Assembly: GCF_000009365.1 (NCBI RefSeq)
Contig: NC_008260.1
Span: forward strand, 2,265,001 to 2,329,000
Length of the DNA: 64,000 bases
Direction of reading: 5' to 3'
Source of the DNA: Alcanivorax borkumensis SK2
GTDB lineage: Bacteria; Pseudomonadota; Gammaproteobacteria; Pseudomonadales; Alcanivoracaceae
Under the pieces are notes generated by a model that saw nothing but the letters and a program-made list of their open reading frames with translations, was not told the DNA's origin and did not search any database. Numbering within the stretch: position 1 is the first letter of the stretch; the number at the start of each line of letters is the position of its first letter. Below, one piece after another: positions 1 through 64,000 of this stretch. A program made the position numbers and the translations under genes.

Positions 1-628
1 CCCAGGCCATGGACTTGGCCATCATCACCTGCTGCTCCTTCGCCGGATACATATAGCCCTGGCAACGAACAATCAACTCAGCACCTTTCATGGCACAATC
101 ACGCCAGATTTCCGGGTAGTTACCGTCATCACAAATGATGAGGCTGATCTTCATTCCCTTGGGACCTTCCGTTACATAGGTCGTATCACCAGGATACCAA
201 CCCTCAATAGGACACCACGGAATACACTTACGGTATTTCTGAACAATTTCCCCTTCATTATTGATTAACACCAGCGTGTTATAAGGGGCTTTCGCAGGGT
301 GCTCTTCATGTTGTTCGCCCGTCAGCGAAAACACACCCCAGGTATTAGCTTCACGACAGGCAGCGGAGAAAATAGCGGTCTCATCACCGGGAATGGTAGC
401 CGCTGTGGCCATCATTTCATCCGGGTCATACATAATGCCCATAGTGCTGTATTCCGGAAAAACCACCAAATCCATCCCCGGCAGTCCCTTTTTCATGCCC
501 TTAATCATTTCCGCAATGTTACGGGCATTATCTAACACTTCAGCTTTGCTATGCAGGCGCGGCATTTTGTAATTCACTACCGCAACACCCACGGTATCGT
601 TACTGCTGGAAATATCGCCGTGTCGCAT
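1..628 (-). CDS. amiE: Aliphatic amidase AmiE (C-terminus beyond window)
   Basis: Hydrolyses short-chain aliphatic amides to the carboxylic acid and ammonia in the cytoplasm. The visible 209 residues start [20 protein letters not shown] and closely follow my memory of Pseudomonas AmiE, which is about 346 aa. The nitrilase-fold catalytic triad is visible: Glu in VVFPEYST (about residue 59), Lys in [11 protein letters not shown] (about 134) and Cys in [11 protein letters not shown] (about 166). The ATG at 628 is preceded by GGAGAG. The gene lies 44 bp after urtE on the same strand, so it is probably the last or a late gene of the transporter operon, which points to an amide as the imported substrate. 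The 3' part is missing only because the window ends. Formamidase is the main alternative, but the N-terminus favours AmiE. Confidence 0.93.
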
Positions 629-672
629 TACTCTCTCCTTTACTGCTTAAAATTCATCGGCAAACAGGCACA

Positions 673-1362
673 TCACACCGCAAGATATGCCGCTATTTTT
701 TCCTGATTCATGCTCTCACCGCTTTCTTCATGTACGATTTCGCCTTTCTCGATGACTAAAATTCGATCAGCCACATCCATGACAAAGCTCAACACTTGCT
801 CAGACACCACAATGGATAGCCCGCGCTCATCGCGGATACGCTTCAACGTACGGGCCATATCCTTGATGATGGAGGGTTGAATCCCCTCAGTGGGCTCATC
901 CAGCAACAACACCTTGGGCCGTGTGGCCAGTGCACGGGCAATTGCCAACTGTTGCTGTTGACCGCCGGATAAGTTTCCGCCTCGACGGCTCTGCATTTCT
1001 TCTAGAACGGGAAACAGTTCGTATAAATCTTTGGGGACTTTCTTTTCCCCCACCGCGGCCAAGCCGGTTTCGATATTCTCTTTCACAGTCAACGACGGAA
1101 AAATCATACGTCCCTGAGGAACAAACCCCAGACCGGCCTTTACTCGCTGACAGCTTTTCATGGCCGACAGATCCACTCCGTCCAGCTCGGTTATGCCAGC
1201 GCGGGCTTTTTCCATACCGATCAGAGATTTCATCAGGGTGGTTTTACCCATGCCATTACGGCCCACTACTGCAACAATTTCGTTTTCCTCAACTTTGAGG
1301 TTCATATTGCGAATAATGGTGCTCTGCCCGTAGGCTACGTCGTAATTTGATACTCTCAACAT
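673..1362 (-). CDS. urtE: Urea/short-chain amide ABC transporter ATP-binding protein UrtE
   Basis: Second ATPase of a HAAT-family (branched-chain amino acid/urea/amide) ABC importer; powers uptake at the inner membrane face. About 229 aa. It has Walker A GRNGMGKTT, signature LSGGQQQQLAIARAL and Walker B VLLLDEPTEGIQP. I chose the ATG at 1362 (MLRVSNYDVAYGQ) because GGGAG sits about 8 nt upstream; a GTG three codons earlier lies too close to it. The gene follows urtD in the order urtABCDE. LivF-type proteins are the closest relatives, but the operon and the neighbouring amiE favour Urt/Fmd. Confidence 0.9.
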   Translation of the reverse strand: MLRVSNYDVAYGQSTIIRNMNLKVEENEIVAVVGRNGMGKTTLMKSLIGMEKARAGITELDGVDLSAMKSCQRVKAGLGFVPQGRMIFPSLTVKENIETGLAAVGEKKVPKDLYELFPVLEEMQSRRGGNLSGGQQQQLAIARALATRPKVLLLDEPTEGIQPSIIKDMARTLKRIRDERGLSIVVSEQVLSFVMDVADRILVIEKGEIVHEESGESMNQEKIAAYLAV

Positions 1363-1417
1363 AACTAGCACTCCCTATCAGAGTCGGCACCGTGAATAAC
1401 TCGCGGCGACCTTCAAC

Positions 1418-2167
1418 TCAGTGACCCAGGTAAACTTCGATGACCTTTGGGTCCGCTTTAACCTTCTCTAGCGACCCTTCCGAGAGCACCTTGCCCTGAT
1501 GCATTACCGTAACGCGGTCAGCAATATCACCAACAAACTGCATGTCATGTTCGATGACTAGTACCGTATGGTTTTTGGTAATAACCCGAAGAAGTTCAGC
1601 CGTTTTTTTTCGTTCTGCTACTGACATGCCAGCAACCGGTTCATCTAACATCAATAGATCCGGTTTCTGGATAAGCAACATACCGATTTCTAACCACTGC
1701 TTTTGACCATGACTAAGCAAGGCGGCGGGTTGATCGAGAAGATCTTCGAGAAAGATAGTTCTGGCCACTTCTTCCACCGCATTGATAACTTCAGCATCAC
1801 GCTTGAATGCCAAGGCCCCCATTACAGAACGCCCACGTGGAAATGACACTTCTAAATTTTCGAAAACGCTTAGGTCTTCATAAATAGAGGGGTTTTGAAA
1901 TTTTCGGCCAACACCAGCACGCACAATCTTGTGCTCGCTCATTTTGCTCAGCTCTTTCCCCTTGAACTTTATCGATCCTTCCGTTGCCCGGGTTTTACCG
2001 CAGATCAGATCTAGTACCGTGGTTTTACCGGCCCCATTGGGGCCGATAATCACACGAATCTCCTGTGGTTCCAGGTACAGCGACATATCGTTAACCGCCT
2101 TGAACCCATCGAAAGAAACAGTCAAACCTTCTACCGCAAGAATGAAATCATTATTAGTCGGCATCAT
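1418..2167 (-). CDS. urtD: Urea/short-chain amide ABC transporter ATP-binding protein UrtD
   Basis: First ATPase of the same importer, 249 aa. Walker A GPNGAGKTTVLDLICG, a divergent signature LSHGQKQWLEIGMLL (typical for UrtD/LivG) and Walker B LLMLDEPVAGMS are all present. The start codon overlaps the stop of urtC (ATGA), so the two are translationally coupled. Two adjacent ATGs (2167 and 2164) are possible starts. Confidence 0.92.
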   Translation of the reverse strand: MMPTNNDFILAVEGLTVSFDGFKAVNDMSLYLEPQEIRVIIGPNGAGKTTVLDLICGKTRATEGSIKFKGKELSKMSEHKIVRAGVGRKFQNPSIYEDLSVFENLEVSFPRGRSVMGALAFKRDAEVINAVEEVARTIFLEDLLDQPAALLSHGQKQWLEIGMLLIQKPDLLMLDEPVAGMSVAERKKTAELLRVITKNHTVLVIEHDMQFVGDIADRVTVMHQGKVLSEGSLEKVKADPKVIEVYLGH

Positions 2168-3306
2168 TTCACTTCCTCCACAGGCAGATTTTCAGCATCA
2201 GCGCGACGGCGACGCAGCAGCGAGGGCAACTTATTTTCTAGCGGCTGAATATAACGGTTATAAAGTCCAGCCAAGCCATCAGGGAAGGCCAGCACTACAC
2301 CAATGAATAGAGCACCCATTGCATACAGCCACAGTTCAGGGAAGGATTCTGAGAAGCCCGTTTTAGCGGCATTCACAATTAACGCGCCATACACCGCGCC
2401 CAGCAGAGAATTCCGGCCGCCCACGGCACACAGCACCACCATTTCAATGGAGGGTACAATCCCCACAAATGTTGGCGACATGAAACCTACCTGCAGGGTA
2501 AACATGGCCCCACCCACACCGGCAAACATAGCGGCTAGGCAGAACACAAATATCTTGAAAGAAGCAACGTCGTAACCGGAAAAACGTACCCGATCTTCCT
2601 GGTCGCGCATGGCAAGCAGAATACGCCCCAGCTTGCTATGCATGACCCAGCGACCAATCATCAGGCACAGGAACAACATGCCTACACACACGAAGTACAA
2701 CGCCGTTTTGGCTTCGTCACTACGGATATCCCACCCCATCAAGGTGCGCAGATCGGTAATACCATTCACCCCCCCTGTGAAACCCTGCTGACCAATGATC
2801 AGGATCGTCAGGATGGCGGCAATCGCCTGAGTAATGATGGCAAAATACACGCCACCTACTCGGCGTTTGAACATGGCTACGCCAATGATAAGGGCAAGAA
2901 TCGCCGGCACGGCAACCACCGCAATCAAAGTAAAGGAAAAGCTGTGGAAGGGTTCCCAAAACCAGGGCAGTGCGGTGAGCTGGTTCCAGTCCATGAAATC
3001 AGGAATACCCGGGGTAGACTGAATGGATGTATTTTCTGGACTGGACGCTTCCAACTTCAAGAACATCGCCATGCAGTAGCCGCCAAGGCCGAAAAAAATC
3101 CCCTGCCCAAGACTCAAAATACCACTGCGGCCCCAGCAAAGAACCAGACCTAGCGCGGCAAACGCATAGGTTAGATACTTGCCAACCATATTAAGACGAA
3201 AGGCATCCAACGCCAGTGGGAACACCACCACCAGCAGCAGCGCCAACAGCAGATGGTAGATTCCCTCGCGGGATCCTAACCATTGAAAGAACGACGTTGA
3301 TTTCAT
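2164..3306 (-). CDS. urtC: Urea/short-chain amide ABC transporter permease UrtC
   Basis: Inner-membrane permease of the HAAT family, 380 aa. It begins with a short cytoplasmic stretch, then about ten hydrophobic segments, with the family motif GQGIFFGLGGYCMAMF near residue 75 and an EAA-like loop region around RILLAMRDQEDRVRFSGYD. UrtC proteins are longer than LivM because of a periplasmic insertion; here that insertion is around residues 88-120. It pairs with UrtB to form the channel. It lies 9 bp after urtB, and its stop overlaps urtD. Confidence 0.92.
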   Translation of the reverse strand: MKSTSFFQWLGSREGIYHLLLALLLVVVFPLALDAFRLNMVGKYLTYAFAALGLVLCWGRSGILSLGQGIFFGLGGYCMAMFLKLEASSPENTSIQSTPGIPDFMDWNQLTALPWFWEPFHSFSFTLIAVVAVPAILALIIGVAMFKRRVGGVYFAIITQAIAAILTILIIGQQGFTGGVNGITDLRTLMGWDIRSDEAKTALYFVCVGMLFLCLMIGRWVMHSKLGRILLAMRDQEDRVRFSGYDVASFKIFVFCLAAMFAGVGGAMFTLQVGFMSPTFVGIVPSIEMVVLCAVGGRNSLLGAVYGALIVNAAKTGFSESFPELWLYAMGALFIGVVLAFPDGLAGLYNRYIQPLENKLPSLLRRRRADAENLPVEEVK

Positions 3307-3315
3307 GGCGATCTC

Positions 3316-4242
3316 CTAGCGACGAACCTTGAGTGCAAACAAACCTTGCGGACGCAACATCAGAATGCCGACCACAACCAGCAGCGTGAGCACTTTAGCC
3401 ATTGAACCACTCAGGAAAAATTCCATCGTGGACTGGGCCTGGGAAATGGTGAATGCAGAGGCGATAGTGCCAAGCAGACTTTGCGCACCGCCAAAAACCA
3501 CGACCAGGAAGGTATCGACAATATACAATTGCCCGGAGGTGGGACCGGTAGAACCAATCATGGTGAACGCACTGCCCGCCACACCGGCAATACCACACCC
3601 TAGCGCAAAGGTGACGCGATCAACTTTACTGCTATCGATACCGACAGCTTCAGACATGGGCCGGTTCTGTACCACCGCACGAACCTGTCGACCCCAACCA
3701 GAGCGGAACATCAACAGATAAACGCCAAAAGCAATCACCAGCGCCAACACCATCACGAAGATCCCGTTGATAGGAATTTCCACCAAATCGGTAACCGCAA
3801 TTGACCCCATCATCCAGTCCGGCAGACTCACACCCACTTCCCGTGCACCAAAAACACTGCGGTAAGTCTGCTGAAGAATAAGACTCAGACCCCAGGTCGC
3901 CAGTAGCGTATCCAGCGGACGATGGTAGAGGTGACGTATCATTAGCCATTCCACCAGCGCCCCAAGCGCGGCGGTGACAAAAAAGGCCAATATCATGGCT
4001 ACAAAAAAATACCCCTCGTATAACCCTGGCAGATAGTTTTCGAACAACTGGGCAGTCAAGTATGTGGTGTAGGCGCCCAGAATCATGAATTCACCATGGG
4101 CCATGTTGATCACGCCCATTTGCCCAAAAATAATGGCCAGCCCCAGCGCCATCAGTACAAAGATGGAAAATAGCGACAGGCCGGCAAACCCTTGCATGGC
4201 GAAGATAGAAGTCAGCTCCGTCATGGTGTAGTCAGCGAACAT
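3316..4242 (-). CDS. urtB: Urea/short-chain amide ABC transporter permease UrtB
   Basis: Second permease of the importer, 308 aa, LivH-like with about eight membrane segments. Family landmarks are GQMGVINMAHGEFMILGAY near residue 40 and RAVVQNRPMSEAVGID near 195. The region between urtA and urtB is 97 bp long and holds a strong stem-loop. The N-terminal MFADYTMTEL extension before the first membrane segment is short, and the start is not disputed by another good ribosome site. Confidence 0.92.
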   Translation of the reverse strand: MFADYTMTELTSIFAMQGFAGLSLFSIFVLMALGLAIIFGQMGVINMAHGEFMILGAYTTYLTAQLFENYLPGLYEGYFFVAMILAFFVTAALGALVEWLMIRHLYHRPLDTLLATWGLSLILQQTYRSVFGAREVGVSLPDWMMGSIAVTDLVEIPINGIFVMVLALVIAFGVYLLMFRSGWGRQVRAVVQNRPMSEAVGIDSSKVDRVTFALGCGIAGVAGSAFTMIGSTGPTSGQLYIVDTFLVVVFGGAQSLLGTIASAFTISQAQSTMEFFLSGSMAKVLTLLVVVGILMLRPQGLFALKVRR

Positions 4243-4304
4243 GGCAGGTACTCCCGAAAATTAAAGAGGGAAATTCGGCAAGAAAAAGAATGATCTTGAA
4301 AGAT

Positions 4305-4330
4305 CCGGCGCCCGATATTCAGGGCGCCGG
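4305..4330 (-). repeat. Intercistronic stem-loop between urtA and urtB
   Basis: Perfect 9-bp inverted repeat CCGGCGCCC / GGGCGCCGG with an 8-nt loop, 9 nt after the urtA stop on the transcribed strand. There is no clean U-run, so it is more likely a partial terminator or an mRNA-stabilising hairpin than a full stop. Such hairpins after a binding-protein gene often keep its level above that of the permeases; that role is inference here. Confidence 0.6.
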
Positions 4331-4339
4331 GGTTACACC

Positions 4340-5596
4340 TCACTGATAGCCTTTAGGGAACGGGTCAGGCTCCATCAGTTCTTCGGTTTCGTAAATCACT
4401 TTGTACTGACCATCTTTCTGTGCCTGGCCGATACGGGCCTTGGACCACAAGTGATGGTTTTCGTGGATACGCACATAGCCTTCTGGTGCAGTGGTCAACT
4501 CAATACCCGGAGAAGCTTCGCGCACTTTGTCGATATCGAAAGAGCCCGCTTTCTCTACCGCCGCTTTCCACAACCATGGGCCAAGATAAGCCGCCTGGGT
4601 CACGTCACCGATAACGATGTCTTCACCCCAACGCTTCTTGAACGCTTTTACAAAGTCTTGGTTATTGTCGTTACCCAAGCTTTGGAAATACTTCATGGAA
4701 GCGTAAGCGCCTTCCACGTTTTCACCACCGATACCCAGAATTTCATCCTCGGTGACGGAGATGGTCAGTAGCAACGGACTCTCTTTGGTCAGATCGATAC
4801 CCGCCGCTTTCATCTGCTTATAGAAAGCCACGTTGGAACCACCTACCACAGAGGCAAAAATCACATCCGGTTTCTTTAACTTGATCTTGTTAATTACCGA
4901 GTTGAACTGGGTATGACCAAGCGGGTAGTACTCTTCACCCACTACTTTCAAGCCCAGCTTATCAATGTGCTTACGGGCAATCTTGTTAGAGGTACGCGGC
5001 CAAATGTAATCGGAGCCCAGCAAGTAGAACGTCTTGGCACCTTTCTCTTCAGCCAACCAGTCAATACTGGCGAGAATTTGCTGAGTCGCTTCCTGGCCGG
5101 TATAGATTACGTTTGGAGATTTTTCCAGCCCCTCATAGAACGTGGGGTAATAAAGCATGCCGTTATACTGCTCAAATACTGGCAGCACTGCTTTACGGGA
5201 AGCGGATGTCCAGCAACCAAAAACCGCAGCCACATTATCGTTCACCAGCAATTTACGAGATTTTTCAGCGAAGGTGGGCCAGTCACTGGCGCCATCTTCC
5301 TGGATATACTCGATCTGACGTCCCAGCACCCCCCCTGAAGCATTGATCTGTTCAATCGCCAACTTCTCAGCCTGCACTGAGCCTGTCTCACTGATTGCCA
5401 TAGTGCCGGTAACCGAATGCAGAATACCGACCTTTACTGTGTCGTCAGTCACCGCTAGGCCAGTGGTGTTCACGTCGGCAGCCAGTACCGTATTAGAAAG
5501 GGCGAACAACGCAGGTAGCGCCATCAGCCCTCCCAGAAGATGCCGGCGCGTCGAGGACGGCCGGTGACTGGAAGAACGGGTTTTGCTCAATTTCAT
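4340..5596 (-). CDS. urtA: Urea/short-chain amide ABC transporter substrate-binding protein UrtA
   Basis: Periplasmic binding protein of the importer, 418 aa, type 1 periplasmic-binding fold. The N-terminus has a twin-arginine-like signal (STRRHLLGG), a hydrophobic stretch and a probable cleavage after SNTVLA. The mature part begins VTDDTVKVGILHSVTGTMAI and contains GCWTSASRKAVLPVFE and LYYPTFYEGLEKSPNVIYTG, typical of the UrtA/FmdD/AmiC group. First gene of the operon. The ligand may be urea or a short amide such as acetamide or formamide; the absence of urease genes in view and the presence of amiE favour an amide. Confidence 0.92.
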   Translation of the reverse strand: MKLSKTRSSSHRPSSTRRHLLGGLMALPALFALSNTVLAADVNTTGLAVTDDTVKVGILHSVTGTMAISETGSVQAEKLAIEQINASGGVLGRQIEYIQEDGASDWPTFAEKSRKLLVNDNVAAVFGCWTSASRKAVLPVFEQYNGMLYYPTFYEGLEKSPNVIYTGQEATQQILASIDWLAEEKGAKTFYLLGSDYIWPRTSNKIARKHIDKLGLKVVGEEYYPLGHTQFNSVINKIKLKKPDVIFASVVGGSNVAFYKQMKAAGIDLTKESPLLLTISVTEDEILGIGGENVEGAYASMKYFQSLGNDNNQDFVKAFKKRWGEDIVIGDVTQAAYLGPWLWKAAVEKAGSFDIDKVREASPGIELTTAPEGYVRIHENHHLWSKARIGQAQKDGQYKVIYETEELMEPDPFPKGYQ

Positions 5597-5713
5597 GGTT
5601 TACCCCTCATCAGCGAATTCATGGGAAGCACCTCGTTTCCCTCGCTAACGAGTATGAAAATCTGCCCCCCTGGGGCCCATTCGGTGATTACGCCATCGCC
5701 GTACGTCATTTAA

Positions 5714-5729
5714 CGCATACCCCGCACCT
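5714..5729 (-). promoter_or_regulatory. Candidate sigma-54 promoter for urtABCDE-amiE
   Basis: On the minus strand the sequence reads AGGTGCGGGGTATGCG, matching the sigma-54 -24/-12 pattern at GG, the following C and G, and TGC, with the required 10 bp between GG and GC. Transcription would start about 105 nt before urtA. Several consensus bases are missing, so this is a weak candidate. Confidence 0.3.
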
Positions 5730-5763
5730 GCGATGGGCCATAAAGTAATGCGCGTACACGAAC

Positions 5764-5779
5764 GGGCACGTTTTGTGCA
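5764..5779 (+). promoter_or_regulatory. Candidate sigma-54 promoter for the NCS1-kinase operon
   Basis: GGGCACGTTTTGTGCA matches the sigma-54 consensus TGGCACG-N4-TTGCA at all but two positions, including the invariant GG and GC at the right spacing. It lies about 100 bp before the preferred kinase start and overlaps the more distant in-frame start at 5773, which therefore cannot be the real start if this promoter is used. Confidence 0.5.
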
Positions 5780-5874
5780 TTGCTGCCTGCATCATCATGG
5801 AGCAACTGACACCGCCCCAGCACTTATTCCGGCATCCGCGAAATGGACATCCTGCTGCCGACAACGGAAACGTT

Positions 5875-8800
5875 ATGGCAATCGAGCAACGCATATTCCG
5901 TGTGCGACGCAGTTACAATCAGTGGGTTGGCAACCAAACGTTGGAGGATTTCTCATTGCGTTTCACGGGCAAGGGAGCCCGTCGCTGGTCTGCCGGTCGA
6001 GTCGCCGGCACAGCTATCGGTGCTATCACTTTCCTTGCCCTGGAAGCCATTGGTGGAGCGATCACCTTAAATTACGGCTTCACTAACGCAGTGGCGGCCA
6101 TCTGTGCGGTCATGCTCACCATCTTCCTTCTCGGTTTGCCCGTCAGTTATTACGCCGCTCGTTACGGGGTGGATATCGACCTGCTTACTCGGGGAGCGGG
6201 CTTTGGCTACCTAGGCTCAACCATCACCTCCCTGATATACGCGTCATTCACCTTTATTTTCTTCGCCTTGGAAGCGGCTATCATGGCCATGGCGCTGGAA
6301 ATACTGTTCGATATCCCTCCAACTATTGGGTATTTACTCAGCTCACTAATCGCCATTCCATTAGTCATTCATGGCATCACCACCCTGACCCGTTTTCAGT
6401 TATGGACACAGCCCATATGGGTATTCCTGCAGCTACTTCCATTCGGGTTTATCCTCATGCAAGACCCAGAATCACTGCCGCGCTGGGCCAGCTTCGAAGG
6501 ACTTAATAACGATGGCGGTAGCTTCAACCTGATCATGTTTGGCGCCGGCGCCACCGTGCTGTTTTCACTGGTTGCACAAATTGGCGAGCAAGTAGATTTT
6601 CTGCGTTTCATGCCTGAACCGGAAAAAGGCAAACGGCTACGCTGGTGGGCAGCCATGCTCGCCGGTGGGCCTGGTTGGGTAGTGATCGGCGCGCTGAAAG
6701 CCTTAGCCGGCTCCTTTTTGGCGGTACTGGCTTTTTATTCTGGGCTCGCCCTGGAGCAAGCTCAGGAACCAATGCATATGTACCTGGTGGCATTCAGTCA
6801 TGTCACCCAAAACCCCACCATGCTACTGGCACTGGCCGGGATCTTCGTTATTCTCTCGCAGTTAAAAATCAACGTAACCAACGCCTATGCCGGCTCGATT
6901 GCCTGGTCCAACTTTTTCTCCCGGCTGACCCATAGCCACCCTGGGCGGGTTGTATGGCTAGTCTTCAATGTTGTGATTGCCTTGGTATTGATGGAAATCG
7001 GTATTTACCGGGCTTTTGAATCCATCCTCGGCAGCTACGCAGTGGTCGCGGTGGCTTGGATGGGCGCTTTAGTGGCCGACTTAGTGATCAATAAACCGCT
7101 GGGACTCAGCCCAAAACACATCGAATTTAAACGTGCCCATCTTTATGACCTGAACCCCGTAGGGTTCGGCTCTATGATGATCGCCACGGCCATCGGCCTT
7201 AGTGCTCGCGCCGGCCTGTGGGGCGAAACAGCCCGAGCTCTGGCCTCCTTTATCGCCCTGTTCAGCACCTTTATCAGTGCCCCATTAATTGCCCTACTTA
7301 CCCGCAGCCGTTACTACATCGCCCGCGCGCCCAGCCCCAGCCGTGAGTTGGAAGGCCTTGCTTGTTGTATTTGCGAGCATCATTTCGACAGGGAGGACAT
7401 GGCCTTCTGCCCCGCCTACAACGGCCCGATATGTTCCTTATGCTGTTCTTTGGATGCACGCTGCAACGACAGCTGCAAACACAACGCTCGTTTCTCCGAA
7501 CAATTGATTGACTGGATGGGCGGGCTGCTTCCACAAACACTGATTAATCACATGCGGTCACGGATGGGGCATTTTCTCGGCCTGCTGATCATCGTGGCCT
7601 TGATTATGAGTGGACTGCTGGCTTTGATTTATTATCAAATCCCCATTGCCGACCCTACGGTAAAAGAACTGATGGCTGACACCTTGACCAAAGTGTTCGC
7701 CATACTCATCATTATCAGCGGCGTGGTGGCTTGGTTGTTTGTGCTTGCCCACGAAAGTAGGGTTGTTGCCCAAGAAGAAAGCCGGCGCCAAACCCGCATG
7801 TTGATGGAAGAAATTAAAGCTCACGAAAAAACTGATCTGGCATTACAGCAAGCCAAGGAACTGGCCGAATCCGCCAATCAAGCAAAAAGCCGCTACCTCA
7901 CAGGGCTCAGCCACGAACTACGCTCCCCTCTGAATGCCGCTTTTGGCTACGCCCAACTGCTGGAGCAGGATCCAACCATCCCGGAAAACCGGCGCGATGC
8001 CATTGGTGCCATTCGCCGCAGTACAGAGCATCTATCCGACCTGATTGAAGGGCTGCTGGAGATATCCAAAATCGAAGCGGGCCGGCTGGAGCTGTACCGC
8101 AATCAGGTATGCGTACCGGAACTCATCGATGAACTGGTCACCATGTTTCAGTTACAGGCCGCGGAAAAAGGCATTGGCTTCGAATTTCGCAGTAAAAGCC
8201 AGATGCCCACCTGGGTCACTACGGATGAGAAACGGTTACGACAGATTCTGATCAACCTGCTCTCCAACGCCATCAAGTTTACCCGTGAAGGCCAAGTCAC
8301 ACTGACCTTTCGTTACCGCAATCAAGTGGCCGAGTTCGTTATTGCCGATACCGGCGTCGGCATTGATGAAGAAGACCTGAAGCGCATCTTCCGACCGTTC
8401 GAGCGGGTAAGAAAACCGGGAACTCCCAGTGTTCATGGCACCGGGCTAGGGCTCACCATTACCCAGTTGTTAGCCGACATCATGGGGGGCGATATACAAG
8501 TAAGCAGCATCCCCGGCCAAGGAAGTGAATTTCGTCTTTCGGTAATGCTATCCAGATTGAGTGGCCCGGCCCCCACCCGCCATGAACGCAAACCCGTGGC
8601 CGGCTATATTGGCGAGCGTAAAAGCCTGTTGATCATCGATGATGACCCCTCACACCGGGGCCTAATCAGTGATCTGCTTACCCCTTTGGGATTTATTATC
8701 AATGAAGCTCCGGATGGAGAAACAGGCTTGCAACTGGCCCGGCATACTACCCCAGACCTAGTACTACTAGACATTTCTATGCCAGGCCTCACCGGCTGGG

Positions 8801-9231
8801 AAACCGTTCAACATATTCGTCAGCAAGGTTACCGTGGCCCGGTAATCATGCTTTCTGCCAATGCTCGTGAAAACGACCCAGCCATCCCCGACGGCTTGCA
8901 TAACGATTACCTGACCAAACCACTAAAACTCAATAGCCTACTAGACAGCCTAGCCCGCCACCTATCACTGACTTGGTTGCATCCACACAATACTTCACCA
9001 AAGCACATCACCGTTGTGCAGCAAGCCGAACCAGTGCGCGCTCTAAATAGCACCCTGCGTGATGAACTTCTTGCTCTGGCAGAGATCGGTCACTTAACGG
9101 GTCTACTGGATCGGATAATACAGGAGCGAGAAAAGGGAAATCTGGGTTCTGATATAGCGGAAAAAATGCACACTTTACTTAAAATATTTGATTTTCAGGC
9201 CGTGATCCGATTATTAGAGGCAGCCCCATGA
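5875..9231 (+). CDS. NCS1-permease/histidine-kinase/receiver fusion sensor
   Basis: A 1118-aa membrane sensor. Residues 1 to about 490 are a complete NCS1 (cytosine/purine/hydantoin permease) domain with about 12 membrane segments; it begins MAIEQRIFRVRRSYNQWVGN and contains GLPVSYYAARYGVDIDLLTR. Residues 497-534 form a cluster of nine cysteines plus histidines. Two further membrane segments (about 565-620) and a short helical linker lead to a HisKA domain (His680 in GLSHELRSPLNAAFGY), an intact HATPase (NLLSNAIKFT, DTGVGID, GTGLGL) and a receiver with phospho-acceptor Asp966 (DLVLLDISMPG). It is divergent from urtA and overlaps the next gene by 4 bp. Starts at 5773 and 5797 are in frame, but the first lies inside the sigma-54-like site. 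Probably senses or transports an amide, urea or nucleobase; the ligand is inference. Confidence 0.85.
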   Translation: MAIEQRIFRVRRSYNQWVGNQTLEDFSLRFTGKGARRWSAGRVAGTAIGAITFLALEAIGGAITLNYGFTNAVAAICAVMLTIFLLGLPVSYYAARYGVDIDLLTRGAGFGYLGSTITSLIYASFTFIFFALEAAIMAMALEILFDIPPTIGYLLSSLIAIPLVIHGITTLTRFQLWTQPIWVFLQLLPFGFILMQDPESLPRWASFEGLNNDGGSFNLIMFGAGATVLFSLVAQIGEQVDFLRFMPEPEKGKRLRWWAAMLAGGPGWVVIGALKALAGSFLAVLAFYSGLALEQAQEPMHMYLVAFSHVTQNPTMLLALAGIFVILSQLKINVTNAYAGSIAWSNFFSRLTHSHPGRVVWLVFNVVIALVLMEIGIYRAFESILGSYAVVAVAWMGALVADLVINKPLGLSPKHIEFKRAHLYDLNPVGFGSMMIATAIGLSARAGLWGETARALASFIALFSTFISAPLIALLTRSRYYIARAPSPSRELEGLACCICEHHFDREDMAFCPAYNGPICSLCCSLDARCNDSCKHNARFSEQLIDWMGGLLPQTLINHMRSRMGHFLGLLIIVALIMSGLLALIYYQIPIADPTVKELMADTLTKVFAILIIISGVVAWLFVLAHESRVVAQEESRRQTRMLMEEIKAHEKTDLALQQAKELAESANQAKSRYLTGLSHELRSPLNAAFGYAQLLEQDPTIPENRRDAIGAIRRSTEHLSDLIEGLLEISKIEAGRLELYRNQVCVPELIDELVTMFQLQAAEKGIGFEFRSKSQMPTWVTTDEKRLRQILINLLSNAIKFTREGQVTLTFRYRNQVAEFVIADTGVGIDEEDLKRIFRPFERVRKPGTPSVHGTGLGLTITQLLADIMGGDIQVSSIPGQGSEFRLSVMLSRLSGPAPTRHERKPVAGYIGERKSLLIIDDDPSHRGLISDLLTPLGFIINEAPDGETGLQLARHTTPDLVLLDISMPGLTGWETVQHIRQQGYRGPVIMLSANARENDPAIPDGLHNDYLTKPLKLNSLLDSLARHLSLTWLHPHNTSPKHITVVQQAEPVRALNSTLRDELLALAEIGHLTGLLDRIIQEREKGNLGSDIAEKMHTLLKIFDFQAVIRLLEAAP

Positions 9232-10133
9232 CAGCCGCACAACGTAAAGATCTGATACTGGTGGTGGACGACTCCCCAGATTCTCTCGGCATGATTCATC
9301 AAGCGTTGGATCAAGCCGGACTCACTGCTCTTATCGCACTGGAAGGCCAGCAAGCACTGAATATTGCCGAAAAAATGACACCAGATTTGATCTTGATGGA
9401 TGCGATCATGCCCAACTTAGATGGCTTCGAAACTTGCCGCCGCCTGAAACAGCATCCAAATCTAGCCTGCGTTCCAGTAATTTTCATGACCGGACTAACC
9501 GAAAGTGAAGATGTGGTCCGGGGCCTGGAAGCCGGTGGCGTAGACTACATCACCAAACCAGTGCGGCCTAACGAACTGATCGCTCGCATCCGCGTACATT
9601 TAAACAATGCTCGCATGACGCAAAGCGCCCACACCACCCTAGACCGACTTGGCCAAACCAGCTTTTCCACCGATGCGGCAGGCCAATGGCACTGGGCAAC
9701 CCCACACACCGACCAGCTACTGGAAAAAGCCAAGGTGGAACGCAGTGCGCTTGCAGACCCAATACAACGCTGGCTCAAACATCAACCGGAGCGGGGCCAG
9801 CAACTCAATAAACTGCCCGGTAACCTAGGGCTACGTTATCTGGGCCATTCAGTGAGCGGTGAGGAAAATAGCGAGCACTTGTTCCGGCTGCTACACCACG
9901 ACAGCGATGCAGAGCTGGAGTTGCTGAAAACTGCGCTGCATGTAACCCACCGCGAGTCCCAGGTACTAGTGTGGATTGCACACGGTAAAACCAACCGAGA
10001 AATTGCCCAGATTCTTGAGTTAAGCCCACGGACAGTGAACAAACATCTGGAACAGATCTTCCGCAAACTGGGAGTTGAAAACCGGACTGCCGCAGCAGCC
10101 ATGGTTATTCAATACCTTACCCAGATTCATTGA
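9228..10133 (+). CDS. LuxR-family response regulator
   Basis: 301-aa regulator, translationally coupled (ATGA overlap) to the permease-kinase and so almost certainly its partner. The N-terminal receiver has LILVVDDSPDS, phospho-acceptor Asp in DLILMDAIMPNLDG and the conserved Lys in YITKPVRP. A linker of about 90 residues follows, then a C-terminal LuxR/GerE helix-turn-helix (THRESQVLVWIAHGKTNREI, then ILELSPRTVNKHLEQIF). Likely targets are the divergent urt-ami operon and its own promoter; that is inference from position. Confidence 0.9.
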   Translation: MTAAQRKDLILVVDDSPDSLGMIHQALDQAGLTALIALEGQQALNIAEKMTPDLILMDAIMPNLDGFETCRRLKQHPNLACVPVIFMTGLTESEDVVRGLEAGGVDYITKPVRPNELIARIRVHLNNARMTQSAHTTLDRLGQTSFSTDAAGQWHWATPHTDQLLEKAKVERSALADPIQRWLKHQPERGQQLNKLPGNLGLRYLGHSVSGEENSEHLFRLLHHDSDAELELLKTALHVTHRESQVLVWIAHGKTNREIAQILELSPRTVNKHLEQIFRKLGVENRTAAAAMVIQYLTQIH

Positions 10134-10651
10134 GCGCCAGTCACCACCTCAGGCAGTAACAGAACCACACCCGCATAACTGGCCACCAGCAAGGTCATGG
10201 CAACCCCCAGCCCAAGGAAGGGCCCCACATTCAAGGCACGGTGGTAGATGAAACTTTGCGCCGCCAACTGCCAACTCACTAGCACTAAATAAAGTAGCTC
10301 AATGGCACTCAGTGACTGAGCCATAGAGGCGTTAAGGGCCAACAACGGCAGGCTCAGCAGGGTCAACACCACATCTACACCTACCAGCGACAAAGCCGTC
10401 TGCAACCAACGCCCCTGCAGCCCTTTAAACGCCAGCAGCAAACCTGTACCCGCCAACACCACCACCAGCGATAGCAATTGGCTGCTCACCAAGACACCAA
10501 GGGGTAATGCCGTCTGCAGGCTACCCACTAACAGCTGCAGCATAAACCAGCCTGCCAGCACCAGCGCCATTAACGACGAGGAATACGGGACGTTTTCAGG
10601 GCTGGCACGAAATATAGCCAGCCGCCAGAACAAGGTTATCAATACAGTCAT
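10127..10651 (-). CDS. Small inner-membrane protein of unknown function
   Basis: 174 aa, almost entirely hydrophobic, with about five membrane segments and no recognised catalytic motif. It resembles uncharacterised inner-membrane proteins seen beside metabolic genes in Pseudomonas and Alcanivorax, but I cannot name the family. Its last codons overlap the end of the LuxR regulator tail-to-tail by 7 bp. The N-terminus MTVLITLFWRLAIF fits a membrane anchor. A role in transport or in membrane organisation cannot be distinguished from the sequence. Confidence 0.7.
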   Translation of the reverse strand: MTVLITLFWRLAIFRASPENVPYSSSLMALVLAGWFMLQLLVGSLQTALPLGVLVSSQLLSLVVVLAGTGLLLAFKGLQGRWLQTALSLVGVDVVLTLLSLPLLALNASMAQSLSAIELLYLVLVSWQLAAQSFIYHRALNVGPFLGLGVAMTLLVASYAGVVLLLPEVVTGAQ

Positions 10652-10916
10652 GGATCCTCCGGCCCGCTATTCTTTCAGAGCAGGAGGGAAAGGCAAGCAG
10701 GAACAAGCTTCAAGCTCAACGTTGCAACATAAAAAAACATCTTCGCCATTCGATCAAGGCCGCCGCACAGCCCCTCTTGTCAGTTTCATCCGCCCACCCA
10801 CAACAACACCAGCCCATGCACACCTTGAACCTTGACACGATATGGTCCGACAACCACAGGTGTGTTTTTTGGACGCCTTCGCTAGAATGCTCACAAATTG
10901 AATCAAGGGGTCTCAC

Positions 10917-12179
10917 ATGGCGCGTAAAAACGCTTTCTATGCTCAGTCCGGCGGTGTTACTGCCGTCATCAATGCTTCTGCTGCCGGCGTTATTGAAGCA
11001 GCACGAGAAAACAAGGATGTGATCGGCAAAGTCTACGCCGGCCGGAATGGCATCATCGGCGCACTCACTGAAGAGCTGATCGATACAAGCAAAGAAAGCA
11101 AAAGCGCCATTGAAGCGCTCAAGCACACCCCCGGCGGGGCCTTCGGTTCTTGCCGCTATAAGCTGAAAGACCTCAAGACCTCCCAACGCGAATACGAACG
11201 TCTAATCGAAGTCTTCAAGGCTCACAACATCGGCTACTTCTTCTATAACGGTGGTGGTGATTCCGCCGACACCTGCCTAAAAGTATCACAGCTTTCCGAG
11301 AAAATGGGCTACCCGATCCAGGCTATCCACGTGCCCAAAACCGTGGACAACGACCTGCCCTTCACCGACGTGAGCCCTGGTTTCGGTTCCGTCGCCAAGT
11401 ACACCGCTGTGAGCTGCCGTGAGGCCGCCCTGGACGTGGCCAGCATGTGCGCCACCTCCACCAAGGTGTTCGTGATGGAAGTCATGGGCCGTCACGCTGG
11501 CTGGATCGCCGCCTCCGCCGGGCTCGCCAAAGAGGATGCCGATGACGCTCCGCACCTAATCTTGTTCCCGGAAATTGCCTTCGACAAAGCGGCCTTCATG
11601 AAAAAGGTGGAAGCCACCGTCAAGAAAGCGGGCTATTGCGTCATTGTGGTGTCCGAAGGGGCTCGCTATGAAGACGGCACGTTCTTGGCCGACGCGGGTA
11701 ACACTGACGCCTTTGGCCACAAACAGCTAGGCGGTGTGGCTCCGGTCATCGCTCAGATGGTGAAAGACGAACTCGGCTACAAATACCACTGGGCTGTAAG
11801 CGATTACTTACAGCGTGCCGCACGCCACATAGCATCAGCCACTGACGTGGAGCAAGCCTACGCAGTGGGCCGCGCCGCCGTTGAGTTCGCCGTGGCGGGT
11901 AAAAACGCAGTCATGCCCACCGTGGTTCGCAAGGACACAAAAAAATACAGCTGGACCATCGGCGAAGCGCCGCTAAAGAAAGTGGCCAATGTAGAAAAGA
12001 AAATGCCGCGTAAATACATTAGCAAAGATGGTTTCGGCATTACCCCCGCGGCCCGAGCCTACCTAGAGCCTTTGATTGGTGGTGAATCCTACCCTCCCTA
12101 CAAAAACGGGCTGCCGCAATTTGCCAAACTAAAACTAGCCCCAGTCGAGAAAAAGTTAAACGATGCTTTTGAGGTCTAA
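10917..12179 (+). CDS. pfp: Pyrophosphate-dependent 6-phosphofructokinase
   Basis: Phosphorylates fructose 6-phosphate reversibly with PPi instead of ATP, in the cytoplasm. 420 aa. The donor-site motif reads NGGGDSADT (about residue 110), where ATP enzymes have GGDGS; the acidic residue after GGG is the PPi-enzyme hallmark. The catalytic PKTVDNDLPFTD follows at about 140 and MGRHAGWIAAS at about 190. ATG at 10917 follows AAGGGG. A strong terminator closes the gene. A separate pyrophosphatase gene (ppa) lies 5 kb away, so the cell both uses and destroys PPi. Confidence 0.93.
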   Translation: MARKNAFYAQSGGVTAVINASAAGVIEAARENKDVIGKVYAGRNGIIGALTEELIDTSKESKSAIEALKHTPGGAFGSCRYKLKDLKTSQREYERLIEVFKAHNIGYFFYNGGGDSADTCLKVSQLSEKMGYPIQAIHVPKTVDNDLPFTDVSPGFGSVAKYTAVSCREAALDVASMCATSTKVFVMEVMGRHAGWIAASAGLAKEDADDAPHLILFPEIAFDKAAFMKKVEATVKKAGYCVIVVSEGARYEDGTFLADAGNTDAFGHKQLGGVAPVIAQMVKDELGYKYHWAVSDYLQRAARHIASATDVEQAYAVGRAAVEFAVAGKNAVMPTVVRKDTKKYSWTIGEAPLKKVANVEKKMPRKYISKDGFGITPAARAYLEPLIGGESYPPYKNGLPQFAKLKLAPVEKKLNDAFEV

Positions 12180-12196
12180 AACACTAGCATCTTGAT

Positions 12197-12234
12197 AAAA
12201 AGCAAAAGCCTCGCAATGCGAGGCTTTTGCTTTT
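12197..12234 (+). terminator. Intrinsic terminator after pfp
   Basis: Perfect long stem AAAAGCAAAAGCCTCGC / GCGAGGCTTTTGCTTTT with a three-base AAT loop, ending in T-rich sequence. It starts 17 nt after the pfp stop. The A-rich left edge makes it potentially active on the other strand too, but the nearest minus-strand gene (uraA) ends 104 bp to the right of it. Confidence 0.88.
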
Positions 12235-12337
12235 CACTAACGGCCAATGGCCATTCAGCCCTGACCGTTTCCCAGAACAACTATTCTTTTAATTTCGACG
12301 ATTCAACCATCAGATCAACCGCCTCATAAAAACAGAA

Positions 12338-13654
12338 TCATGTGCGCTCATCGCGCTCTTTTTTACGCACGTGCGCCAATAAGTCATCAACATACTCCTG
12401 CTCTTCATGAAGATCATCGGCCATGAAGGGGGCATGGGGAAGCACCTGATTCAGGAGCACCGCCACCAACCCGCATAGGCTAATACCCTGCAGGGTGAAG
12501 TCGCCGTTGCCCATGACCATGCCGCCAATGCCGAAAATCAAGGTTACCGCCACAATGACCAGATTACGTTGCGCATGAAGATCCACCTGCGCCTTGATCA
12601 AGGTATTCATGCCCACACTCGCAATGGAGCCGAACATAAGAATCAAAATTCCGCCCATCACTGGGGTGGGGATACTCTGTAGTAACAACCCAAACTTGCC
12701 AATAAAGGCCAATAAGATGGCGAAGATCGCCGTCCAGGTCATTACCACCGGATTAAACACCCGGGTCAACATCACCGCACCGGTAACTTCCGAATAAGTG
12801 GTATTAGGTGGGCCACCGAACAAGGCCGCCACCATGCTGGCCACACCATCGCCTGTGAGCGTGCGATGCAGCCCAGGCTTACGAATATAGTCTTTGCCGG
12901 TCACGTTACTGATCGCCAGCACATCTCCTACATGCTCAATGGCCGGCGCCAGTGCCACCGGCATCATGAACAGGATGGCGGGCCAATAAAAGGTGGGAGC
13001 AATAAAGGTCGGCACCGATAACCAGCCCGCTTGATTCACCCCGGAAAAATCCACCATGCCCATGGCCAGGGCCGTCAGATAGCCCGAAACTACTCCGCAC
13101 AGAATGGGTAATAGCCGGAACAAACCATGCCCCAGCGCCGCCACCAACATAGTGACCAACAAGGAAACCATGGAAACGAGCAGCGCATCCCCATACGCAA
13201 ACATCTGCATCTCACCATTACCGGACATGCCCATGGCAAAGTTCACCGCAGTAGGTGCCAAGCTCAGCCCAATCACCATAATGATGGGGCCGGTGACTAC
13301 CGGCGGCATCAGCCGGTGCAGAAACCCCGGGCCCCGCCATTTCACTAACACTCCGAGAATCACGTAAACCACGGCAGTGCAGAACAGCGCCCCCATCGTG
13401 GCTGGCACCCCCCACTGTTTCACAGCATGGGAAATGGGTGCCACAAATACAAAAGAGGACGCGAGAAAGACAGGAATAGAGCGCCGAGTAATCCATTGAA
13501 ACAGCAGCGTGCCCAAGCCCGCGGTAAATAGCGCCACGCTGGGGTCCAGCCCTGTGAGCAACGGCATTAACACCATCGCACCAAAAGCCACAAACAGCAT
13601 CTGGGCACCAATAAGAATGGTTTTCCAGTTCCAGAATCCGCCGGTCTGGCTCAT
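12338..13654 (-). CDS. uraA: Uracil:proton symporter UraA (NCS2)
   Basis: Imports uracil across the inner membrane. 438 aa, about 14 hydrophobic segments of the NCS2/UraA fold. Family landmarks are QMLFVAFGAMVLMPLLTG near the N-terminus, the substrate-site region ALAPAIEHVGDVLAIS (Glu-His) and GGPPNTTYSEVTGAVMLT with its conserved polar residues. It follows upp by 30 bp on the same strand, giving the usual import-plus-salvage pair. Other nucleobases are possible, but the pairing with upp favours uracil. Confidence 0.92.
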   Translation of the reverse strand: MSQTGGFWNWKTILIGAQMLFVAFGAMVLMPLLTGLDPSVALFTAGLGTLLFQWITRRSIPVFLASSFVFVAPISHAVKQWGVPATMGALFCTAVVYVILGVLVKWRGPGFLHRLMPPVVTGPIIMVIGLSLAPTAVNFAMGMSGNGEMQMFAYGDALLVSMVSLLVTMLVAALGHGLFRLLPILCGVVSGYLTALAMGMVDFSGVNQAGWLSVPTFIAPTFYWPAILFMMPVALAPAIEHVGDVLAISNVTGKDYIRKPGLHRTLTGDGVASMVAALFGGPPNTTYSEVTGAVMLTRVFNPVVMTWTAIFAILLAFIGKFGLLLQSIPTPVMGGILILMFGSIASVGMNTLIKAQVDLHAQRNLVIVAVTLIFGIGGMVMGNGDFTLQGISLCGLVAVLLNQVLPHAPFMADDLHEEQEYVDDLLAHVRKKERDERT

Positions 13655-13684
13655 AAGGAGCTCCTGTTAGCAATCATCACGCGG

Positions 13685-14311
13685 CTACTTGGTGCCGAAA
13701 ATCTTGTCCCCGGCATCCCCCAGGCCCGGCATAATGTAACCGTCCTCATTCAAACCCTGATCCACCGAAGCAGTGTAAAGAGACACATCAGGGTGTGCTT
13801 CTTGGACTTTACGGATACCTTCCGGCGCCGCCACCAGCACCAAAGCTCGAATCTGGGTGCAACCGGCTTTTTTTAGCATGTCGATGCAAGCCAGCATGGA
13901 GCCCCCGGTGGCTAGCATGGGGTCGATAACTAGCGCCGTGCGCTCGTCGATATCGTGGGCCAGCTTCTCAAAATAGGCCACCGGCTGCAGAGTGGTCTCA
14001 TCCCGATACACCCCCACCACACTCACTTTAGCGCTGGGGATCAATCCCAGCACTCCATCCAGCATACCCAATCCGGCCCGGAGAATAGGCACCACAGTGA
14101 TTTTTTTACCCCGGATGCGCTGGGCTGGCGCCTTGCCCATCCAGGTATCCACCTGATAATCCTCCAGCACCAAGTCGCTAGTGGCTTCGTAGGTCAACAG
14201 GCTGCCCACCTCAGAGGTCAACTGGCGAAAACTACGGGTGCTCAAGCTCTTCTGGCGCAACAGCCCCAGCTTGTGTTGGACCAACGGATGGCGAATTTCA
14301 TGGACACTCAT
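13685..14311 (-). CDS. upp: Uracil phosphoribosyltransferase
   Basis: Converts uracil and PRPP to UMP and PPi in the cytoplasm. 208 aa, the usual length. The start is the ATG at 14311 ([16 protein letters not shown]), preceded by AGGAG; an in-frame ATG 27 codons upstream lacks support. The PRPP loop is [14 protein letters not shown] and the uracil-binding C-terminus is [17 protein letters not shown]. First gene of upp-uraA. Confidence 0.95.
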
Positions 14312-14923
14312 GGTGGCAGGCTCCTGGATACCAATAAACATAGGGGCGCAGATCACCCCAACAATAGCGATATTGTGACGATTACAGCGCAAATGTCACC
14401 GGTGCACACGCTGTGTCATTTCACCGCACGCCCCCTCACACAGTCAGACAATACTAACCGTCAAAGAAAAAAAAAAACCAAAGGCGTTAATACATTGCCG
14501 AAAATTCACGGGTGATTTGCTGCTAGGGAGCCTCTGAAAAACGCTCGAGCAACAGAGGGGAAAGCGGTGCTTGCATCGCGAAGTAGCCTGTAACTCACCG
14601 ACGCTATTCGTGGTGCGAGCATCACTTCCCACAGCAGATCAGCGTTATTGGGCATCTTTCAGCGATTCGTCGGTTTAACATCCAGTCTCAGACATCTGGC
14701 ATCCAGCAACGCTGCCCTCAATCAGGCACAACCGGTATTTTCACGCTGATCCGCGATGAACCTTTTCTTATCGATGTGTCAGCCGCTCGTTAGCAGACCG
14801 GCTTTGCTCCCTCTCTTGCATACTCAGGGAAGAACAACCAAATGGGAATCGGAACAATATGTACGCATTGTAGGATCATTAAAGAAGCGAGAATTCGACA
14901 GCACTTCGCTCCACGAAAACCAT
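14312..14923. other. Intergenic region upstream of upp, no convincing gene
   Basis: About 610 bp between the upp start and the terminator of the lipoprotein gene. It must hold the upp promoter on its left side. A 66-codon reading frame at 14756-14956 has no plausible product and runs into the terminator. At 14526 the sequence GGGAGCCTCTGAAAAA resembles the terminal repeats of some insertion sequences, but no partner end or transposase is present, so it may be a relic or chance. Confidence 0.5.
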
Positions 14924-14950
14924 AAAAAAAGGCCGACAAAAGCCGGCCTT
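14924..14950 (-). terminator. Intrinsic terminator after the repeat-rich lipoprotein gene
   Basis: On the minus strand: AAGGCCGGC, a TTTT loop, GTCGGCCTT, then a run of seven T. It starts 22 nt after the stop of the lipoprotein gene. Clear intrinsic terminator. Confidence 0.88.
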
Positions 14951-14972
14951 GATTAAATACTAAAAAAAAGCG

Positions 14973-16046
14973 TTACAGTTTCACACCTAAGTGATCCAGG
15001 GTCTGCATGGTCAGCTGACCAGAAGCCAAATCGTTATCCTTCTGGTAAGCGATCACAGCCGCTCGGGTCTTGGAGCCGTATACGCCATCAATCCAAACCG
15101 GGTCGTAACCTTTCGCGGCCAGCGCTTTTTGGAGGCGGCGGACAACATCCTGAGTGGTATTGGTTTCACAGAGAATTTCACGCCATTCCATATCCGCATC
15201 CGTCACTTTGACCTGCTTAGGCACGTCTTTGTAAACGGCGGGGATCACTGTTTTCTTCTCTTTAGGCGGCTCTACCTGCTTGACCACCTCAACCGTGCTA
15301 TAGACAGCTGGCACAGTGACTTTTTCAGTCCGGGCAGGCTTATCGACCACTTTCTTAGTGACCGTCTTGTACACGGCAGGAATTTTAACTTCTTCAGTGC
15401 GCTCAGGTTTTACCAGTTCCTTACGGCTAATGGTTTTGTATTCCGCCGGCACTTCCACCAAACACATAATTTCACCGGTGGAATGATCGAGTTTCTCGAT
15501 AGGGCCACGGCCTTTTTTCCAGGTCGTGTAGGCTGGCTTGACCAGTACTTGCTCGGTAACCGTTTTATATTCCGCCGGTTTAGTGATCAGCTTGGTAGTC
15601 GCACCTTTAACCAACACTTCCTCAGTCACGGTCTTGTAGGTAGCCGGAATGACTTTCAGCTTCTCATAGGCTTCGCTGACCAGGATCTTCTCTTGCACGG
15701 TTTCATAGCGTGCGGGGGTGGTGGAAATCTTGCTGTCTTCCTGAGACACCATTACACGCTGCATTTCCGTTTTGTAGGTTTCCGGAATCACAACCCGTGC
15801 ATAACAATGTCCCGGCAGGGCATTAGGCGGCAGCAGCTGGGCGCCAGAGCTGGAAGAATCTGTAGAGGCCGGCTGCTGATCATTGGAGCTCAACGCGGCT
15901 CGTAGCTGCTGATTTTCCTGTTCCAGTTGCTGCTGCTGACTTTGCAGCGTTTGATATTCTCGTGTTTCCTGAATAGTTTGGTTGCTGGCACAACCGGTGG
16001 CAAGTGCCGCAATAACGGCCGGCAAAATGAGACGATTCAATGTCAT
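14973..16046 (-). CDS. Repeat-rich lipoprotein with C-terminal peptidoglycan-binding domain
   Basis: 357 aa from the ATG at 16046, which has AGGGAA 7 nt upstream (a longer frame starts at 16094). Signal MTLNRLILPAVIAALATGC ends in a lipobox with Cys19, so it is a lipoprotein. A Gln-rich coiled-coil segment (about 25-55) is followed by about eight degenerate repeats of 25-35 residues with the core P-A-x-Y-K-T-V-T-x-x-V-L-V-K-P. The last 60 residues (TTQDVVRRLQKALAAKGYDP, then IDGVYGSKTRAAVIAYQ) are a PG_binding_1 domain. It probably bridges the outer membrane and the cell wall. Mature part is rich in Lys, Val and Thr. Function of the repeats is unknown to me. Confidence 0.8.
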   Translation of the reverse strand: MTLNRLILPAVIAALATGCASNQTIQETREYQTLQSQQQQLEQENQQLRAALSSNDQQPASTDSSSSGAQLLPPNALPGHCYARVVIPETYKTEMQRVMVSQEDSKISTTPARYETVQEKILVSEAYEKLKVIPATYKTVTEEVLVKGATTKLITKPAEYKTVTEQVLVKPAYTTWKKGRGPIEKLDHSTGEIMCLVEVPAEYKTISRKELVKPERTEEVKIPAVYKTVTKKVVDKPARTEKVTVPAVYSTVEVVKQVEPPKEKKTVIPAVYKDVPKQVKVTDADMEWREILCETNTTQDVVRRLQKALAAKGYDPVWIDGVYGSKTRAAVIAYQKDNDLASGQLTMQTLDHLGVKL

Positions 16047-16548
16047 AGTCTGTTCCCTTTGAAAAACACGCGTTATTTTCTTCATATGGAACAATGCTCA
16101 ATAAAAATGTCAGGGACAATTATCAATACGTCTATAAATGCGCAATTTTACAATTTTTTTTGGGGAAAAAGCTTATCCCATTTCACCTACCTTTAAATAC
16201 GCAAAAAATTTATCATTATATATTATTACTTTTATTTCTTTGTTAAGAATAAATATTCACCTCAAGTGCTTTTACTCCAGTTACTGATACTGATTCTCTT
16301 TGGCGCCCTCGAAACAGATTCGCTCTTCACTCTTAACGATTATCCATACCCGGCTCCCAATCTATTGCCGTAGACAACGCTAACGACGCCAAAAAGAAAA
16401 ACGGGGAACCGTGAACGAAATCCTTGCCTAGGTGCATCCAAAAGTGTTCTTTATAATCACCCCTGCCGTTCGTTAGCAGGGGCCGGCACGACGCAGAAAA
16501 ACGTTGGGAGCATAGGTAAGCATGGAAAAATCGAAAGGAGCCGCAATC
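16047..16548. other. AT-rich intergenic region between divergent lipoprotein and rhodanese genes
   Basis: About 500 bp with two promoters expected, one per direction. The part at 16100-16260 is far more AT-rich than the rest of the window and contains long A and T tracts, for example TTTTTTTTGGGGAAAAAGC near 16155. That is the kind of DNA bound by H-NS/MvaT-like proteins, but no specific operator was recognised and no gene is supported. Confidence 0.5.
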
Positions 16549-16917
16549 ATGAAGCGTTATCTAATCATTTCAATTTTTGCCGTGTTGAACACACTTTGTG
16601 CTTCGCTATGGGCGGCTGACAGCCTCTCCGTGAGCGAACTCAAGCAAAGGATGCAAGACGGCAACGCGCCCATCATTATTGATGTGCGCGATGAAGACGA
16701 ATATCTGGCCGGGCATATTCCCGGCGCCATCATGGTCCCCGCCAAACAGATGGAACATCACCTGGACATGATGGAGCAGTATCGCAAAGAAGACATCGTG
16801 CTGTATTGCCAATCTGGCCGCCGGGCCAGCGCCGCTGCCACCGTACTGGAAAATGCCGGCTTCAAGAACGTGAAGCTGCTGCAAGGGAATTATCCGGGCT
16901 GGGAGTCCGCCCAATAA
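16549..16917 (+). CDS. Periplasmic rhodanese-like sulfurtransferase
   Basis: 122 aa from the ATG at 16549, preceded by AAAGGAG; an upstream ATG at 16522 would place charged residues before the signal peptide. Signal peptide MKRYLIISIFAVLNTLCASLWA, then a single rhodanese domain: PIIIDVRDEDEYLAGHIPGA and the active-site loop LYCQSGRRAS with the persulfide-carrying Cys. Probably handles reduced sulfur or a sulfane group in the periplasm. PspE-like proteins are the nearest named relatives. Confidence 0.87.
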   Translation: MKRYLIISIFAVLNTLCASLWAADSLSVSELKQRMQDGNAPIIIDVRDEDEYLAGHIPGAIMVPAKQMEHHLDMMEQYRKEDIVLYCQSGRRASAAATVLENAGFKNVKLLQGNYPGWESAQ

Positions 16918-16948
16918 GCACCGATTTGCCCATCACCACACCTCCGAC

Positions 16949-16984
16949 TGCCTATGGAATAAGGATATTTCTATTCCATAGGCA
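16949..16984. repeat. Perfect 13-bp inverted repeat between rhodanese and ppa genes
   Basis: TGCCTATGGAATA and TATTCCATAGGCA flank a 10-nt loop. It starts 32 bp after the rhodanese stop and ends about 40 bp before the ppa -10 candidate. There is no T-run, so it is not a normal terminator. It could be an mRNA 3' hairpin or a protein-binding site. Confidence 0.6.
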
Positions 16985-17025
16985 AGTTCGACTGTCCCCG
17001 ATTAGCCGTCGTCCGCTGCCATTGC

Positions 17026-17031
17026 TATAAT
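17026..17031 (+). promoter_or_regulatory. Candidate -10 element of the ppa promoter
   Basis: A consensus TATAAT lies 38 bp before the ppa start codon. The -35 region 17-18 bp upstream (TTAGCC) is poor, so only the -10 is convincing. Confidence 0.4.
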
Positions 17032-17068
17032 CCGCGCCCACCACCCACCCTGTTGAGAAGGACAGACC

Positions 17069-17599
17069 ATGGATTTTGCTAAGGTTCCCGCCGGGAAAGA
17101 CCTCCCCGAAGACATCTACGTGGCCATCGAGATTCCGGCCAATGCTGACCCGATCAAGTACGAGATCGACAAAGACAGCAACGCCGTATTCGTAGACCGC
17201 TTCATGGCGACCCCCATGTTCTATCCGGCCAACTACGGCTACATCCCCAATACCCTGTCCGAAGATGGCGACCCGCTGGACGTGCTGGTGGTAACGCCGT
17301 ACCCAGTGGTCCCCGGTTCCGTGATTCGCTGCCGCCCGGTAGGTATCCTGAACATGACCGACGAAGCCGGTAAAGATGCCAAGCTGGTTGCAGTGCCGCA
17401 CACCAAATTGACCAAAATCTACGACGACGTAAAAGACATCGACGACCTTCCCGAGCTGCTGTTGGCCCAGATCAAGCACTTCTTCGAGCACTACAAAGAG
17501 CTGGAAGCAGGCAAGTGGGTGAAGGTTGATGGCTGGGATGGCGCCGAAGCCGCCAAGGCCGAGATTATCAAATCTGTAGAAGCTTACGAAAAAGCGTAA
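17069..17599 (+). CDS. ppa: Inorganic pyrophosphatase (family I)
   Basis: Hydrolyses PPi to two phosphates in the cytoplasm, driving biosynthetic reactions. 176 aa, the usual bacterial length. Family I landmarks: [20 protein letters not shown], then the metal-binding signature [16 protein letters not shown] with three Asp, and [22 protein letters not shown]. The ATG follows GAAGGA. Closed by a strong hairpin of the shared GGCCGC family. Confidence 0.96.
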
Positions 17600-17643
17600 G
17601 GTGAGCTTCAAGCGACAACGCGAGATAACTTCGCGGTAAGCAG

Positions 17644-17681
17644 AAAAAGGCCGCACCCATTATCTGGGCGCGGCCTTTTTT
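17644..17681 (+). terminator. Intrinsic terminator after ppa (shared hairpin family, copy 1)
   Basis: AAAAAGGCCGC(A)CCCA / TGGG(C)GCGGCCTTTTTT with a TTATC loop, 44 nt after the ppa stop. The flanking A and T runs make it bidirectional, so it may also serve the convergent AraC gene. One of six related hairpins in the window. Confidence 0.9.
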
Positions 17682-17791
17682 ATGTCCCTTTCTTGCAGCA
17701 ACATGCAATAAGCTCTGCCCGCACAGAGCAAACGCAAACACGGAACGCCCTTTTTCCTAATCGTCCCTCGCTTTTCAGCTTAGGCTGACGC

Positions 17792-18820
17792 CTACCTCTT
17801 CTCTCGATAGGCGCTCGGAGTCATCCCACTCCAACGCTTAAATGCCTTGGAGAAATTGGCCACATCGTTATATCCCAATCGGTATGCCACTTCACTAATG
17901 CTGTTTTCTGATTGAACCAACAAACGGCGTGCCTGCTGATAACGCTCTTCATCCTGCAATTGACGATAGCTCAACCCGGCCTGCTGCAAATGACGCTTCA
18001 ACGTACGAGCCGATACCGCCAGCCGCTCCGCCATCCCCTGTAGCGACGGCAAAGGCGCCGGGTGGTCTTGCAAGGCTGAGCGAATACGCCTCGCCATCAC
18101 ACCCTCGTCTTCGGTGCGCCACTGACGAAACTCCATCTCGCATTGCTGCCGAGCAATGGCCGCCACCTGAGGGTCCGCCAATCGAGGGCGAGCTTCCAGC
18201 GCCGACAGAGGAAATACCAACGCATTTTCCTCTTGATCAAAGCATACTGGCACGCCCACCTCTTTTCGCAATGCCATTAACCAGGCCGGCGCAGGCCCGC
18301 ATCGATGAATCTCCAATCCTTGCGGCAGGCTCTCCAGCAACTGCTCGATCATAAAGACCAACCCCACCAACATAGCCTCAATAATAAAATCGTGAGCGAT
18401 GCCTAGCGGTCGCGTGCTGCGCAATTGAAGATGAGCCTGCCCGGATTGACGAGTCCGGTGGATTTCCAGGAAAGGGGCACGTAACCCTAGAAAACGGCAC
18501 GCTGCATCCAGTGCATCCTGGGCGCTGGCGCTGGATAGGGCCAATAGCCCCACCGGGCCATGTAAAGTGATACTCATGGCCCGAGCATAACGAAACCCCA
18601 AGCCTCGCTCGCCCACCATTTCAACGCCACGTTCCGCCACAGTCTGGGCCAGTGACATAGACACCCGGCGGTCCACCGCCAGCAACTCGTCACGGCTCAC
18701 CCCAAGCCCTACCAACAGTGCCGAGGCATCCAGGTTCAGGGACTCTAGTACGTCATACAGCAGCACCACATAAATACCTGGCACCCCCGCACCTCCCCAG
18801 GGACGGCCCGAACTCACCAT
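17792..18820 (-). CDS. AraC-family transcriptional regulator (Arabinose_bd type)
   Basis: 342 aa. The N-terminal about 200 residues match the Arabinose_bd/OruR-type effector domain (LLYDVLESLNLDASALLVGL near the start; SITLHGPVGLLALSSASAQD in the middle). The C-terminal 100 residues are the AraC double helix-turn-helix (MAERLAVSARTLKRHLQQAG and SISEVAYRLGYNDVANFSKA, ending in FKRWSGMTPSAYREKR). Divergent from the PF10118 gene with 140 bp between starts, so that gene is the likely target. The effector is unknown; relatives often sense fatty or amino-acid derived compounds. Confidence 0.9.
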   Translation of the reverse strand: MVSSGRPWGGAGVPGIYVVLLYDVLESLNLDASALLVGLGVSRDELLAVDRRVSMSLAQTVAERGVEMVGERGLGFRYARAMSITLHGPVGLLALSSASAQDALDAACRFLGLRAPFLEIHRTRQSGQAHLQLRSTRPLGIAHDFIIEAMLVGLVFMIEQLLESLPQGLEIHRCGPAPAWLMALRKEVGVPVCFDQEENALVFPLSALEARPRLADPQVAAIARQQCEMEFRQWRTEDEGVMARRIRSALQDHPAPLPSLQGMAERLAVSARTLKRHLQQAGLSYRQLQDEERYQQARRLLVQSENSISEVAYRLGYNDVANFSKAFKRWSGMTPSAYREKR

Positions 18821-18960
18821 TTGTTGGCCCTCCGCGACAAGACCTTGAATGCAAGACTCCGCATAGTAGTTGGCATTATGAGCCTGTTCAAAGCGAATAC
18901 GCTGCTACCCGGCTCCAGACTCGACCATGTCATCACTGACATTGGCACCAGGAGATCTCA

Positions 18961-19839
18961 ATGAACCTGACGCTGGTAAAAAAGAAAACACATCCATCCA
19001 TTCCCATTACCCCACGTCGAATGGAATTTTCCTTCGAAGGAATCAAACACGATGATTACTGGTTCGACAACGATCCGGTACTAACTCATCTGCTCAATAT
19101 TCTGTCGTTGACCTTCCCGGACGGCGAGCGCTTCTTCGTGGATTCAGTTCGTGCGCTTCGCGACCAAGTGCAAGACAAGGATCGTCAGAAGGATATTTCC
19201 GGGTTTATTGGCCAGGAAGCCATGCATTCGTTAGAGCACCAGGCCTTCAATGACCTGATTGCTAACGGCAAGTATGACGACATCGTTAACCACGCTCTTA
19301 ACGTTACCAACAAACTATTGGCCGGCGCGCGCCAACACATGAGTAAACGCCAGCAATTGGCAGCGACTGCAGGTCTTGAACACTTTACGGCAATTCTTGC
19401 CGACGCCATCCTACGTCGCCCAGATCTGGTGGAAAGCATGGACCCTGCGGTACGCGACCTGTGGGTTTGGCATGCCATCGAGGAAACCGAACATAAAGCG
19501 GTAGCCTTCGACCTTTACAAAGAGGTGAATGGTAATTATTTGGAGCGCCAGCGCCTGTTCCTTTCCAGCACAGTCTATCTCATTGGCTTTTCTAGTTATT
19601 TCACTTGGCAAATGCTCAAACGCGACAAGATCCACCGTAAGCCCCTAACTCTTGCCAAAGGGCTATGGAAAGGTTTCGGTTATAAAGGCGTTATCAGCAG
19701 CATCATTCCTGCCTGGTTTACCTACCTGAAGCCCGGCTTTCACCCTTGGGATGACGACAACAGTGCGCTGATTGAAGAATGGCGCTCCACCCTGCCCGAA
19801 CCAGGCGGCGTAAAAGAGAGCTCCAGAATCGCTTCATAA
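18961..19839 (+). CDS. Predicted metal-dependent hydrolase (PF10118 family)
   Basis: 292 aa, ATG at 18961 just after AGGAGATCTCA. Helical protein with repeated metal-ligand-like motifs: GQEAMHSLEHQAFND (E-x-x-H, about residue 85-95) and HAIEETEHKAVAFDLY (E-E-x-E-H, about 175). These resemble a di-iron ferritin-like arrangement. One hydrophobic segment (STVYLIGFSSYFTWQML, about 200) may touch the membrane. Members are common in hydrocarbon- and lipid-using marine bacteria, but the substrate is not known to me. Divergent from the AraC regulator. Confidence 0.8.
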   Translation: MNLTLVKKKTHPSIPITPRRMEFSFEGIKHDDYWFDNDPVLTHLLNILSLTFPDGERFFVDSVRALRDQVQDKDRQKDISGFIGQEAMHSLEHQAFNDLIANGKYDDIVNHALNVTNKLLAGARQHMSKRQQLAATAGLEHFTAILADAILRRPDLVESMDPAVRDLWVWHAIEETEHKAVAFDLYKEVNGNYLERQRLFLSSTVYLIGFSSYFTWQMLKRDKIHRKPLTLAKGLWKGFGYKGVISSIIPAWFTYLKPGFHPWDDDNSALIEEWRSTLPEPGGVKESSRIAS

Positions 19840-19938
19840 AAGAAAAGTACGGCTGTACCCGACCCTCTGGGTGCAGCCTCATGGGAAAGTCAACATACCG
19901 ATTAGCACAAAACCGAACGCTTGCGTCAAATCTGCCAC

Positions 19939-20592
19939 TTACCGATTATTCACTCGAACAAAGTACGCCATGTGCAAGGCATGAAATAAGCGTCGTTGGG
20001 CCACATCCTTTGCCAGAATAAACCCCAACGGCTCAAGCATGGATTTTAGCTCCCTGAGAGTTGTATGATTTTGTCGGCTACTATGGCCGGTGAGACGATA
20101 TTTTAACCAGCGTTTCACTCCTGTATACGACCAAGGAGACAGATAGGAAATCAATAAGTGCTGGTCACTCACCCGAGCCAGTTCCCGCAATAACTTTTCA
20201 CGAACCCTGGCATCTGAAAAGTGATGGATCAAGCGAAAACAGACCACCAATTTGAATGCTCTTCGCTCCCAAGGCATGGAAAAAATATCGCCTTCTTTTA
20301 CCTCAACTGAAAAACCATTATCGATAAGCAATTGCCGGGTAAAATCTACGGCCGCCGCCCCCATATCTATAGCTGACACCTGCCAGCCCTGCTGGGCCAT
20401 CCAGAGGCTAAGGCGTCCCGCACCGCAAGGAGCATCCAGCACACAAGCCCCGGCAGGAAGCTCCGGCATAGAACGCTCTACCAGAGCCATTTCAGCAGCA
20501 TGCTTGCCCGGTTTTCTGTTGGCATATTTTAGAACGGCTTGTTCATCCATCTTGACCCGATCACGGGATATAACAGCAACATCATCAGACAT
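19939..20592 (-). CDS. Class I SAM-dependent methyltransferase
   Basis: 217 aa from the ATG at 20592 (MSDDVAVISRDRVKMDEQAV), which overlaps the upstream kinase gene by 8 bp; an in-frame ATG at 20658 lies deep inside that gene. SAM-binding motif I is CVLDAPCGAGRLSLWMAQ, motif II has AIDMGAAAVDFTRQ with the acidic ribose-binding residue, and post-motif LVVCFRLIHHFSDARVREKL follows. The substrate is not evident. Tight coupling to the kinase-like gene suggests both act on one molecule, perhaps a sugar or lipid head group. Confidence 0.85.
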   Translation of the reverse strand: MSDDVAVISRDRVKMDEQAVLKYANRKPGKHAAEMALVERSMPELPAGACVLDAPCGAGRLSLWMAQQGWQVSAIDMGAAAVDFTRQLLIDNGFSVEVKEGDIFSMPWERRAFKLVVCFRLIHHFSDARVREKLLRELARVSDQHLLISYLSPWSYTGVKRWLKYRLTGHSSRQNHTTLRELKSMLEPLGFILAKDVAQRRLFHALHMAYFVRVNNR

Positions 20593-21298
20593 TTCGAGGG
20601 TCTCTTGGTAATGAAAAAACAGGGGCATTCCGGCGTCCAGCACTCTCATACAGCTCATGCAAATGAGCTCGAATGGCTGGGGTAAGAAAATCGCTGCGAC
20701 GCAGCAATTGAGAAAAATCCGAACGGGCAGCAGCGCCCATACTCAAGCGCTTACGGAAGCGCTCAAGATCTAGCAGCATGATCTTCAACGTTACCGGATG
20801 TACCAACACATGAGCCGGGTAACAGGCGCCATGCTGCCAGCGCTGACGGTGCAACCGGCGCAGCACACGCAACAAGCGCATCATAACGATAGTCAGTTGC
20901 GTAGCGTTATGCTTGCGAGCGAATACTGCCAAATCGATATAATCCGGTGGCGCTAGAGTCACCAATATTGCAGCATCAGCTCGTTCGCCATAATAAAGAC
21001 AATCCACCACCGGAATAGCCGCAGATTTTAGGCGCTGTAACGCCAAAAATTCGTGGAAATACGTAGAGCGCTTCTGCCAAAACTGTTGGGGCAGGCGGCG
21101 ACGTTGATTCTGTTGACGCTTTACATAAACCCACTGCCCGGTATCAAGCTGATGGCGGGTCACGCCACTCCAGCCTCCACGACGATAATTCGGCGCCTCC
21201 ACCCAGTCACAGGGCAACGACCACATGGCATCAAATTCCGTCAAGGCATTGCGAGCTAACACGCTGTGCCATGACGGAGCAATAAAAGTAAGGGTCAC
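20585..21298 (-). CDS. Lipopolysaccharide/Kdo-type kinase family protein (InaA/WaaP-like)
   Basis: About 237 aa. A GTG at 21298 follows AGAGGAGG; the longer frame from 21316 would begin before that ribosome site. Protein-kinase-like fold of the Kdo/WaaP family: Lys in QWVYVKRQQNQRRR (nucleotide site), YFHEFLALQRL (Glu helix), HGACYPAHVLVH in the catalytic-loop position and IMLLDLERFRKR in the metal-binding position. InaA-like proteins of Pseudomonas are the nearest relatives. It starts the two-gene unit with the methyltransferase. Likely modifies a cell-surface sugar. Confidence 0.8.
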   Translation of the reverse strand: MTLTFIAPSWHSVLARNALTEFDAMWSLPCDWVEAPNYRRGGWSGVTRHQLDTGQWVYVKRQQNQRRRLPQQFWQKRSTYFHEFLALQRLKSAAIPVVDCLYYGERADAAILVTLAPPDYIDLAVFARKHNATQLTIVMMRLLRVLRRLHRQRWQHGACYPAHVLVHPVTLKIMLLDLERFRKRLSMGAAARSDFSQLLRRSDFLTPAIRAHLHELYESAGRRNAPVFSLPRDPRNV

Positions 21299-21445
21299 AC
21301 TGCCTCCTCTGACCAATTAACAGGCTCAACAGGAAGGCTAAAAGTAAGAGCTTAAGAGAGGCTTAATCAGGAGAAAAAATCATGGAGCGAATTCTATTTA
21401 TCTTAAATAGGCAATGTATCAGTCATTGCTGATGGCAGAAATAAA

Positions 21446-21479
21446 AGAGGCCGCGCCCAGCTCTTTGGGCGCGGCCTCT
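21446..21479 (-). terminator. Terminator of the tlpA-to-DUF2333 operon (shared hairpin family, copy 2)
   Basis: Perfect 14-bp stem AGAGGCCGCGCCCA / TGGGCGCGGCCTCT with a GCTCTT loop. On the minus strand it is followed by TTTTATTT, and it lies 69 nt after the DUF2333 stop. Confidence 0.88.
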
Positions 21480-21547
21480 ACGTTGCGTAATGGCAACAAC
21501 AATCTTCACGTCACTTCAATTATCCCATTATTAAATCTCGATTCTTC

Positions 21548-22555
21548 TTAGCCTTCCTGCAACAACTTACGCAGGTCGATCAAGGCAGCATTGGCCCGTG
21601 ATACATAGTTCGCCATCACTAGAGAATGGTTAGCTAACATGCCAAAACCATCGCCATTAAGAATCAAAGGGCTCCATATAGTTTCTTGGGTAGCCTCAAG
21701 CTCACGAACCATTTGCCGGAAACTGATGGTCGCATTTTTCTTACGAAGCACATCCGCGAAATCCACTTCCGCACCACGCATTAACTGGGTTAGTGCCCAG
21801 GTCGCACCCCGCGCTTCGTAAAAGGCATCATCAATGTCTAGCCAAGGGGTTTTAATAAAATCTTCGTCTTTCTCAGGCTTGGCCGCTACGATGGTGCCGT
21901 CCTTGTCAACATTGAGCTGGCTGCGACCAACACTCTGGCTTAGCGTCAAGCTCAAGGACCCTAGCCGATTTTGCACCTCGTTCAGCCAATAATTCAGGTT
22001 ATCCGCCCGGGCATAGAATTTACCGTCATTTTCATTGGCATCTGTGAGGCGATCCAAGTAACGCTCTAGCGCCTTGATGCCCCGGCGATACTCACTTTCA
22101 GTGGCCGGCATGGCCCAGCTTTGCGCATCAAAATTGAATTGAGGCTCAGCAATAGCCAGGTCCTTGTCTTCCTGACTCTGGGACTGGGAACGGCTCATAT
22201 CCCGGCGTAATACGCGGCTAAAATCACGCACCTGTACCAGCACGCCATATTCCCAGGCTGGCATATTATCCAGCCACAGGCGGTGCGGAAGGATGTCATT
22301 GGTCAGGTAGCCGCCAGGCTTAGTCAAGAGTGTATCGGCCACGAAAATCAGCTCTCGAGTGGTAGTTTCGCCCCGAACCACATCCGCTTTCGGCGTTACC
22401 TTCTTCAGCTCCGGCTCTTGGCTCCAGTACCAACCAAGCAAAATATCCACCAGTAGCAACAAGCCGAGCAACCAAAGCACCCCTTTCCATATTCGGTTAT
22501 TACGGGGGTCCAGCATGGCATCCCCCAGTTTTTCATTAAATTTATCGTTACTCAT
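21548..22555 (-). CDS. DUF2333 family membrane-anchored protein
   Basis: 335 aa from the ATG at 22555 (MSNDKFNEKLGDAMLD), with GGGAG 5 nt upstream; the longer reading frame overlaps the kinase gene and is not supported. One membrane segment (residues about 26-45, WKGVLWLLGLLLLVDILLGW) and a large, mostly helical outer domain with VVRGETTTRELIFVADTLLT and LTKPGGYLTNDILPH. I recognise it as the DUF2333 family, whose function is unknown. It is the last gene of the operon, 25 bp after the sensor kinase. Confidence 0.82.
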   Translation of the reverse strand: MSNDKFNEKLGDAMLDPRNNRIWKGVLWLLGLLLLVDILLGWYWSQEPELKKVTPKADVVRGETTTRELIFVADTLLTKPGGYLTNDILPHRLWLDNMPAWEYGVLVQVRDFSRVLRRDMSRSQSQSQEDKDLAIAEPQFNFDAQSWAMPATESEYRRGIKALERYLDRLTDANENDGKFYARADNLNYWLNEVQNRLGSLSLTLSQSVGRSQLNVDKDGTIVAAKPEKDEDFIKTPWLDIDDAFYEARGATWALTQLMRGAEVDFADVLRKKNATISFRQMVRELEATQETIWSPLILNGDGFGMLANHSLVMANYVSRANAALIDLRKLLQEG

Positions 22556-22580
22556 TATCACTCCCAACATCGGCACACCA

Positions 22581-23924
22581 CTACGACAGCGTAGGCTCTT
22601 CATTAGCGGCAGGGAGAACAACAATAGCAGCTGCAGGAGAGCTCGCACACCGTTTGCGATAAGCCAAGCTACCGCCATAAAGGCTGAGGATGCCATTGAC
22701 AATAGATAGACCCAATCCCGCGCCATCTGAATCGCAATGCCCGCGGCTGAAGCGTTCACTGTAGCGCTGCCACTGCTCTAGCCTCAGCCCTTCACCGCTA
22801 TCGTAGACCTCGATACGGATTTGACCTTCTCTTTTCTCAGCGTTCACTCCGATAACCCCCGGGGGGGTATAGCGGCAAGCATTATCGACCAAGTTCCGTA
22901 ACACCAGATGCAGAGCTTCCTCGGGGACAGCAACCCATAGAGAATGATCAAGGCGCAATTCCAGATGCTGCTCAAAACGATCGCCTAGCGGCACCAGTGA
23001 CGCCAGGGTATCCCGTGCCACCGGCAGAATATCAGCACGAGCATTCTTTTTCGGCGGCCCCATGGCAGGGTCCAAACGCGCCAGCACCAGCAATTGTTCG
23101 AGCATCCGTTCGGCACGACCCACTGCCTCCTGCAGCCCTTGTAGGGACTCTTCGCGCTGCTGCGGATCCGGCAGTGAGCGAGCGTTATCTGCATGCAGCC
23201 GCAACACCATCAATAATGTTCGCAATTCATGCGCAGCATCTGCCGTAAAACGCTTTTCACGCTCCATACCCGCCTCCAGTCGCAGCAAGAGCTCATTGAT
23301 GGCGGCCTTCACAGGTTCCAGTTCACACACCTGCTTACCGATGGAGAGCGGAGTCAGATTATCCGGAGAACGTTGGCTCACGGATTGAATAAGATCGGAG
23401 AGTGGCGAGAGTCCAAAACGAATGGCCAGCCATACTAGCAACACAACAAAAGGCACACTGATCAGGTAGGGAGCCACCAATGCTCCTGCCACATTTCTGA
23501 CCATGGATTGACGGGCGTAATCACTTTCCGCCAGGATCAACCAGCGATCATTGGTCATTGGCAACGAATAAGCATGCCAGCCGTTGATTTCTGCATAATG
23601 AGGACGTGGATTGAGGGCGATCAAAGGTGAGATTGGTGACCCTTCACTAGCAGTAACCAGCTTGCCGTCCTGCCATAACTGGTAGATGAAATAGCGTAGG
23701 TAGCGAGACTCTTCGGAGTCCAGCGCTGACAGGGACGCATTGGGGGGATAACCATCCCGCCAAAAACCGGCCAGCAGACGTGCACTTTGCACCAGCTCTG
23801 CGTCGTATTGTTCATCCAGCTCATGATAGAGAGTGCGATAAGTCAAAAAGACCAATAAGACCCCGCCACCGGCGATCACCAGCAACAGTGATACAACCAG
23901 AAAGCGACGAATGGAAAAAATCAT
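22581..23924 (-). CDS. Sensor histidine kinase (QseC/PmrB-like)
   Basis: 447 aa. Two membrane segments (about 9-28 and 155-175) flank a periplasmic domain of about 125 residues. The HisKA H-box reads DAAHELRTLLMVLRLHADNA; the usual Pro after HELRT is Leu. ATPase motifs are intact: LVLRNLVDNACRYTPPG (N), DSGEGL (G1) and GAGLGLSIV (G2). The start overlaps the regulator's stop (ATGA). It most likely phosphorylates the adjacent OmpR-type regulator. The signal is unknown; relatives respond to metals, iron, cationic peptides or quinone-linked cues. Confidence 0.9.
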   Translation of the reverse strand: MIFSIRRFLVVSLLLVIAGGGVLLVFLTYRTLYHELDEQYDAELVQSARLLAGFWRDGYPPNASLSALDSEESRYLRYFIYQLWQDGKLVTASEGSPISPLIALNPRPHYAEINGWHAYSLPMTNDRWLILAESDYARQSMVRNVAGALVAPYLISVPFVVLLVWLAIRFGLSPLSDLIQSVSQRSPDNLTPLSIGKQVCELEPVKAAINELLLRLEAGMEREKRFTADAAHELRTLLMVLRLHADNARSLPDPQQREESLQGLQEAVGRAERMLEQLLVLARLDPAMGPPKKNARADILPVARDTLASLVPLGDRFEQHLELRLDHSLWVAVPEEALHLVLRNLVDNACRYTPPGVIGVNAEKREGQIRIEVYDSGEGLRLEQWQRYSERFSRGHCDSDGAGLGLSIVNGILSLYGGSLAYRKRCASSPAAAIVVLPAANEEPTLS

Positions 23925-24586
23925 TCCATAGTTCCCTGCAGGCTGTAGCCGACACCACGCACAGTCCGAATCAAGTCGCTTCCCAACTTTTTACGCAAAT
24001 GATGTATGTGGACTTCCAGTGCGTTGCTTTCTACATCCTCATTCCAGCCATACAACCCACCCTCCAGTTGATCTCTGGTGAGAACTCGACCCCGATGGCG
24101 CAACAGCTGCATCAACAGGCTCATCTCCCGCCGCGACAGATTTACCAGCTCGCCGCGACGAGTGACGATAAAACGCACAGGATCAATCTCCAGCTCACCG
24201 AGATGAAGCGTCTCTGAGCCAGGCGGTTCACGACGCCGTAATCGGGCACGAATCCGCGCAATCATCTCCACAGCGGAGAACGGTTTCACCAGATAATCAT
24301 CGGCGCCACAATCCAAGCCCCCGATGCGGTCTTCCAGTGCATCTCTGGCACTAATAATGATTACCGGGATCTGTTTGTCCTTTTGCCGCAAGATTTTCAA
24401 GGCATCAATACCATCCAGCCCGGGCAGTCCCAGATCCAGCAACACCAGTTGAAAACCTCCGCCCTCCAGAGCCGGCATCAACAGATCACCCCGATCGATA
24501 TGATCCACCGTATAGCCTTCAGCCCGGAGCGCACGTTGCAGGCCATCTGCTAGCAGCACATCATTCTCAACCAGCAATAGGCGCAT
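23921..24586 (-). CDS. OmpR-family response regulator (QseB/PmrA-like)
   Basis: 221 aa from the ATG at 24586 (MRLLLVENDVLLADGLQRAL); a second ATG sits just before it. Receiver: phospho-acceptor Asp in LVLLDLGLPGLDG and Lys in YLVKPFSAVEM. Winged-helix DNA-binding domain: VNLSRREMSLLMQLLRHRGR, and the end DLIRTVRGVGYSLQGTME. It overlaps the end of apbE by 20 bp. A CTTAA direct repeat of the kind this subfamily binds lies upstream of the operon's first gene. Confidence 0.92.
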   Translation of the reverse strand: MRLLLVENDVLLADGLQRALRAEGYTVDHIDRGDLLMPALEGGGFQLVLLDLGLPGLDGIDALKILRQKDKQIPVIIISARDALEDRIGGLDCGADDYLVKPFSAVEMIARIRARLRRREPPGSETLHLGELEIDPVRFIVTRRGELVNLSRREMSLLMQLLRHRGRVLTRDQLEGGLYGWNEDVESNALEVHIHHLRKKLGSDLIRTVRGVGYSLQGTME

Positions 24587-25472
24587 CATTCCCCCATTGA
24601 ATCCAATATTGTACACCTGCCCCTCGCAACAGGGTTTCAGCGTCTTTTCCCTGAAGCAGAGCAAGCGTAGACAACAGACCAGCCTGAGTACATTGGCGCC
24701 CATATACGGTAACAGCACGAGGCGCACCGGATACCGGCCAGCCACTGCGCGGATCCAGCACATGGCTATAACGGACACCATCACGAAGTAAAAAACGGCG
24801 GCTATCACCGCTAGTCGCCAGCGCACCGGTGGTGAACTGCAACTGCCCGGCAACAGGCTTGGCTGTACCCTCCATACCCACCTGCCAGGGTGCCTGCGCA
24901 GCACGCGCGACTAGGTCACCCCCAAAATTCACCAGTACATCCGCATCGGTAAATTGGCCGGCCAATTGAAAGGCACTGTCCACTGCATATTCTTTACCAA
25001 TGCCACCTAAATCCAGTTCCATCCCCGCCTGTAAGCGAATTTTTCCTGGCTGCCGTTCGACCTTGTTCCAACCCACCAATGATAATAAGGCGTCAACCTG
25101 CTCAGGTTTCGGTAACCGATTAGAACCATCAAAGTGCCAGGCACGTCGTAATACGCCCGAAGTGATGTCAAAAGCACCGTCACTGAGCTGCCAACATTGA
25201 CCGGCGAAATCAAGTAACCGGGCGCTCTCATCATCAATATCCACCCAGCGCCCATCTCCAGCATTGATGGCCGCGATCAAATTGTCTTGCCGAAAACGGG
25301 AGTATTTTCTTTCGATTCGCCAGGCCTCCTCGGTCACACACTCAAACAGTGCCAGTGCCTGGCTTTTACTGACTCCGCGCACCAAACATTCACAAGGACT
25401 TGCCATGGCAGAAAAACGGCCGCGCCAAAGGGCGCCGTCCTGTTCCAGGGTAAATGCTTTCCCCTGTGTCAT
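24567..25472 (-). CDS. apbE: FAD:protein FMN transferase (ApbE)
   Basis: 301 aa. Attaches FMN covalently, through a phosphoester bond, to a Thr/Ser of extracytoplasmic target proteins, or acts in FAD hydrolysis. Family motifs: ERKYSRFRQDNLIAAINAG, LSDGAFDITSGVLRRAWHF, the flavin/metal site MELDLGGIGKEYAVD and VNFGGDLVA, then RYSHVLDPRSGWPVSG. No clear signal peptide is present, unlike exported ApbE proteins, which suggests a cytoplasmic location or a missed start. It sits 20 bp after the DUF3570 gene and overlaps the response regulator. No classical flavinylation target (NqrB/C, RnfG, FMN-bind) is visible in the window. Confidence 0.88.
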   Translation of the reverse strand: MTQGKAFTLEQDGALWRGRFSAMASPCECLVRGVSKSQALALFECVTEEAWRIERKYSRFRQDNLIAAINAGDGRWVDIDDESARLLDFAGQCWQLSDGAFDITSGVLRRAWHFDGSNRLPKPEQVDALLSLVGWNKVERQPGKIRLQAGMELDLGGIGKEYAVDSAFQLAGQFTDADVLVNFGGDLVARAAQAPWQVGMEGTAKPVAGQLQFTTGALATSGDSRRFLLRDGVRYSHVLDPRSGWPVSGAPRAVTVYGRQCTQAGLLSTLALLQGKDAETLLRGAGVQYWIQWGNDAPIAG

Positions 25473-25491
25473 AGAGACTCCACCGCAACGA

Positions 25492-26747
25492 CTACCAGTA
25501 GAATGTATACCCGACCTGCGTGATCAGTGCATCGAGTTCCGAAGCATCACTGTCGCCGCTCTGCTGGAAACTTTCTACCCGGAAACTCCATTGCTGGTTG
25601 TTTTTCCATTGCTTGCCAAGCTTGACGCCATAGGTGGTATCAGTGAGATTCCCCAGCCGGTAATCCGCCGATACTTCATCCAACGTATTCAGATCTGCAG
25701 CGCTAACCGATTCACGGTAAAAATCAGCTTCGCCCTGCTCATACCAACGCACATGGGGTTGCAGAAACCAGCCATTGTCAAACTGAAAGCGATATTTCAC
25801 ATCCAGAGTATGTGATGTAATGCCCCAGTCGTCAGACATAAAACGATACCCCACCGCCAACACATCGCGGTTGAAGTGATAACGGTTCTCCCAGTAAAGC
25901 GCATTCTTGGTGCGCGAATCGGGGCGCAACTCGAAAATATGGGCATCACCCACGCCAATATCTGCTGCACCAAAGCTTTCCGCTTCCAGCGGATCCCCAT
26001 TAGCATCTACTACCGTGACAATCTTGTAAGGGTCTGTCTGGTAACCGTCCGATATCGACACGCTGTAATTGAGTTGCATCAGCCAGTTACGGTTGATCAC
26101 CTGGGTAATCCAAACAACAGATCATTTATAGTTCGATCTTCAGTGCCGTCATTTTTTTGTTGATTACTCTGGAACGTCAAACCAATCGGTACACCGCCCA
26201 CCGGGTCTATGGTGTCCGCCTCATGGGCTAGGCCGAATGTGAGCGTGGTGTTTTTATTGTTCAAATCCCATAAGAGTCCAGCATTTAAGCCCAAAGAAGT
26301 AAAATCATATTCATTGGAGAAATTCATCCCCGCCGTCCATCGCATAGTCCGGCTAAATGGGCGGGTATACTGCATGTTTGCGGCAACACGCGTGTCCTTG
26401 AAGGAGTCATCCAACGGCACCTCATTGGTGGCCTGATATTCCTGTGAACCAGACGGGGAAGTAAACGTCTGCGGCTTATCCGATTTGATCGCCCCGTTAT
26501 GGGATGCACCAGTTAACGAATCCAGCGTCAGTTTCAGTTCAAGCTCGCTGTCATCACCAAACTGTTTCTTGCCGCGAACCACTGGCTCCACCGCCGTGAC
26601 ACGATCTTGCTCCGCGTAATACAACACGGCGGAATCAAATTGCCAGGCATCATCTGCGGGCTGTGCCTGTACCGGCTGGCCCAGCAGAGCACAGGTCGCA
26701 GCGGCCAGGCCACTCCCAATCGTCTTCCCATCCAGTTTTTTTTTCAT
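25492..26747 (-). pseudogene. DUF3570 outer-membrane-like protein, frameshifted
   Basis: Two frames together make one DUF3570 protein of about 420 aa. The first (26747 down to 26097, 216 aa) begins MKKKLDGKTIGSGLAAATCA, has a signal peptide ending PVQAQ and stops early after DLLFGLPR. The second (26100 down to 25492, 202 aa) resumes at INRNWLMQLNYSVSISDGYQ and ends QVGYTFYW, an outer-membrane-barrel-like terminal aromatic. One missing base at about 26107-26109 explains the break: restoring it gives LLFG-x-TQVINRNW. The downstream frame begins with a GTG overlapping the stop (GTGA), so re-initiation is conceivable. Alternatives are a sequencing error or a true pseudogene. Confidence 0.82.
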
Positions 26748-26757
26748 TACGCCTTCC

Positions 26758-26988
26758 TCAATTACAGCCACAGCCACCGCCACCAAATCCACGCCCACCG
26801 CTGGAGGCTTCCTTGCTAAAATAGATGTGATCATCCAGCGCATCATCGAGACCATCCGCAGCACCCATCGTCATTACTGGTTTGGCCAACAAATCACGCT
26901 CCCAGGGTTGCACCCCCAGGTTCTGGCACCCGGACACACAGCCCACAGTGATCAGAAACACGGGTATTCCCAACGCAAATTTCATCAT
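26758..26988 (-). CDS. Small DUF4266 lipoprotein with GGGGCGCN C-terminus
   Basis: 76 aa. Signal with lipobox-like cysteines (ITVGCVSGC, about residues 17-21), the family-like core QPWERDLLAKPVMTM, then HIYFSKEASSGGRG and the tail FGGGGCGCN with two cysteines. The start is supported by GGAGGAG before ATGATG and overlaps the stop of the thioredoxin gene. I recognise it as DUF4266, a family that usually accompanies DUF3570. The glycine-cysteine tail could bind a metal or be a modification site; no function is established to my knowledge. Confidence 0.82.
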   Translation of the reverse strand: MMKFALGIPVFLITVGCVSGCQNLGVQPWERDLLAKPVMTMGAADGLDDALDDHIYFSKEASSGGRGFGGGGCGCN

Positions 26989-27428
26989 TGCTCCTCCAGC
27001 AGCTGGACGATTTCTTGCTCGTAGGCGTCCTTATTTGTTTCCATAAAACCGATATGACGGGCTAGCGCGTTCCCGCGCTCATCCATCAGCACGGCACTGG
27101 GCATCCCTTGAAGCTGATAGCGGCTTGCCAGCTCCCCTTGTGGGTCAAACACCAACGGGAAAGTGGCCGGGTAATTGGCCAGAAACTTCTCTGCATCCTC
27201 TTTGCGCAGGTCCAAATTCACACCGATGATGGTGAACCCACGATCTCCATATTTCGCCTGCATCCGATTCAGCCAAGGAAACGAGCGCCGGCAAGGCACG
27301 CACCAGCTGGCCCAAAAGTCTACGTAAATGACTTTTGCTTCCCCGACCTGCTCGGGGGAAAATGGCAACGGTTCCGCATGAGCCAGCCAGGGGATGACCA
27401 GCAGGGCAAGCACCCGTAGAAAGCGCAT
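26985..27428 (-). CDS. TlpA/ResA-type periplasmic thioredoxin
   Basis: 147 aa with signal peptide (MRFLRVLALLVIPWLAHA) and one thioredoxin domain with active site FWASWCVPCRRSFPWL. The cis-Pro loop is LQGMPSAVLMD. Such proteins reduce disulfides in the periplasm for metal or haem insertion. First gene of the operon; its stop overlaps the DUF4266 start, suggesting that the thioredoxin acts on the DUF4266 cysteines. DsbD, encoded divergently, could supply its electrons. Confidence 0.9.
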   Translation of the reverse strand: MRFLRVLALLVIPWLAHAEPLPFSPEQVGEAKVIYVDFWASWCVPCRRSFPWLNRMQAKYGDRGFTIIGVNLDLRKEDAEKFLANYPATFPLVFDPQGELASRYQLQGMPSAVLMDERGNALARHIGFMETNKDAYEQEIVQLLEEQ

Positions 27429-27471
27429 AGGCTTCTCCTTGATATTGAGACCACAGCCTCCTACCGGCGCC

Positions 27472-27499
27472 TTAAAGTAACCTTAAGGCACTGTTAATA
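27472..27499. promoter_or_regulatory. Three-fold TTAA direct repeat, candidate QseB/PmrA-type operator
   Basis: CTTAAA (27472), CTTAAG (27483) and GTTAAT (27494) are spaced by exactly 11 bp, one helical turn. OmpR-family regulators of the PmrA/QseB group are known to bind CTTAA-type hexamers with this period. It lies in the 150-bp region between the divergent tlpA and dsbD starts, so either could be controlled by the regulator encoded in the operon. Confidence 0.6.
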
Positions 27500-27578
27500 A
27501 TCTGCCCTGAAACTTATCGGCTATCCTGGCATCCAAGCGATGCCACCATTTTTGGGTTCGGGGTTTGAGGAGAAAGGA

Positions 27579-29459
27579 ATGCATACAAGCTGGCAACGAC
27601 TGGGGCTTGCTCTATTAATGCTATTTACAGTGTCCACAGCCATTGCGCAGGATCTATTCGGCGACCAAGAACGCCTGCCCACCGTGGATGAAGCCATTCA
27701 GCTAGTACCTGATGCCGACTGGGACAACCAGCAACTGCGACTGGATTTCGAGCTGATCGATGATGTTTATCTCTATCAACACCGTTTCGGGTTCACCCTA
27801 CGTGACACCAACGGCAATGTGATTAACGACTTTGCCGAACTGATACTGCCCCCCGGGAAGCCCAAAACCGACGAGATATTCGGTGATGTAGAAGTCTATT
27901 TCGACCGTTTGAAGTTCTCGCTTCCTTTGAATAGCGTGCCGCTAGTGGATACCGAACTGGAAGTACGCTATCAAGGCTGCATTGAAGATACTCTCTGCTA
28001 CCCGCCCACCCGCAAAGTGTTTGCATTCGACAATCCGCAACCGGCAAAAAAGCCCATGGCCGCGGTGCCACCCGCGGCCACTGACTCCACCGCCGGCCCG
28101 GGTTTTCTCGATACACTACGGTCTGAGGACGCCAACGCCTTCAACCAGTGGATGAACGAACAACCCCTTGGTTTAATCATCGGCCTCTTCTTTGTGGGCG
28201 GGCTGCTGCTGGCCTTTACCCCCTGCGTGTTTCCCATGGTCCCCATTCTCTCCGGTATCATTGCCGGCGAGAAAGAGCCCAGCGCCACACGGGGCTTTAC
28301 TCTCAGTGTCAGCTATGTGTTGGGTATGGCCGTGCCGTACACTTTGGCAGGCTTATTGGTGGCACTTTTTGGCGCCGGCCTGAACCTGCAATTCATGCTG
28401 CAACAACCCGCGGCCATCATTACTTCAGTAGCGGTATTTGTCGTACTGGCCCTGTCCATGTTTGGTCTGTATGAACTGCAGCTACCTGCGGCCTTGCGTA
28501 ACAAGCTCCATCAACCTGGCCAAGAAGCCCGCGGCAGCCTGATCGGCGCCGCCATCATGGGCACCATTTCGGCCTTGGTCGTCTCCCCTTGTGTTACCCC
28601 CATCCTAGCCGGCGCGTTGATCTATGTTGCCGCTAGTGGCGACGCGGCCACCGGCGCGGCTTCCCTGTTCGCCCTATCGATTGGCATGGGCCTACCATTG
28701 ATTATCTTTGGCACCGGTGGCGGCAGCTTGCTTCCCCGTGCTGGCATGTGGATGGAAGAGATCAAACGGTTCTTCGGCGTAGTGATGCTAGGCGTCGCCA
28801 TCTGGCTGCTGGACCGCATCATCAGTGACACTATTACCCTTGGCCTCTATGGCTTGTTGTTAACCGTGTATGGCATCCAGCTGGGGGCATTGGAGCCTGC
28901 CGGTGAAGGCGCTGCCCGGCTCAAGCGGGGCTTGGCTCTGGTACTGGCTCTGTACGGGGCGGTGATGATTGTCGGCGCCTTGAGTGGCGGCAAGGACCCT
29001 CTGCAACCGTTAGCGCAGATGAATCAGCCAGCCACGAACAACGGCCCCCTCCACGTTAGCACCCCCTCCTCCCAGCCTGGCGATCATGGTCCCTGGCAGA
29101 CCATCGTTGGCAAGGCCTCCCTGGAGCAGGCACTGGCCACGTCTCGTCAAGCCAACAAGCCCGTGCTGGTAGATTTCTTCGCTGAGTGGTGCGTGGCTTG
29201 CAAGGTCCTGGAAGAGACCACATTGAGTCACCCGGATGTGCTTAATGCCATGCTCGGCTTTGACCTCTACCGGGTGGATATCACCGAAATCAACGCCGAC
29301 AGCCAGGCCATCATGGAGCAGTACAACATTCTTGGGTTGCCGGCACTGGTGTTTTTCACCCCCATAAGCACTGAAATTCCCGATTCAAGAGTCCTCGGCG
29401 AAATGGGGCCACAACGGTTTATTGAACACCTTAACAAGCGGGTCCTGCCTAGGCTTTAA
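27579..29459 (+). CDS. dsbD: Thiol:disulfide interchange protein DsbD
   Basis: 626 aa. Moves electrons from cytoplasmic thioredoxin across the inner membrane to periplasmic thiol proteins. Signal peptide, then the N-terminal alpha domain with redox pair CIEDTLC, eight membrane segments with conserved Cys (AFTPCVFPMVPILSGI and VVSPCVTPILAGALIY), and a C-terminal thioredoxin domain with EWCVACKVLE. The ATG at 27579 is chosen because AGGAGAAAGGA precedes it; an earlier ATG at 27540 would add 13 residues before the signal. Divergent from the TlpA-like gene. Confidence 0.95.
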   Translation: MHTSWQRLGLALLMLFTVSTAIAQDLFGDQERLPTVDEAIQLVPDADWDNQQLRLDFELIDDVYLYQHRFGFTLRDTNGNVINDFAELILPPGKPKTDEIFGDVEVYFDRLKFSLPLNSVPLVDTELEVRYQGCIEDTLCYPPTRKVFAFDNPQPAKKPMAAVPPAATDSTAGPGFLDTLRSEDANAFNQWMNEQPLGLIIGLFFVGGLLLAFTPCVFPMVPILSGIIAGEKEPSATRGFTLSVSYVLGMAVPYTLAGLLVALFGAGLNLQFMLQQPAAIITSVAVFVVLALSMFGLYELQLPAALRNKLHQPGQEARGSLIGAAIMGTISALVVSPCVTPILAGALIYVAASGDAATGAASLFALSIGMGLPLIIFGTGGGSLLPRAGMWMEEIKRFFGVVMLGVAIWLLDRIISDTITLGLYGLLLTVYGIQLGALEPAGEGAARLKRGLALVLALYGAVMIVGALSGGKDPLQPLAQMNQPATNNGPLHVSTPSSQPGDHGPWQTIVGKASLEQALATSRQANKPVLVDFFAEWCVACKVLEETTLSHPDVLNAMLGFDLYRVDITEINADSQAIMEQYNILGLPALVFFTPISTEIPDSRVLGEMGPQRFIEHLNKRVLPRL

Positions 29460-29476
29460 TGCCGCGCCAATATAGA

Positions 29477-29497
29477 AAGGGGCGCGCGCGCGCCCTT
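29477..29497 (+). terminator. Possible terminator after dsbD
   Basis: AAGGGGCGCGCGCGCGCCCTT is a GC-only palindrome 17 nt after the dsbD stop, with only two T after the stem. It would form a tight hairpin; termination efficiency is uncertain. Confidence 0.4.
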
Positions 29498-29739
29498 CGC
29501 TGCAAACGCCCCGCGGGTCACGCTCCTACCGCGAGCGGTTGCGCCTCCCACCTAAGCAAATAACCTGAAAGAGTGCCGATATCCCGATATCTTCCCGCAA
29601 CTTGTAACGAATGTTGTAAACCCCTTTTTTCTGTCATAGATTCCCCCTAATATTGCATTTGTATGAGAAAACCCAAGTTAACCTGGGTTTTTCCAGCATG
29701 ATCACTGCAAATAACGACAAATTCGCGAGGGGACCCATT

Positions 29740-30180
29740 TTGGCTTCCATTTTGGTGTTACATGGCCCAAACCTGAACCTGCTCGGCACACGCGAGCCGG
29801 ACAAGTACGGCCATACCACCCTGGCGGACATCAACCAGCAACTGCAGGAACAGGCCAGCAAAGCCGGCCATCACCTGCAGCACCTGCAAAGCAACGCAGA
29901 ATATGAACTGGTCGAATGCATTCACGATGCCCATACCGAGGGGGTCGACTTCATTATTATCAACCCGGCGGCTTTCACCCATACCAGCGTGGCGCTACGT
30001 GACGCCCTGCTAGCGGTGAACATTCCCTTTATTGAAGTGCACCTATCCAACGTGCATGCCCGGGAAACCTTCCGCCACCATTCCTTTTTTTCTGATATTG
30101 CCAAGGGCGTTATTTGCGGCCTCGGCGCCATTGGCTATGCGCTGGCGTTAACCGCTGCTCTCGAACAACTGGATGACTGA
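29740..30180 (+). CDS. aroQ: Type II 3-dehydroquinate dehydratase
   Basis: Third step of the shikimate pathway. Preferred start is the TTG at 29740 ([20 protein letters not shown]), 8 nt after GAGGGG, giving 146 aa, the usual length; upstream ATGs at 29653 and 29698 would add a non-conserved tail. Visible motifs: [17 protein letters not shown] with the catalytic Tyr, [29 protein letters not shown] with the catalytic His, and [20 protein letters not shown]. First gene of aroQ-accB-accC. Confidence 0.93.
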
Positions 30181-30182
30181 AC

Positions 30183-30635
30183 ATGGATATTCGCAAAATC
30201 AAGAAACTGATTGAGCTGCTGGAAGAGTCCGGCATTGAAGAGCTGGAGATTTGTGAAGGGGAAGAGTCCGTGCGCATCAGTCGCGGCTCTCGTCAACCGG
30301 CAGCACCCGCACATTACTATGCGGCCCCGCAGGCTCCCGCTCCCGCTCCGGCACCTGTTCCCGCAGCCGAAGCGCCCGCCGCGCAGGATAATACTCCAAG
30401 CGGCCACCTGGTTCGCTCGCCCATGGTCGGCACCTTCTATCGTTCACCGTCGCCAGGCGCCTCGGCCTTCGCCCAAGTAGGCCAAAAGGTTCAAGCTGGC
30501 GATGTGCTGTGTATCGTGGAAGCCATGAAGATGATGAACCAGATTGAGGCGGACAAGTCCGGCACTCTGGATGCCATTTTGGTTGAAGACGGCGAGCCGG
30601 TTGAATTCGACCAGCCTCTGTTCTCCATCGTTTAA
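30183..30635 (+). CDS. accB: Biotin carboxyl carrier protein of acetyl-CoA carboxylase
   Basis: Carries CO2 on biotin for malonyl-CoA formation in fatty-acid synthesis. 150 aa. An N-terminal helical domain ([20 protein letters not shown]), an Ala-Pro-rich linker (about 40-68), and the biotinyl domain with VEAMKMMNQ, Lys116 being the biotinylation site. It starts 2 bp after aroQ and 12 bp before accC. Confidence 0.97.
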
Positions 30636-30647
30636 CGGAGGCTTCCC

Positions 30648-31994
30648 ATGCTGGAAAAGGTCGTCATTGCCAACCGCGGCGAGATTGCTCTACGGATTCT
30701 GCGCGCCTGCAAAGAGCTAGGCATTCGTACCGTAGCGGTTTACTCGAAACCGGACCGGGATCTAATGCATGTTCGTCTTGCTGACGAAGCCGTGTGCATT
30801 GGTCCCGCTTCATCCGCCGATTCATACTTGAACATTCCCGCGCTGATCAGCGCCGCCGAAGTGACCGATGCCGACGCCATTCACCCAGGCTATGGCTTTC
30901 TGGCGGAAAATGCAGACTTTGCTGAAAGCGTAGAACGCTCCGGCTTCACCTTTATCGGCCCCAAGGCAGACACTATTCGCCTGATGGGCAATAAGGTAGC
31001 CGCCATTGAAGCCATGAAAAAAGCGGGTGTGCCCACCGTACCGGGCTCCAACGGCCCCATCGGCGACGATGATGAAGCCTCACTGGCCATGGCCGAACAA
31101 ATCGGCTACCCGGTGATCATCAAGGCCGCAGCAGGCGGCGGCGGGCGCGGCATGCGTGTGGTTGATGAAGCAAAACAGCTGCTAAACGCCATCACCCTGA
31201 CCCGCTCCGAAGCGAAAAATGCCTTTGGCGACGCCACCGTCTACATGGAGAAATTCCTGCAGCAACCACGCCACGTGGAAGTGCAAGTGCTGGCCGATGG
31301 TGCCGGCCATGCAATTCACTTAGGCGACCGTGATTGCTCCTTGCAGCGCCGTCACCAGAAGGTGGTGGAAGAAGCTCCGGCACCCGGAATCCCTCAGCAT
31401 CTAAAAGAAGAAGTCGCCGAGCGCTGCGTTAACGCCTGTAAAGAAATCAATTACCGGGGTGCGGGCACCTTCGAATTTCTCTACGAGAATGAAGGCTTCT
31501 ACTTCATCGAAATGAATACCCGTGTACAGGTAGAACACCCCGTCACCGAAATGGTTACCGGGGTGGATATTGTCAAGGAACAATTGCGTATCGCCGGCGG
31601 TGAAGGCCTGCAAATCCAGCAGTCCGATGTACAATTCCAGGGCCATGCCATTGAGGTTCGCGTCAACGCAGAAGACCCGGTACGGTTTACCCCCTGCCCG
31701 GGCAAAGTCACCTACTTCCACGCCCCCGGTGGCAATGGCGTACGAGTCGATTCCCACATCTACAGTGGTTACACTGTTCCGCCATACTACGACTCCCTGA
31801 TCGGCAAGCTGATCACTTGGGGGGAAAATCGCGAGACCGCCTTCTCCCGTATGAAAAATGCGCTGGACGAAATTGTCGTGGAAGGCATCAAAACCAATAT
31901 TGCCCTGCACCGCGACAAAATCTTCAAGGACGAGGCTTTCATTAAAGGCGGCGTGGACATTCACCACCTAGAAAAGAAACTCGGGACACACTAA
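30648..31994 (+). CDS. accC: Biotin carboxylase subunit of acetyl-CoA carboxylase
   Basis: ATP-dependent carboxylation of the biotin on AccB. 448 aa. Starts [23 protein letters not shown]-grasp motifs: [15 protein letters not shown] (Gly-rich loop), [33 protein letters not shown], then [20 protein letters not shown] with the catalytic Glu/Asn/Arg. A hairpin of the shared family lies 56 nt after the stop. Confidence 0.97.
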
Positions 31995-32050
31995 AAGCCG
32001 TTGATAGTGAATTGATCGCTATTATCGTTAACGGTTACCATCCCCCTGAT

Positions 32051-32077
32051 GGCCGCGCCCAGCGTTTGGGCGCGGCC
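32051..32077 (+). terminator. Hairpin after accC (shared hairpin family, copy 3)
   Basis: GGCCGCGCCCA / TGGGCGCGGCC with loop GCGTT, then TCTT. The T-run is weak, so read-through to prmA is possible. An open frame that begins here (32049) reads through the hairpin and is not the real prmA start. Confidence 0.7.
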
Positions 32078-32153
32078 TCTTGCGTTACAGACACTACAAA
32101 ATTACCCCCTCGCACTTTTAACGGTTAACTCTCAACTAGAGCGAAGCGACAAC

Positions 32154-33035
32154 ATGGCCTGGCTTCAACTCCACCTTGCCACCACCGAACAGCACGCCGA
32201 TGCCTTTCAGGCTGCACTGGAAAACCTCGGTGCCGTGGCCGTGACCCTCACCGACGGTGCCGACCAACCTGTGTTCGAACCGCCGCCGGGCACTCGCCCG
32301 CTATGGCAGAATACGGTGGTCAGCGCCCTGTTCGAGCAGAACCATACCCCGGAGCAGATTCTTAACGCCCTCACAGCCCAAGGACTAGAAGCACAAGCCA
32401 GCCACCACGAAACCTTGGAAGATCAGGCCTGGGAGCGGGCCTGGATGGATGATTTTTCACCCATGCAATTCGGTGAACGGCTGTGGATCATTCCTAGCTG
32501 GAGCGAAGCCCCGGACCCAGCGGCGGTCAACTTGAAGCTAGACCCAGGCCTAGCCTTCGGCACCGGCACCCATGAAACCACTGCCCTGTGCCTACAATGG
32601 CTGGATAGCACCGACCTGCACAACAAAACCGTACTCGACTTCGGTTGTGGCTCTGGAGTACTGGCCATCGCCGCTCTGCTGCTGGGCGCCGGCGATACCA
32701 CCGGCACCGATATTGACCCTCAAGCGTTGATCGCCAGTCATGACAATGCCCACAACAATGGCGTAGCCGAATCTCTAACCCTGTTCCTGCCCGAACAAAT
32801 GCCCCAAGATTATCAGTGTGACATTCTGGTGGCCAACATACTCGCCGGGCCGCTGGTTGAGCTCTCCGAGTTACTAGCCCGTTACTGCCGGGCCGGCGGC
32901 AAACTGGCCCTGTCTGGCATTCTTGCTGAACAAGCAGATAGCGTACGCACTGCCTACGAGCCTTGGTTTGAACTCAACCCCACCACCCAACAAGGTGACT
33001 GGGTGCGCATCGACGGGGTACGGCGGGCCCGCTAA
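32154..33035 (+). CDS. prmA: Ribosomal protein L11 methyltransferase
   Basis: Methylates ribosomal protein L11 in the cytoplasm. 293 aa from the ATG at 32154 ([20 protein letters not shown]), the usual PrmA length. The N-terminal L11-binding domain is followed by the methyltransferase: [20 protein letters not shown], motif [21 protein letters not shown], and NPPY-like [12 protein letters not shown]. Its usual neighbour accC is upstream. Confidence 0.95.
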
Positions 33036-33205
33036 AACCAGACTTTCAAAAGAAACTGAGTGACAAGTCCTTGCGGCTTGTCCTGCTTTTTCTGTAAAAC
33101 ATACCTAAATCATCTGCATGCGATGCTCGGATTGCTTCGTTGCCCGAACCCCAAAGCGTGCAACGTGCCACCTCTCTTCTTCCAATAACAATTCAGGCGA
33201 AAGCC

Positions 33206-34411
33206 ATGGCCAGCCAATACAAAACCCGCTGCCCCCATTGTGCAGCCCAGTTCAAGATCACCGATGAACATTTGAAACAGGCGCGCGGTGCGGTTCGGTG
33301 CGGCTCATGCTTGCAGATTTTTCAGGCCAGCGATTACCTGATCGATCCTGCCGACGCCCAGCAGCAGCCCCAAAAAAATCGCTGGGCTGGCGCGCTGGAC
33401 GGGTCCGACGTTGACAACAACCTGCCCAAAAATACTCAGACATTAGCCGATGACGATGACGATGCCGAGAGCCTGAGCATTCACGGGATGGAGCTCAGTG
33501 ACTCATTCATGAATGTAGATGTAGAGGACACCGACCTCGGACTAGGCGAAGATTTCACCGACATGCAAGGCGCAGGCCGCGCCAACCACCATGAAAATGC
33601 GGATGAATCCTGGGCCGAAGCCCTACTGCAAGAATTGGAAGAAGACGAGCCAGCTGCTGCCAATACCACGTATGGAGCCCCTCCATCACCCGGGACAGCC
33701 GCCAGCCACTCACCGTCACCAAAGCAGCAGACACCTAACGCTCCCAGCACAAAAACCAGCGAACAGTCACCGTCTCTATCAGAAGACGACGATAACAGCC
33801 TATTTGTCGGGCTGGATCTGTTTGCTGATGACCATTATGAAAAACCAAGCTCCTCGGACAAACCGGTTCACGAACGCCACACTCATTTCCGCCAGCAGCG
33901 GGACTGGGGCGAGCTGATTAAATGGACGTCCCTCTCGGGGATCGCCTTAGTGACATTGATTGGCCAGTACACCTTCTTCAACTTCGACGATCTGGCTCGC
34001 AGCCCACAATGGCGCCCCTTGTACCAACAGGCCTGCGGGATACTTGGCTGCCAACTACCGAGTCGCTCCGACATCACCAAGGTGCGCGGCACCAACCTAG
34101 TGGTTCGCAGCCACCCGAACTATGCCAATGCGCTGATTGTTGACGCCATCCTGTTTAATGAAGCCAAGTACCCACAACCTTTCCCGGAACTGGAACTGAG
34201 CTTTAGCACCTTGAATGGCCGCCCTGTAGCCAGCCGCCGCTTTTTCCCCAAGGAATACCTGCAAGGAGAGCTACACGGCATGGGCATCATGCCCACACGC
34301 ACGCCATTGCATATTTCTTTGGAAATTGTGGATCCGGGCGAGCAGGCCGTGAGCTACAACCTTCGCCTGCTGCCGCCCCCCCAAGGCGGAGAACAGCTCT
34401 CCCAGCGCTAG
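33206..34411 (+). CDS. Zinc-ribbon and DUF3426 membrane protein
   Basis: 401 aa from the ATG at 33206. An N-terminal MJ0042-type zinc ribbon holds CPHC and CGSC pairs (TRCPHCAAQFKITDEHL and AVRCGSCLQIFQASDYL). A long acidic, low-complexity linker (about 50-235) is followed by one membrane segment (SGIALVTLIGQYTFF, about 250) and a periplasmic DUF3426 domain (about 285-390). This family lies between prmA and dusB in many gammaproteobacteria; the function is unknown to me. The linker is rich in Asp, Glu, Ser and Pro and looks disordered. Confidence 0.88.
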   Translation: MASQYKTRCPHCAAQFKITDEHLKQARGAVRCGSCLQIFQASDYLIDPADAQQQPQKNRWAGALDGSDVDNNLPKNTQTLADDDDDAESLSIHGMELSDSFMNVDVEDTDLGLGEDFTDMQGAGRANHHENADESWAEALLQELEEDEPAAANTTYGAPPSPGTAASHSPSPKQQTPNAPSTKTSEQSPSLSEDDDNSLFVGLDLFADDHYEKPSSSDKPVHERHTHFRQQRDWGELIKWTSLSGIALVTLIGQYTFFNFDDLARSPQWRPLYQQACGILGCQLPSRSDITKVRGTNLVVRSHPNYANALIVDAILFNEAKYPQPFPELELSFSTLNGRPVASRRFFPKEYLQGELHGMGIMPTRTPLHISLEIVDPGEQAVSYNLRLLPPPQGGEQLSQR

Positions 34412-34440
34412 CCGGCACCATCGCCAGCGCAAAATCGACA

Positions 34441-34470
34441 GCCCGTCGCCTGATGGCAGACGGGCCTTTC
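34441..34470 (+). terminator. Probable terminator after the DUF3426 gene
   Basis: GCCCGTC / GACGGGC stem with an 11-nt loop, followed by CTTTC. It lies 29 nt after the stop and 60 bp before dusB. Moderate T content only. Confidence 0.5.
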
Positions 34471-34529
34471 ATCCCTAGCCTCCGATCTCTATCATTGTTC
34501 CCCCTCTTAGACACCCCAAGCCCGGCGCC

Positions 34530-35570
34530 ATGCAGATCGGACCCTATAACCTGCCGAACTCCTTGATTCTAGCCCCCATGGCCGGCGTCACGGACCGCCC
34601 ATTCCGGCGCTTGTGCAGAGACCTGGGGGCCGGCCTGCTGGTGTCGGAAATGGTGACCTCGGACACCCGTCTGTGGAACTCTCGAAAGTCTCGCCAACGG
34701 TTAGACCATAGCGGCGAACCAGGCCCCATCTCGGTACAGATCGCCGGCGGAGAGCCGGCAATGCTGGCAGAGGCGGCCCGCGCCAACGTGGAGCATGGCG
34801 CCCAGATTATTGACATCAATATGGGCTGCCCGGCGAAAAAAGTGTGCAAACGCGCCGCGGGGTCTGCCCTGCTAGCCGACCCGGACCTAGTCGCGCGCAT
34901 CCTCGATGCAGTGACTCAGGCTGTAAATGTCCCCGTTACCCTGAAAATCCGTACCGGCCCTGATCGCGATCAGCGCAATGCCATCGACATTGCCCGCATC
35001 GCCGAAACTGCGGGCATTCAAGCCCTTGCCATTCACGGGCGCACCCGCGCCGACAAGTTCAACGGTGACGCCGAATACGCCACTATCAAACAGGTGGTGG
35101 ATGCGGTGAACATTCCGATCATGGCCAATGGAGACGTGGATAGTCCGGAAAAAGCCAAACGGGTACTGGAATCCACCGGCGCCGATGGTATCATGATCGG
35201 CCGCGCTGCTCAGGGTAACCCGTGGATCTTCCGGGACACCCTGTATTACCTCGAGCACGGCTCGCTGCCCGCAGCGCCGTTAGTAACGGAAGTCCATGAT
35301 TGCGTGCAACAGCACCTGTACGAACTGCATGATTTTTATGGTGAGTTCATGGGGGTACGTATCGCACGCAAGCACCTGGGCTGGTACACACAGAACCTGC
35401 CCAATGGGGAAGACTTCCGGCGCGGGTTTAACACACTGGAAAATGCCACCGATCAACGCGTGGCAATCGAGCAGTTTTTCCAACAGATAAGCGCCACTAC
35501 CGACCGAGTTCGCTTCGGTCGTTATGGCGAGGTGTCTGCCCGGAAGAAAAACGGAGCCCTGGCCGCATGA
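34530..35570 (+). CDS. dusB: tRNA-dihydrouridine synthase B
   Basis: Flavin-dependent reduction of uridine in tRNA. 346 aa. Begins [20 protein letters not shown]. Catalytic Cys in [22 protein letters not shown]-site residues in [29 protein letters not shown] and [13 protein letters not shown]. Its stop overlaps the fis start (ATGA), the classic dusB-fis operon. Confidence 0.96.
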
Positions 35571-35899
35571 CCCTTTCTTCAGTTAACACAGCCGCTGCAC
35601 GGACACTTACTGAAATGAACACCGCTGAAGCACGAAAGCAGCCGCATCTTACTATTGCGCGCAGCGAAACCCACGACACGCTGCGCAATTGTGTGCGACG
35701 TTCGCTAAACGATTATTTCAACCAGCTGGACGGCGAAGCCGTGAGCGAGCTCTACCCGATGGTGCTGGCTGAAATGGAAATTCCCCTGCTTGAGAAAGTG
35801 CTCGAGTACACCCGTGGTAACCAGACCAAAGCCGCTGAGCTACTGGGCCTGAACCGCGGCACTCTGCGCAAGAAACTCAAGCAGTACGGTCTATTGTAA
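35567..35899 (+). CDS. fis: DNA-binding protein Fis
   Basis: Nucleoid protein and transcription factor. 110 aa, slightly longer than the 98-aa E. coli protein because of the N-terminal region. The C-terminal helix-turn-helix reads [20 protein letters not shown]. The preceding helix [17 protein letters not shown] forms the dimer core. Coupled to dusB by a 4-bp overlap; terminated by a strong hairpin. Confidence 0.96.
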
Positions 35900-35916
35900 T
35901 ACAGACCCGTAACACC

Positions 35917-35945
35917 AAGGGCAGTGACCACACTGCCCTTTTTTT
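35917..35945 (+). terminator. Intrinsic terminator after fis
   Basis: AAGGGCAGTG / CACTGCCCTT stem, ACCA loop, then a T-run of seven. Starts 18 nt after the fis stop. Confidence 0.93.
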
Positions 35946-35993
35946 GTTTCTAGCCCTCGTATTAATTAAGACTTCGCAACTTGGTGAAACCCC

Positions 35994-37571
35994 ATGAGCA
36001 ATGTTGAACGTGCACTGATCAGTGTTTCCGATAAAACCGGTATCGTCGAATTCGCCCAGGCCCTAGCTGACAAGGGCGTGGAACTGCTGTCCACAGGCGG
36101 GACCTTCAAGAAACTGCAGGAGGCCGGCATCGCCGTACGCGAAGTCTCCGACTACACCGGTTTCCCGGAAATGATGGCCGGCCGGGTAAAAACCCTGCAC
36201 CCTAAAGTGCACGGCGGCATCCTTGGCCGTCGCGGCCAGGACGAACAGGTCATGGCCGACAACGACATCAGCCCCATTGATCTGGTGGTGGTCAACCTTT
36301 ACCCCTTCGAGGCCACCGTGGCCAACCCGGATTGCTCTCTGGAGGACGCCATCGAGAACATCGACATTGGCGGTCCGACCATGGTTCGTTCTGCCGCCAA
36401 GAACAATGCCAGCGTTGGCATTGTGACTGATGCCGCCGACTACCAGCGCGTACTCGACGACATGGCCGCCAACAACGGCGCGCTGTCTGATGACTTGCGT
36501 TTTGACCTGGCCATCAAAGCGTTCGAGCACACCGCCGCCTATGACAGTGCCATTGCCAACTACTTTGGCAAGAAAGTCGAAGGACAGGATGGTATGAGCA
36601 ATCTGGACTTCCCGCGCACCATTAACCTGAACTTCGAAAAAACCCAGAACATGCGTTATGGCGAGAACCCGCACCAGAAAGCGGCCTTCTACACCGAGCG
36701 CAACCCGGCCCCGGCATCCATCGCCACCGCGAAACAGCTGCAGGGCAAAGAACTAAGCTACAACAACATCGCTGATACCGACGCCGCACTGGAATGCGTA
36801 AAAGGCTTCACCAAGCCGGCCTGTGTAATCGTCAAGCACGCCAACCCCTGTGGGGTGGCGGTGAGCCTAGATGGCATTACCACAGCTTATGATCTGGCCT
36901 TCGCCACCGATACCGAATCCGCCTTCGGCGGCATCATCGCCTTCAACCGCAAGCTGGATGCCGCCACCGCCCAGGCCATCGTTGATCGCCAGTTTGTCGA
37001 AGTGATTATCGCCCCCAGCGCCACAGAAGAAGCCCTGGCCATCACCGCCGCCAAAAAGAATGTGCGAGTACTGGTGTGTGGTGAAATGGAGGGTGTAGCG
37101 GCTTCTGGCCTGGACTACAAACGCGTCAACGGCGGGCTACTGGTGCAAGATCGCGATCTCGGCATGATCACCGAAGGTGAATTGAAGGTGGTCACCAAGC
37201 GCGCGCCCACTGAAGCCGAAATGCACGACCTGATCTTCGCTTGGAAAGTGGCTAAGTTCGTCAAATCCAATGCCATTGTTTACGCCAAAGATCGTCAAAC
37301 CGTAGGCGTGGGCGCCGGCCAGATGAGCCGGGTCAACTCTGCGCGCATTGCGGCTATCAAAGCAGAACATGCTGGCCTGCAAGTGAAAGGCTCCGTAATG
37401 GCCTCCGATGCTTTCTTCCCGTTCCGCGATGGCATCGACAACGCGGCTAAGGTAGGAATCAGCTGCGTAATCCAGCCCGGCGGCTCGATTCGCGATGAAG
37501 AAGTTATTGCCGCCGCCGACGAAGCCGGCATGGCCATGGTCTTCACCGGCATGCGCCATTTCAGGCATTAA
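35994..37571 (+). CDS. purH: Bifunctional AICAR transformylase/IMP cyclohydrolase
   Basis: Last two steps of purine synthesis to IMP. 525 aa. Residues 1-200 hold the cyclohydrolase (MGS-like) domain with [19 protein letters not shown] and [18 protein letters not shown]. The C-terminal transformylase has the Lys-His catalytic region [14 protein letters not shown] and ends FTGMRHFRH, the conserved tail. Upstream of purD in the usual order. Confidence 0.97.
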
Positions 37572-37578
37572 CGCTGGC

Positions 37579-37633
37579 CGCCAGACGTCCAACGCATGAA
37601 GCGACCCTCCGGTCCCGCGTTGGACCTCTGGCG
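37579..37633. repeat. Long inverted repeat between purH and purD
   Basis: CGCCAGACGTCCAACGC and GCGTTGGACCTCTGGCG pair at 16 of 17 positions around a 21-nt loop. It starts 8 bp after the purH stop. There is no T-run, so it probably is an intercistronic mRNA hairpin or weak terminator between the two purine genes. Confidence 0.6.
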
Positions 37634-37697
37634 TCAAGCTCGTCGCCGATCACGACACGCGATCAGGATTAACCATTCATAGCAAATGGATCACCCC

Positions 37698-38984
37698 ATG
37701 AAGGTACTCATCATTGGCGGCGGTGGCCGCGAGCATGCCCTGGCATGGAAAGTGGCTCAAGCCGAGCAGGTAGAAACCGTCTTCGTTGCCCCCGGCAACG
37801 CGGGTACCGCCCGCGAAGCCAAGCTCGAAAATGTGGCCCTGGACGTACTGGATCAACCCGGGCTGCTGGCCTTTGCCAAAGACAATAGCATCGACCTGAC
37901 CATTGTTGGCCCGGAAGCGCCACTGGTAGAGGGTTTGGTCGACACCTTCCAGGAAAATGGCCTGAAGTGCTTCGGTCCGAACAAGGCTGCAGCACAACTG
38001 GAAGGCTCCAAAGCCTTCACCAAAGACTTTCTGGCCCGGCAGAACATTCCCACCGGCGCCTACGGCAACTTCACTGACATGGATGAAGCGCTGGCCTACG
38101 TGCGCGAACAGGGCGCTCCTATCGTGATCAAGGCCGATGGGCTGGCCGCAGGCAAAGGTGTGATCGTCGCCATGACTCTGCAGGAAGCGGAAGATGCCGT
38201 ACGCGACATGCTTGACGGCAACAAATTTGGCGATGCCGGCCACCGTGTAGTGGTCGAAGAGTTTCTCGAAGGCGAAGAGGCCAGCTTCATCGTCATGGTC
38301 GATGGCAAAAACGTTCTGCCCATGGCTACCAGCCAGGATCACAAGCGAGCCGGCGACGGCGACACGGGCCCCAACACCGGCGGCATGGGCGCTTACTCCC
38401 CGGCGCCGGTGGTCACCGACGCGGTCTACAAACGCATCATGGACGAAGTCATCACCCCCACCGTAGAAGGCATGGCCGCCGAAGGCATGCCCTACACCGG
38501 CTTCCTCTACGCGGGCTTGATGATCAACCCAGACGGTGCCCCCAAAGTAATCGAATACAATTGCCGCTTCGGCGACCCGGAAACTCAGCCCATCATGATG
38601 CGCCTGCAGTCCGACCTGGCTGCGCTATGTCTGGCCGCGCTGGAAGGTAAGCTGGATCAGGCCGAGATTCAATGGGATCCACGTCCCACGCTAGGTGTGG
38701 TAATGGCCGCTGGCGGCTACCCGGATAGCTACGACAAGGGGGATGCCATCAAGGGGCTGGATCAGGCCGATTCTGATACTGTGAAGGTCTTCCACGCCGG
38801 GACCGCCGAACAAGACGGCCAGGTGGTTACCAGTGGCGGGCGGGTGCTCTGCATCACCGGTGTCGGCGACACCGTCGGTGAAGCCCAGGCCAATGCCTAC
38901 GAGGGTGTGAAGCAGATCACATGGCGTAATGCCCAGTATCGTTCCGACATTGGCTACCGTGCAGTGGCCCGCGAAAAAGCATAA
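37698..38984 (+). CDS. purD: Phosphoribosylamine-glycine ligase
   Basis: ATP-dependent formation of GAR, second step of purine synthesis. 428 aa from the ATG at 37698 ([20 protein letters not shown]), 8 nt after GGAT; an ATG four codons earlier is less likely. ATP-grasp features: [35 protein letters not shown] and [15 protein letters not shown]. Follows purH after a 126-bp gap with a hairpin. Confidence 0.96.
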
Positions 38985-39007
38985 AGTACAGGCAACTAAG
39001 AATTAAA

Positions 39008-39029
39008 GGTGAGCCGGCTCCGGCTCACC
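39008..39029 (+). terminator. Stem-loop after purD, possible weak terminator
   Basis: GGTGAGCCG / CGGCTCACC with a GCTC loop, 24 nt after the purD stop and 26 nt before the next start. No T-run follows, so read-through is likely. Confidence 0.4.
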
Positions 39030-39054
39030 CATCAACACACCTTCGGGGGTTGCC

Positions 39055-40122
39055 ATGTCGAATCAAACGGCGGATATGTCACGTCTTGAGAATTTCATTC
39101 CTTTTGACTGCCTGAGCGAATCCCACCGCAATGAAATCCAGGGCCAAATCAGCGTCATCAAGATTGCCCCTGGCCGGCTCCTGTTCAAGCGCGGCCAAAG
39201 CAGCGACAAGGCCTACTTCCTGATTAAAGGTTCGCTGGATCTCACCGATGCCAGTTTTCAGGTACGCCATTTTACCGCCGACGACGATGAAAATTACCTG
39301 GCTATCGACAACTACGCCGAACACACCATCAATGCGATAACCGCCGAAGCCACCACTTTGTATGCCATCGACCGCACCAAGCTCGACCTGCTGATGACGT
39401 GGACCCAAGCCGCCGAGTCCATGCTGGACGATGAGGACGATGCAAATGAACGGGACTGGATGGACGCGCTGCTTTCATCGGAACTGTTCTCAGCCGTGCC
39501 ACCGGCCATGATTCACAGCCTGTTCGTAAAATTCCAGGAACGCGAAGTTCAACTAGGTGAAGTCATTGTCAAAGAAGGCGACCACGGCGACACCCTGTTC
39601 GTGATCAAACAGGGCAAAGCCATGGTTACCCGCATCAAAGGTGCCAAGCAGGAAACTCTCGCCGCCCTCTCCGCCGGTCGCTTCTTCGGTGAGGATGCTT
39701 TGATCAGTGAAAGCCCTCGTAATGCCACCATTACCATGACCAGCGATGGCGTACTGATGTGCCTAGGGAAAAGTGACTTTCAAGCAATACTGCAAGATTC
39801 GGTGATTCGCCACCTCACCGAAGACGAACTGGACACCATGGTGCTTGAGGCAGAAGCAGCCTGCATCTTGGTGGATGTCCGCTTGCCCATGGAGTTTCGC
39901 CATGACCGAACTCCAGGCGCCCGCAACCTACCGCTCAATGAATTACGCCGCGAAGCTTTGAACTTAGAAAAGGATTTTTTCTACGTAGTATGCGGTGATG
40001 GTCGACGTAGCGAGCTCGGAGCCTATATCCTCTCCGAAGCAGGCTTAAGTGCCTATGTGCTTGACCGGGGAAAACCGACGGATGCAAAACAACAAACCCA
40101 TGCAAAGGCTATTCAAGCCTGA
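39055..40122 (+). CDS. Double cyclic-nucleotide-binding protein with C-terminal rhodanese domain
   Basis: 355 aa in three parts. Residues about 12-125 form a first, divergent cNMP-binding-like domain (RLLFKRGQSSDKAYFLIKGS). Residues about 140-265 form a second, better preserved one (VIVKEGDHGDTLFVIKQGKA, and FFGEDALISESPRNATITM, the phosphate-binding cassette). Residues 270-340 are a rhodanese domain with CILVDVRLPMEFRHDRTPGA and active-site-like VVCGDGRRSELG, Cys retained. It has no DNA-binding domain, so it is a signalling or sulfur-relay protein, not a Crp-type regulator. Its end overlaps the following hybrid kinase gene by about 40 bp. Confidence 0.87.
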   Translation: MSNQTADMSRLENFIPFDCLSESHRNEIQGQISVIKIAPGRLLFKRGQSSDKAYFLIKGSLDLTDASFQVRHFTADDDENYLAIDNYAEHTINAITAEATTLYAIDRTKLDLLMTWTQAAESMLDDEDDANERDWMDALLSSELFSAVPPAMIHSLFVKFQEREVQLGEVIVKEGDHGDTLFVIKQGKAMVTRIKGAKQETLAALSAGRFFGEDALISESPRNATITMTSDGVLMCLGKSDFQAILQDSVIRHLTEDELDTMVLEAEAACILVDVRLPMEFRHDRTPGARNLPLNELRREALNLEKDFFYVVCGDGRRSELGAYILSEAGLSAYVLDRGKPTDAKQQTHAKAIQA

Positions 40123-42895
40123 ATCGCTATTCTGGCTATTAGTCCTCGCGTTATGCGGCATAACCAATAGCGTTTTCGCAGATGCGCCTCCCCCTTTTGT
40201 GATTCACAGCGAACCGGATCAGGCTCGCATTACTATCTATTCCGAATATTACCGTGACGCCGACGGCAACAGCGATATCGACACCATCAGCCAACCGTCG
40301 ACCAGCAATCTTTTCCAGCCCGCCACACGCTACATTGAACGGCTAGGGATTTGTGATGGCAAATGGTGGGTACGCGTAGCCTTGCAGAATGAGCTGAGCA
40401 ACAGGCAAGACTACGCACTAATCCTCAAAGGCAACCCCGATGCCCGCGTGTTCCTTCCTGGCCCTAACGGCCATTACACCCAGGCCAGCGAAGATCAACG
40501 TATCCCCGGACGAAATGCCGGCTACCGACTACACCTACCTACCGGCGAACGGCAGCTGATCTACCTACAACTGCAGCCACAGGGATACCTCACCTATGGT
40601 CTAACCCTGAACAACATTAATGCCCACCTAAAACAACAGAGTGCTACCACCGCGGTGTACATGATTTTAACGGGCGCCTTACTCATTCTCGCTATCTACA
40701 ATCTAATGTCCGGCATCATGCGTGGTGAACAAACTTATTTTTATCATTGCGTATTTATTCTCAGCGTACTCGCTATCAGCTTAGTGCTGGCGGGATTCCT
40801 TCCCCAGTCACTGACAGAGAACAGCACCGTTCAGCCTCACATTTTGTTCTCTATGATAATGATCGCCCTGTTTGCCTCCACTGGAGTGGCACGCTCCTTC
40901 TTCGACCTGTCCGAGATAGCCCCTCTTTTGCATCGCATCACCCTAATAGTGAAGTGGGGAGCACTAGTCGTAATCCCCCTAACACTGTTGCTACCGGTTG
41001 GGCTGGCCGCTGGCACCAGCTTTGTCCTCGCTAGTTTAGCCGTATTGTTGTTACTGATTCTCGGCTATATCAGTTGGCAGCGAGAATTAAATGATGGCGG
41101 GTTATTTTTCCTTACCTCCGTACTGGCCAGCGGCCCCGTCATGTTAGTGTGCCTGGCCTACTTGGGTGTTCTGCAAACCAGTGCGGAACTGCCGCAATGG
41201 TTACTGGCCAGCACCATTCTAGAAGCGGTGACGCTGGAGGTCGGTTTACGGCTCAGCCATCGCCATCAGGCGCTCCTTCATATCGAGCAAAAACGTTCAC
41301 AAACCGTGGCGGAAACCGTGGATGCCACCCGCCGGGAAACCCTGTCACGGATCGGCCATGATGTCCGCACCCCTCTCAGCGGTATTCTCGGTATGTCGGA
41401 GATTCTGGCTGACACCCCGCTAACACCCAACCAGCGCGAATGTGTAAGCGCCATCCAGAATGCCGGCGACAATCTGCTGCGCATCATCAATGACGTGCTT
41501 GAGCATTCCCAACTTTCCACCAGTGGCAAAGACATCAACCATAGCGCACTGGATATTCACGATCTGATCATGGAAGCCATCGATTTATTCAAAGAGCGGG
41601 CCGAAGAAAAGCAGATCGAATTGATTACCCATGTTCATACTAACGTGCCCAGCCGAGTCATTGGGGATGCCGGGCGGCTTCGCCAGATCGTCATCAACTT
41701 AATGGGCGCCCTGATTCGTCACGGCTACCCCGGAGAGCTGGTTATCGACGTTTCCATGGAGCCCACCGGCCAGGCAGATCGGGTGCGCTTCGGCTTCACC
41801 GGCAGCGCCATGAACGAAGAAACACTGGAGCGACTGCGCGACAACCAAAGGCAGAACAAGAGCAGCCATCTGAGCCTGGCCATTGCCGAGCAGCTGATAG
41901 AAGTGCTAGGCGGGCGCATGGGCACTCTGCAAGATCATAGAGATGTACACTATTGGTTCGTAGTATCTCTGCCGGCGGAAAATACCTCGACCCCCAACGC
42001 CAACGTGGACACCTCCCTCCTCGCCGGACGCAGCCTTCTAGTGGTCGACGATTCCATTACCGTGACCCGGGTACTGCGTCACCATGCGCTGTCCTGGGGC
42101 ATGCGTGTCACTGCCTGCCACGACCCCCGCGAAGCACTGGCTTCACTGCGAACCCAGGCCAATATCAATGAGCCGTACGATGTAGTGGTGCTCGACCATC
42201 ACATGCCAGGCATCGACGGCATGCAGTTGGCTGCTCGTATCCATGAAGACCCGGTCATCATGCATCCCACCGTGCTAGTGATGTTAACCGGCATCAACAA
42301 TGCCCCCACCGCCACCCAGGCCCGCAACGTGGGTATCCACCGGGTACTATCAAAGCCGGTTTCTGCCCCACGGCTGCGTCAGGCCCTGGCGGAAGAACTT
42401 GGACTTTGCCATCAGATCGCAACCGTGCAGCCCGAGCCTCAGCGCAAACTGGATCCAGGGCTGAAACTGCTGGTGGCGGAGGACCATTACCTTAGCCAGA
42501 AAGTGATTCGCGGCATGCTGGGTAAATTAGGCCTGAAAGCAGACATCGCCTCCAACGGCAAGGAAGCGCTAGAGCTGGCTAGCAAGACACGTTACGACCT
42601 CATTTTAATGGATTGCGAAATGCCGGAAATGGATGGCTTTGAAGCCACTCGCATGATTCGCGAGCACGAACAGAAACAAGACCTTCCGGCGGTACCGATT
42701 GTGGCGTTAACCGCACACATTCTGCGTGAGCACAAGGACCGCAGCCTAGCCGCCGGCATGAACGCCCACCTACCCAAGCCCGTGGAGCTAAACGTATTAC
42801 GCAATACCCTCGTGCGTTTTACCCAATCCGCCCCTCCGGAGACAGCTCAGCAACCCTCCAACGCAGCACACACAACTGAGCAGACCAATGGATGA
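40082..42895 (+). CDS. 7TM hybrid sensor with degenerate kinase domain and two receivers
   Basis: 937 aa from the ATG at 40082; an upstream ATG at 40049 and one at 40100 are also in frame. Signal peptide ending NSVFA, a periplasmic 7TMR-DISMED2-type domain (about 25-185), seven membrane segments (about 190-395), a HisKA domain with His426 (RIGHDVRTPLSGILG), then an ATPase-like domain that has lost key residues: the N-box reads INLMGALIRHG, the G1 position FTGSAMN and the G2 position SSHLSLAIA. Two receivers follow, with Asp705 (VVVLDHHMPGIDG) and Asp844 (LILMDCEMPEMDG), both intact. It probably relays or accepts phosphate from another kinase. No output domain is present. Confidence 0.86.
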   Translation: MQNNKPMQRLFKPESLFWLLVLALCGITNSVFADAPPPFVIHSEPDQARITIYSEYYRDADGNSDIDTISQPSTSNLFQPATRYIERLGICDGKWWVRVALQNELSNRQDYALILKGNPDARVFLPGPNGHYTQASEDQRIPGRNAGYRLHLPTGERQLIYLQLQPQGYLTYGLTLNNINAHLKQQSATTAVYMILTGALLILAIYNLMSGIMRGEQTYFYHCVFILSVLAISLVLAGFLPQSLTENSTVQPHILFSMIMIALFASTGVARSFFDLSEIAPLLHRITLIVKWGALVVIPLTLLLPVGLAAGTSFVLASLAVLLLLILGYISWQRELNDGGLFFLTSVLASGPVMLVCLAYLGVLQTSAELPQWLLASTILEAVTLEVGLRLSHRHQALLHIEQKRSQTVAETVDATRRETLSRIGHDVRTPLSGILGMSEILADTPLTPNQRECVSAIQNAGDNLLRIINDVLEHSQLSTSGKDINHSALDIHDLIMEAIDLFKERAEEKQIELITHVHTNVPSRVIGDAGRLRQIVINLMGALIRHGYPGELVIDVSMEPTGQADRVRFGFTGSAMNEETLERLRDNQRQNKSSHLSLAIAEQLIEVLGGRMGTLQDHRDVHYWFVVSLPAENTSTPNANVDTSLLAGRSLLVVDDSITVTRVLRHHALSWGMRVTACHDPREALASLRTQANINEPYDVVVLDHHMPGIDGMQLAARIHEDPVIMHPTVLVMLTGINNAPTATQARNVGIHRVLSKPVSAPRLRQALAEELGLCHQIATVQPEPQRKLDPGLKLLVAEDHYLSQKVIRGMLGKLGLKADIASNGKEALELASKTRYDLILMDCEMPEMDGFEATRMIREHEQKQDLPAVPIVALTAHILREHKDRSLAAGMNAHLPKPVELNVLRNTLVRFTQSAPPETAQQPSNAAHTTEQTNG

Positions 42896-42925
42896 AATCC
42901 TAGGCTCAAAGCCATCAACCCCGAG

Positions 42926-44407
42926 TCACCCCCCGGCACTGACTGCTCGCCCCTGACACCATTGCCGCAGACGGCCCAGCGATTCCGCCATGGTTACCGA
43001 CAACGGCACCGTGGCCGCCAGCTCCGCTTCCAGCAAGGCCTGATCCAGGGGCTGATTTGCCGCCCCTGCACTGTATAACCCGGCCACCACCGCTTGCTCG
43101 ATCTCGGCACCAGTAAAACCATCGCTGCACTGAGCTAGACGGGACAAATCGAAGGCATTGGTCTGCTGCCCACGTTTGTTCAAGTGGATGCAGAAAATAT
43201 CTTTGCGCACCTCACAGGAAGGCAAATCAACAAAGAAAATTTCGTCCAGTCGACCCTTGCGAATAAGCTCTGGAGGCAACCGTTCAATATCGTTAGCCGT
43301 CGCCACCATAAAGACTTTGCTGCGGTTTTCTGCCATCCACGTTAACAACGTGCCCAACACCCGGCGCGAAGTACCCCCATCGTTATCTCCTACCGCAATG
43401 CCCTTCTCGATTTCGTCTATCCACAACACACAAGGCGACATAGTTTCCGCCATCGCCAACGCCTCACGCACATTGCGCTCGGACTCACCGAAAAATTTGT
43501 TGTATATGGCGCCCATATCCAACCGCAACAATGGTAAGCCCCAAAGCCCCGCCACCGACTTGGCGGCCAAGCTTTTACCACCACCCTGCACACCTACCAG
43601 CATCACCCCACGGGGCGAGTCGATAGCTTGGCCCTGACCATCCTGAAAGGCGCCTTCGCGCTTGCCCAACCAATCTTTCAGGCCCTGCAGCCCACCCACA
43701 TTGGCAAAGCTGTCGGTGTCGTATTCATAGCTAAGCACCCCGTCCATTTCCATTAGTGCAAACTTGGCCTTATTCACCTCCGGCAAGTCTTCCTCGGTGA
43801 TAGCCCCATCATGGATAATAGCCCCACGGGCCAGTTTGCGAGCATCCTCCACGCTCAACCCACGTAAATTGCGCACCAAACGCTCCAATGAAGCTCTGTC
43901 GGCACGAACCCGCTCGCCGCGTTCCTTTTTGAAGCGGCGCGCTTCATCCTGAACAATATGCTCCAGCTGCTTTTCATCCGGCATAGACAAATTAAAACGC
44001 GTACAGTAGCGGCGTAACTCAGGCGGGATGGTGAATTCGTGGCTAACCAGCACCAAGGTGTGGTGTAAACGCTCATGATGAAGCGCGATTTCCTTGATTA
44101 AGCGTATAGGCTTTGGCTCCCCATCCAGATAGGGATGCAAATCACACAGCGCATAGATGCCCGGTTCGTTAGTAGCGCGAATCTGTCCCAGCATGGCATC
44201 GGGCTCAATGGTGTGTTTTTGGCTGGGGCTCTGTTCCAACTCCAGCCTGCGTAAGCCATCCACCGCATTCCAGGCAAACACTGGTCGGCCCTCAAGCATG
44301 CCCAAGCGACGAATCAAATCCAGCGCCCGCAGCTCTTCCCAGGTTTCAATCACCACAATGGGATAGCGGGACTCCAACAGCATCTTCAGGTCATTCAGGT
44401 CACTCAT
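42926..44407 (-). CDS. AAA+ ATPase of the Ycf46 type
   Basis: 493 aa. A divergent N-terminal half (about 1-230; MSDLNDLKMLLESRYPIVVI) precedes the AAA+ domain with Walker A GVQGGGKSLAAKSVAG (about 270), Walker B CVLWIDEIEKGIAVGD, sensor 1 VATANDIERLPPELIRKGR with the arginine finger, and the C-terminal lid. Similar to chloroplast/cyanobacterial Ycf46 and to bacterial orphan AAA proteins; in the cell it is of unknown function. Convergent with the hybrid sensor and divergent from coq7. Confidence 0.87.
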   Translation of the reverse strand: MSDLNDLKMLLESRYPIVVIETWEELRALDLIRRLGMLEGRPVFAWNAVDGLRRLELEQSPSQKHTIEPDAMLGQIRATNEPGIYALCDLHPYLDGEPKPIRLIKEIALHHERLHHTLVLVSHEFTIPPELRRYCTRFNLSMPDEKQLEHIVQDEARRFKKERGERVRADRASLERLVRNLRGLSVEDARKLARGAIIHDGAITEEDLPEVNKAKFALMEMDGVLSYEYDTDSFANVGGLQGLKDWLGKREGAFQDGQGQAIDSPRGVMLVGVQGGGKSLAAKSVAGLWGLPLLRLDMGAIYNKFFGESERNVREALAMAETMSPCVLWIDEIEKGIAVGDNDGGTSRRVLGTLLTWMAENRSKVFMVATANDIERLPPELIRKGRLDEIFFVDLPSCEVRKDIFCIHLNKRGQQTNAFDLSRLAQCSDGFTGAEIEQAVVAGLYSAGAANQPLDQALLEAELAATVPLSVTMAESLGRLRQWCQGRAVSAGG

Positions 44408-44572
44408 GCATTATTGCTTGCACGCTTCACGCAATACGCTGGCACACAGGCCCTTGTTATGTTGTCTAGTCGGTAGGGTGCTTCAATTCAGCCATTCTTA
44501 GGCTACACTAGGAGCCACTCACTTTTCACGCTGCAAGCCTTTGGCTTGCTTGCCTGCCAGCGATAATTTGCC

Positions 44573-45232
44573 ATGACTGAACGCCGACTGTCTCCTCTGG
44601 ACAAGCTACTCGCCCGCGCTGATAACGCCCTGCGAACCCTGACCCCTGGCACCACCCAGGCAGAGCGAACGCCCGCCCATGCCGCTCCAGCGCCGGACGC
44701 CCCGGAAGCCGGCACCCTGCCCAGCGACCAGCGCCGACACGTGCTGGGGCTAATGCGTATTAACCATACCGGAGAAGTCTGCGCCCAGGCGCTCTATCAA
44801 GGCCAAGCCAGTACCGCCAGCCTGCCGCATATTCGCCACGCCATGGAAGAATCCGCACGGGAAGAGGAAGACCATCTAGCCTGGTGCGAAGAGCGCATTC
44901 AGGAGCTCGGCGGCGTGCCCAGCAAGCTTAATCCACTGTTCTATGCCATGAGCTATGCAGTGGGCGCCACCGCTGGCCTGATCGGCGACCGCTGGAGCCT
45001 AGGCTTTGTCACCGAAACAGAGAATCAAGTAGTCAAACATCTGGAATCCCACCTGTACCAGGTGCCAGAAAGCGACCTGCGCACCCGCGCCATTCTTGAG
45101 CAAATGAAAACCGACGAACTCAAGCACGCGGTCACCGCTAAGGACGCCGGCGGCGCCGACCTCCCCTCACCGGTACGCCACGCCATGACGCTAATGAGTA
45201 AGGTGATGACATTCACCACCTACAGGATCTAA
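44573..45232 (+). CDS. coq7: Demethoxyubiquinol hydroxylase Coq7
   Basis: Di-iron hydroxylase of ubiquinone synthesis. 219 aa. Metal ligands: Glu in [18 protein letters not shown], Glu-Glu-x-x-His in [17 protein letters not shown], and [10 protein letters not shown] near the C-terminus. A proline-rich disordered stretch (about 30-55) lies before the domain. Followed by a bidirectional terminator. Confidence 0.94.
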
Positions 45233-45270
45233 TCAACGCTCTAACCACTCTGTAGCCGGCGTCCAGCAAC

Positions 45271-45306
45271 AAAAAAAGCCGCACCCTGTACGGGCGCGGC
45301 TTTTTT
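45271..45306. terminator. Bidirectional terminator between coq7 and speD (shared hairpin family, copy 4)
   Basis: AAAAAAAGCCGC(A)CCC / GGG(C)GCGGCTTTTTT with a small TGTA-containing loop. The A-run on the left and T-run on the right serve both convergent genes. Confidence 0.9.
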
Positions 45307-45339
45307 ATTCTGCGTGTTACGTGGAAGCTTGCTGCAGGC

Positions 45340-46170
45340 TTATCCCAAGTTACGGCTGTAGAAAATCTCCAGCATCTCAGTCTTCATCCGCTCTTCAATC
45401 TGGTCTAACTCGGTTTGTGCGAATTCATCCCTACCGGCGCCAAACAAGTAGTTATCAATATCGAAGTCTTTCAGCAACATCTTGGTGTGGAAGATATTTT
45501 CCTGATACACATTCACGTCGATCATCTGATAAGCGTTCTGGGTATCTTCAGTCAGGAAGTTCTGGATCGAATTAATATCGTGATCAATGTAGTGCTTGGT
45601 GCCATCCAGATCACGAGTCATTCCACGCACCCGGTAATCCACCGTGACAATATCGGAATCGAAACTGTGGATTAGGTAGTTCAACGCACGCAGCGGGGAG
45701 ATTACCCCACAGGTCGACACGTCCACATCGACCCGAAAAGTGGAGATGCCATTATCCGGGTGCGACTCAGGATAGGTATGTACCGTCACATGGCTCTTAT
45801 CCAGATGAGCAACGACCGTCTCTGGCAACGGCCCTGGCCCTTCTTCGTCCCAGTCGGTCCCAACAGGTGGAGTTTCATGCTCAGCAATCAGCATGGTCAC
45901 ACTGGCACCCTGAGGCTCATAATCCTGGCGAGCCACATTCAAAATATTGGCGCCAATGATATTGGTTACGTTGGTGAGAATCTCGGTGAGACGCTCCGCG
46001 TTATACAGCTCGTCAATATATTCGATATATTCCTGACGGTGCTGTTCTGTCTTTGCGTAAGCGATATCAAAAATATTAAAACTCAAGGATTTGGTCAGGT
46101 TATTGAAACCGTGAACCGTAATCTTGGGATTGGGATCTTTCACCACAGCCTTACCCCATGGGCGTTTCAT
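45340..46170 (-). CDS. speD: S-adenosylmethionine decarboxylase proenzyme
   Basis: Supplies decarboxylated SAM for spermidine synthesis. 276 aa from the ATG at 46170 ([20 protein letters not shown]). Pyruvoyl-dependent enzyme of the gammaproteobacterial class: autocleavage at [16 protein letters not shown], before the Ser of DKSH, followed by [11 protein letters not shown] with the catalytic Cys. The end [12 protein letters not shown] is conserved. Convergent to coq7. Confidence 0.94.
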
Positions 46171-46297
46171 CGCCACGTTAAGACAAACACACCACCGCAA
46201 CCCTAGCGGCTACCTTGTTTGCAACATCCCAAAGGATGTCACCACAATCACCGGCCTGGCCGGCATATTGCCATTACCGAAACGCCTGCAGGCCGCC

Positions 46298-46714
46298 TCA
46301 GCCTTCAATGGTATAACTATGGGTGATCTCAACACCACCGCGAGTCAGCATAATGCTGGCAGAACAATATTTTTCTGCCGACAGCTCGACCGCCCTTTTC
46401 ACATGGGCTTCCTTCAAGCTGTTACCGCTGACAATAAAATGCAGGTGGATCTTGCTAAACACCGCCGGGACCTCGTCAGCACGCTCTGCGGTTAATTCAC
46501 ACCGGCAGTCGGTCACGTCCTGACGGGACTTCTTAAGAATATGAATCACATCAAAGGAGGAGCAACCACCCACCCCCAACAACAAGGTTTCCATGGGGCG
46601 CGGCCCGCGGTTCTGACCACCATGATCCGGCGGACCATCCATCAGCACCTTATGGCCGCTTTCTGTCTCCGCCTCATAGCAAGCTTCACCCTGCCATTTA
46701 ACCACTGCTTTCAT
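46298..46714 (-). CDS. OsmC/YhfA-family protein
   Basis: 138 aa. OsmC fold with the cysteine of LGVGGCSSFDVIHILKK (about residue 51) and a second Cys in SAEKYCSASIMLTRGG (about 117), the usual peroxidatic and resolving pair. YhfA-like members next to crp are common in gammaproteobacteria; peroxide reduction is likely by family but not shown. Starts with CTAGGAGAG upstream. Confidence 0.9.
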   Translation of the reverse strand: MKAVVKWQGEACYEAETESGHKVLMDGPPDHGGQNRGPRPMETLLLGVGGCSSFDVIHILKKSRQDVTDCRCELTAERADEVPAVFSKIHLHFIVSGNSLKEAHVKRAVELSAEKYCSASIMLTRGGVEITHSYTIEG

Positions 46715-47038
46715 GGCGCTCTCCTAGTATGTCACCCCATCCCGAACACAAACCGAAAGCCTGAGTGCGCCCGCCTTTGAAGGGGGCGCAGAGTACCATA
46801 GCGCGGGCCTCACGCCACCCTTTTCAGAGCAGACTATTGGGAATATTTTCTCTATTTTTACCCCCCCTAGGAAATTGGCGTATATAGAGAAAAAACGTTG
46901 TTTAATAATAACTTGGTTCCCATTAACCATGTGAAAACCACGATAAAGAACCTGTCCTCTTGGCATAACTCATAAAAACAGGCAGTATCCATAGGCTTAT
47001 AACTAAGACATTTTTCTGGTTTCAAAGACTGAGCTCCC
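46715..47038. other. Intergenic region between osmC and crp
   Basis: 324 bp holding divergent promoters. The right half is AT-rich, with GTATATAGAGAAAAAACG near 46880. No operator was recognised with confidence and no reading frame looks like a gene. Confidence 0.5.
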
Positions 47039-47668
47039 ATGATGAACGGCAACAAAATCATCCCAAATCTGGACCACTTTTTGGCCCAGTGCCACCGCCG
47101 CAAGTACCCGGCGAAGAGCACCATCATCTATGCTGGTGATGAATCGGATGCGCTGTATTACATCCTCAAAGGCTCTGTGACGGTAATGATCGAGGACGAC
47201 GATGGTCGCGAGATGATCATGGCATACCTTAATGAAGGGGATTTCTTCGGTGAAATGGGTCTATTTGAAAACGACCCCTCCCGCTCTGCTTGGGTAAAAG
47301 CCAAGACAGAATGTGAAGTTGCCGAAGTTAGTTACCCAAAATTTCGGCAGTTGGCACGTGAAGACGCAGATATCCTGTTCACCGTATCCGCCCAAATTGC
47401 GGGCCGCCTACGCGCCACCACTCGCAAAGTGGGCGATCTGGCATTTCTGGATGTCACCGGCCGTGTCGCGGGCACCCTGCTAGACCTATGTAAACAACCC
47501 GATGCAATGACACACCCAGACGGCATGCAGATCAAAATCACTCGCCAGGAAATCGGTCGCATCGTCGGTTGCTCCCGGGAAATGGTAGGCCGGGTACTCA
47601 AAAACCTAGAAGAACAGGGCTTGGTCTCCGTAAAAGGCAAAACCATGGTGGTGTACGGTACTAGGTAA
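47039..47668 (+). CDS. crp: cAMP-activated global regulator Crp/Vfr
   Basis: 209 aa, close to Vfr/Crp. The cAMP domain has [20 protein letters not shown] and the phosphate-binding cassette [20 protein letters not shown]. The long C-helix contains [20 protein letters not shown]. The HTH reads [20 protein letters not shown]. It controls catabolism, and in Pseudomonas virulence functions, through TGTGA-type sites. It ends 44 nt before a terminator. Confidence 0.95.
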
Positions 47669-47711
47669 GCTACACGTTCAAACGCGAATGAATGTTCTGC
47701 CAATTCACCGC

Positions 47712-47747
47712 AAAGAGGCCGCGCCCAACCATTAGCGCGGCCTCTTT
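47712..47747. terminator. Terminator after crp (shared hairpin family, copy 5)
   Basis: AAAGAGGCCGCGC / GCGCGGCCTCTTT around a 10-nt loop. It closes crp on the plus strand and may close trpC, which ends 179 bp to the right. Confidence 0.8.
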
Positions 47748-47925
47748 CGTTTCCATCTCTTGCCTGTTCAACACGGGCTGAACGTACCTTGCGCAGGCAG
47801 ATAATTTTACCCAAGGGCACAGAAAGCCTGAAAACGTGGACGCTAAAAACAATACCTCAAGCTAACCACCGCCTACCGGCTTGCACTGCCCAACAACACT
47901 CAATTGAAACGACGAGGCCTATAAA

Positions 47926-48720
47926 TCAGAAGAACAGTTTCTTGAGTTCAGCGCCCGGGTCATCGGCACGCATAAAGGCTTCGCCGACCAGGAAACTATG
48001 GATGCCGTTGTTACGCATCAGCTTCACGTCTGCACTGGAGTGGATTCCACTTTCAGTCACCACCATACGGTCACCCGGCACCTGTTGAGCCAGAGTCAAC
48101 GTAGTATTCAGGCTGGTCTCGAAGGTATGCAGATTACGGTTGTTGATGCCGATGAGCTCTGCGTTCAACGCTATCGCCCGCTGCAATTCCTCTTCCGTGT
48201 GCACTTCCACTAACACGTCGCATCCGGCCTGTTGAGCAGCATGATATAACTCATCCATCTGCGCATCGGACAGCGCTGCCGCAATCAACAACACCGCATC
48301 TGCCCCCATGGCTCGGGACTCAAAAATCTGCCACGGATCAATCATGAAATCCTTGCGCAACACCGGCAGGTTTACCGCGTTACGAGCTGCACGTAAGTAA
48401 TGTTCATCGCCCTGGAAAAAATCCTTGTCAGTAAGTACCGACAGACAAGCCGCACCGTTAGCTTCGTAGCTGCGGGCAATGGATACCGGATCAAAATCAT
48501 TTCGGATCACGCCCTTGCTGGGAGAGGCCTTTTTGATCTCCGCAATCACCGCTGGCTGATGCTCCTTCACCCGGCCGAATAGGCTGGAAATAAACCCTCG
48601 TGCCTTGCGCTGGTTGTCTGCCATGGACTGTAGATCACCCAGCGTATAATGGTTCTTGCCAATGGCAATCTCCTCCTGCTTGCGGGCGATAATCTTATCG
48701 AGAATGGTGCCTGTGCTCAT
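47926..48720 (-). CDS. trpC: Indole-3-glycerol phosphate synthase
   Basis: Fourth step of tryptophan synthesis. 264 aa from the ATG at 48720 ([19 protein letters not shown]), preceded by GAGG. TIM-barrel motifs: [17 protein letters not shown] with the catalytic Lys, [33 protein letters not shown] and [14 protein letters not shown]. Stand-alone enzyme, not fused to TrpF. Last gene of trpEGDC. Confidence 0.96.
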
Positions 48721-48731
48721 AACCTCGCTCC

Positions 48732-49784
48732 TTAATGGGATTCGTCGCCAACCTTGAGGGCCGTGCTGAACTGGGCCAGCTCGCGCATGCGTTCTGCCGC
48801 TTCTCCATTGTGGATCAGGTCTTCCGCCATGCTGACCCCTTCCTTGTGAGTGCGAGTAATACCACTGACATAAATGGCCGCCCCCGCGTTCAGGGCAATC
48901 ATGTCTGCAGCCTTGCAAGCGGCTTCTGTGGTGCGCTTGCCAAACGCATCTTTGATCAGCGCCAAAGACGCTTTTGAGTCAGTTACATCAAGGCCGACCA
49001 GGGAATCGGATCCCAGCCCAAGATCTTCCGGTGTCAGGTCGTACTCTTTCACCTCACCATCCCTGAACTCCGCCACATGAGTACGTGCCGCCAGGCTGAT
49101 CTCATCCAGGCCGTCTTTACTGTGCACCACCATGATGTGCTCGCCGCCCAGGCGCCCCATGACTTCCGCCAGCGGACGACACAGCTTTTCCGAGAATACA
49201 CCCATCACCAACCGCTGAACCCCGGCCGGGTTGGTCATCGGACCGAGAATATTAAACAGGGTGCGCATACCCAGCTCCTTGCGCGGCCCCACGGCATACT
49301 TCATAGCCTTGTGATGGTTCGGCGCAAACATGAAGCCGACACCAACATTATCCACACATTGGCCAATCTGTGCCGGGCTTAGGTCCAGCGCAATACCCGC
49401 CGTTTCCAACAGATCAGCGGAACCACTTTGCGAGCTCACCGAACGGCCCCCGTGCTTGGCCACATGGGCACCGGCGGCCGCGGCCACAAAACTACTGGCG
49501 GTGGACACATTGAACAAATTGGCGCCATCGCCGCCGGTACCGACGATGTCCACCAGATACTGACGGTTCTCCACCGTCACCCCGGTAACCAGCTCGCGCA
49601 TAACCATAACGGCGCCAGTGATTTCATCCAGAGATTCGCTTTTCATCCGCAGGCCGACCATCAGTGCACCAATCTGTGCATCGGTGGCGCCACCGGTCAT
49701 CACCTGGCCCATCACATCGCGCATTTCCTCGATGCTCAAATCAATATTATCGACCACTTTGGCCAGCGCTTGCGGAATATTCAT
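48732..49784 (-). CDS. trpD: Anthranilate phosphoribosyltransferase
   Basis: Second step of tryptophan synthesis. 350 aa. PRPP-binding [39 protein letters not shown] and [16 protein letters not shown] are typical. It overlaps trpG by 4 bp and lies 11 bp before trpC. Confidence 0.96.
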
Positions 49785-50383
49785 GCCCCTTCCCCCTGCT
49801 CATCCAGCTTTAAAAAATTCTCAAGCAGGGCATGACCGTGCTCACTCAAAATAGACTCAGGGTGATATTGCACCCCTTCAATCGGCAGCGTCTTGTGACG
49901 CATACCCATGATTTCATCGACGCTGCCATCGTCTTTCAGAGTCCAGGCCGTCATTTCCAAACAATCCGGAAGGCTGTCTTTTTCCACCACCAGAGAATGG
50001 TAGCGAGTTGCCGTATAGGGCGATGGCAAATCACGGAACACGCCCACACCATTGTGGTAAATCGGCGAGGTTTTACCATGCATCACTTGGCGGGCCCGAA
50101 TGACCTGGCCCCCAAACGCTTGCCCAATCGCCTGATGCCCCAAACACACACCAAGAATCGGCAGCTTGCCAGCAAAGTGCTTAATCGCTGCGAGGGAGAT
50201 ACCCGCTTCATTGGGGGTACAAGGGCCAGGGGAAATCATCAACCGATCAGGGTTCAGCTGTTCAATCTCTTCCAGGCTAATCTGGTCGTTGCGGTGCACC
50301 AGCACCTCAGCACCCAGCTCCTGTAGGTACTGCACCAGGTTGTAGGTAAAACTGTCGTAATTATCGATCATCAGCACGCGCAT
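49781..50383 (-). CDS. trpG: Anthranilate synthase glutamine amidotransferase subunit
   Basis: Supplies ammonia to TrpE; may also serve p-aminobenzoate synthesis. 200 aa. Class I amidotransferase triad: Cys in [17 protein letters not shown], and His/Glu in [14 protein letters not shown]. It begins [20 protein letters not shown] and lies 2 bp after trpE. Confidence 0.96.
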
Positions 50384-50385
50384 TA

Positions 50386-51876
50386 TTACTGTCCTCCGTC
50401 TGCCAGGTTGAGACCACCCAATGCCATGTTTACCGCTCGGAATACTGCCCGGGCTTTATTCATGGTCTCGTCCCATTCAGACTGCGGCACGGAGTCGGCC
50501 ACAATCCCTGCCCCAGCCTGCACGTACAGGCGTTGATCCTTGATCACTGCAGTACGGATAGCGATAGCCGTGTCCATATCGCCGTTAAAACCGATATACC
50601 CCACTGCGCCCCCGTAGACGCCGCGCTTGGTGGGCTCCAGTTCGTCAATGATTTCCATAGCGCGGATCTTCGGCGCACCGCTCAGGGTGCCCGCCGGGAA
50701 GGTGGCACGCAGCACATCCAGCGGCCCCAAATCTTCGCGTAGCTCGCCGTCCACATTGGACACAATATGCATCACGTGGGAATAACGCTCCACGACCATC
50801 TGGTCGGAAACCTCCACCTTGCCCGCCTTAGAAACACGGCCAATATCGTTGCGCCCCAAATCAATCAGCATCAGGTGCTCGGCAATTTCCTTCGGGTCCG
50901 CCAGCAAGTCTTTTTCCAGCGCCAAATCTTCCGCTTCATTGGCACCGCGTTTGCGCGTGCCCGCCAGTGGCCGCACCGTCGTTCGCCCCTGCTCAGCGCG
51001 AGCCAGAATTTCCGGCGAAGAGCCGGCGATATGAAAATCGTCCAGATCCAGATAGAACATGTAAGGCGACGGATTCAGGTAACGCAGGGCACGATACAAA
51101 TCCAGCGCCGGCGCCTGAAACGGACAACTCATGCGCTGGGACGGCACCACCTGCATCACGTCCCCCGCCAGGATGTACTCGCGGATGGTTTCCACACCCG
51201 CCTTGAAAGCGTCTTGCGGAAATTCATGGTGGAAATCGTTTTCGTCCACAGGCTCGCCGTAAACGGTATGTGCCGGCTCCGACAAGGGAGCGCGCAGCTG
51301 GCTTTCCAACGCCTCTAGCCGCTGCTCGGCGCGCATCAGTACCCCGTCTTCTTTCGGGTCCACATGCACCACCAGGAACAGCGCCCCGCGCAGGTTATCG
51401 AAGACCACCACCTCCTCGGACCGCATCAGCAGGATATCCGGAACCCCCAGCACATCCTCGCCAGGTGCAGGCCCCAAACGTGGCTCGAAATACCGCACGC
51501 TGTCATAACCGAAATACCCCACCAGGCCGCCATTAAAACGGGGCAAGCCCTCCAAGTCTGGGCTACGATAGGCTTTTCGATACTCTTCCACCCAGCTAAT
51601 AGGGTCAGCCGCTTCGTAATGCTGACGCCCCTCTGGGCCATCGACCTGCACCTGCTGGCCAGTAATCCGCACCACCTCTGTGGCCGGCAGGCCAATAATG
51701 GAATACCGGCCCCACCGTTCGCCCCCCTGCACCGATTCAAACAGGTAGGTGTAGGGGCCAGACGCCAGCTTACGATAGGCCGACAGCGGCGTATCCAAAT
51801 CCGCCAATACTTCGCGAACCACGGGCACCCGGGTATAGCCCTGCTGGGCAAAACGATCCAGTTCTTGTGGTGACAT
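50386..51876 (-). CDS. trpE: Anthranilate synthase component I
   Basis: Converts chorismate to anthranilate. 496 aa from the ATG at 51876 ([20 protein letters not shown]), 6 nt after AAGGA. The feedback-binding motif reads [16 protein letters not shown] (LLES in many homologues, here LFES). The active-site region has [35 protein letters not shown] and [20 protein letters not shown]. First gene of a contiguous trpE-G-D-C operon, unlike the split arrangement in Pseudomonas. Confidence 0.96.
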
Positions 51877-52213
51877 AATTGTCCTTAGCATTTCGCTACG
51901 GCCCAGCACTTAGGCGGACCGCGATCTAGAGCAATAATTGTAGAGGAAAAATAATCAAAAGACGTGTCAGTACAGACACAGGGAGAGCATCACCATCGCC
52001 AGCGAGCAGGTGTGAGGAGGAAAAGCGGATTGTCGCTCAGGGCACAGTCCAAGGGACGTCCTTTCTCAATCATTAGTATTGATGTGGATTCTAGCTAATG
52101 AGGACGCCAGAGGCTAGACGCTGAAAACTCGGAAGAAACTGCTAAACTGGCGCGTCAATATGTGCGATGTGCGTACTTCAGCGACCGGCCTTAGGCGTCA
52201 GCCCAGGAGTTCC
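51877..52213. other. Intergenic region between trpE and the MOSC gene
   Basis: 337 bp with divergent promoters. No leader peptide with tandem Trp codons was found on the trpE side. GTGTCAGTACAGACAC at 51964-51979 is an imperfect palindrome (14 of 16) about 90 bp before trpE and could be an operator. A TACAAT on the minus strand near 51935 could be the trpE -10. Nothing else is supported. Confidence 0.45.
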
Positions 52214-52669
52214 ATGAGAATCCTCGCCCTTTACACCGCCAGCCAGTCCCGTGGCCCGGTGGAAAATCAGCCTGCGGTACAGCTGCGTGCGGGTTGTGGC
52301 ATCGTTGGCGACCGCCACTATCGACGCAATGCCAAACCAGAAGAACAAATCACCCTGATCGAATCAGAGGCCATCGACAGCTTCAACCGCGAATATCAGC
52401 AACAGGTTGTTCCATCAACCCTGCGGCGTAACGTATTGACCAAAGGGGTTGACCTCAATGCATTGGAAGGGCGTGAATTTCAGCTCGGCAACATCCGCTT
52501 GCGCGGCATTGAGCTTTGCGAACCCTGCTCTGTAGTCGGTCAGCTGCTAGCAGGCGATCTAACGCCTAAACAAGTGATCAACGCCCTACTGGGCCGTGGC
52601 GGCCTGCGCTGTGAAATTCTATCCAGCGGCGTGGTTCGCGTTGGCGATAATATTGAAATACCGGATTAA
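52214..52669 (+). CDS. MOSC-domain protein
   Basis: 151 aa from the ATG at 52214, with AGGAG upstream. MOSC landmarks: LRAGCGIVGDRHYRRNAKPE, EQITLIESEAIDSFNRE, STLRRNVLTKGVDLNAL, and the conserved Cys region RGIELCEPCSVVGQLL. These domains handle sulfur from molybdenum cofactor or similar carriers. Stand-alone, with unknown partner. The DUF1415 gene begins 4 bp later. Confidence 0.87.
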   Translation: MRILALYTASQSRGPVENQPAVQLRAGCGIVGDRHYRRNAKPEEQITLIESEAIDSFNREYQQQVVPSTLRRNVLTKGVDLNALEGREFQLGNIRLRGIELCEPCSVVGQLLAGDLTPKQVINALLGRGGLRCEILSSGVVRVGDNIEIPD

Positions 52670-52673
52670 CGAC

Positions 52674-53231
52674 ATGGAAAAAACCTGCCCGATCAACCAG
52701 ACCCGCCAATGGCTCGAAGAGGTGGTCATCGGCTTGAACCTGTGCCCTTTTGCGCGCAAGCCCTTCACCGCCGGGCAGGTACGCTTTGCCGTTAGCGATA
52801 GCCGTAATGTGGAAACCTTGCTGGGGGATCTGCACGAAGAACTGGACCACATGGATCGCGTATCTGCAGAAGAAGTGGACACCACGCTGTTGATCATTAC
52901 CGACCAGTTAGACGATTTTCTCGACTACAATGACGTATTAGACCTAGCCGATGGCCTGCTAGAACAGCAAGGCTGGGAAGGCACCTATCAAATCGCCAGC
53001 TTTCACCCCGCTTACCAATTCGCCGATACCACTGCCGACGACCCGGAGAACTACACCAACCGGGCACCCTACCCGATTCTACACATCCTACGCGAAGCCA
53101 GTTTGGACAAAGGGCTCGCCAGCTACCCGAATCCGGAACAGATTCCCGAACGGAACATAGCAACACTCAATGGCCTTAACGAGGCTCAGTGGCAGGCCCT
53201 GTTTGGCGGCCTGCCGGGGGCACACCGGTGA
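52674..53231 (+). CDS. DUF1415 family protein
   Basis: 185 aa from the ATG at 52674 (MEKTCPINQTRQWLEEVVIG). Conserved family motifs include GLNLCPFARKPFTAGQVRF, DDFLDYNDVLDLADGLL and FHPAYQFADTTADDPENYTN. Function is unknown. It overlaps the next gene by 4 bp and follows the MOSC gene closely, so the three form one unit. Confidence 0.88.
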   Translation: MEKTCPINQTRQWLEEVVIGLNLCPFARKPFTAGQVRFAVSDSRNVETLLGDLHEELDHMDRVSAEEVDTTLLIITDQLDDFLDYNDVLDLADGLLEQQGWEGTYQIASFHPAYQFADTTADDPENYTNRAPYPILHILREASLDKGLASYPNPEQIPERNIATLNGLNEAQWQALFGGLPGAHR

Positions 53232-53569
53232 ACCTGGATCTGTCTGATGTGTTATTAATCACCGCGCTGGTCATGATCGGCGCATTGTTCTGGCGTTCCC
53301 ACGGCATCCGTGAGCGGGCGTTGGTCGCGACCCGACGCTTTTGTGAGCGACAAAAACTGGAATTTCTAGACGAAAGCGTTGGCCTGGAAAAGCTCACCCT
53401 GAGCAAAGATAACCACGGCAAAAGACGCATCACCCGCATCTATCGGTTCGAATTTACCGTCACCGGCGGGGAACGTTACGAAGGCCGCACCGTAGTGCAG
53501 GGTGGCGTTACCCAGCGGGTCGAGTTACCTCCCCACCGCTACACCCCTCCGCCGGAAGAGCTTCATTAA
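53228..53569 (+). CDS. DUF3301 membrane-anchored protein
   Basis: 113 aa starting with GTG at 53228, which overlaps the DUF1415 stop (GTGA). One N-terminal membrane segment (LSDVLLITALVMIGALFW), then a conserved soluble region HGIRERALVATRRFCERQKL and YRFEFTVTGGERYEGRTVV. I recognise DUF3301; function unknown. Confidence 0.82.
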   Translation: MNLDLSDVLLITALVMIGALFWRSHGIRERALVATRRFCERQKLEFLDESVGLEKLTLSKDNHGKRRITRIYRFEFTVTGGERYEGRTVVQGGVTQRVELPPHRYTPPPEELH

Positions 53570-53656
53570 ATCGGCTAACGTAGATGGGGCTGATGGCAAA
53601 GCATGGCCTCCACACTGATCTGAGAACGTGGGCTCGGCCATTGATGTTGGCAGTGT

Positions 53657-54205
53657 TCACTTAACCCGCTGTTTTTCCAGCTTGCGGGCCAAAGTGCGAC
53701 GGTGCATACCAAGGCGGCGGGCGGTTTCTGAGATATTAAACCCCGTTTGCGCCAGCGTTTCGTGGATGCGCTCCCACTCCAGAGTCTTGAGATTAGTGGC
53801 ACGTGCGGTAAGGGACACCTCGGCATTACCCTCCGCCCGGCTGAAGGCCTCTTCAATATCATCCGTATTGGAGGGCTTCGCTAGGTAATGGCAGGCTCCC
53901 AGCTTCACCGCTTCCACTGCCGTAGCAATACTGGCATAGCCTGTAAGCACCACAATCAGCATGTCTTCAGCATGCTCGTGCAACGCCTGCACGCAGGCCA
54001 ATCCAGACGAGTCACCCTTAAGCTTCAGGTCGACTACGGCAAAACCAGGCTCATGGCTTTTTAGCAAAGCCTGCATCGACTCCAAGCTATCCGCATGAAT
54101 AACTCGATATCCTCGCCTCTCGAACGAACGGGTCAAGGTGCGAGCAAAGGCGTCATCATCTTCTACAATCAATAGCAGTTTTTCGTCCTGCAACGTATCA
54201 GTCAC
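53657..54205 (-). CDS. regA: Redox response regulator RegA/PrrA/RoxR
   Basis: 182 aa. Receiver with LLLIVEDDDAFARTLTRSF, phospho-acceptor Asp in FAVVDLKLKGDSSGLA and YLAKPSNT. The C-terminal Fis-type helix-turn-helix FNISETARRLGMHRRTLARK is nearly invariant in this family. Regulates oxidases, electron transfer and, in some species, nitrogen or carbon metabolism. Overlaps regB by 8 bp; the adjacent cyo genes are probable targets. Confidence 0.93.
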   Translation of the reverse strand: MTDTLQDEKLLLIVEDDDAFARTLTRSFERRGYRVIHADSLESMQALLKSHEPGFAVVDLKLKGDSSGLACVQALHEHAEDMLIVVLTGYASIATAVEAVKLGACHYLAKPSNTDDIEEAFSRAEGNAEVSLTARATNLKTLEWERIHETLAQTGFNISETARRLGMHRRTLARKLEKQRVK

Positions 54206-55550
54206 CGTTGGTTTCTCCTCTTTCCTGTTTCAGGGCGACCACGGAAAGTGGCAAAGACAACGTTACTAATGCGCCGCCCTGCACCAAATTACTCGCTTTC
54301 AGATTACCCCCTAACGTGCGCAGTACATTCATCACTAAAAACAGCCCAAGGCCACTGCCCGGTCGCCCCTTGCTGGACTGATAGGGGCGACCAAGATTGT
54401 CGAGCATTGCCTGTGCGAAGCCCGGCCCCCGGTCTGCCACCGACACCAGCAGGGTTTTACCTTCACGGTACACACTCAGCCGCACCCAATTTGGCGAGGC
54501 TTCCAGTGCGTTATCCAATACATTATGAATGCTCTGCCGGAGGGCTGAGTCGGACACGATACTCAGGTCTTCCCCAAACTCATTGCTATAAGAAAAATCT
54601 TTCACCGGGCGCGTTTCGCGCCACTCGTCCACCAAATCATCCAGAAACGCGCGTACCGTAGTTCCTTCTGAAGATTCCCCCCGTGCCTCGCCCGCCGATA
54701 ACAAGATACCGCTAACAATAGATTTGCAGCGAAGTACCTGTGTCTGCATCTCAGTAATTTCCTGGGCCAAATCACCATTGGATTTGAACGGCTCCATGTG
54801 CCTCCAGTCACCCAGAATCACGGACAGGGTCGCCAGCGGCGTTCCCAGCTCGTGGGCCGCGCCGGAAGCCAACAACCCCATACGCACAATGTGCTCTTCT
54901 TCTGCTGCTCGCTGACGCAACTGCGCCAGATGCTCGTCACGCTGACGTCGATTACGGGTAATACGGTTAATGAAAACCACTAGCAGCACACCATTGAGCA
55001 CAAAACAGATAAACATGCCTTCGATGTAAAGACTGAATAGCCCTTCGGAATGATCCAACGGCATAGGCAATGGGTGGCCATACCAGGCCAGCCAGCCGAA
55101 GCACAATGTGGTGGTCACCAGAATCACCCAGGTAGACCACACCTCCAGCAACACCGCACCCAGAATCACTTGCAGTAAATACAGAAACACAAACGGGTTC
55201 GAAGCACCGCCGCTCAACGCCAACAGCATGGTCAGCGTGGCCACATCAATCAGCAGGGAAAGGAATAACTCGGTATTGCCAATGGTCTTTGGCAGCCTCA
55301 TTCGCAACAAACTGACCGCATTGAGCAACAGCAGACCAAACAGCACCATCAGCATTTGCGCCACGGGTAGCTCAATATCAAAGCCGTAATTAACCACCAA
55401 AATGGTGGCGAACTGGCCGAACATGGCAATCCAGCGCAGCTGTATCAGTAACTGCAGGTTCTTGCGGCCGGTCAGGTCGTCGCTACTGCGGCGCAGTGCA
55501 GAAAATAACGATCCCGATGGAGGAGTCTTAGAGGGTGAGGACGATGACAT
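54198..55550 (-). CDS. regB: Redox sensor kinase RegB/PrrB/RoxS
   Basis: 450 aa from the ATG at 55550; a start three codons upstream is also possible. Six membrane segments with the quinone-site heptad GGASNPF after the third. H-box AAHELGTPLATLSVILG is the RegB type (HELGTPL). The redox-linked Cys of the family is retained (QVLRCKSIVSGIL). ATPase motifs: NVLDNALEASP, DRGPGF and GSGLGLFLV. It starts 18 bp after surf1. Confidence 0.92.
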   Translation of the reverse strand: MSSSSPSKTPPSGSLFSALRRSSDDLTGRKNLQLLIQLRWIAMFGQFATILVVNYGFDIELPVAQMLMVLFGLLLLNAVSLLRMRLPKTIGNTELFLSLLIDVATLTMLLALSGGASNPFVFLYLLQVILGAVLLEVWSTWVILVTTTLCFGWLAWYGHPLPMPLDHSEGLFSLYIEGMFICFVLNGVLLVVFINRITRNRRQRDEHLAQLRQRAAEEEHIVRMGLLASGAAHELGTPLATLSVILGDWRHMEPFKSNGDLAQEITEMQTQVLRCKSIVSGILLSAGEARGESSEGTTVRAFLDDLVDEWRETRPVKDFSYSNEFGEDLSIVSDSALRQSIHNVLDNALEASPNWVRLSVYREGKTLLVSVADRGPGFAQAMLDNLGRPYQSSKGRPGSGLGLFLVMNVLRTLGGNLKASNLVQGGALVTLSLPLSVVALKQERGETNGD

Positions 55551-55568
55551 GATTTCCATAGCCCCAGT

Positions 55569-56288
55569 TTAGCGCGTTCGGGGTGAATCCCGTAGCACCA
55601 GCCAAGCCGCCAGCACCATGCCGAAGGCAAGGGCAAACCAAGTGATGGCGTAGACTAGATGATTATTACGGAAATGAATGACGGTAAGCCCCCCCACGGG
55701 TAGCTCACTGTCATCGGCTTGCGCATCGATAAAATAGGGAGCCACCGGAGACAAACCATTCCGCTCGGCCATGGCCTTCACATCCCGTGAGTACCAGCGA
55801 TTCTCGTCAGGCACATTATCTCGCAATACGCCCCCGCCCGGATGGCTAAGGCGCAACAGCCCGGTGACAGTGACCAGCTCAGCCGGCGTATATTCACCCG
55901 ATTGTGCAGCCTGGCGTTGCTGCTGGGGTACAAACCCCTGGTTCACATACACCCAGCTACCATCGGCACACTGTAACGGTGCCATCAGCCAGTAGCCTTG
56001 CCCCGCTTCGGTGGCTGCCGACACCAACGCAACAGCCTGGGGCTGATATCGGCCACGGACACTAACATGAAGATATTCATGGGTGTCCTCACTGACAGTG
56101 GGCCAGTCATGTTGCGACGGGGCGAGCATCGCTTCAGCGTGCACCCGAGTGTCCACGCGAGCGATCAAATTTTCCTTCCAGGCCAGCCGCTTCACCTGCC
56201 AAACACCCAACGCCACAAACCCAACGAAGGCCACCGCGGTTAACAGCAGAAAAAGGAAAGAATGAATACGCCGGCGAGCCATGGTCAT
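55569..56288 (-). CDS. SURF1 family cytochrome oxidase assembly protein
   Basis: 239 aa. Two membrane segments at the ends (FLFLLLTAVAFVGFVALGVW and VYAITWFALAFGMVLAAWLV) flank a periplasmic domain with GYWLMAPLQCADGSWVYVNQ, the SURF1 signature. SURF1 helps haem a insertion in aa3 oxidases, but here it sits downstream of cyoABCD, where cyoE (haem O synthase) is usually found. A terminator separates it from cyoD; it likely forms a unit with regB and regA. Confidence 0.88.
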   Translation of the reverse strand: MTMARRRIHSFLFLLLTAVAFVGFVALGVWQVKRLAWKENLIARVDTRVHAEAMLAPSQHDWPTVSEDTHEYLHVSVRGRYQPQAVALVSAATEAGQGYWLMAPLQCADGSWVYVNQGFVPQQQRQAAQSGEYTPAELVTVTGLLRLSHPGGGVLRDNVPDENRWYSRDVKAMAERNGLSPVAPYFIDAQADDSELPVGGLTVIHFRNNHLVYAITWFALAFGMVLAAWLVLRDSPRTR

Positions 56289-56311
56289 GCCTCTTCAAAC
56301 GTGGAGGGGAG

Positions 56312-56345
56312 AAAAAGGCGGAGACCGGCAACGCCGATCTCCGCC
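56312..56345 (-). terminator. Terminator after cyoABCD
   Basis: On the minus strand a stem GGCGGAGA / TCTCCGCC (with an inner CGGC/GCCG pairing) is followed by TTTTTCT. It lies about 93 nt after the cyoD stop and before the surf1 start, separating the two units. Confidence 0.75.
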
Positions 56346-56437
56346 CTACGCATGAGTGCGTGTGAGGTGTTGCGACCGGGGCGTGCATGCCCCCTTGCTT
56401 GCTCAGCGTGGTCGGAAGTGCCTATTGCGCCCTCGGG

Positions 56438-56833
56438 TCAGCATGCCTGAGCATGCAAGGGGGAATGCAGAGACGCCCCCTCCATCATCCCGGGCATCAT
56501 GTTTACATTCAGGTTATGCATTACCCACAGTGAACCGGCCAAGGTAATAAATACCAGAATCAACGTAAACATCAGCGCCAGCATGTTCCAGCCCCCTTCC
56601 GAATGGAAGTTCATGTGCAGGAAGAACACCATATGCACCACAATCTGCACTAACGCAAAACCCAAAATCACCATCACCGTGGTGGCAGAGCTTTCGAATA
56701 CGCCGCCCATCACCAACCAGAACGGAATCACCGTAAGAATTACCGCCAGCACAAACCCGGTGGCATATTCCTTCAAGGAAACGTGGGGAATGTCCGCGTC
56801 GTTATGATCATGATCGTGTGTATGCTCGCTCAT
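56438..56833 (-). CDS. cyoD: Cytochrome bo3 ubiquinol oxidase subunit IV
   Basis: 131 aa from the ATG at 56833, overlapping the cyoC stop by 4 bp. A His-rich start ([17 protein letters not shown]), then three membrane segments (GFVLAVILTVIPFWLVMGGV; TVMVILGFALVQIVVHMVF; NMLALMFTLILVFITLAGSL). Assembly subunit of the bo3 complex. An upstream frame to 56983 overlaps cyoC and is not real. Confidence 0.9.
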   Translation of the reverse strand: MSEHTHDHDHNDADIPHVSLKEYATGFVLAVILTVIPFWLVMGGVFESSATTVMVILGFALVQIVVHMVFFLHMNFHSEGGWNMLALMFTLILVFITLAGSLWVMHNLNVNMMPGMMEGASLHSPLHAQAC

Positions 56834-57468
56834 GGCAGCACTCCCATCAGATAAACGTAAGTGAACACGCCAACCCAAACCACGTCCAGGAAGTGCCAGA
56901 ACATGGACAGGCAGAACACCCGGCGCTTGTTTTCCTGAATCAGGCCGTGTTTTTTCAGCTGGAACAACAGCGTCACCAGCCACACGATGCCGAAGAACAC
57001 ATGCAAACCGTGAGTGCCCACCAACGCAAAGAAGGCCGTCCAGAAACCACTGGTTTGCGGGCCGGCACCCACGTGGATCAGATGATGGAACTCATACAAT
57101 TCCAAGCTTAAAAAGCCCAAGCCCAGCAGGCCGGTAACGGCCAACCAGAACATGGTGCCCTTCACCCTGTTTGCCTGCATCTGCAGCATGGCGAAGCCAT
57201 AGGTGATAGACGATACCAATAACAATGAGGTATTGACGGCAATCAGGCTCAGGTCAAACAGCTCCATGCCTGTGGGCCCACCCGCATAGCTGCGGCTGAG
57301 CACCCCGTAGGTCGCAAACAGACAAGCGAAGATCAGACAGTCGCTCATCAGGTAGATCCAGAAACCCAGCAAGGTTCCGTTCTGGGGGTGATGATCCCCC
57401 TTTACCAGAAACTCCAGCTGGCCATCGTGCGTGCTGTTCGCGTTAGCCGTCATGGTGTTATCAGACAT
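56830..57468 (-). CDS. cyoC: Cytochrome bo3 ubiquinol oxidase subunit III
   Basis: 212 aa from the ATG at 57468, overlapping cyoB by 8 bp; an ATG at 57453 is an alternative. Five membrane segments; contains [39 protein letters not shown] and [20 protein letters not shown] at the end. Core subunit without cofactors. Confidence 0.94.
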
Positions 57469-59461
57469 TGGCAAGCACCCGTGTACGTTCTGCTTCAATC
57501 CGCTCTATTTCTTCCGCCGGAATGTAGTACTCCCGGTCGTAATTGAAGGTGTGATAGATCACTGTGCCGATCAGCGCCACAAAAGATACGCCAGCCAGCA
57601 GCCACATGTGCCAAATCATGGCAAAGCCGATGGCAACACTGATACCCGAGAGCACAATGCCCGCCCAGGTGCCCTTGGGCATATGAATCGCAATAAAGCC
57701 GGACTCAGGACGCTGGAAGCCATGCTGTTTCATCTGCCACCAAGCGTCTAACTGATGCACTCGCGGAGTGAACGCAAAGTTGTAGGGAGGGGGAGGTGAC
57801 GAGGTGGACCACTCTAGGGTGCGGCCATCCCATGGATCTCCGGTTTCGTCCTTGAGTGACTCGCGGCGCATAAAGCTCACCACCAGCTGAATGATGAAAG
57901 ACGCGATCCCCACGGCGATCAACACCGCACCAAAGGCGGCTATCTGAAACCAGATCTGCAAGGACATATCTTCAAAGTGGCTGACACGACGGGTTACGCC
58001 CATCAAACCGAGTACGTACAACGGCATAAAGGCGAAGTAGAAACCAATCAGCCAGAACCAGAAGGACATCTTGCCCCAGAATTCATCCAGCTTGTAACCG
58101 GTGGCTTTGGGGAACCAATAAGTGATACCCGCGAACAGGCCGAACAGCACCCCGCCAATAATCACGTTATGGAAGTGGGCAATCAGAAACAGGCTGTTAT
58201 GCAGCACGAAATCCACCGGCGGCACCGCCAGCAGCACCCCAGTCATGCCACCAATAACAAAGGTCACCATAAAGCCCAAGGTCCATAGCATGGGCACGTC
58301 GAACCTGATCCGGCCACGGAACATGGTGAACAACCAGTTGAATATCTTCGCACCGGTCGGTATCGAGATAATCATCGTGGTAATACCGAAGAACGAATTC
58401 ACACTGGCCCCCGACCCCATGGTGAAGAAATGGTGCAGCCACACCAAGTACGACAGCACGGTAATTACCACGGTCGCATAAACCATAGAGGTGTAACCGA
58501 ACAGCGGCTTGCGGCTATAGGTAGACACGATCTCCGAGAAAATACCGAACACCGGCAAAATCAGGATGTACACCTCGGGGTGCCCCCAGATCCAGATCAA
58601 ATTCACATACATCATGGCGTTGCCACCAAGATCATTGGTGAAGAAAGCCGTGTCCAGGTAGCGATCCATCGACAGCATGGCCAGCACTGCAGTGAGTACC
58701 GGGAACGCCGCCACAATCAAGATATTGGTGCACAGGGAGGTCCAGGTGAACACCGGCATCTTCATCAGGCTCATGCCCGGGGCCCGCATCTTGACGATGG
58801 TCACCAACAGGTTAACCCCGGATAACAGCGTCCCCACCCCGGCAATCTGCAACGCCCAGATGTAGTAGTCCACCCCCACCCCAGGGCTCTGCAAAATGCC
58901 CGATAACGGCGGATAGGCCAGCCAACCCGTCTTAGCAAACTCACCCACAAACAGAGACACCATCAGCAGTACAGCACCACCGGTAGTCATCCAAAAACTG
59001 AAATTATTCAGAAACGGGAAAGCCACATCGCGGGTGCCGATTTGCAACGGAATCAGATAATTCATGATCCCGGTCACCAGTGGCATGGCCACGAAAAAAA
59101 TCATGATCACGCCATGGGCGGTGAAGATCTGATCGTAGTGGTGAGGCGGCAGATAGCCGGTGGCATCACCAAAGGCCATCGCTTGATGAAGGCGCATCAT
59201 GATCGCATCAGCGAAGCCGCGCAGCAGCATTACCAAGCCAAGGATGATGTACATGATGCCGATTTTCTTGTGGTCGATGGTAGTGAACCATTCATTCCAC
59301 AGGTAGCCCCACAGCTTATAGCGCGTCAGCGCCGCCAGCACCGCGACTCCCCCCAGCGCCACCATGGCAAAGGTGCTGAGGATGATCGGATCATGGAAGG
59401 GGATTGCCTCCCAGGTAAGGCGACCAAAGATCAGTTTGATCAGATCCAGGTTCTCAAACAT
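57461..59461 (-). CDS. cyoB: Cytochrome bo3 ubiquinol oxidase subunit I
   Basis: Catalytic subunit reducing O2 and pumping protons. 666 aa from the ATG at 59461; a GTG three codons upstream is also possible. About 15 membrane segments. Haem and copper ligands: [25 protein letters not shown] with the His-Tyr pair, [10 protein letters not shown] and [13 protein letters not shown]. Ubiquinol-site residues RLHQAMAF and GFADAIMM are conserved, so it is a quinol rather than cytochrome c oxidase. Confidence 0.97.
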
Positions 59462-59496
59462 GGGCGGCACCTACTGCGTTTGCGATCAGGAAAAAT

Positions 59497-60510
59497 TTAT
59501 TCATGGTGGCCTCCATGGTGCGGGTGGCCGGCATTACCTTCGTGATCTTGATGACCTTCATGGTTAGCCTTGGCATCAGCGTGATGCCCTGCATGCTTAT
59601 TCATCCCTGCGTGGTACATCATGTCTTCCATACAGACTTGGCCTGGCTCTACACAGCGATTAAAAATGCCGTAGTAAAGTGTTGGATCCACTTCACCGTA
59701 ATAGCTCACCGGTTCATCAATACTCGGCGCTTCCAGTTGCAGGTATTCATCACGGCTCAGATTTCCCTCGCTGGCCTTCACCTTCGCCACCCAGTCATCG
59801 AAGTCCTCTTCGCTTAACCCGTGGAAATCAAACTTCATCTGTGAGTAACCCGCGCCACTGTAGTTAGCCGAAAAGCCTTTATAGACACCCGGCTCGTTGA
59901 TCACCCCGTGTAGCTTTGTTTCCATGCCTGCCATGGCATAGATCTGCCCGGCCATGGCCGGAATAAAGAAAGAATTCATCATGGTAGAGGCGGTAATCTT
60001 GAAGCGAATAGGATGATTCACCGGCGCCGCCAATTCATTGACGGTGGCAATTCCCTGCTCCGGATAGATAAACAACCACTTCCAATCCAGCGCCACCACT
60101 TCCACGGTGAGCGGCTCCAGCGTCGCCGGCACCGGTGTGTGCGCATCAATGCGGTCCAGCGGACGGTAGGGGTCTAACTTATGGGTACTCACCCAGGTCA
60201 TGGCGCCCAGCGCGATGATAATCATGAGGGGAACAGACCAGATCACCAGTTCCAGCACGGTGGAATGGTTCCAATCGGGTTTGTAGTTGGCTTTCGTGTT
60301 GGCTTCCCGGTAATGCCAAGCAAACCACAACGTCAGCACGATCACCGGCACAATGACAAGCAGCATCAAGACCGTGGCCCACACAAGCAGATCCCGTTGT
60401 TGCACGGCCACGTCACCAGAGGGGGACATCACGACTGCGTCGCAACCCGCAAGCAAGGCGGTGACAAGCAACGTCAACGACGCTCCACGCAAGTATTTGA
60501 ATAATTGCAT
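59497..60510 (-). CDS. cyoA: Cytochrome bo3 ubiquinol oxidase subunit II, His-rich tail
   Basis: 337 aa. Lipoprotein signal (LLVTALLAGC, Cys22), two membrane segments, then a cupredoxin-like domain with VVALDWKWLFIYPEQGIATV and MNSFFIPAMAGQIYAMAGME. The CuA ligands are absent, as expected for quinol oxidases. The C-terminal about 45 residues are unusually rich in His (MNKHAGHHADAKANHEGHQ and HPHHGGHHE), which E. coli CyoA lacks. First gene of the operon. Confidence 0.94.
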   Translation of the reverse strand: MQLFKYLRGASLTLLVTALLAGCDAVVMSPSGDVAVQQRDLLVWATVLMLLVIVPVIVLTLWFAWHYREANTKANYKPDWNHSTVLELVIWSVPLMIIIALGAMTWVSTHKLDPYRPLDRIDAHTPVPATLEPLTVEVVALDWKWLFIYPEQGIATVNELAAPVNHPIRFKITASTMMNSFFIPAMAGQIYAMAGMETKLHGVINEPGVYKGFSANYSGAGYSQMKFDFHGLSEEDFDDWVAKVKASEGNLSRDEYLQLEAPSIDEPVSYYGEVDPTLYYGIFNRCVEPGQVCMEDMMYHAGMNKHAGHHADAKANHEGHQDHEGNAGHPHHGGHHE

Positions 60511-60576
60511 TGGCGAATCTTCTGGTTGGCTTTTAAGTAGCCGGGACTCTATCCAAGGGCATCAGTAGCCGGTATT

Positions 60577-60589
60577 GGACATTTTGTCC
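60577..60589. promoter_or_regulatory. 13-bp palindrome upstream of cyoA
   Basis: GGACA-TTT-TGTCC, a perfect inverted repeat about 70 bp before the cyoA start codon. Candidate operator; the binding protein (perhaps RegA or another regulator) is not identifiable from sequence. Confidence 0.4.
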
Positions 60590-60613
60590 CATAGGCTTAA
60601 AGTCTAAATATTC

Positions 60614-60627
60614 TTGATGGAAATCAA
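60614..60627. promoter_or_regulatory. FNR/Anr box between cyoA and the MFS gene
   Basis: TTGATGGAAATCAA is a perfect match to the FNR/Anr consensus TTGAT-N4-ATCAA. It lies about 104 bp before the cyoA start codon and 105 bp before the MFS start. Anr is known to repress cyo at low oxygen in Pseudomonas, which would fit; activation of the divergent gene is also possible. Confidence 0.78.
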
Positions 60628-60732
60628 TGCACAAAGGAGCCTTTTAATAACGGTTTTCCCACTCAACATTGCTCAAAACATGCAAACCGTTATTCCGAGC
60701 CCTAACAACAACTCTGGTGAAGAGCGCAAAAC

Positions 60733-62040
60733 ATGTCTCAGACCTCTTCGGCTTCGATGCCGAGCAAACCCGGCCACAGCTCCGTGGCCCCAAACGAAAT
60801 CGCCGTGGGTGTGGTCATCGGCCGTACCTCCGAGTATTTCGACTTTTTTGTCTACGGCATCGCCTCCGTGCTGATCTTTCCTCAGCTGTTCTTCCCGTTT
60901 ACCGGTCAGCTGCAAGGAATGCTCTATGCCTTCATGGTGTTTGCGCTGGCCTTTGTGGCACGGCCCTTTGGTACCGCCCTGTTCATGTGGATCCAGCGAC
61001 AGTGGGGCCGCGGCATCAAACTCACCACCGCCCTCTTCCTTCTCGGCACAGCCACTGCGGGCATTGCCTTCCTGCCCGGTTATGAACAACTCGGCGGCCA
61101 TGCCATCGTGCTGCTGGCCCTGTTTCGGATGATGCAAGGGATCGCCTTCGGCGGTTCCTGGGATGGCCTCCCTTCATTACTGGCCCTAAACGCCCCCAAA
61201 GAAAGCCGCAGCTGGTACACCATGATTGGCCAGCTGGGCGCCCCCCTTGGCTTCGTGATCGCCAGCGCCCTGTTCCTGTATCTTTATAACAGCCTGAGCG
61301 CTGCGGATTTCATGAGCTGGGGTTGGCGTTATCCGTTCTTCGTGGCATTCGCCATCAACGTGGTCGCCCTATTCGCGCGGCTGCGCTTGGTGCTAGGCGA
61401 GGAATACACCGAAGCCATGCAGGAAAGTGAACTGGAACCCATTCGCACCAGCGAGATGGTGCGAGAGGAGGGCCACAATATTTTTATCGGCTCCTTTGCC
61501 GCCTTGGCCAGCTATGCGCTATTTCATGTGGTAACCATTTTTCCACTGTCATGGATTGCCTTCCAGGGCAGCCAGACCACCGCCGAAGTGCTCACCGTAC
61601 AAGTATTGGGTGGCTTCGTGGGCATCATCGCCACCATCTGCTCCGGCTGGATCGCCGCCCGCATCGGCAAACGCACCACCGTGGGCGCCCTGGCCGCCAT
61701 GATTGGCGTATTCAGCCTTCTCACCCCACTGCTAATGGGCGGTAGCCCGGTCATGCAAGACACCTTCATTCTGCTGGGCTTTGCTTTGCTCGGAGTGTCC
61801 TACGGCCAAGCATCCGGCACAGTGACGGCCAACTTCGCCCCGCGCTTTCGCTACACCGGCGCCGCCCTCACTTCTGATTTCGCTTGGTTGTTCGGTGCCG
61901 CCTTCGCCCCGCTGGTTGCCCTGGGCCTGTCCGCCAAATTCGGACTCATGTCGGTGACCGTATACCTGCTATCCGGCGTCATTTGCACCCTGCTGGCGCT
62001 AGCCGTTAACCAGTCGCTGGAGGAGCAGGCAGAGGAGTGA
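60733..62040 (+). CDS. MFS transporter, metabolite:H+ symporter-like
   Basis: 435 aa, 12 membrane segments. The loop after the second segment (FALAFVARPFGTALFMWIQR) and GIAFGGSWDGLPSLLALNAP are like the MHS subfamily (proline, shikimate, dicarboxylate carriers). The R-x-S-E-Y-F-D-F-F-V-Y start of segment 1 is the family landmark. The substrate cannot be read from sequence. Divergent from cyoA across an FNR-type box. Confidence 0.85.
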   Translation: MSQTSSASMPSKPGHSSVAPNEIAVGVVIGRTSEYFDFFVYGIASVLIFPQLFFPFTGQLQGMLYAFMVFALAFVARPFGTALFMWIQRQWGRGIKLTTALFLLGTATAGIAFLPGYEQLGGHAIVLLALFRMMQGIAFGGSWDGLPSLLALNAPKESRSWYTMIGQLGAPLGFVIASALFLYLYNSLSAADFMSWGWRYPFFVAFAINVVALFARLRLVLGEEYTEAMQESELEPIRTSEMVREEGHNIFIGSFAALASYALFHVVTIFPLSWIAFQGSQTTAEVLTVQVLGGFVGIIATICSGWIAARIGKRTTVGALAAMIGVFSLLTPLLMGGSPVMQDTFILLGFALLGVSYGQASGTVTANFAPRFRYTGAALTSDFAWLFGAAFAPLVALGLSAKFGLMSVTVYLLSGVICTLLALAVNQSLEEQAEE

Positions 62041-62143
62041 GCGACACGCTACGAGCTTGGGCTGCAACACCGTTTGAGGCCCAAGCCACCTGAAACACAA
62101 AAGCCAGCGGCAGGAACAAAGCGAAGCGTGTTACTGAAACGAA

Positions 62144-62175
62144 AGAGGCCGCGTCCAGATCTGGATGCGGCCTCT
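62144..62175. terminator. Bidirectional terminator between MFS and OYE genes (shared hairpin family, copy 6)
   Basis: AGAGGCCGC(G)TCCAG / CTGGA(T)GCGGCCTCT, essentially without a loop. The minus-strand side ends in TTTCGTTT. It separates two convergent genes. Confidence 0.8.
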
Positions 62176-62230
62176 ATGTTATCGGCCCCGGTAAACCCCG
62201 GCCCGCATTCCAACGTTTAACCTTTCACTC

Positions 62231-63340
62231 TTAACTCAAGCTGCCCAGCGCAGCCTTAGTGAACGGCGCAATTTCGTCTTCCTTACCCTCACGTATTTTC
62301 ACCAACCAGTTCGGGTCCTGCAGCAACGCACGGCCCACGGCAATTATGTCGAACTCGTCGTTATCCATGCGCCGCTCCAGCTCATCAAGCCCCGTCGGGT
62401 TAGCCGTTCCACCCATGCCTTCTGGGCTATTGAGGAAGTCGCCATCCAAACCCACGCTGCCCACAGAAATCACCGGCTTACCCGTAATCTTTTTAGTCCA
62501 ACCTGCCAAGTTCAGATCGGACCCCTCAAATTCTGGCAACCAAAAACGGCGCGTAGACGCGTGAAACACATCGACACCGGCCTCCACAAACGGCATCAGG
62601 AAGCGCTCCAGCTCTTCTGGATTATGAGCCAGCTTTGCCTCGTAATCTTGCTGCTTCCACTGGGAAAAACGCAGCACGATGGCGAAGTCCTCACCTACCG
62701 CCTCGCGTACCGCCTTAACAATCTCGATACCAAAACGGGCACGGTTCTCGATGGACCCACCGTACTCATCATCACGCTGGTTGGTGCCTTCCCAGAAAAA
62801 CTGATCGAGTAGATAACCATGGGCACCATGAATCTCGACCCCATCAAAGCCCACCTCTTTAGCCGCCTTGGCAGATTCAGCAAAAGCACGAATCACATCC
62901 TGGATATCCGCTTTGCTCATAGCTTCGCCATTTTTTTTACCCGGCTTAAACAAACCGGAAGGCGAATAAGCAGGCACATCCTTGTCCGGGCCAATACCCG
63001 GCTTACGCACTGAGCCCACATGCCACAACTGTGGAATGATCTGCCCACCGGCAGCGTGCACCGCGTCCACCACTTTCTTCCAACCCGCCATGGCCTCATC
63101 GCCATAAATAGCCGGCACACCCTCATAACCATTGGCGGCCTTGTGGCCCACAAAAGTACCCTCGGTAATGATCAGGCCCACCTCGCCCTCGGCTCGGCGC
63201 TGGTAATAGCCCACCACCTGATCATTAGGCACATAACCCGGAGAAAAGGTGCGCGTCATGGGCGCCATGGCCACTCGATTACGCATTTTCAAAGACTTAA
63301 GTTCAAAAGGACGCAACAGGCTATCCAGGGAACTACTCAT
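62231..63340 (-). CDS. NADH:flavin oxidoreductase of the Old Yellow Enzyme family
   Basis: 369 aa, FMN-dependent TIM barrel that reduces activated alkenes or nitro compounds with NAD(P)H. RNRVAMAPMTRTFSPGYVPN at the start, the substrate-binding pair in GVEIHGAHGYLLDQFFWEGT with the His-x-x-His position, and NQRDDEYGGSIENRARF. RBS AGGAGAG precedes the ATG. Divergent from the HxlR regulator, which probably controls it. Confidence 0.92.
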   Translation of the reverse strand: MSSSLDSLLRPFELKSLKMRNRVAMAPMTRTFSPGYVPNDQVVGYYQRRAEGEVGLIITEGTFVGHKAANGYEGVPAIYGDEAMAGWKKVVDAVHAAGGQIIPQLWHVGSVRKPGIGPDKDVPAYSPSGLFKPGKKNGEAMSKADIQDVIRAFAESAKAAKEVGFDGVEIHGAHGYLLDQFFWEGTNQRDDEYGGSIENRARFGIEIVKAVREAVGEDFAIVLRFSQWKQQDYEAKLAHNPEELERFLMPFVEAGVDVFHASTRRFWLPEFEGSDLNLAGWTKKITGKPVISVGSVGLDGDFLNSPEGMGGTANPTGLDELERRMDNDEFDIIAVGRALLQDPNWLVKIREGKEDEIAPFTKAALGSLS

Positions 63341-63533
63341 GAGGCTCTCCTAATCAATCTTCGTTTATTCACTCTCTAAGCCGAGCCCGTACCTGGCTCG
63401 GCGTGAGCATTGGAGGTAACAAAAAAAGGGGCTAGCAATGGCAAGCACCCTCGCAGTAGCCCTTTCAACCGTATTTTCCCAACAAACAAACAGAATCAGC
63501 GCATCCGCCATCATGGGCGGTCAATTCAATTTA

Positions 63534-63571
63534 GTTGCGTAATAAAACCTTATTTGGTTTCTTAATGCAAC
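63534..63571. promoter_or_regulatory. Long palindrome between OYE and HxlR genes, candidate operator
   Basis: GTTGC-N6-AAACC-N6-GGTTT-N6-GCAAC: two nested pairs of inverted half-sites, 12 of 16 positions matching across a 38-bp symmetrical site centred 42 bp before the HxlR start. The spacing is that of a dimer (or two dimers) bound on one face. Overlaps the probable hxlR promoter, which suggests autoregulation. Confidence 0.6.
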
Positions 63572-63593
63572 CATTCTGATCTATACTGCCGCC

Positions 63594-64000
63594 ATGACAC
63601 GTAAACGCTTCGACGACATGGGCTGCTCCGTAGCCTGCGCCCTCAATGAGGTTGGTGACTGGTGGTCCCTGCTGGTGGTCAAGCAGGCCATGCTGGGCAC
63701 CCGCCGCTTTGTGGATTTCCAGCATAGCCTGGGCATCGCCAAAAACATCCTCTGCAACCGTCTATCGCGGTTGGTGGATAACGGCGTTATGGTGCGTGTG
63801 GACGTGGGCGAACACGGCAAGCGCTACGAATACCGCCTCACTGACAAGGGCCGGGATCTGTTTACCGTCATCACCGCCCTGCGCCAGTGGAGCGAACGCT
63901 GGAACGGCGAGAAAGACACCATGAAACTGGTGGACCGCCAAACCGGCGAACCGCTGGCCCCGGTAGCGGTTCACAACCAACAGGGCCAGGCTCTCACCGT
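63594..64000 (+). CDS. HxlR-family transcriptional regulator (C-terminus beyond window)
   Basis: At least 135 aa, cut by the window end. Winged-helix HxlR fold: CSVACALNEVGDWWSLLVVK, RRFVDFQHSLGIAKNILCNR (recognition helix), YEYRLTDKGRDLFTVITALR. Cys at MGCSVACALN is the conserved N-terminal Cys that senses aldehydes or oxidants in some members. Divergent from the OYE gene, with a palindrome in between. Confidence 0.9.
   Translation, partial: MTRKRFDDMGCSVACALNEVGDWWSLLVVKQAMLGTRRFVDFQHSLGIAKNILCNRLSRLVDNGVMVRVDVGEHGKRYEYRLTDKGRDLFTVITALRQWSERWNGEKDTMKLVDRQTGEPLAPVAVHNQQGQALT

Follow-up and report, generated by a model that had tools for sequence, protein, structure and literature searches.

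What is known of electron export across outer membranes comes mainly from haem porin-cytochrome complexes. Clusters that encode DsbD, a thioredoxin, DUF4266, DUF3570 and the flavin transferase ApbE were described by Meheust et al. (2021, eLife; PMC8238504), with experimental evidence from Chlorobium luteolum that ApbE flavinylates DUF3570 at [S/T]GA[S/T]. A term search of the main text of that paper returned no outer-membrane barrel, signal-less ApbE or regulator for the DUF3570 system. Here we analyzed a 64,000-nucleotide stretch of the Alcanivorax borkumensis SK2 chromosome (hereafter the window), which holds a member of this DsbD-type DUF3570 flavinylation system. As in the published system (PMC8238504), the locus encodes DsbD, a thioredoxin-like protein, DUF4266 with a CXC, DUF3570 with [S/T]GA[S/T] and ApbE. 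It departs from that description in adding a PmrA/QseB-like two-component pair and a DUF2333 protein, in having one strict FMN motif where the paper reports two, and in its split DUF3570 gene. The cluster most likely serves to put flavin on an outer-membrane barrel protein, with electrons supplied via thiol proteins.

Gene content and neighbourhood

The tightly packed genes lie on the minus strand between 27428 and 21548 and end at a terminator-like hairpin with a T run (14 pairs; minus strand, 21479–21446), as a first-pass annotation of this DNA had described. Pfam matches were found for the families it had named (thioredoxin/Redoxin, DUF4266, DUF3570, ApbE, OmpR-type regulator, histidine kinase and DUF2333). 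Its gene set was real, but the split in DUF3570 and a divergent DsbD gene had been overlooked. No Rfam family matched positions 19000–31000 at gathering thresholds, and a sigma-70 promoter scan found 3 candidates against a mean of 5.0 in shuffles, nothing above chance.

Of 80 named gammaproteobacterial DUF3570 loci fetched, 60 had sufficient flanking sequence; DUF4266 lay near DUF3570 in all 60, a thioredoxin in 56 and ApbE in 54. The claimed co-occurrence of DUF4266 and DUF3570 with apbE and thioredoxin genes thus held in a gene-content check set beforehand. The reading of the locus as a redox operon with the flavin transferase as a true partner was right as well. DsbD was close to DUF3570 in only 17 of the 60 loci. 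The DUF2333 gene, closely 3' of the kinase gene (minus strand, 21548–22555; Pfam, 9.8e-151), probably starts near 22555 rather than at the ORF start, 22759. It had been counted as part of the set, and it is present in 12/12 Alcanivoracaceae relatives; even so, it lay within 8 kb of DUF3570 in just 4/60 loci, all Alcanivoracaceae, and we rejected it as a core part of the conserved system.

The TlpA/ResA-like periplasmic thioredoxin (minus strand, 26985–27428; Pfam Redoxin, 8.1e-17) has a hydrophobic N-terminus and a WASWCVPC motif, and DUF4266 (minus strand, 26758–26988; Pfam, 7.5e-22) is a small lipoprotein with a C-terminal CXC tail (GGGGCGCN). All 79 DUF4266 copies in the named loci end in the tail GGCGCN, and the DUF4266 model has no confident fold (pLDDT 58; residues 56–76 below 50); a conserved CXC tail of DUF4266 without predicted fold was not found reported in our literature searches. 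The thioredoxin-like protein, ApbE and DUF4266 with its C-terminal CXC share one cluster with a full-length DsbD, encoded divergently from tlpA (plus strand, 27540–29459; NCBIfam DsbD, 1.8e-164, above cut-off), whose real start is maybe slightly downstream. No other DsbD_TM match occurs in the genome, and the main role of this DsbD may therefore be to serve other thiol proteins.

DUF4266 had also been proposed as the redox-modified, flavin-bearing component, and its small size, secretion and conserved tail would suit that role. It has no [S/T]GA[S/T] motif and is therefore unlikely to carry flavin, and DUF3570 is the demonstrated substrate (PMC8238504). We rejected DUF4266 as flavin carrier for want of the motif and give the idea almost no credence.

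The DUF3570 protein

The FMN attachment motif of DUF3570 reads T-G-A-S (minus strand, 26502–26513; motif as defined in PMC8238504), and both halves of the protein are recognized by Pfam, the gene being split here. The earlier statement that no known ApbE target is present was mistaken, because flavinylation of DUF3570 at [S/T]GA[S/T] was demonstrated in 2021 (PMC8238504). The other suggestion of the first-pass annotation, the DUF3570 barrel as the likely flavinylated component, is upheld by the motif and by the family being a demonstrated substrate (PMC8238504). The strict motif is missing from 10/80 DUF3570 loci and from 41/120 close homologues; in the cases inspected it was replaced by TGSS or TGNS.

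The predicted structure of DUF3570 is a 16-strand outer-membrane barrel with the FMN site on a loop placed outside by topology, which was read from strand parity, without coordinates. The model has an even strand number, with short turns at one end of the barrel and long loops at the opposite end, and the proteins end in F or W in 69/80 cases and begin with a hydrophobic N-terminus in 73/80. No PDB entry was related to DUF3570 by sequence at E-values of up to 1, and literature searches returned no earlier report of it as a 16-strand outer-membrane barrel with FMN on an outer loop.

The N-terminal half (minus strand, 26097–26747; Pfam profile positions 4–213) carries the signal peptide and the FMN motif, and its frame breaks at the end; the C-terminal half (minus strand, 25492–26100; positions 232–401) closes with an aromatic residue, as in outer-membrane barrels. 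The two halves match an intact DUF3570 protein, P0002, at 99.5% and 100% identity; clustering at 90% identity puts P0002 at the head of a group of 21 member sequences from 21 contigs. DUF3570 of the same type is intact in 12/12 Alcanivoracaceae relatives having that type. The break therefore looks private to this assembly, and the frame change looks like either a mutation in the strain or an error in sequencing; on the strength of the same intact copies we rejected programmed frameshifting. Since the gene is broken in this assembly, the strain may be without the function. A more drastic reading is that the frame change is real and the rest of the cluster is being lost from this strain, as two separate ORFs, each clearly matching one half of the profile, might indicate. 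Against such decay stand the 99.5–100% identity of both halves to an intact protein and the open frames of the remaining operon ORFs, and we consider it unlikely.

The flavin transferase

The operon ApbE (minus strand, 24567–25472; Pfam ApbE, 1.6e-59; core F-x-A-M-A-S-P-C-E) has no signal peptide, and neither of the marks of an extracytosolic ApbE, signal peptide or lipobox, was found. Signal peptides were called by hydrophobicity, not with a dedicated predictor, and on this basis one was absent from all ApbE orthologues adjacent to DUF3570 (67/67, Pseudomonadota only). A hydrophobic N-terminus was seen in 27/28 control ApbEs, scored over at most 45 residues preceding the MGT motif in the open frame, while the main set was read from ORF start to core. 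A plasmid search toward wider phyla gave only 3 Vibrio records, so the result is limited to Pseudomonadota. In a wider sample, all 13 ApbEs that were read also lacked a signal peptide or lipobox, one of them sharing a contig with locus L084. At locus L051, the ApbE immediately next to a sister-type DUF3570 does carry a signal peptide, and the signal-less rule is thus valid for the present DUF3570 type only. That type occurs in 13 of 36 Alcanivoracaceae genomes, with a matching ApbE beside it in all 13; in the other 23, no match of that ApbE class was seen, bar one unclassified partial ApbE match. A signal-less ApbE partner of DUF3570 was not found reported in literature searches. FMN may, judging from the sequences, be loaded onto DUF3570 before export.

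Alternatively, a secreted ApbE from elsewhere in the genome could flavinylate DUF3570 in the periplasm, leaving the signal-less enzyme with another target. A further ApbE encoded in the genome does have a lipoprotein-like signal, and in the 6/60 full-flank loci where a nearby ApbE is absent, 5 DUF3570s keep the strict motif. We nevertheless find this quite improbable, given the placement of ApbE within 1.5 kb of DUF3570 in 54/60 loci, the consistent pairing in the 13 Alcanivoracaceae genomes and a published cognate pair that worked (PMC8238504).

Regulation

The OmpR-type response regulator (minus strand, 23921–24586) is PmrA/QseB-like (NCBIfam PmrA, 1.9e-66; QseB, 4.7e-66), with scores short of the equivalog cut-offs for orthologues (223.8 vs 330 and 222.7 vs 345 bits), and its best PDB match is BasR (~1e-49). 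The sensor histidine kinase (minus strand, 22581–23924) is PmrB/QseC-like (PmrB, 2.9e-50; QseC, 3.3e-50), likewise below both cut-offs. Upstream of tlpA, pattern matching located a PmrA-type direct repeat, CTTAAG-N5-TTTAAG (minus strand, 27471–27487), which is likely an operator. The exact pattern occurs 2 times in the window against 0.07 expected, and a PmrA-type box precedes tlpA at 41/79 loci compared with 10/898 control promoters, placing such a box, by sequence, at the promoter presumed to be under control. Genome-wide counts did not exceed those of a reversed-pattern control (exact, 3 vs 5; relaxed, 5 vs 7), so the argument for the box is its position and conservation. A second exact match (plus strand, 21351–21367) lies upstream of a gene for a Kdo/WaaP-family LPS kinase (minus strand, 20585–21316; Pfam Kdo, 4.4e-27), a possible second target of the regulator. 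Two further regulators in the genome, 47% and 43% identical to that of the operon, could read the same box. An ExxE in the kinase sensor was considered as a sign of iron sensing; it lies near the first membrane helix here but was set aside, as it is absent or elsewhere in several relatives. Literature searches returned no earlier report of a PmrA-type box for the DUF3570 flavinylation system. Together, these results suggest that the operon is under control of a PmrA-like two-component system.

PmrA/B responds to ferric iron. A PmrA-like regulator would suit a role in metal handling rather than electron export, in which DsbD and TlpA would only keep the DUF4266 CXC reduced for copper or iron binding, the barrel would be a channel for metal or chelate, and FMN would reduce metal locally during uptake. 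Also in keeping with this are the recurrence, in 6/80 loci, of a small gene grouped with a Pfam-confirmed cupredoxin (PF13473, checked in L072 only) alongside two accompanying genes, the presence of MbnP and a MauG-type cytochrome beside L090, and a published count of 25 DUF3570 clusters with VIT1 iron transporters (PMC8238504). Adjoining metal genes are nonetheless found in a minority of loci only, and CXC can be a redox or a ligand motif, a choice that sequence alone cannot decide; we regard metal handling as doubtful. The 258–267-aa gene beside the cupredoxin was tried as FTR1-like and had no Pfam match.

Discussion

The core system has been known since 2021; the layout here points, in addition, to intracellular flavin loading ahead of export and to PmrA-like control. 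In the mechanism we propose, DsbD would hand cytosolic electrons to the periplasmic TlpA thioredoxin, which would reduce the C-terminal CXC of the lipoprotein DUF4266. The DUF4266 tail would dock in the DUF3570 barrel and reduce an FMN held covalently on a Ser/Thr of the TGAS motif in extracellular loop 2, and the reduced FMN would pass electrons to an acceptor on the cell surface or beyond it, a metal (ferric iron, for example) being the probable acceptor. ApbE, dedicated to this system, would be cytosolic, attaching FMN before export and outer-membrane assembly of DUF3570, and the operon's own PmrA/QseB-like pair would act through the box upstream of tlpA. The computed evidence comprises the gene set, its conserved neighbourhood, the motif, the missing ApbE signal peptide, the barrel model and the conservation of the box, and ApbE flavinylation of a DUF3570 protein comes from the literature (PMC8238504); we infer the route and direction of electrons, tail docking, the acceptor, flavinylation before export and the reading of the box by the regulator. 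Taken whole, from thiol relay through DUF3570 FMN to an outside acceptor, with cytosolic ApbE and PmrA/QseB-like control, the mechanism has in our judgement an even chance of being right.

We offer a wider interpretation only tentatively: DUF3570 could be a flavin-based trans-outer-membrane electron conduit whose outer loop bears covalently bound FMN and whose electrons arrive through a thiol relay (DsbD, TlpA and the DUF4266 CXC tail). A cytosolic ApbE would furnish the FMN ahead of Sec export, the unfolded chain thus crossing the membrane with its flavin in place, and a PmrA-type envelope and metal sensor would control the conduit together with LPS-modifying genes. If true, many Gammaproteobacteria would export electrons by a flavin-and-thiol route distinct from haem conduits, and, with the flavin transferase of an exported barrel in the cytosol, the export machinery would have to handle chains that are already flavinylated. 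The PmrA-type box offers a lead to what switches the DUF3570 system on.

Several known systems share parts of this arrangement. NqrC/RnfG and their ApbE use the same FMN transfer, from FAD to Ser/Thr of an extracytosolic protein, but there ApbE is a periplasmic lipoprotein (PMC12052999), whereas the operon ApbE has no signal peptide. The cytosolic Klebsiella ApbE that serves fumarate reductase likewise lacks one (PMC12052999); its substrate is soluble, in contrast to DUF3570, whose N-terminus resembles a signal peptide and which has features of a barrel. PmrA/PmrB and QseB/QseC are the best NCBIfam matches of the two regulatory proteins, with BasR as the nearest structure, and the box resembles the CTTAAG-N5-TTAA described for PmrA (PMC3973317). 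The scores here are below equivalog level, and recognition of the box by this regulator is putative. In porin-cytochrome conduits such as MtrCAB, electrons cross the outer membrane through a barrel; the DUF3570 system would employ flavin and thiols instead of haems, and its core set is without a cytochrome.

Gene set and conservation of the operon

The operon occupies 27428-21548 on the minus strand and encodes TlpA, DUF4266, DUF3570, ApbE, a response regulator, a histidine kinase and DUF2333, with a terminator-like hairpin of 14 pairs at its end (21479-21446, minus strand). The seven-gene block and terminator of the first-pass annotation therefore stand, except that the DUF3570 gene is split in two (into ORFs at 26097-26747 and 25492-26100, minus strand); its gene list was also incomplete, having overlooked a divergent dsbD gene at 27540-29459. 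Because an intact DUF3570 protein, P0002, matched the halves at 99.5% and 100% identity, the break looks, from sequence, private to the SK2 assembly, a single contig of 3,120,143 bases. In clustering at 90% identity, P0002 represents 21 sequences, which come from 21 contigs.

The order accC-accB-aroQ-dsbD / tlpA-DUF4266-DUF3570-apbE-RR-HK-DUF2333 was kept in 12 Alcanivoracaceae relatives with the same DUF3570 type (RR, response regulator, read separately in two; HK, histidine kinase). Scanning named genomes gave at least 80 DUF3570 loci, nearly all labelled gammaproteobacterial, and neighbours were counted in the 60 of the 80 listed loci with an upstream flank of at least 3.5 kb and a downstream flank of at least 4.5 kb. 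Among these listed matches, DUF4266 (60/60), TlpA (56/60) and ApbE (54/60) lay within 1.5 kb of DUF3570, so the association of DUF4266, DUF3570 and ApbE raised at first pass holds. A response regulator lay within 3.5 kb in 23/60 and a histidine kinase was present in 25/60, both together (within 3.6 and 4.5 kb) in 23/60; DsbD was found in 17/60 and DUF2333 in 4/60. Window-type DUF3570 was present in 13/36 Alcanivoracaceae genomes, the same 13 having a matching ApbE beside it; neither was seen in the other 23, barring one partial, unclassified ApbE match (genome G032). A DUF3570 match of any type occurred in 20/299 genomes of a phylum sample including the window's genome.

Several loci varied in composition. 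The TlpA-DUF4266-DUF3570 core stood directly behind DUF1800/DUF1501 or cytochrome-DUF1592/DUF1501 genes in L044 (4523-7989) and L047 (4823-8436), L167 (7766-10504) encoded a 912 aa DUF3570 with a long C-terminal extension, and in L174 (8581-11355) a large Ig-like protein (924 aa) carried a fused TlpA domain.

A predicted barrel and a proposed electron route

We modelled P0002 with AlphaFold2 (93 sequences; mean pLDDT 88.6, pTM 0.83) and counted 16 long strands; the matches listed by Foldseek and by a second structural comparison were outer-membrane barrels. With loop sides assigned by strand parity on the predicted model and the N-terminus taken as periplasmic, the odd loops would lie outside and hold every long loop (98-133, 198-219, 253-294, 356-384), and the even side has turns of two to five residues only. 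The FMN serine, S99, would begin outer loop 2 (loop pLDDT 90-96). The single TGAS motif lies at 26502-26513, and several distant relatives carry a second FMN motif on the same loop. The final DUF3570 residue was F or W in 69/80 listed loci. We thus predict that DUF3570 is an outer-membrane barrel with its flavin outside.

GGCGCN ended 79/79 DUF4266 copies at the 80 listed named loci; 120 close homologues ended in GGGGCGCN (118) or AGGGCGCN (2), and the L167 copy, from a wider sample, in GCGCY. Residues D52 to N76 were nearly invariant in an alignment of 38 DUF4266 sequences, and the modelled tail had a pLDDT near 40 (58 for the whole protein). Such conservation in a tail that lacks its own fold suggests folding on a partner, and the barrel would be the obvious candidate. 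In our best model, electrons would pass from DsbD to TlpA, the DUF4266 CXC, FMN on the barrel and an outside acceptor. Hints of metal come from a gene set containing a cupredoxin in 6/80 listed loci (Pfam checked in one, L072), MbnP and MauG-type genes beside L090, iron transporters in a published cluster survey (PMC8238504) and the putative PmrA-like control of the operon. In L072 (12166-13997) the cupredoxin-type gene of this set is accompanied by a membrane-protein-like gene, which has no match in Pfam, and by one further unknown gene; the set recurs near the DUF3570 cluster in L064, L078, L083, L101 and L103.

ApbE without a signal peptide

The ApbE encoded in the operon lacks a signal peptide, and by reading N-termini we found one in 0/67 ApbEs adjoining DUF3570 in the 80 listed loci; most have a short polar stretch, then a core that is usually F-x-A-M-A-S-P-C-E. 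L090 and L112 lack a standard start codon upstream of the core, and their in-frame codons encode no hydrophobic stretch. With hydrophobicity scored over 9 residues, a threshold of 1.6 was passed by 2/65 scored ApbEs (L076 and L130, neither signal-like), compared with 73/80 DUF3570, 70/71 TlpA, 73/79 DUF4266 and, as a control, 27/28 ApbEs of the MGT-type class from the window's and related genomes (30 tried, two missed by pattern). The MGT-type copy of the SK2 genome adjoins an NqrF-like gene. Thirteen more ApbEs from 14 further regions had no signal, one of them (L166) on the contig of L084.

Most ApbEs seem to be secreted, cytosolic ones being named for fumarate reductases (2025 review, PMC12052999). 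Since DUF3570 has a signal-like N-terminus while its ApbE has no signal, the simplest reading is that DUF3570 is flavinylated before export. The published assay (PMC8238504), an E. coli co-expression with a signal-truncation strategy and product mostly in the insoluble pellet, suggests that this order is chemically possible.

A second DUF3570 type stands after TlpA in relatives (L049, 5725-6873; L050, 7611-8747; L051, 7718-8878) and no longer has GA in its FMN motif (SSAS/LSAS); in L050 it is preceded by small outer-membrane-barrel genes and a hydrazine-synthase-alpha-like/propeller protein. In several genomes an ApbE of a separate class is encoded ~10-15 kb away; in L051 an ApbE stands directly beside this DUF3570 and has a signal peptide, which counts against a general rule. 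The second type may form a sister system with different flavinylation or none.

Putative PmrA-type control

The regulator scored best against PmrA/QseB and the kinase against PmrB/QseC, all below equivalog cut-offs. In the PmrA box as published, five bases separate a CTTAAG and an XTTAAT half-site (PMC3973317). Two exact copies of YTTAAK-N5-YTTAAK lie in the window, where 0.07 would be expected, and the whole genome has three, upstream of tlpA, a Kdo/WaaP LPS kinase gene just past the cluster and a DUF3413-sulfatase gene (G000:C1:2586537, L179), all envelope genes. The genome-wide exact count was not above its control, which counts against the assignment, as do two other SK2 regulators 47% and 43% identical to that of the operon. 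Just past the terminator, the LPS kinase gene and a methyltransferase gene form a pair (19939-21316) preceded by its PmrA-type box; this pair was not seen beside the cluster in the 12 relatives.

All of the 12 Alcanivoracaceae relatives have a YTTAA-N6-YTTAA box in the 110 bp upstream of tlpA; in seven it sits at -58 or -59, and in two it fits the reverse reading only. From -150 to +20 of tlpA (or DUF4266), 41/79 listed loci had the box (one of the 80 had no usable start), against a shuffled mean of 0.87 (maximum 4, 200 rounds) and 10/898 other ORFs of the same loci. It occurred in 23/26 listed loci with an adjacent regulator pair versus 18/53 without, the regulators of the three box-less loci among the 26 being only 35-42% identical; the loci are related to each other, and these statistics are a guide only.

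Relation to the described DUF3570 flavinylation system

A predicted outer-membrane barrel with an outside flavin, a signal-less ApbE and probable PmrA-type control were not reported in the literature searched, nor found by term search in the main text of PMC8238504; these three additions make the operon's function testable. The first-pass annotation saw no known ApbE target and offered DUF4266 or DUF3570 as the flavin-modified part. DUF3570 is in fact a published substrate, and with TGAS in the window copy it is this half of the proposal that gains support: in Chlorobium luteolum, the cognate ApbE flavinylates two [S/T]GA[S/T] motifs of DUF3570 (Meheust et al., 2021, PMC8238504). The same study lists 285 clusters that contain DsbD, in which ApbE and genes for DUF3570 (227), thioredoxin-like proteins (183) and DUF4266 (221) are typical, and a further 316 of the same kind without DsbD, and proposes that DsbD feeds a thioredoxin/flavin hybrid. 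The window DUF3570 carries one TGAS, whereas the C. luteolum protein has two motifs. Because the window holds all genes listed for the DsbD-type clusters, together with the TGAS motif, the operon is a member of this described system and not a new one.
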